The notes under the pieces are model-generated. The model made no database searches. It saw only the letters and a list, made by a program, of their open reading frames with translations, and was not told the DNA's origin. A stretch of 16,769 nt of DNA from positions 1 to 16,769 of the forward strand of contig BBXU01002952.1 of assembly GCA_001598975.1 (NCBI GenBank), in the 5' to 3' direction. Origin of the DNA: Parachlorella kessleri. Its lineage: Eukaryota > Chlorophyta > Trebouxiophyceae > Chlorellales > Chlorellaceae. This document shows, in pieces, positions 1 to 16,769 of the stretch. The translations under genes and the position numbers were made by a program. Each line of letters starts with the position of its first letter. Positions within the stretch are counted from its first letter, which is position 1.

Positions 1-28
1 TCGGCAGGCGGCGCTCCTGGAAGTTTCT

Positions 29-91
29 GTGCTGGGATGGCCTTAGGACTGGAGCACAAGAGGTGGCTCCAAGCCCACTTGGCTCCTTCTT
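29..91 (+). pseudogene. Ghost copy of the exon that starts at 146
   Basis: Bases 43-90 align without a gap to 167-214, offset 124. Translated, LGLEHKRWLQAHLAPS matches the real LDLECKMWLKLRLAPL at 9 of 16 residues. The frame is open here and starts with an ATG at 37. It sits in the intron upstream of the first visible exon. Confidence 0.75.
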
Positions 92-145
92 CACACATGC
101 TCCCTTCTACATGGTCCCCCGCATCTGATCCCCTGCTACCCGCAG

Positions 146-3100
146 GTCCCGGTGCTGGTATCCGACCTGGATCTGGAGTGCAAGATGTGGCTCAAGCTGC
201 GCCTGGCGCCTCTGCCCCCCTACATCGGCGCCGTCAGCCTGGGCTTCCTCAGCCCCCCCATGATCAAGGTCCAGCTCAGCCCCTATGGGAAGGTCCAGCT
301 GATGCGCATCCCAATCATACAGGCAAGTTCATGTGGCCGTGGTTGGTGGGAACAAGGCCGGTTGTGCGGCTTAGTGGGTGGGAACAAGGCCGGTTGTGCG
401 GCTTGGTTGGTGGGAACAAGGCCGCTTGTGCGGCTTGGTTGGTGGGAACAAGGCCAGTTGTGCGGCTTAGTTGGTGGGAACCAGGCTGGTTGTGGTGTCG
501 AGCCGCAGAGTTTGCGATGCACATTCAGGGATGCTACCAGCGGGGACCGGTTGAATGCTGCGTGGCTCCGCGCTTTGCTCTTGAGGGTCAGGGTTTACTT
601 GTGAACTGTAGCGTAGTCACATCATGAGTCTCAGATACCACTCACGGTCACAGGCTTGCGCTGACCGGCCCTGCATCGGACTCCTCACCACTGCTGGGCG
701 CGTTCGGAACTCTCTGCACAGCCCTAAACTGTTTTTGTCATGCTTGCTATGTCTGGCACCTGTACCTGTCGTGAACGAACCTCCAGTGCCCTTCCATTAC
801 TCAATTCTAGGGTTAGGTTTAGGGTTGTTTACCTGAGGCCTTCGCTCCTGCAGTTCTCAAAACTTCCTGTGCTGCCTCCTTCCCAGCTAGAAGCCTCCCG
901 TGCCACCTCCACCGCGTCGTTGTACATTTGAAGGTTGAGTGTGCCTTACACCGCCCGTCTCCGCCTGTGCAGGCCTTCCTGCGCAAGTTCTTCACCGTGC
1001 AGCTGCCGGGCCTGATCGTGCTGCCCAAGCGCCTGGACATCAACATTCCCCCCTCCACCACCGCGGTGGCCGAGGCGGCGATCGGCCGCGACGCGGTCAT
1101 GCGCGCAGTGGCCTCCGCCGTGCTGCAGGTGTGCGCTACGCTGTGTTGTGCTGTGCTGTGCTCTGATGTGGCTTGTGTGGTGCCTTCCAGCGGAAGGCTG
1201 CCTTGGCAAGAGAGGCGGGCTGAAGCTCCTCCCTGTGCCGTGTGCCGTGTACTGCTGGATCCCTGTTTCTGTTGGTGTGCTTCTGGCCCTGGGGCGTCAC
1301 TGCACCACTGTTTGTTGTGCTGTTGTCTGGCGGCCCACTCTGCCATGGACGCTATTATGGCACCTGCTCATTAGGCACAGGGCTCAAGGGCGCGCTCCCC
1401 TGCAGCTTGCATGGACGCTCACGCAGCTCTTCAGTTCCTCCCAAAGCAAGAGGCAGACAGGCACGGACCCTACACATCCAGAATATCCCCTAGGCTCACG
1501 CGAGTCTTTGCTTGGCTGGTTGTTTCCATGGCAGGCGGACGCGCTGGAGCATGCTCTGATGGCTGCGCTTCCCTTAGGCCCCCAGGGCGCGGCTGGAGGC
1601 GTGTCCCTGCCAGAGTCCTTCCGAGGGGAGCTTTCGGTAGGTCATAAGCTGTCGCCGGGGGAGGGGAGGGGGAGGAGGGGTGTTGGCATGGCTTGGTTGC
1701 CTTGTGGAGGTTTGGTCAGTGGGGCCGGGTGGCTTCTGATGCAGTTTTTCCAATCCCAACGCTCGCCCCAGAATCACGGCTGCCTTGGGGACTCTAGTGT
1801 GCTGGCTCTTAGCTCTTGTGTCACACTGACATTGTTCTGCTTAGCTGTCTCTTAATCTCTATCACCTCTAGGTGACCCTCCCGGGGGGGACAAGTCTGTG
1901 TGTTTGGGGCTGTGCATATAGCCATGGTTAGTGAACACTTTATTCTGCCATCAAGCCTGGAGTATCCTAAGGACCAAAGCAGCAAAACTCTTTTCCTTGC
2001 CATTCAACCCCTGACCGTCCTGCCCCTTCTGCCACATGTCGCTGGGCTAACCAGGCCGCGCAAAGCATGCGCGACGTGGGTGCTACGCCTGCTGTGCCCT
2101 GCTTGCTGCAGGTGACCCTCCATGAGGCTAAGGAGCTGCCCGTCTGGGGCTTCCCCTGGCAGTCCAACCCCTACTGCCGCATGTCGCTGGGCAACCAGGC
2201 CGTGCAAAGCAGGCGTGACGTGGACACCAGCCACAAGGGCCGCCACCGGGAGCCGGTGTGGAACCAGGAGTTCCAGTTCCTTGTGGAGGACCCGGCCACA
2301 CAGGTGGGGTGGGGTGGGGTCTAAATGGGTGGGAGGGAAGTGGGCTTAGGGAGGGTGCGAGTCAGCAGTGCGGCAGGAGGAGGGGTGCATGACACCGTGA
2401 GGATGGGTGCGTGACACTGTGAGGAATGCTGCCTTGGTTGGAACGCAATATGTCTTCCCAGGGCAACATGATAGCCGGCGTGTGGCGATGCTCTGCTGAG
2501 CAGCCCACCGACCTAGCGCACATAGCATGCACGCAAGCACAAGCGGCTCACTACTGCTCCTGCCCCTTTGCCCACGCCTGCAGTCTCCGGTGGTGAGGTT
2601 GACGACTAACTCATGACTATGGAGAATCCAGTTGGTCACATAAGCATCATCCCCCCCTCCCCGTCTTGCTTCCCCGCACTTCTGCAGACGCTGGGTTGGT
2701 AAGGTTGATGACTAACTCATGACCGATGTAGAACGATGTGATCACTGGAGTAATCCCCCTCCACCCCCCTTTTGCTTCCCCGCTATGCAGACGCTGGAGA
2801 TCTGGGTGCGTGACTCTCCCGTGACCGGCCGGCGCGAGGTGGGCTACGCGACCTTCCCGCTGCGCACCCTACCCCAGGAGGGCACCCTGGACTTGTGGCT
2901 GCCAGTGGAGAGTAGCATGCCAGGTAGGTAGATCAACAACAGAAATTATGGCCAAAGAGGGTGCCGAGGGTGGAGGGGAGGCGGCCGTGCGTGGCATTGC
3001 ATGATTACCACCTGTACAGGACAGCATGCCCAGCAGGGGGTGCCTGCCGAGGCGATAGTGTGCCAGGGTGGCGGTAGTGTTTTGGCGCCCACTGATGACA

Positions 3101-6100
3101 TGAGATCCCGGACAGATTTCCCGCAGGAGTGTGGAATCCCTGCGGGCAGGCTTGACAAGTGCATGTCCTGTCCTGTGTGACTTGCCATCTATACGTAGCT
3201 GTCAGAGAGATTGCCACTTGTCAGCCTGCCGGTCAGCCCCACGGGTTTAGCCCCTCAGCCACAGGCCTTATGTGTGGGGCGTCTCCCCTGAGTCAACTGG
3301 CATTGTTGGGAAGCCGTTGTGTTGCGTAGGCCAGCCCCAACCAGGGCACGACCCCCCCGGACCCCAGCCACAAATTCTCCAATGGTGTGTCATGCCGTGA
3401 GTCACCTGACGGGAGGTCAAATTGCTGCTCACCCCCCGCAGGCGATCCCAACCAGGGCATGATCCACCTGGGCCTCAGCTACAAGTCCTTTGCGGACGAC
3501 GAGGGAGACTCCGGCTACCGCGAGGCCCAGGCCTTTGCCAAGATTATGCAGGAGCAGGCGCAGGTAGGCGGACGGGCAGGCAGCGTCGCGACGTGGTGGC
3601 GTGATGTCAGGGTTGGCTTGGGTTGGTTGGCCGGGGGTGGGTGGGTGCTTCTGATGGCATGTGATGGTCTGGGGCCCCTGGCAAGGTTCTGAGGAGCAGA
3701 TGGTGCAGGTTTCCAGTGTGCCATGCGATACCCTCGTACCGTGCACCGGCAGGTTTGGGACTGGTTTAGGGTGTGCGAGTGCTGATGGGGGAGCAGGGCT
3801 GTGGCGCTAATGTTGGCCTCCAAGATGTAGGGGGTGCATCAGAAGCACGCCTGTGTGTCTTCAGTGCCTGCAGGCTTCTTCTACATAGGTTTGTCTCCAT
3901 GATCATGGAAAGTGCTATCCAACCAGCCCTACCGTCTGCAACCTTGTATCTTAGAGTCGCCATTCTGCCCTACCATGTGCAGGGTATTGTGGATGTCAAG
4001 AGCGCCGCGGATGCGTCCTCGCGCGCGGCGGTTGCCGCCTCTGCTGCCGCCACCGCCGTGGCGGTCACCAAGGCCGCAGCAGCCCGGGCCGCCACCCGAC
4101 TGGCAAAGACGGCGTCCCGTGGCAGGCGGGCGTCAGGCAGTGATGGGGAGGGCAGCGAGGGATCTGCAGCATCAGGATCAGATAGCGAAGGATCAGATTC
4201 TGATTCCAACGGATCTAATGGCAGCAGCCAGCCGCCCGCAGCGTCCTCGGACTCGGAGGGCACACAGGCAGCTGCTGCCAAGGAGGGTTCCAAGGGGGCT
4301 AGTGGCAGCGGCAGCAAGGATGGCGAGGGGCAAGGTACTGCCAGCGGGACCAACGGTGCCACAAACGGCACCCCTGCCATGGGTGGTGTGGACCTGGGGA
4401 CCCTTGCCAAGGCCATCACGCAGACCCTGGAGAAGGCGACCCTGGAGGAGCAGCAGCAGCTGGACAGGAAGCGAGCAGCAGAGGGCAACGGCAACGGCAG
4501 CGGCAGCGGCAAGGAGGCGTCGTCAGGCGCGGGGGCAGGGGCAGGCGTGGGGGCGGACGCTGGCAGGGACGGTGACGCCAATGGCGCCGGGCCGAAGGCA
4601 GAGACTGACTCTGCTGCGCTGGCGAGGCTGCAGGTTTGTGTGACTGGGAGGCCGTGAGGGGGTGTTGGTGCCCTGGCTGGTTTAGTCATGTGCATAGGCG
4701 CTTGTTGGGCTGTGAGGTTACACCAAGGGGTGCGCTCAGTAAGTGGCAAGTGGGGCTTGCAGTACAGTCTTGGACGGCTGTCTGCATGCATGGTCATGAC
4801 GTGCTGGCAGTAAGTTTGACTGTCAAAGAGCTGTAGCCTGTGGCCTTGCCGTGGGCTCTACAGCATCACTTGCCATTCCTTCCCAAAGGAGAATCGCTTG
4901 TGGAGAGGGTTGTGCTCTGGGGCAGGGATTTTTCCCGTTTTTTTTGTGGTTGGAAGGAGCCTCGGGTGATAAGAAGCAGCTCCAAACTGAGTGCTTTGAA
5001 GGAGATCACCAGCGCTATGCACGACATGAAGCTGGAGGTGGACCAGCTGGTCTACACGCCCAAGCGCCACAAGATCCACGACGGACGGCTTCCGCCGGAA
5101 GAAGCTGCAGCAGGCGCAGCGGCCGAGCCGCCGCCCAACCCCTCCGAGCTCTTCAAGGCTGCCTCGGAAATTGCTGGTGGGCGGCCTGCTCGGATGGCTG
5201 CCGAGACTCTGCTTGGAAGGGTTTGACGGTGCCGGGTCAAGGCTTCCAAGGCTGACTGAGAAATCTGCAGGAGGCCCGCTTGCTCCCTCTCAACTGTGTT
5301 TCTGGTTCTTAGTGGCCCTGACCTTATTGTTTCCAACCAGGTACAGCATTGCCTGCTCCCATCGGAGTGCCGTCCCTGCTCTTCTCCAATCATCCAAAGC
5401 AGCTCTCCTCCCGGCTGTGCTGCCATTTGCTGATGAACCTACCGTTGTGTGGTCCCTATCTGCAGAGAGCGCAGTGGCGGTGGCCGGCGCCGCGGCAGTG
5501 GCTGCCGCTCCAGCGGTGGACGACCTCGCGGCGGTGCCGAGCGGCACCGACGTGCGCGCGGTGGGCGCGGGCGTCGCGCCGCGGCAGAAGTGGGACCCTG
5601 ACGCGGAGCCGGCCTCCGAAGAGGAGCGTGAGAAGTACAAGGTGGAGAAGATGGAGAAGGCAGTGAAGAAGGCAGTGGATGCCAAGGCCACAGAGGCCGC
5701 TCAGAAGGTCACTGCCCTAGAGTTGGGCGCGGGACTCGACGAGGTGGAAGGGGAGGCAGTGGCGGTGGTGGCGCAGCGGCCGGACGGCTGGCGGCAGCGG
5801 CTGGCCGCCTGGGGCGCCGGGCTGAACAGCGGCGGCAAGAGCACAAAGACCAAGGGCAGGGGCCAGGCCGACGACAAGAAGGCCAAAAAAGCAGAGGAGA
5901 AGGCGAGGGACAAGGCGGTGGCGGATGCCGCGGCGCAGGAGGCAGTGGCGGGGCTGCCCGAGCCCATCGGTGAGTGGCTGGCTGGGATAGTCCACGCAGC
6001 GAGGAGGTCCCTGAAGGACTTTCCAGTTGTTGGCGGCGTGTGTTTAAAGGGTGTAGGGCCAGGCAGGGCAGCTGCCTCCTATGGCATGTGGGTGCGCCAG

Positions 6101-6972
6101 TGTAGTGACATGGCCTCTCTGAAGCGCTGCGCGGCAGGAACTGGGTTCGAGTAGATTCCCCACTCCCAAACCTTGTGTGCACTCTGTACAAATATAATTT
6201 TTGATTGGGGCATGGCAGTTGGTGGGATCAAGGCTCGTTCGGCGCCCACTGTGCGCCGTCCTGGCCGTGACAATGCGGGGCTGCGGGGCCTTTGCCAGAC
6301 TGGCGCCTGTTAGGTGATGTGCTCAGTTCTTTGCTTGTCCTGGCCCATACACCCGCTCCACTTCGTCTGTGTTTGCAGCTGCTGTGGAGCTTGCAGACGG
6401 CCCTGATGGCCCTGTCAGCAATGTGGTGTTGCCGCCCGACTTGCCGCTGGATGTGATCGCGGAGGAGGTGCAGCGAGGCTGGAAGAACAAGGAGGTGCAT
6501 GTGGAAGGCCTGCTCAAGAAGGTAGGTGCTGTCGTGGATAGGCGAGTCGAGCTGGGGTGGGTCATGGGGCGAGCTGTGGTGGTGGAGGAAGGGCAGCATC
6601 CCTGTGAGAACAGGGAGGTGTGTGGTGTGGGCTGTGGAGGCAGCTGTCAGCCACAGTAGCAATGTCTCCCGTTTCGCCCCAGGGTTGGTGCGTGCAGTTC
6701 GGGCTGGTGGTCCCGCCTACGCGTCATATGCCTTGCTGCCCAGGGAGGCGGGGTGGAAGGAGCGTTGAACCACTAGTGCTGGCGGGCGGTGCGGGCGATT
6801 TCATTGTGGGAAGTATGTACAGTGAAGTCCCACTCTGGCTGCGTGCCTGCAGGCAATGGAGGAGCGACAGAAAGAGGGAGAAGGGCGCTGGCTGGTGGTG
6901 CTTACCGTCACGTCGGGAGCCTGTGCGGTGCTGCTGTCCATCGTTCTGTATCGCATGATGCACATGCAGTAA
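146..6972 (+). CDS. SMP and C2 domain lipid-binding membrane protein, 5' partial
   Basis: Exons by eye: 146-322, 973-1128, 1535-1636, 2112-2303, 2791-2923, 3442-3563, 3983-4633, 5002-5176 (possibly from 4957), 5466-5969, 6379-6521, 6853-6972; all phases agree and give 824 residues to the TAA. Residues 1-140 read as an SMP lipid-transfer domain (LKLRLAPLPPYIG, FTVQLPGLIVLPKRLDI). Residues about 142-265 form one C2 domain (GELSVTLHEAKELP, SNPYCRMSLGNQ, EPVWNQEFQF, LEIWVRD). Residues 295-511 are Ala-rich then acidic Ser/Asp/Gly linker, followed by Lys/Glu/Ala coiled-coil stretches. Residues about 798-821 are a hydrophobic segment ending in RMMHMQ, so the tail is probably membrane-inserted. Plant NTMC2/synaptotagmin and extended synaptotagmin proteins share SMP-C2 order and tether ER to other membranes; the exact subtype is inference. 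The usual N-terminal anchor would lie upstream of the window. The first intron of the list uses a GC donor. The start of the exon near 5002 is uncertain. Confidence 0.82.
323..328 (+). other. GC-type 5' splice donor (CAG|GCAAGT)
   Basis: The SMP reading frame needs a phase 0 cut after CAG at 322 to join GCC at 973 (IPIIQ|AFLRKFF). No GT in the right phase is present; GCAAGT is the classic GC donor sequence. The next possible GT (at 329) would break the frame. Confidence 0.75.
342..497 (+). repeat. 32-bp minisatellite, five copies
   Basis: GGTGGGAACAAGGCCGGTTG and a following TGCGGCTTGGTT recur with exact 32-bp spacing (AAC at 351, 383, 415, 447, 479). The last copy is the most diverged. It lies just after a GC splice donor in the intron 323-972. 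Confidence 0.92.
808..826 (+). repeat. Short plant-type telomere-like tract
   Basis: TAGGGTTAGGTTTAGGGTT contains about two and a half degenerate TTTAGGG units inside the intron 323-972. It is too short to be a telomere; it could be an interstitial scar or a telo-box-like element. Confidence 0.5.
836..919 (+). pseudogene. Ghost copy of the exon that starts at 973
   Basis: AGGCCTTC at 836 equals the acceptor plus exon start at 971. Further matches are AGTTCT, GTGCTGCC and CCACCTCCACCGCG, with small gaps. The ghost keeps the pattern KLP..VLPP..LEA....TSTA against QLPGLIVLPKRLDI....STTA in the exon. Confidence 0.62.
1345..1405 (+). pseudogene. Ghost copy of the exon that starts at 1535
   Basis: Bases 1351-1382 (GCTATTATGGCACC... 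TTAGGCACAGGG) align with 1553-1586 (GCTCTGATGGCTGC... TTAGGCCCCCAGGG). Translation gives DAIMAPAH then a stop, then AQG, against HALMAALPLGPQG in the exon. Short and diverged. Confidence 0.5.
1657..1680 (+). repeat. G-rich tract, G-quadruplex type
   Basis: Four G runs of 4-5 separated by one to four bases lie 20 bp past the donor at 1637. A second, looser G-rich run follows the donor at 2304. Both are on the transcribed sense strand. Confidence 0.6.
1870..2079 (+). pseudogene. Ghost copy of the C2 exon that starts at 2112, interrupted
   Basis: TAGGTGACCCTCC at 1868 repeats the acceptor and start of the real exon (CAGGTGACCCTCC at 2109). Bases 2036-2079 match 2181-2223 in 40 of 44 columns: three substitutions and one inserted T that creates a TAA stop and a frameshift. 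About 100 extra bases separate the two matching blocks compared with the real exon. Confidence 0.88.
2596..2697 (+). repeat. Tandem duplicate of an intron end including its 3' splice site
   Basis: AGGTTGACGACTAACTCATGAC at 2596 recurs as AGGTTGATGACTAACTCATGAC at 2703. Both copies go on through a C-rich tract and TTGCTTCCCCGC to an acceptor followed by ACGCTGG. The second acceptor (exon start 2791) is used by the gene; the first (TTCTGCAG ending 2687) is a decoy whose exon part diverges after seven bases. Confidence 0.85.
3329..3378 (+). pseudogene. Ghost copy of the exon that starts at 3442
   Basis: Bases 3331-3377 align without gaps to 3442-3488, offset 111, at 34 of 47 positions. The core CCCAACCAGGGCA is identical, and an AG precedes the ghost just as it does the exon. 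Confidence 0.8.
3815..3850 (+). pseudogene. Ghost copy of the exon that starts at 3983
   Basis: The twelve codons here read GLQDVGGASEAR against GIVDVKSAADAS at the exon start, with five identities plus L/I and E/D pairs, offset 168. The frame is open from here through the real acceptor. DNA identity is low. Confidence 0.5.
4783..4812 (+). pseudogene. Ghost copy of the exon near 5002
   Basis: GCATGCATGGTCATGACGTG then CTGG at 4784-4806 aligns with CTATGCACGACATGAAG then CTGG at 5014-5034, with small gaps. Both read ...MH.. at the start. Short match, so moderate support. Confidence 0.42.
5363..5440 (+). pseudogene. Ghost copy of the exon that starts at 5466
   Basis: Translated, RSAVPALLQSSKAALLPAV recalls the real ESAVAVAGAAAVAAAPAV, offset about 102. 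Much of the similarity is alanine, so chance or composition is possible, but SAV and PAV fall at matching distances. Confidence 0.5.
6211..6285 (+). pseudogene. Ghost copy of the exon that starts at 6379
   Basis: GGCAGTTGGTGGGA at 6214 parallels TGCAGCTGCTGTGGA at the real acceptor (6374), and GTGACAATGCGGGGCTGCGG near 6267 parallels GTCAGCAATGTGGTGTTGCC near 6415. The copy preserves an AG at the acceptor position. Confidence 0.55.
6745..6797 (+). pseudogene. Ghost copy of the last exon of the SMP/C2 gene (starts 6853)
   Basis: GAGGCGGGGTGGAAGGAGCG parallels CAGGCAATGGAGGAGCG at the exon start, and GCTGGCGGGCGGTGCGGGCG at 6778 parallels GCTGGCTGGTGGTGCTTACCG in the exon. Offset about 106; AG kept before the copy. 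Confidence 0.55.
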
Positions 6973-8078
6973 GCCTGCCTACATTCTTCGGCAAGCCCTT
7001 TGGGGCCGCCGGCCGTACTGACTGACAGAGGCGCTTTTGGAAGTAGGTGTTGGTGTCAGCAGTGTCTGGTGTCAGCAGTGCTGGCACAGGGATGCAGCTG
7101 ATATTGGCTGTTGAAGGAACCGACGATATGGATCCTATGTCCAGGACAGCAGTGGGAGGGTTTTGGCGCATGCTCGACCCCAGTGTCTGGTGCTGAACTG
7201 CGATCTTATGGCGTGCCCAATCAAAGGCGGCCTCTTGTGCTGCTCCTCATCAGGCGTTCTTATTTTCTTCTTTTCAAACATGCCTATGGCGTTGCGGTAG
7301 TGGGTGCAACCGTTTCCGGCATTGAAATACACCTTCCTTGCCCTCCTTATGGGGCGCTCGTCTTGTATTGTAGGGTTATCTGCATATATTCTGATGCTGC
7401 CCAGGCAAACTGCCTGAACTTTATGATGCTGGGTGTGCAGCCACTGCCTTTGGCTTTCAGGGGGATCTTTAGTGAGCTTTGCGGGGTAGAGCAGTCACGG
7501 TGTAGGTCGTACATCATGTGTTGATCACAAGCTGTAGCCATGCCAGTCGAATGTGTATCCATTATGCCTTATGGTGGGGCAAGTCCAATTTATGCTCTGT
7601 GGGCAATGCAGCATCTGCTATGGCAGGGCAGTTAGTCATCAGCAACGTAATTTGCATGCCTGATTTGCCTGCAGGTCCCGTCAGGGCTTGTCATTAATAT
7701 TTTTCCTGGAACACAGAGAATTGTGGGTCAGCCTGGACGGCACAACCTGCACGTCGTACCGTTTAGGGACCGTCCTTGGACAGCTAACGTACGTAGCCCC
7801 TTCTGCAGTCCATCAACTGCCTGGTTTTTGATCAGTGCCGCAACGCTATGTGACGAGATTGGCTGTCAAACGCGAGCAAAGTGGACTCTCTGCAGGTATC
7901 TTTCAGTGGTTGCAACAACATCAGAAACCAAGCACATGGCTCGCTTGACATCGGATATCATTAGCTTGTACTCCACACCTGGGGCACAGGAGCAGTTTTT
8001 CGTGAGGGCCAGGCTGATGCCACATATTGCACGTTGTGTAGGGTGGCCACCCCAGCAGCACCTCAGGTCTGCGGCGCT
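6973..8078. other. Spacer between the SMP/C2 gene and the USP gene
   Basis: Lower GC than the coding exons. It should hold the 3' UTR of the first gene and promoter and 5' UTR of the second. I found no TGTAA signal and no open frame with coding character; the longer open frames lack family resemblance. A 14-bp direct repeat, TGGTGTCAGCAGTG, occurs at 7051 and 7067. An acceptor-like CCTGCAG near 7675 could belong to a 5' UTR intron. Confidence 0.5.
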
Positions 8079-11000
8079 ATGGGTGTGAGCAAGAAGGAGC
8101 GGAAAGATGCTAGGAAGGACAAGGTGGCGAAACAGCTGGAGCAAGTGGGCTGGGAGCTATGGCTACCCTGGAATCTGCACAAGCGACCTCCCAAGCTTGC
8201 CAAGGAGGACGCAGAGAGGGTGTGGGAACACTGGAGGCAGTTGTCCCGCGCCGCGCAGGAGTGCTGGGCTCCCGTGCAACGCCTCCTGTGCTGGGCAGCA
8301 GGAACCCAAGTTGGCGCCTGCCTGGTGTGGCTGGTGCAGCTGCTAGCAGTAGCCCTGGTTACCTGCTACTGCAGCGCGGCGCGCATGTCAAGGGATGGGT
8401 ACGCTGGTGAGGCGCCAGTTGCTTAGCCCAGATTTTGCTTGCCGTGCGAGCAGCGCATGCTGTCCATTCAAGCAGCAGAATTTCAGCCAGTGTTCATGCT
8501 GATGCAAATTTTCATGCGAACTGCCAGTCCCTCCTTGTCCTATAGGAGCTTCAACGCGTCCGCCTGCAACAGCAATGGCCTGTTACCGGCTCGAGTGCAT
8601 GCTGGTCTGCTGGGCGTCTGACCCTTACATTCTGTGGGATGCTTCGCAGCGTTGAAAGCAAGGTGGCTGGCGGGAGAGGCTGGCTCGCCGGCCCGCAAGA
8701 AGGCTGAGCAGCAAGCACGAGAAGCCAGAAGGAGGCAGGAGCTGGAGCAGCGCCAGGAAGAACTAAATATGCTGCTACAGCTGCAGAGGCAGACTAGTGT
8801 GGACAGCAGCCCTGCAGCTGGCGGCAGCTCGAGGGTAAGCAGCAGCGGCAGCAGTAAACCTAGACCCAGCAAGACTGCACAGCCTGCCGGGCGCAAGCAG
8901 CAGTTGGCCGGCTTGCGCAGGTTGTCCAGCGGAGCTAGTGGAAGCGAAAGGAGCGAGGAGCAGAAGCAGGAACATGGGAGGCGGCGGCAGCAGCAACATC
9001 AAGGCAATGGAGCCGCTCTGGAGGCCTCTGACAGCGAATCTGACTGCACGCCTGACCTGGCTGCAGCGGGCTATGCGGCAATGCTCGCCGCACTGCAGCG
9101 AGATGCAGCAGGTACCCTGGCACCAGCAGGGGTAGAGGTGGCCTCAGCAACTTTGCCAAACGAGGTTCTTGAGCTGGGTGATAGTGGCTGCGAATTTCCT
9201 GAGCTGGGAACAGCCACAGTAGGTCAGCCCCAGCCAGTACCAAAGCGGCAGGAGCAGGAGCAACAGCACCAGAATGTGGAGGCGGAGGCGGAGCAGCAGC
9301 AGCAGCTGGGCGAGCCAGTTGTGAGGGCTCAGGCGCCTGGCCTGGAGTCTGGACCCAGCCTGCCGCCCGACCAGAACGCAATAGCGGCGCACAGGGACGC
9401 AGGTACCGCTAGCAGGCAGGCTGACAACCAGGTCAGGGGCCAGGACAGCATGCTACACCAGGAGCCGCAACCAGAAACAAGCCCTTTTGCGGAGCAGCAG
9501 CAGCAGCAGGGAGGCATAGTGGAGGTGCTGCGAAGTAATGAAGTCAGCAGTGTGCGGGCAGAGCAGGAGCCCGTGCTATCAAAGAAAATGGATGCAATTT
9601 CAGCTGCAGCTGCAGCTGCGAAGCAATCCAAGGCTAGCACCTCCGAGTCAGATGGTGCGGCCCTGGATCGAGTCGCACAGCCTGGGTCACAAAGGAGCCC
9701 AGGTTCTGTCATAGGTGAGAACGGGGCAGCAGCGACAGCCGGCGACACAGAGCACCTGGCCAGTATTGCATCAGCAGCAGGGGTGCCCTCACAGCAGCCA
9801 CGCAGGCCGCGGCATCAACAGCATGGGCCGCAGCAAGCCGCGCTGGATGTTTGGGACACATGCAGCCAGCTGTCACATGGCAGGCTCAGGGAGCGTGGGC
9901 AGGCAAGGCGCAAGCCGCCTGCGCCACCACTGGCGCCTGGCGGCATACCAGCGGCAGCAGCAGCTGCCATAGCAGCTGCTCAGCGGGCCCTGCAGCCAGG
10001 AGGCAGCCTGGCAGCTGGGGAGAACTCTCAGCGGCAGCCAGCACCGTCGAACGCCCTGCGCGTCACGGGCGGCAAGCAAGACTCGTGGCACCAAGCGCAG
10101 CAGCAGGACCAAAAGCAGCAACAGCAGCAGCAGCAGGTGCAAGACTATCACCAGCGGCAGCAGACGGACTGGCAATGGCAGCAGCTGCAGCGGGATGAGG
10201 GGCAGGTGGCGGGAGAGGGCCGAGGTAGGAAGCTGCGACCGCAGCCAAGATCGTCGTCTGTCTCAAACTGCTTACCTCCAGTACCACCGTCTGACGTCCA
10301 AATCTCACAGGGCTGGTCTGGCGCAAGCTCTCCCAACATTGATCCATCGGAGCCCGCAGCGGCGGCAGCGCCGCCTGGCCGCAGTCCCAGCCTTGTGACC
10401 CTTGATAGCGGCAAGGTGCGGGAAGGGCAGCATGACCTCCAAGGTGGTGTGCAGATCCCAGCTGCCCTGCGGCTGCTATCCGGAGAGCAAGCTGAGCTTG
10501 AACAGCGGCCACAAGAACCGCCCTCGCTGGTGCAGCAGCAGGGCGCGCCTCCCTACCTACGCTCCTTGTCCCAGCAACAGCAACAGAGTCCTGCAGGGCA
10601 GCAGCATGTGCAGCTACACCGGCAGCCTGAGAGCAATGGGCACAGGCAGGAGGTGCTCACAGCCTTCTCCGGCCTCTCCAATGAGACCGGAGAGTACAAT
10701 TGTTTCCTCAACGCAATCGTCCAGTGCCTATTCTTCTGCCGTGACTTCCGGTGTGAGGTGAGCTGAGGCCTGGCAAGCACACTCATGGCAGTTGCACTCC
10801 CTTGCGTCCATGGACTTGGTATCCGAAGGGATATTGAACTACAGCTTACGTGGGCCTCCTCAAGTCGCACTACTTGTTCAGCACAAGGCGGCTGGCGTGA
10901 CTGGCATACATGCAACTGGGTGGTCTTGTGTAGAGGGTCCAGGCAGTGTGCCCGCATGTGCCTCCATTTCGACTATCCGAGAGTCTCGCCCCTCGAAGCT

Positions 11001-14000
11001 TCATCCCCCATACCCCTCCTACCCAGCAGTACAATTGTAATAAACATACCCCACTTGCCTTTCGGCTTTTTCTGCAGGTGTCTGCCTGGCCTCCCTTCCT
11101 GCACGACTATAATGCTGTCCTGCGCGCTGTGCATGGCGTGTTTTCAGCCCTCGAAGCTGTCAATGAAAGGGCAGCAGCTGATGGCAGCATGGCCAACGGC
11201 CAGCATAGCGCAGCAGGCAGCGCTCATAGCGTGGTCAGTGCTAACGCTCTGCGAGAGGCGCTGTCAGCATTGCCAGGCCAGCTCTTCAAGGCTGGTGAGC
11301 ATAGTAATACACTGGTTCTGTCGATGGGAGTTTTTTTGCGCGGGTTGCTGAATGGTGCTGCTGAAGCTTCTGTGAGAAATACCAAGGTTTTGTCATGTGA
11401 TTTGCCTGGAAGCCTTCCTACATTGAGCAAGTGGCCGCTGCGAGTAGCACTGTGAGGTCAGCCAGGACGTTGAAACACGAAGGGTGAATGCCCCCACTAC
11501 AAACTACCCCGCTCCTTTACCCTTTATGGCTCCAACAGGAGTGGCTCCCACAAACAGCGGACAGCTGGGTTATGCTTCTGCTGCAGGCGAGATGAATGAT
11601 GCCAGCGAGGTTCTGATCACCATATATGACCAGATCAACAAGGGGGTGGCAGCAGGGCTGGCTTTTAGCCTCACTCTAGATGTGGACCTTGATGCGCTGG
11701 TGGGTGCACTATACAGTCATGGCAGGTGGTGCACCACTACCTTGTGATGTAAGCGCTTTGCTGCCCAGCTTAAAGAGCTTGCGTGGAGCCTGGGGCGCAC
11801 TTGATAAGTGATTTCATAAGTCTGCATCGGTTGGCAGTCAGGCTCACACTTAACATGCAGATTGGGACGCTGAATGGGTGCCTTGCTGGCTGGCTGGGGA
11901 AGCCAACCTCCGGGAATACTGCTGTGGGCTGCTGGCTAGCCAATATGATGTGTGCTGAGCCTGGGACGATTTGTCAAGCGTGGATGCACCACAATGTGCG
12001 TGGGAAGAACGCACCGCTCTTATGGGTCTGTGACTGCTGGCTGACGGTTGTAAGCTGTCTACAATATGGCCCCTGTGGCTCGTTGTGCTGCAGCTGGCCT
12101 AAGCACATACAGATGGGGGCTTGGCACCTGTGGATTGTTTGCAACCTACCGCCTGGCTGGGGTCCTGCATTACCAACTTGGCTTGTAGCTGCCTGGCCGC
12201 TGCGGGTTGCAGGTTGGACTGGATGTGCGGGAGTATGTGCACTGCCCTGCATGCCAGCTGACCACCCATGCCACCCGCTACACCCAGTACATCTACAACA
12301 CTCAGGCAAGGCGATGAGTGTGTGCCAGGCTGAGTGGGCTGCCTGACTTGCCTTAATGGCTTGCTAGCCCCAGCGGCGCAGAGATGGTCCTGGGGACTAC
12401 TCACAGCACACTTAGCAGGCGCGGTGCACGCTAGTTTACGCCCAGATCAGTGAAGTACATGACAAGGCTAGCCAGTATGCTAGCACTGGCTTCAGGCTGA
12501 CTGCTCCCGCCGCTCCCCCACTGATGTGCCAGGCTCGGCTTGTCGTCCATGCCAAACCAGTGGGACCTGCAATGACCGCCCTGTGCACTTGACTGCTCTG
12601 CAGGCCACCGGCATCCGAGACATGTGGCGGGCGCATGGAGGTGCCGGCAGCCTGGGGCAGCTGCTGCGGCTGATAGCCGAGGAGACTCGCAAGTCATGCG
12701 ACCCAGACGAAGGTAGGTCGAAGCAGGTTCCAATGGAGGAGGTAGAAACAGGGAAGTTCACTGAGCAGTGTGGGGGCTTTCTGCTGCGGGGGATCAAAAA
12801 CAGGAAACCTCCAGCTCAGAGCGAGAGTCCAGGCACGGCTGGGGCATCTTGGACTGTGCGTGACAGAGAAGAGACCAGCGAAGCTTGTGCATGATTAGTC
12901 TGTGTGAGTACTCTGTTGGTATTTGACACCAGGTGTCAAATAACGAGTTCAAGGTTGGCTTTGTGAGACCCGCGCTGCCTGCACAGGTGGCTGGTAGCAC
13001 AGAGGCTGCCACAAGTGACTTGCATGTTATGCTCCAGCTTTTCTATACAAACGCAGGTACCCTCGCTTTAACCCCGCTTTCTCCTGGATCTATCGCTGAC
13101 AGCCTGGCTGCCATTCATGCACGCCCCGGATGATGATCGTGAGCCCCACGGGATCCCTCCTGTGTCGCTTGGTATCTCTCAATCAAATGCACCTTTGTGC
13201 AGGTGGCTGCAACGCGCGGCTGCCGCCAGTGCACGCACTGGATCCCAGCCGCGCCCCCCGCATCTTCACGCTCCAGTTGGCCTGGGAGAGCCAGCGAGAG
13301 GAGGCGGGTGATATCGCAGCCACCCTGGATGCGGTGACGGAGGTGGTGAGTTGCCGCTGCTGTGGCCTACTTGCCACCTCCCTCCCTGGTTTCTCTTTGA
13401 GTTGTGGCAGCTGCTGTGGACGTCTTCCCTTCCCTACCTTTGCAACTGTGGCTGCCTGGGGTTGGTGGTCCAGAATGCTGGCAAGACAACATGGTGCCCT
13501 TGCAGCCGCTGCTATGCTGCATGTGCAAGCCGTCAATCAAGCAAATCACTAGTCATAAGGCTGCCACTTTTTTCGCTCTCCCCATGGCTGCGTGAGCTCT
13601 CCCCTCTCCCCTTGGCACGCCCGATGCCTCTCCTGTGTGTAGGCCCGGGACCCAGCATCCTGTACAGCTTCCAGGCGTGTTTAAAGACGATATATGTTGC
13701 ACTTTTCCTCCCATGGCTGACCCCAGGTGGACCTAGCGGAGGTCTTCAGTGGCCTGCCCCACGGCAAGCACTTGTACCGCCTGCGCAGCCTGGTGTGCTA
13801 CTACGGCGCCCACTACTTTGCGTACGTGCTGCTGCCGGATCTGCAAGCCTGGGCCAAGATAGACGACACGCACGTCAGCAGGGTGGGGTCCTGCGCGGAC
13901 GTGAAGCGCAAGTGTGCGGCCGGCAGGGTGCAGCCCTCTGTTCTATTCTTCGAGGCGCTGCCCAGCAATCCCTCAGAGGCTTGGGCGGAGCACCACAAGC

Positions 14001-14011
14001 AGGATGCGTAG
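8079..14011 (+). CDS. USP-family ubiquitin hydrolase (peptidase C19), plant UBP-related type, Gln-rich N-terminus
   Basis: Exons by eye: 8079-8406, 8650-10757, 11078-11294, 11587-11699, 12213-12305, 12604-12712, 13203-13345, 13727-14011; phases agree and give 1131 residues. The Cys box is GLSNETGEYNCFLNAIVQ with Cys794 (codon 10701). The block with EMNDASEVLITIYD follows. Two cysteine pairs, C933/C936 and C985/C992, fit a USP zinc finger. The His box is YYGAHYFAYV with His1066 (codon 13811), and WAKIDD supplies Asp1083/1084. The GEYNCFLN and NDASEVL forms recall Arabidopsis UBP-related proteins that carry DUF627/DUF629 (from memory). Here those domains are not seen; instead there is a basic start, a hydrophobic segment at residues about 69-98, a coiled coil (about 120-155) and about 600 residues rich in Gln, Ala, Ser and Pro. 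Likely role: cleaving ubiquitin from substrates, activity unproven. The ATG at 8079 has G at -3 and +4; an upstream noncoding exon is possible. The 11699/12213 junction is the weakest, and the 12305 donor is GC. Confidence 0.8.
8700..10660 (+). repeat. CAG/glutamine-rich low-complexity coding region
   Basis: Inside the large USP exon, CAG and GCA runs are frequent, with Gln runs of four to seven (for example around 9286-9306, 9496-9510 and 10108-10136) and Ala runs. No ordered domain is visible here apart from the coiled coil at its start. Such tracts are common in chlorophyte nuclear proteins and likely to vary in length. Confidence 0.8.
10943..10982 (+). pseudogene. Ghost copy of the USP exon that starts at 11078
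   Basis: GCAGTGTGCCC...CCTCCATTTCGACTAT aligns with GCAGGTGTCTGCC...CCTCCCTTCCTGCACGACTAT. Translation keeps CLHFDY against FLHDY. Offset about 132, AG kept. Confidence 0.55.
11341..11375 (+). pseudogene. Ghost copy of the USP exon that starts at 11587
   Basis: TGAATGGTGCTGCTGAAGC then TTCTG aligns with TGAATGATGCCAGCGAGG then TTCTG, offset 244. In protein terms LNGAAEAS stands against MNDASEVL, the conserved NDASEVL block of this family. A run of seven T precedes the copy where the pyrimidine tract should be, but the AG is lost. Confidence 0.65.
12306..12311 (+). other. GC-type 5' splice donor (CAG|GCAAGG)
   Basis: Phase 0 joining of CAG at 12305 to GCC at 12604 gives YIYNTQ|ATGIRDMW. Between the GTAC at 12288 and the in-frame TGA just after 12311 there is no GT, so a GC donor is the simplest reading. 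Using the GTAC instead would remove six residues. Confidence 0.6.
12920..12942. repeat. Perfect 11-bp inverted repeat with one-base centre
   Basis: TATTTGACACC at 12920-12930 is followed by A at 12931 and the exact reverse complement at 12932-12942. It lies in the intron 12713-13202, 40 bp upstream of a ghost acceptor. Confidence 0.9.
12981..13045 (+). pseudogene. Ghost copy of the USP exon that starts at 13203
   Basis: GCACAGGTGGCTGG at 12981 repeats TGCAGGTGGCTGC at 13198, and ATGCTCCAGCTTTTCTA repeats ACGCTCCAGTTGGCCTG, with an internal deletion. If spliced in, the frame meets TAG at once, so it is not an exon of this gene. Confidence 0.6.
13408..13437 (+). pseudogene. Ghost copy of the last USP exon (starts 13727)
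   Basis: GTGGACGTCTTCCCTTCCCTACC matches GTGGACCTAGCGGAGGTCTTCAGTGGCCTGCC after removal of nine bases. Translation gives VDVFPSLP against VDLAEVFSGLP. Offset about 311. Confidence 0.48.
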
Positions 14012-14596
14012 CTGCACACAAGCAACAACGCATTGGTGTAGCCATGCAGTGTGCCAATGCCAGGTGTGCTGTAGGCTGCAGCACCACAGTGGAAGTCTGA
14101 TGGGGCGCATGTACAGTATGGAGCTGACTTGTACTTAGGAAGCGGGCAGCTTGCAGAGTGTTTGCGGTAGCCTGACGGCTGTGGACGTAGTTGTATCTTG
14201 CTTATTAGGTAGGGTAAATTACTTGCATCCTTCTTATGCCCGTATAGACACCAAGCAAGCAATAGGCTTGTTGCTGTCTCCCGGGGTAGGCTTGTCACCC
14301 GCATCATCATGATCCATATGTGTGCTCTGTTTGGCGGAGGTTTTTGTTGTTTGCAGCGGTGGTGCCATTACTGCTTAGCTAAGAGATGTGGCAAGGCAAT
14401 GTTAGAAACGCTCTGATGGTGGCAAGGTGGAGGTACGGTGTTATTAAGGCGCTCATAACGCTACCATCGGCTACTACTGTCACTTACTGTCAGGCGCACA
14501 CCATGTCACTGTGCTATGTTGATGCCCAGATTTGACTCCCACTTGCCTGCCCAGCAGAACAAAGGTTCCCACTTAGTAAAGGCTTCAAAGGGTGGC

Positions 14597-14619
14597 CGAT
14601 TAGGGCAGATGGCTAATCG
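14597..14619. repeat. Hairpin, 7-bp stem and 9-base loop
   Basis: CGATTAG at 14597-14603 pairs with CTAATCG at 14613-14619. It is about 320 bp upstream of the start codon at 14936. Function unknown. Confidence 0.6.
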
Positions 14620-14710
14620 AGAAAAGCATGGCTCGAACCTAGGAAGCGGCTGGGCGCTTGCGCGCTTTAACAACGAAGGAAATGGGAGCTGCACCGAAGG
14701 CGCGATGCCA

Positions 14711-14725
14711 GGGCGGCGACCGCCC
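14711..14725. repeat. GC hairpin, 6-bp stem and 3-base loop
   Basis: GGGCGG, CGA, CCGCCC form a perfect stem-loop about 210 bp upstream of the start codon at 14936. Could be a promoter element or chance in GC-rich DNA. Confidence 0.5.
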
Positions 14726-14935
14726 GCCTTCAAACTTGCCAACCCCATTCCTGATGTCATCATGTCCTGTTCTCTGTGCGGTCCTCAACATCACACGTTC
14801 CAGACCCAACTTTGAACGGCAACCTCTCGCGAGGTGGGACACGTTCTTTTGAGCCTCGTTTGAGTGAGTGGTTGACCAAGGGCCCCGGGGTTACTTGCCG
14901 CATACGAGTACCTATAGTCTCTAAGAAACAGCAAC

Positions 14936-16052
14936 ATGTCATCAGGAGGAGGCCATGACGCAGAGACCACACCCGCCTCAGCAGCGGCCAAGGACTACGG
15001 CTATGGTGGCAGAAGTGCAGTGGGTCAGTACAACAGTTCCTGGTGCAGGTTGCCTGTTCAAAGTGTACTCCCTTCCAGCTGGGGGAGTCCCCACTTCCCT
15101 GTCTGATGCTGCTACTTGCCGGGTGGAGACGCTCTCCAGTGGTGTGCTCAGAGAGCCTGGGGCTCTCCCACAACTCAGCACTCAAGTATGATATCGCTTT
15201 GCAGGCGGGGCAGGCGGCAGTGACTTGAGTTGGGGCGGGTCGACGGGAGGCGTAAAAGACATCACTGGGGGCAAGACAGGGGGCTTCTCAGATATCATGG
15301 GTGAGACCACGACCTCTGCTTGGGTTGCTACCAGCCATTCCTTGCAGCATGCCTAGCAGCCAGTGCTTTTGCTCTCCGCAGTTCGGTGGACTTCTGGACG
15401 AGCCTCCCAAACAAAGACTTGGGTTGTGCAGGTGGCAAGACCGGTGGCTTCGGGGACCTTATGGGCGGCGACACAGGGGGCTTCAAGGACATCACAGGTG
15501 TGCACGCACTGGCTGATTACAAATACGCAGGTGCAGCAATGCGCGCTCTACAAGCATGTCACAATGCGCTTGGTCAATCTGCAACAACAGTGCAGCACAG
15601 CGTGGAGGGGCGCGGCAGTGAAGTGAGGCGTATCCAAGCTTTCCCTGCTCTGTGCATGCTGCTGTTCTAAACCCTTGCCGTGCTGTGCTTTACCTCTCCT
15701 TGGACAACTTCCCTGCTGGCTTCGATTTTTTAAGCCGCTTGCGTAAGAAACTGCTTGCTGGGCTCCTTCTCTCTGTTCCGCAGTCAGGGTTGCGGAGGGC
15801 CCTACCATCATCATCTCCTTCCCCTTCATGCATGTCATGCTGCGCTCCATGCTGTGCTCAGGTGGCGGGGCTGGGGGTCTCCGGGACCTGACAGGCGGCG
15901 AGACGGGGGGCCTCAGCGACATCCGCGACCATGGAGGCGTGACGGGGGGCCTGGGGGACCTCACTGGTGGGGAAGTGGGCGGACTGGATGACATACAGGG
16001 TGGCCGGGTGGGCGGTATGCGGGACATTGGACCAGACAGTAGCAGCCGGTGA
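14936..16052 (+). CDS. Small protein of tandem 11-residue Gly/Asp repeats, function unknown
   Basis: Four exons, 14936-15023, 15205-15300, 15432-15497 and 15862-16052, all joined in phase 1, give 146 residues. The start MSSGGGHDAETTPAS has A at -3 and no hydrophobic signal. From about residue 30 the protein is a run of about ten 11-residue units of the form (T/A/V)GG-x-x-D-(I/L)-x-GG-x, for example TGGFSDIMGGK, TGGFGDLMGGD, TGGLGDLTGGE and VGGLDDIQGGR; one unit near the middle is 13 long. It ends PDSSSR. No cysteine, and no predicted membrane segment. I do not recognise the family. GG-x-x-D recalls calcium-binding RTX nonapeptides only loosely, and 11-mers recall LEA proteins only by length, so neither is claimed. 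The regular frame, intact splice phases and a TGTAA signal 250 bp downstream support a real gene. Confidence 0.72.
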
Positions 16053-16305
16053 GAGCCACAAGGAAGCCCGTGCGGCTCGGTGCTGCTTGCTGGAATGTGC
16101 AGGGATTTTTATCGTGCGACTGAGCGTGGGTGGAGGAGGGCAGGGAGGCGGCGCTGAGTCCTGGTTGTTTATTGTATTGGTTGTCGGCCTTGTTGATGGA
16201 AGAGGTACACCGTTACGTCTTACCCGTGTTCCGTCACTTGTGTTAACAGATAGACCCCGCAATAAAGTACGGGACTAGGGACCCAATGCGTTTGCCTGTG
16301 CGAAG

Positions 16306-16310
16306 TGTAA
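16306..16310 (+). terminator. Polyadenylation signal TGTAA of the 11-mer repeat gene
   Basis: TGTAA is the usual chlorophyte poly(A) signal, placed about 10-20 bases before cleavage. It lies 254 bp after the stop at 16052. An AATAAA at 16261-16266 is an alternative. Confidence 0.6.
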
Positions 16311-16381
16311 GGTGGAGGCACAGTGGTGCAACAGCAGGAGCAGCAGCAGCAACAGCAGCGATAAACATGCAACGCGACTTT

Positions 16382-16723
16382 TCAATTGCAAGGAGCATCG
16401 AGGGATGCGAGGGTCCTGTTGGACCAAGGCGTCAGGCGCGTTGTGTGCTTGCCGGCATTCACCGGCACCCAGCCCACCCCCATATTTGCACGCACCACCA
16501 GTGCCGCGGACGCCAGTATGGGGGCCAGCTGTGCAGTGTCAACCCGGAAGGCGCTGTTGGCGTTGAAGTGGTAGCCGGCCTCGCCATAGGTGGGCATGTA
16601 GCCGAGGCCCCCCAGGGTGGCATTAGGCTGGGTGAAGGCCTGGGCCTGCCAGCTGAGGTAGAGCTTGCCAGTCAGCAGAGCCATGTTGCGGTACATGGGG
16701 TCGGAGCTCTGGTGGGGGAAGAG
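16382..16723 (-). CDS. Last exon of an unrecognised convergent gene, partial
   Basis: On the minus strand a C-rich tract followed by GTGCAG just above 16723 looks like a 3' splice site, and an open frame of 113 residues runs from there to a TGA at 16382-16384. The product has balanced, non-repetitive composition (for example MYRNMALLTGKLYLSWQ, GGLGYMPTYGEAGYHFNANS, ANMGVGWVPVN) and two N-x-T sequons, which suggests real coding and perhaps an extracellular or lumenal protein. I do not recognise the family. The rest of the gene would lie beyond the window end. It converges with the 11-residue repeat gene, whose stop is 330 bp away. The exon start could differ if another splice site is used. Confidence 0.55.
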   Translation of the reverse strand, partial: LFPHQSSDPMYRNMALLTGKLYLSWQAQAFTQPNATLGGLGYMPTYGEAGYHFNANSAFRVDTAQLAPILASAALVVRANMGVGWVPVNAGKHTTRLTPWSNRTLASLDAPCN

Positions 16724-16730
16724 CTGCACG

Positions 16731-16769
16731 GAGCGGGGGGAGGGGGGGGTGGGGGGTGGGGGGGTCGGG
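16731..16769. repeat. Poly-G tract at window end
   Basis: G runs of six to eight broken by single A, T or C. On the minus strand this is a C-rich pyrimidine tract directly before the presumed 3' splice site above 16723. It may also be a sequencing or assembly break point. Confidence 0.6.

Follow-up and report, generated by a model that had tools for sequence, protein, structure and literature searches.

A tandem duplication that runs from the 3' part of an intron into the 5' part of the exon after it is known from the RdRp gene of potato (PMC4974935, from the part of that report available to us). Tandem genomic duplication is also counted among the sources of introns (PMC3443670, an excerpt), and in Chlamydomonas and Volvox the density of tandem repeats is highest in introns and increases towards the intron ends (PMC3887541, likewise an excerpt). 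A first-pass annotation of one contig of the green alga Parachlorella kessleri made a broader claim, namely that every intron of one gene and most introns of a second hold a decayed copy of the start of the downstream exon, in a manner unlike any described system. The geometry had in fact been described, since that of the potato case is the same, and among the literature matches listed no title describes exon-start copies in every intron. In the P. kessleri contig, we find that exon-edge copies are limited to a few introns and are not confined to exon starts.

The window analysed is the entire contig C1498 (16,769 nucleotides), in a genome of 50.9 Mb spread across 1642 contigs. Two gene models were rebuilt in it, each of which splices into a single open frame: the SMP/C2 gene (11 exons, 146 to 6972) and the USP gene (8 exons, 8079 to 14011). 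Domain searches matched the SMP/C2 product to the C2 domain (58.3 bits) and, under the cut-off of 35, to an SMP_MUG190-like profile (27.3 bits); the USP product matched the UCH family (70.7 bits). Protein relatives indicate a green alga; the closest organism-named protein relative of the SMP/C2 product among the 7999 best candidates scored is P0013 of Haematococcus lacustris (69% identity, 41% query coverage). The contig begins within the first intron seen of the SMP/C2 gene (intron 0), which is therefore incomplete; counting it, there are 18 introns, 11 in SMP/C2 and 7 in USP. Two of the modelled introns have GC instead of GT at the donor (322-323, gcaagt; 12305-12306, gcaagg). Intron 1 contains a minisatellite on the plus strand (340-494, 64-bp step, 91% identity, without exon part, by BLAST self-comparison) and a short stretch that looks telomere-like by eye (ggttaggtttagggtt, 811-828). 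In a third gene, which seemingly encodes a repeated glycine-rich motif, the 65-bp stretches 15429-15493 and 15859-15923 are 75% identical.

For each of the 18 introns, we made local alignments to the opening 100 nt of the exon downstream, using three DNA scorings and 500 dinucleotide shuffles (p floor 0.002), and introns were compared with exon starts at the protein level using 200 shuffles. For the 17 introns other than the cut intron 0, the final 100 nt of the exon upstream served as a second target, with the same nulls. In 3 of the 18 introns, copies of downstream exon starts exceeded the shuffles under every one of the three DNA scorings. A fourth copy belongs to a tandem duplication in intron 4, which brings the count to 4 of 11 introns in SMP/C2, where all 11 had been claimed, and to 0 of 7 in USP, where at least four had been. 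The matches are the following:

29 to 87, plus strand: decayed copy, in intron 0, of the SMP exon 1 start (source at about 152-211)
1870 to 1881, plus strand: exact 12-base match, found by eye, to the intron 3/exon 4 junction (2110-2121)
2008 to 2079, plus strand: decayed copy of exon 4 bases 2153-2223, in intron 3, 86% identical, with a stop and a frameshift
2578 to 2694, plus strand: first unit of a tandem duplication (BLAST), made of the end of intron 4 and only 7 nt of exon 5
2682 to 2797, plus strand: second unit of this duplication (BLAST, alignment), carrying the true exon 5 acceptor
3336 to 3373, plus strand: decayed copy of the exon 6 start (3447-3484), in intron 5, 31 of 38 bases identical
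6575 to 6625, plus strand: donor-side copy, in intron 10, of the 3' part of exon 10 (6452-6504), from the shuffle test

The copy of exon 4 has the strongest support (E 4.3e-17 by BLAST, z up to 25.6, p=0.002 in all three DNA scorings); its aligned part ended at 2067 in the shuffle test and at 2079 in the other alignments. The match at 1870-1881 is probably the first part of the same copy, and neither BLAST nor local alignments of the intron with exon 4 recovered it. The copy at 29-87 reached p=0.002 in the three DNA scorings (z 6.4 to 8.5) and p 0.005 at the protein level, with 9 substitutions and 5 indels over 56 aligned bases. That at 3336-3373 (E 0.002 by BLAST, p=0.002 in the three scorings) has 7 substitutions and no indels. 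The two units of intron 4 are 75% identical (E 1.15e-11, BLAST); the intron-versus-exon shuffle test alone missed them, its sole match in this intron lying at 2404-2418 (p 0.018, one scoring). All four copies lie close to their exons and on the same strand, at spacings of 104, 111 and 145 bp by BLAST and about 123 bp for 29-87. The strict match begins 6, 41 and 5 nt into the exon for 29-87, 2008-2079 and 3336-3373, respectively; lenient alignment spans the junction in the first and the last of these, and in intron 4 the junction lies within the repeat even in the strict alignment. The four copies that had been rated unambiguous, at 2036-2079, 2596-2697 and 3329-3378 in the DNA and at 43-90 in the protein, are thus real.

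The remaining coordinates that had been listed as weaker copies (836, 1345, 3815, 4783, 5363, 6211, 6745, 10943, 11341, 12981, 13408) did not stand consistently above shuffled introns in DNA or protein. The nearest to signals were SMP/C2 intron 1 (838-922, p 0.122 in one scoring), SMP/C2 intron 2 (protein p 0.045, p>=0.34 in all DNA scorings), USP intron 2 (10990-11003, p 0.016 in one of three scorings), and USP intron 6 (p 0.042 in one scoring, protein p 0.055), where the match lies at 13093-13174 and not at 12981. A few matches at p<0.05 are expected by chance, as shown by the controls: in 17 window introns, reversed exon starts gave 0, reverse complements 0 and exons of another gene 1, and in a first sample of other introns (58 of 60) they gave 2, 2 and 4, respectively.

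Copies of exon ends after donors had been reported absent, and the one in intron 10 shows otherwise. It stands above the null under each of the three DNA scorings (p=0.002; z between 4.0 and 7.0) and in the protein comparison (p 0.015), with a BLAST E of only 0.24, and its source in exon 10 stops 17 nt short of the donor. Other matches to upstream exon ends were found in SMP/C2 intron 6 (two of three scorings, p 0.008 and 0.006; the third 0.267), SMP/C2 intron 8 (p 0.028, one scoring), USP intron 2 (p 0.042, one scoring), and USP intron 6 (p 0.030 and 0.012, two scorings). In the set of control alignments, upstream exon ends matched at p<0.05 in 4 of the 17 window introns, the same number as downstream starts.

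The copies carry no sign of coding constraint. Their substitutions relative to the exons fall on codon positions 1, 2 and 3 in numbers of 7, 22 and 8 (four copies), and the absence of a third-position excess indicates that they are under no coding constraint. The concentration on second positions (22 of 37; 28 of 55 with p 0.009 when three further copies are added, in the set of window, L013 and L026 copies) is not predicted by plain neutral decay and counts against it, and base composition does not clearly account for it. The copies are also partial, and none spans a whole exon with its frame open and a splice site at either end. In animals, exons are commonly duplicated in tandem, with intronic copies that escape annotation (PMC9013439, in the portion accessible to us), yet such partial and broken copies are poor candidates for duplicated exons, decayed or alternative, of the mutually exclusive type.

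The same low standing, that of a very unlikely origin, applies to copies of a mobile or introner-like element. By eye, each unit of the intron 4 duplication (2593-2790) starts with GTGAGG or GTAAGG, contains CTAAC and ends with TGCAG, and so resembles a complete intron of about 95 nt. Against this, the stretches of introns 3, 4 and 5 had no second site in the genome apart from exon 4, in a search that also missed the known 38-bp partner at 3447-3484, so that short or diverged copies could escape it. We also considered a paralogue as the source of the copies and rejected it: on this contig the protein hits six exons, and beyond it there is a single weak match (37 bits, in the C2-like part).

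Fragmented assemblies can suggest a more trivial origin, and with 1642 contigs this one might have placed two alleles or repeat units in series. The copies show 13 to 25% divergence or more from the exons, along with stops, frameshifts and nonsynonymous changes, which is unlike alleles of a conserved gene and leaves an assembly artefact with hardly any credibility.

An AG at the place of the acceptor, noted in the first pass, is visible by eye in all four copies (in 29-87 only if one base was lost), but splice-site scoring makes only two of these sites look usable: 2687 (4.5, compared with 3.7 for the true acceptor) and 3329 (2.2, compared with 3.4). Those at 1871 (-0.2) and 23 (-3.2) do not. 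The site at 2687 could act as a competing acceptor that yields an unproductive transcript and thereby tunes the gene, since it outscores the true one and splicing there would reach a TAA after four codons. Yet some AG outscores the true acceptor in 4 of the 11 SMP/C2 introns, including introns 2, 6 and 7, which lack a real copy; this makes 2687 unexceptional and the regulatory reading, drawn from the sequence, improbable. As for recursive splicing, the AG|GT arrangement was seen by eye only at 1870-1873, where the acceptor score is -0.2; 2687 is followed by AC and 3329 by GC. The suggested function as decoy or recursive sites finds no support beyond the single intact acceptor at 2687.

To place the window in its genomic context, we took twenty-five 10-kb stretches of the same genome, in which a self-trained gene finder predicted 20 genes with 80 introns; 77 were tested, the other 3 being outside 40-3000 bases. 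The gene finder, which is conservative, learned first from the window genes and afterwards from its own predictions; outside the window, gene labels are predicted from sequence alone. In the 77 introns, downstream exon starts gave a mean z of 0.04 (sem 0.14), with p<0.05 in 3 and p<0.01 in 2, so these introns show no general copying of the next exon start. Upstream exon ends gave a mean z of 0.75 (sem 0.27), with p<0.05 in 9 and p<0.01 in 6: such excess as exists falls on the side of the upstream exon end.

Self-comparison of the 26 sequences (267 kb, offsets of 40-1000) revealed 29 near direct repeats and 1 near inverted repeat, and 15 of the 29 are spaced 80-129 bp. Several direct-repeat matches share one array, so there are fewer events than matches, but the imbalance indicates that local tandem duplication is a background process in this genome. 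Outside the window there are 23 such repeats, 4 of which touch a predicted exon:

L013, 8121 to 8202 and 8237 to 8318: donor-side repeat in a predicted hemerythrin-domain gene
L026, 891 to 951 and 789 to 849, minus strand: donor-side repeat in a predicted Sas10/Utp3 gene
L026, 1439 to 1480 and 1249 to 1290, minus strand: donor-side repeat in the predicted Sas10/Utp3 gene
L015, 171 to 188 and 278 to 295, minus strand: acceptor-side repeat in a predicted RNase H2 subunit gene

The window itself has 6 near direct repeats where 1.54 are expected (P 0.005), a cluster that is mild because the window had been picked for the feature and a single minisatellite accounts for two of the six; another lies in the third gene. 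Elsewhere, stretch L020 is dense in near direct repeats (eight matches, e.g., 6225-6488), and L010 contains a 399-bp direct duplication (24-420 and 510-900, 85% identity, 486 bp apart).

Overall, exon-edge copies number 5 on the acceptor side and 4 on the donor side (binomial p 1.0), with 4 versus 1 in the window and 1 versus 3 outside, and the splice junction lies within the strict match in 4 of the 9 (on the acceptor side intron 4 and L015, on the donor side L013 8121-8202 and L026 891-951). The one-sidedness on which the first pass had built its interpretation is therefore gone. A general system in which a duplicated 3' splice-site module serves in introns as decoy or recursive site could point to four acceptor-side copies in one gene and to the usable-looking AG kept in two of them. 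With none of the USP introns showing a copy, no shift in the 77 other introns, and donor-side copies equally frequent, the sample refutes it as a general feature, and we give it next to no weight. What survives of the proposed recurrent duplication of this module is local tandem duplication as the probable source of the four copies, neither universal nor limited to one side.

The relatives of the SMP/C2 gene bear on the age of the introns. By eye, the proteins of relatives read without splicing (P0026, P0029, P0030, P0032, P0036) turn unrelated at the junctions of introns 0, 1, 3 and 4, which suggests that these four introns are shared and predate the copies; intron 2 is seemingly absent in P0036. 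This bears on whether the introns were themselves born by tandem duplication of exon sequence, the AGGT model of intron gain. The model does predict a copy of the next exon start inside the intron, and the origin of introns by tandem duplication is accepted (PMC3443670, excerpt), but the same intron positions are seemingly present in relatives and the copies sit near the 3' ends of long introns, not beside the donor. We regard intron gain as highly implausible here.

Exact repeats of 8 or more residues occur in 3 of 56 relatives: P0013, P0026 and its near-twin P0027. In the Haematococcus protein P0013, 17 residues are doubled at the start of window exon 1, where the window has the 29-87 copy. 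P0026, which has several sequence sources, repeats the end of exon 4 on the donor side with a spacing of 34 residues (102 nt), and by eye a third copy is out of frame. Either repeat might be an assembly or annotation error; taken at face value, they hint at active duplication with about 100-bp spacing in relatives of the same gene. We consider it unlikely that tandem duplication with this spacing is unusually active in the lineage, that the exon edges of long-conserved introns are a recurrent site for it, and that a number of duplicates, the acceptor at 2687 for instance, might briefly serve as alternative sites.

We favour, with a probability of about 0.85, the reading in which the copies are remnants of separate, ordinary local tandem duplications, spaced by about 100-150 bp, that included an exon edge, were tolerated and then decayed neutrally. 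Slippage or template switching may have made them, and for copies whose match begins 5 to 41 nt into the exon the splice site would have lain within the duplicated segment. When the duplicated segment runs from the final part of an intron into the following exon, the downstream acceptor would be the one used, the protein would stay unchanged, and the upstream copy would become intronic and presumably without effect. When it runs instead from the final part of an exon into the following intron, use of the first donor would likewise leave the protein unchanged. Duplications at exon edges may thus be tolerated because the extra copy is spliced out, and those within exons would mostly be purged by selection; tolerated copies of both kinds would lose coding sense and then fade. 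Counting against ordinary duplication are the four acceptor-side copies in one gene and the mild cluster of repeats in the window.

These results replace the striking claim of "next-exon ghosts" with a measured one, that of frequent short tandem duplications leaving traces on both exon edges. Traces of this kind are a possible source of error for gene finders and readers, and they document duplication and decay within introns.

Compared with known systems, as far as the available parts of the sources go, the potato RdRp case is the nearest in geometry, with intron 4 as its closest counterpart in the window (PMC4974935). In potato, part of the upstream copy remained exonic and a new intron formed, as supported by transcripts, whereas the window copies appear wholly intronic and decayed and are known from sequence alone. 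Work on internal gene duplication, consulted via citing papers, shares the frequent duplication within genes, including across exon-intron structure, but centres on the creation of introns, and the window copies sit in seemingly old ones. Tandem exon duplication and mutually exclusive exons likewise place exon-like sequence in the adjoining intron (PMC9013439); such exons can be spliced in, unlike the partial window copies, of which that of exon 4 has a stop and a frameshift. Finally, the tandem repeats near intron junctions of green algae resemble the window copies in position (PMC3887541), but that survey concerns tandem-repeat motifs, of which the frequent ones are short, and the window holds single duplications of about 40-120 bp.
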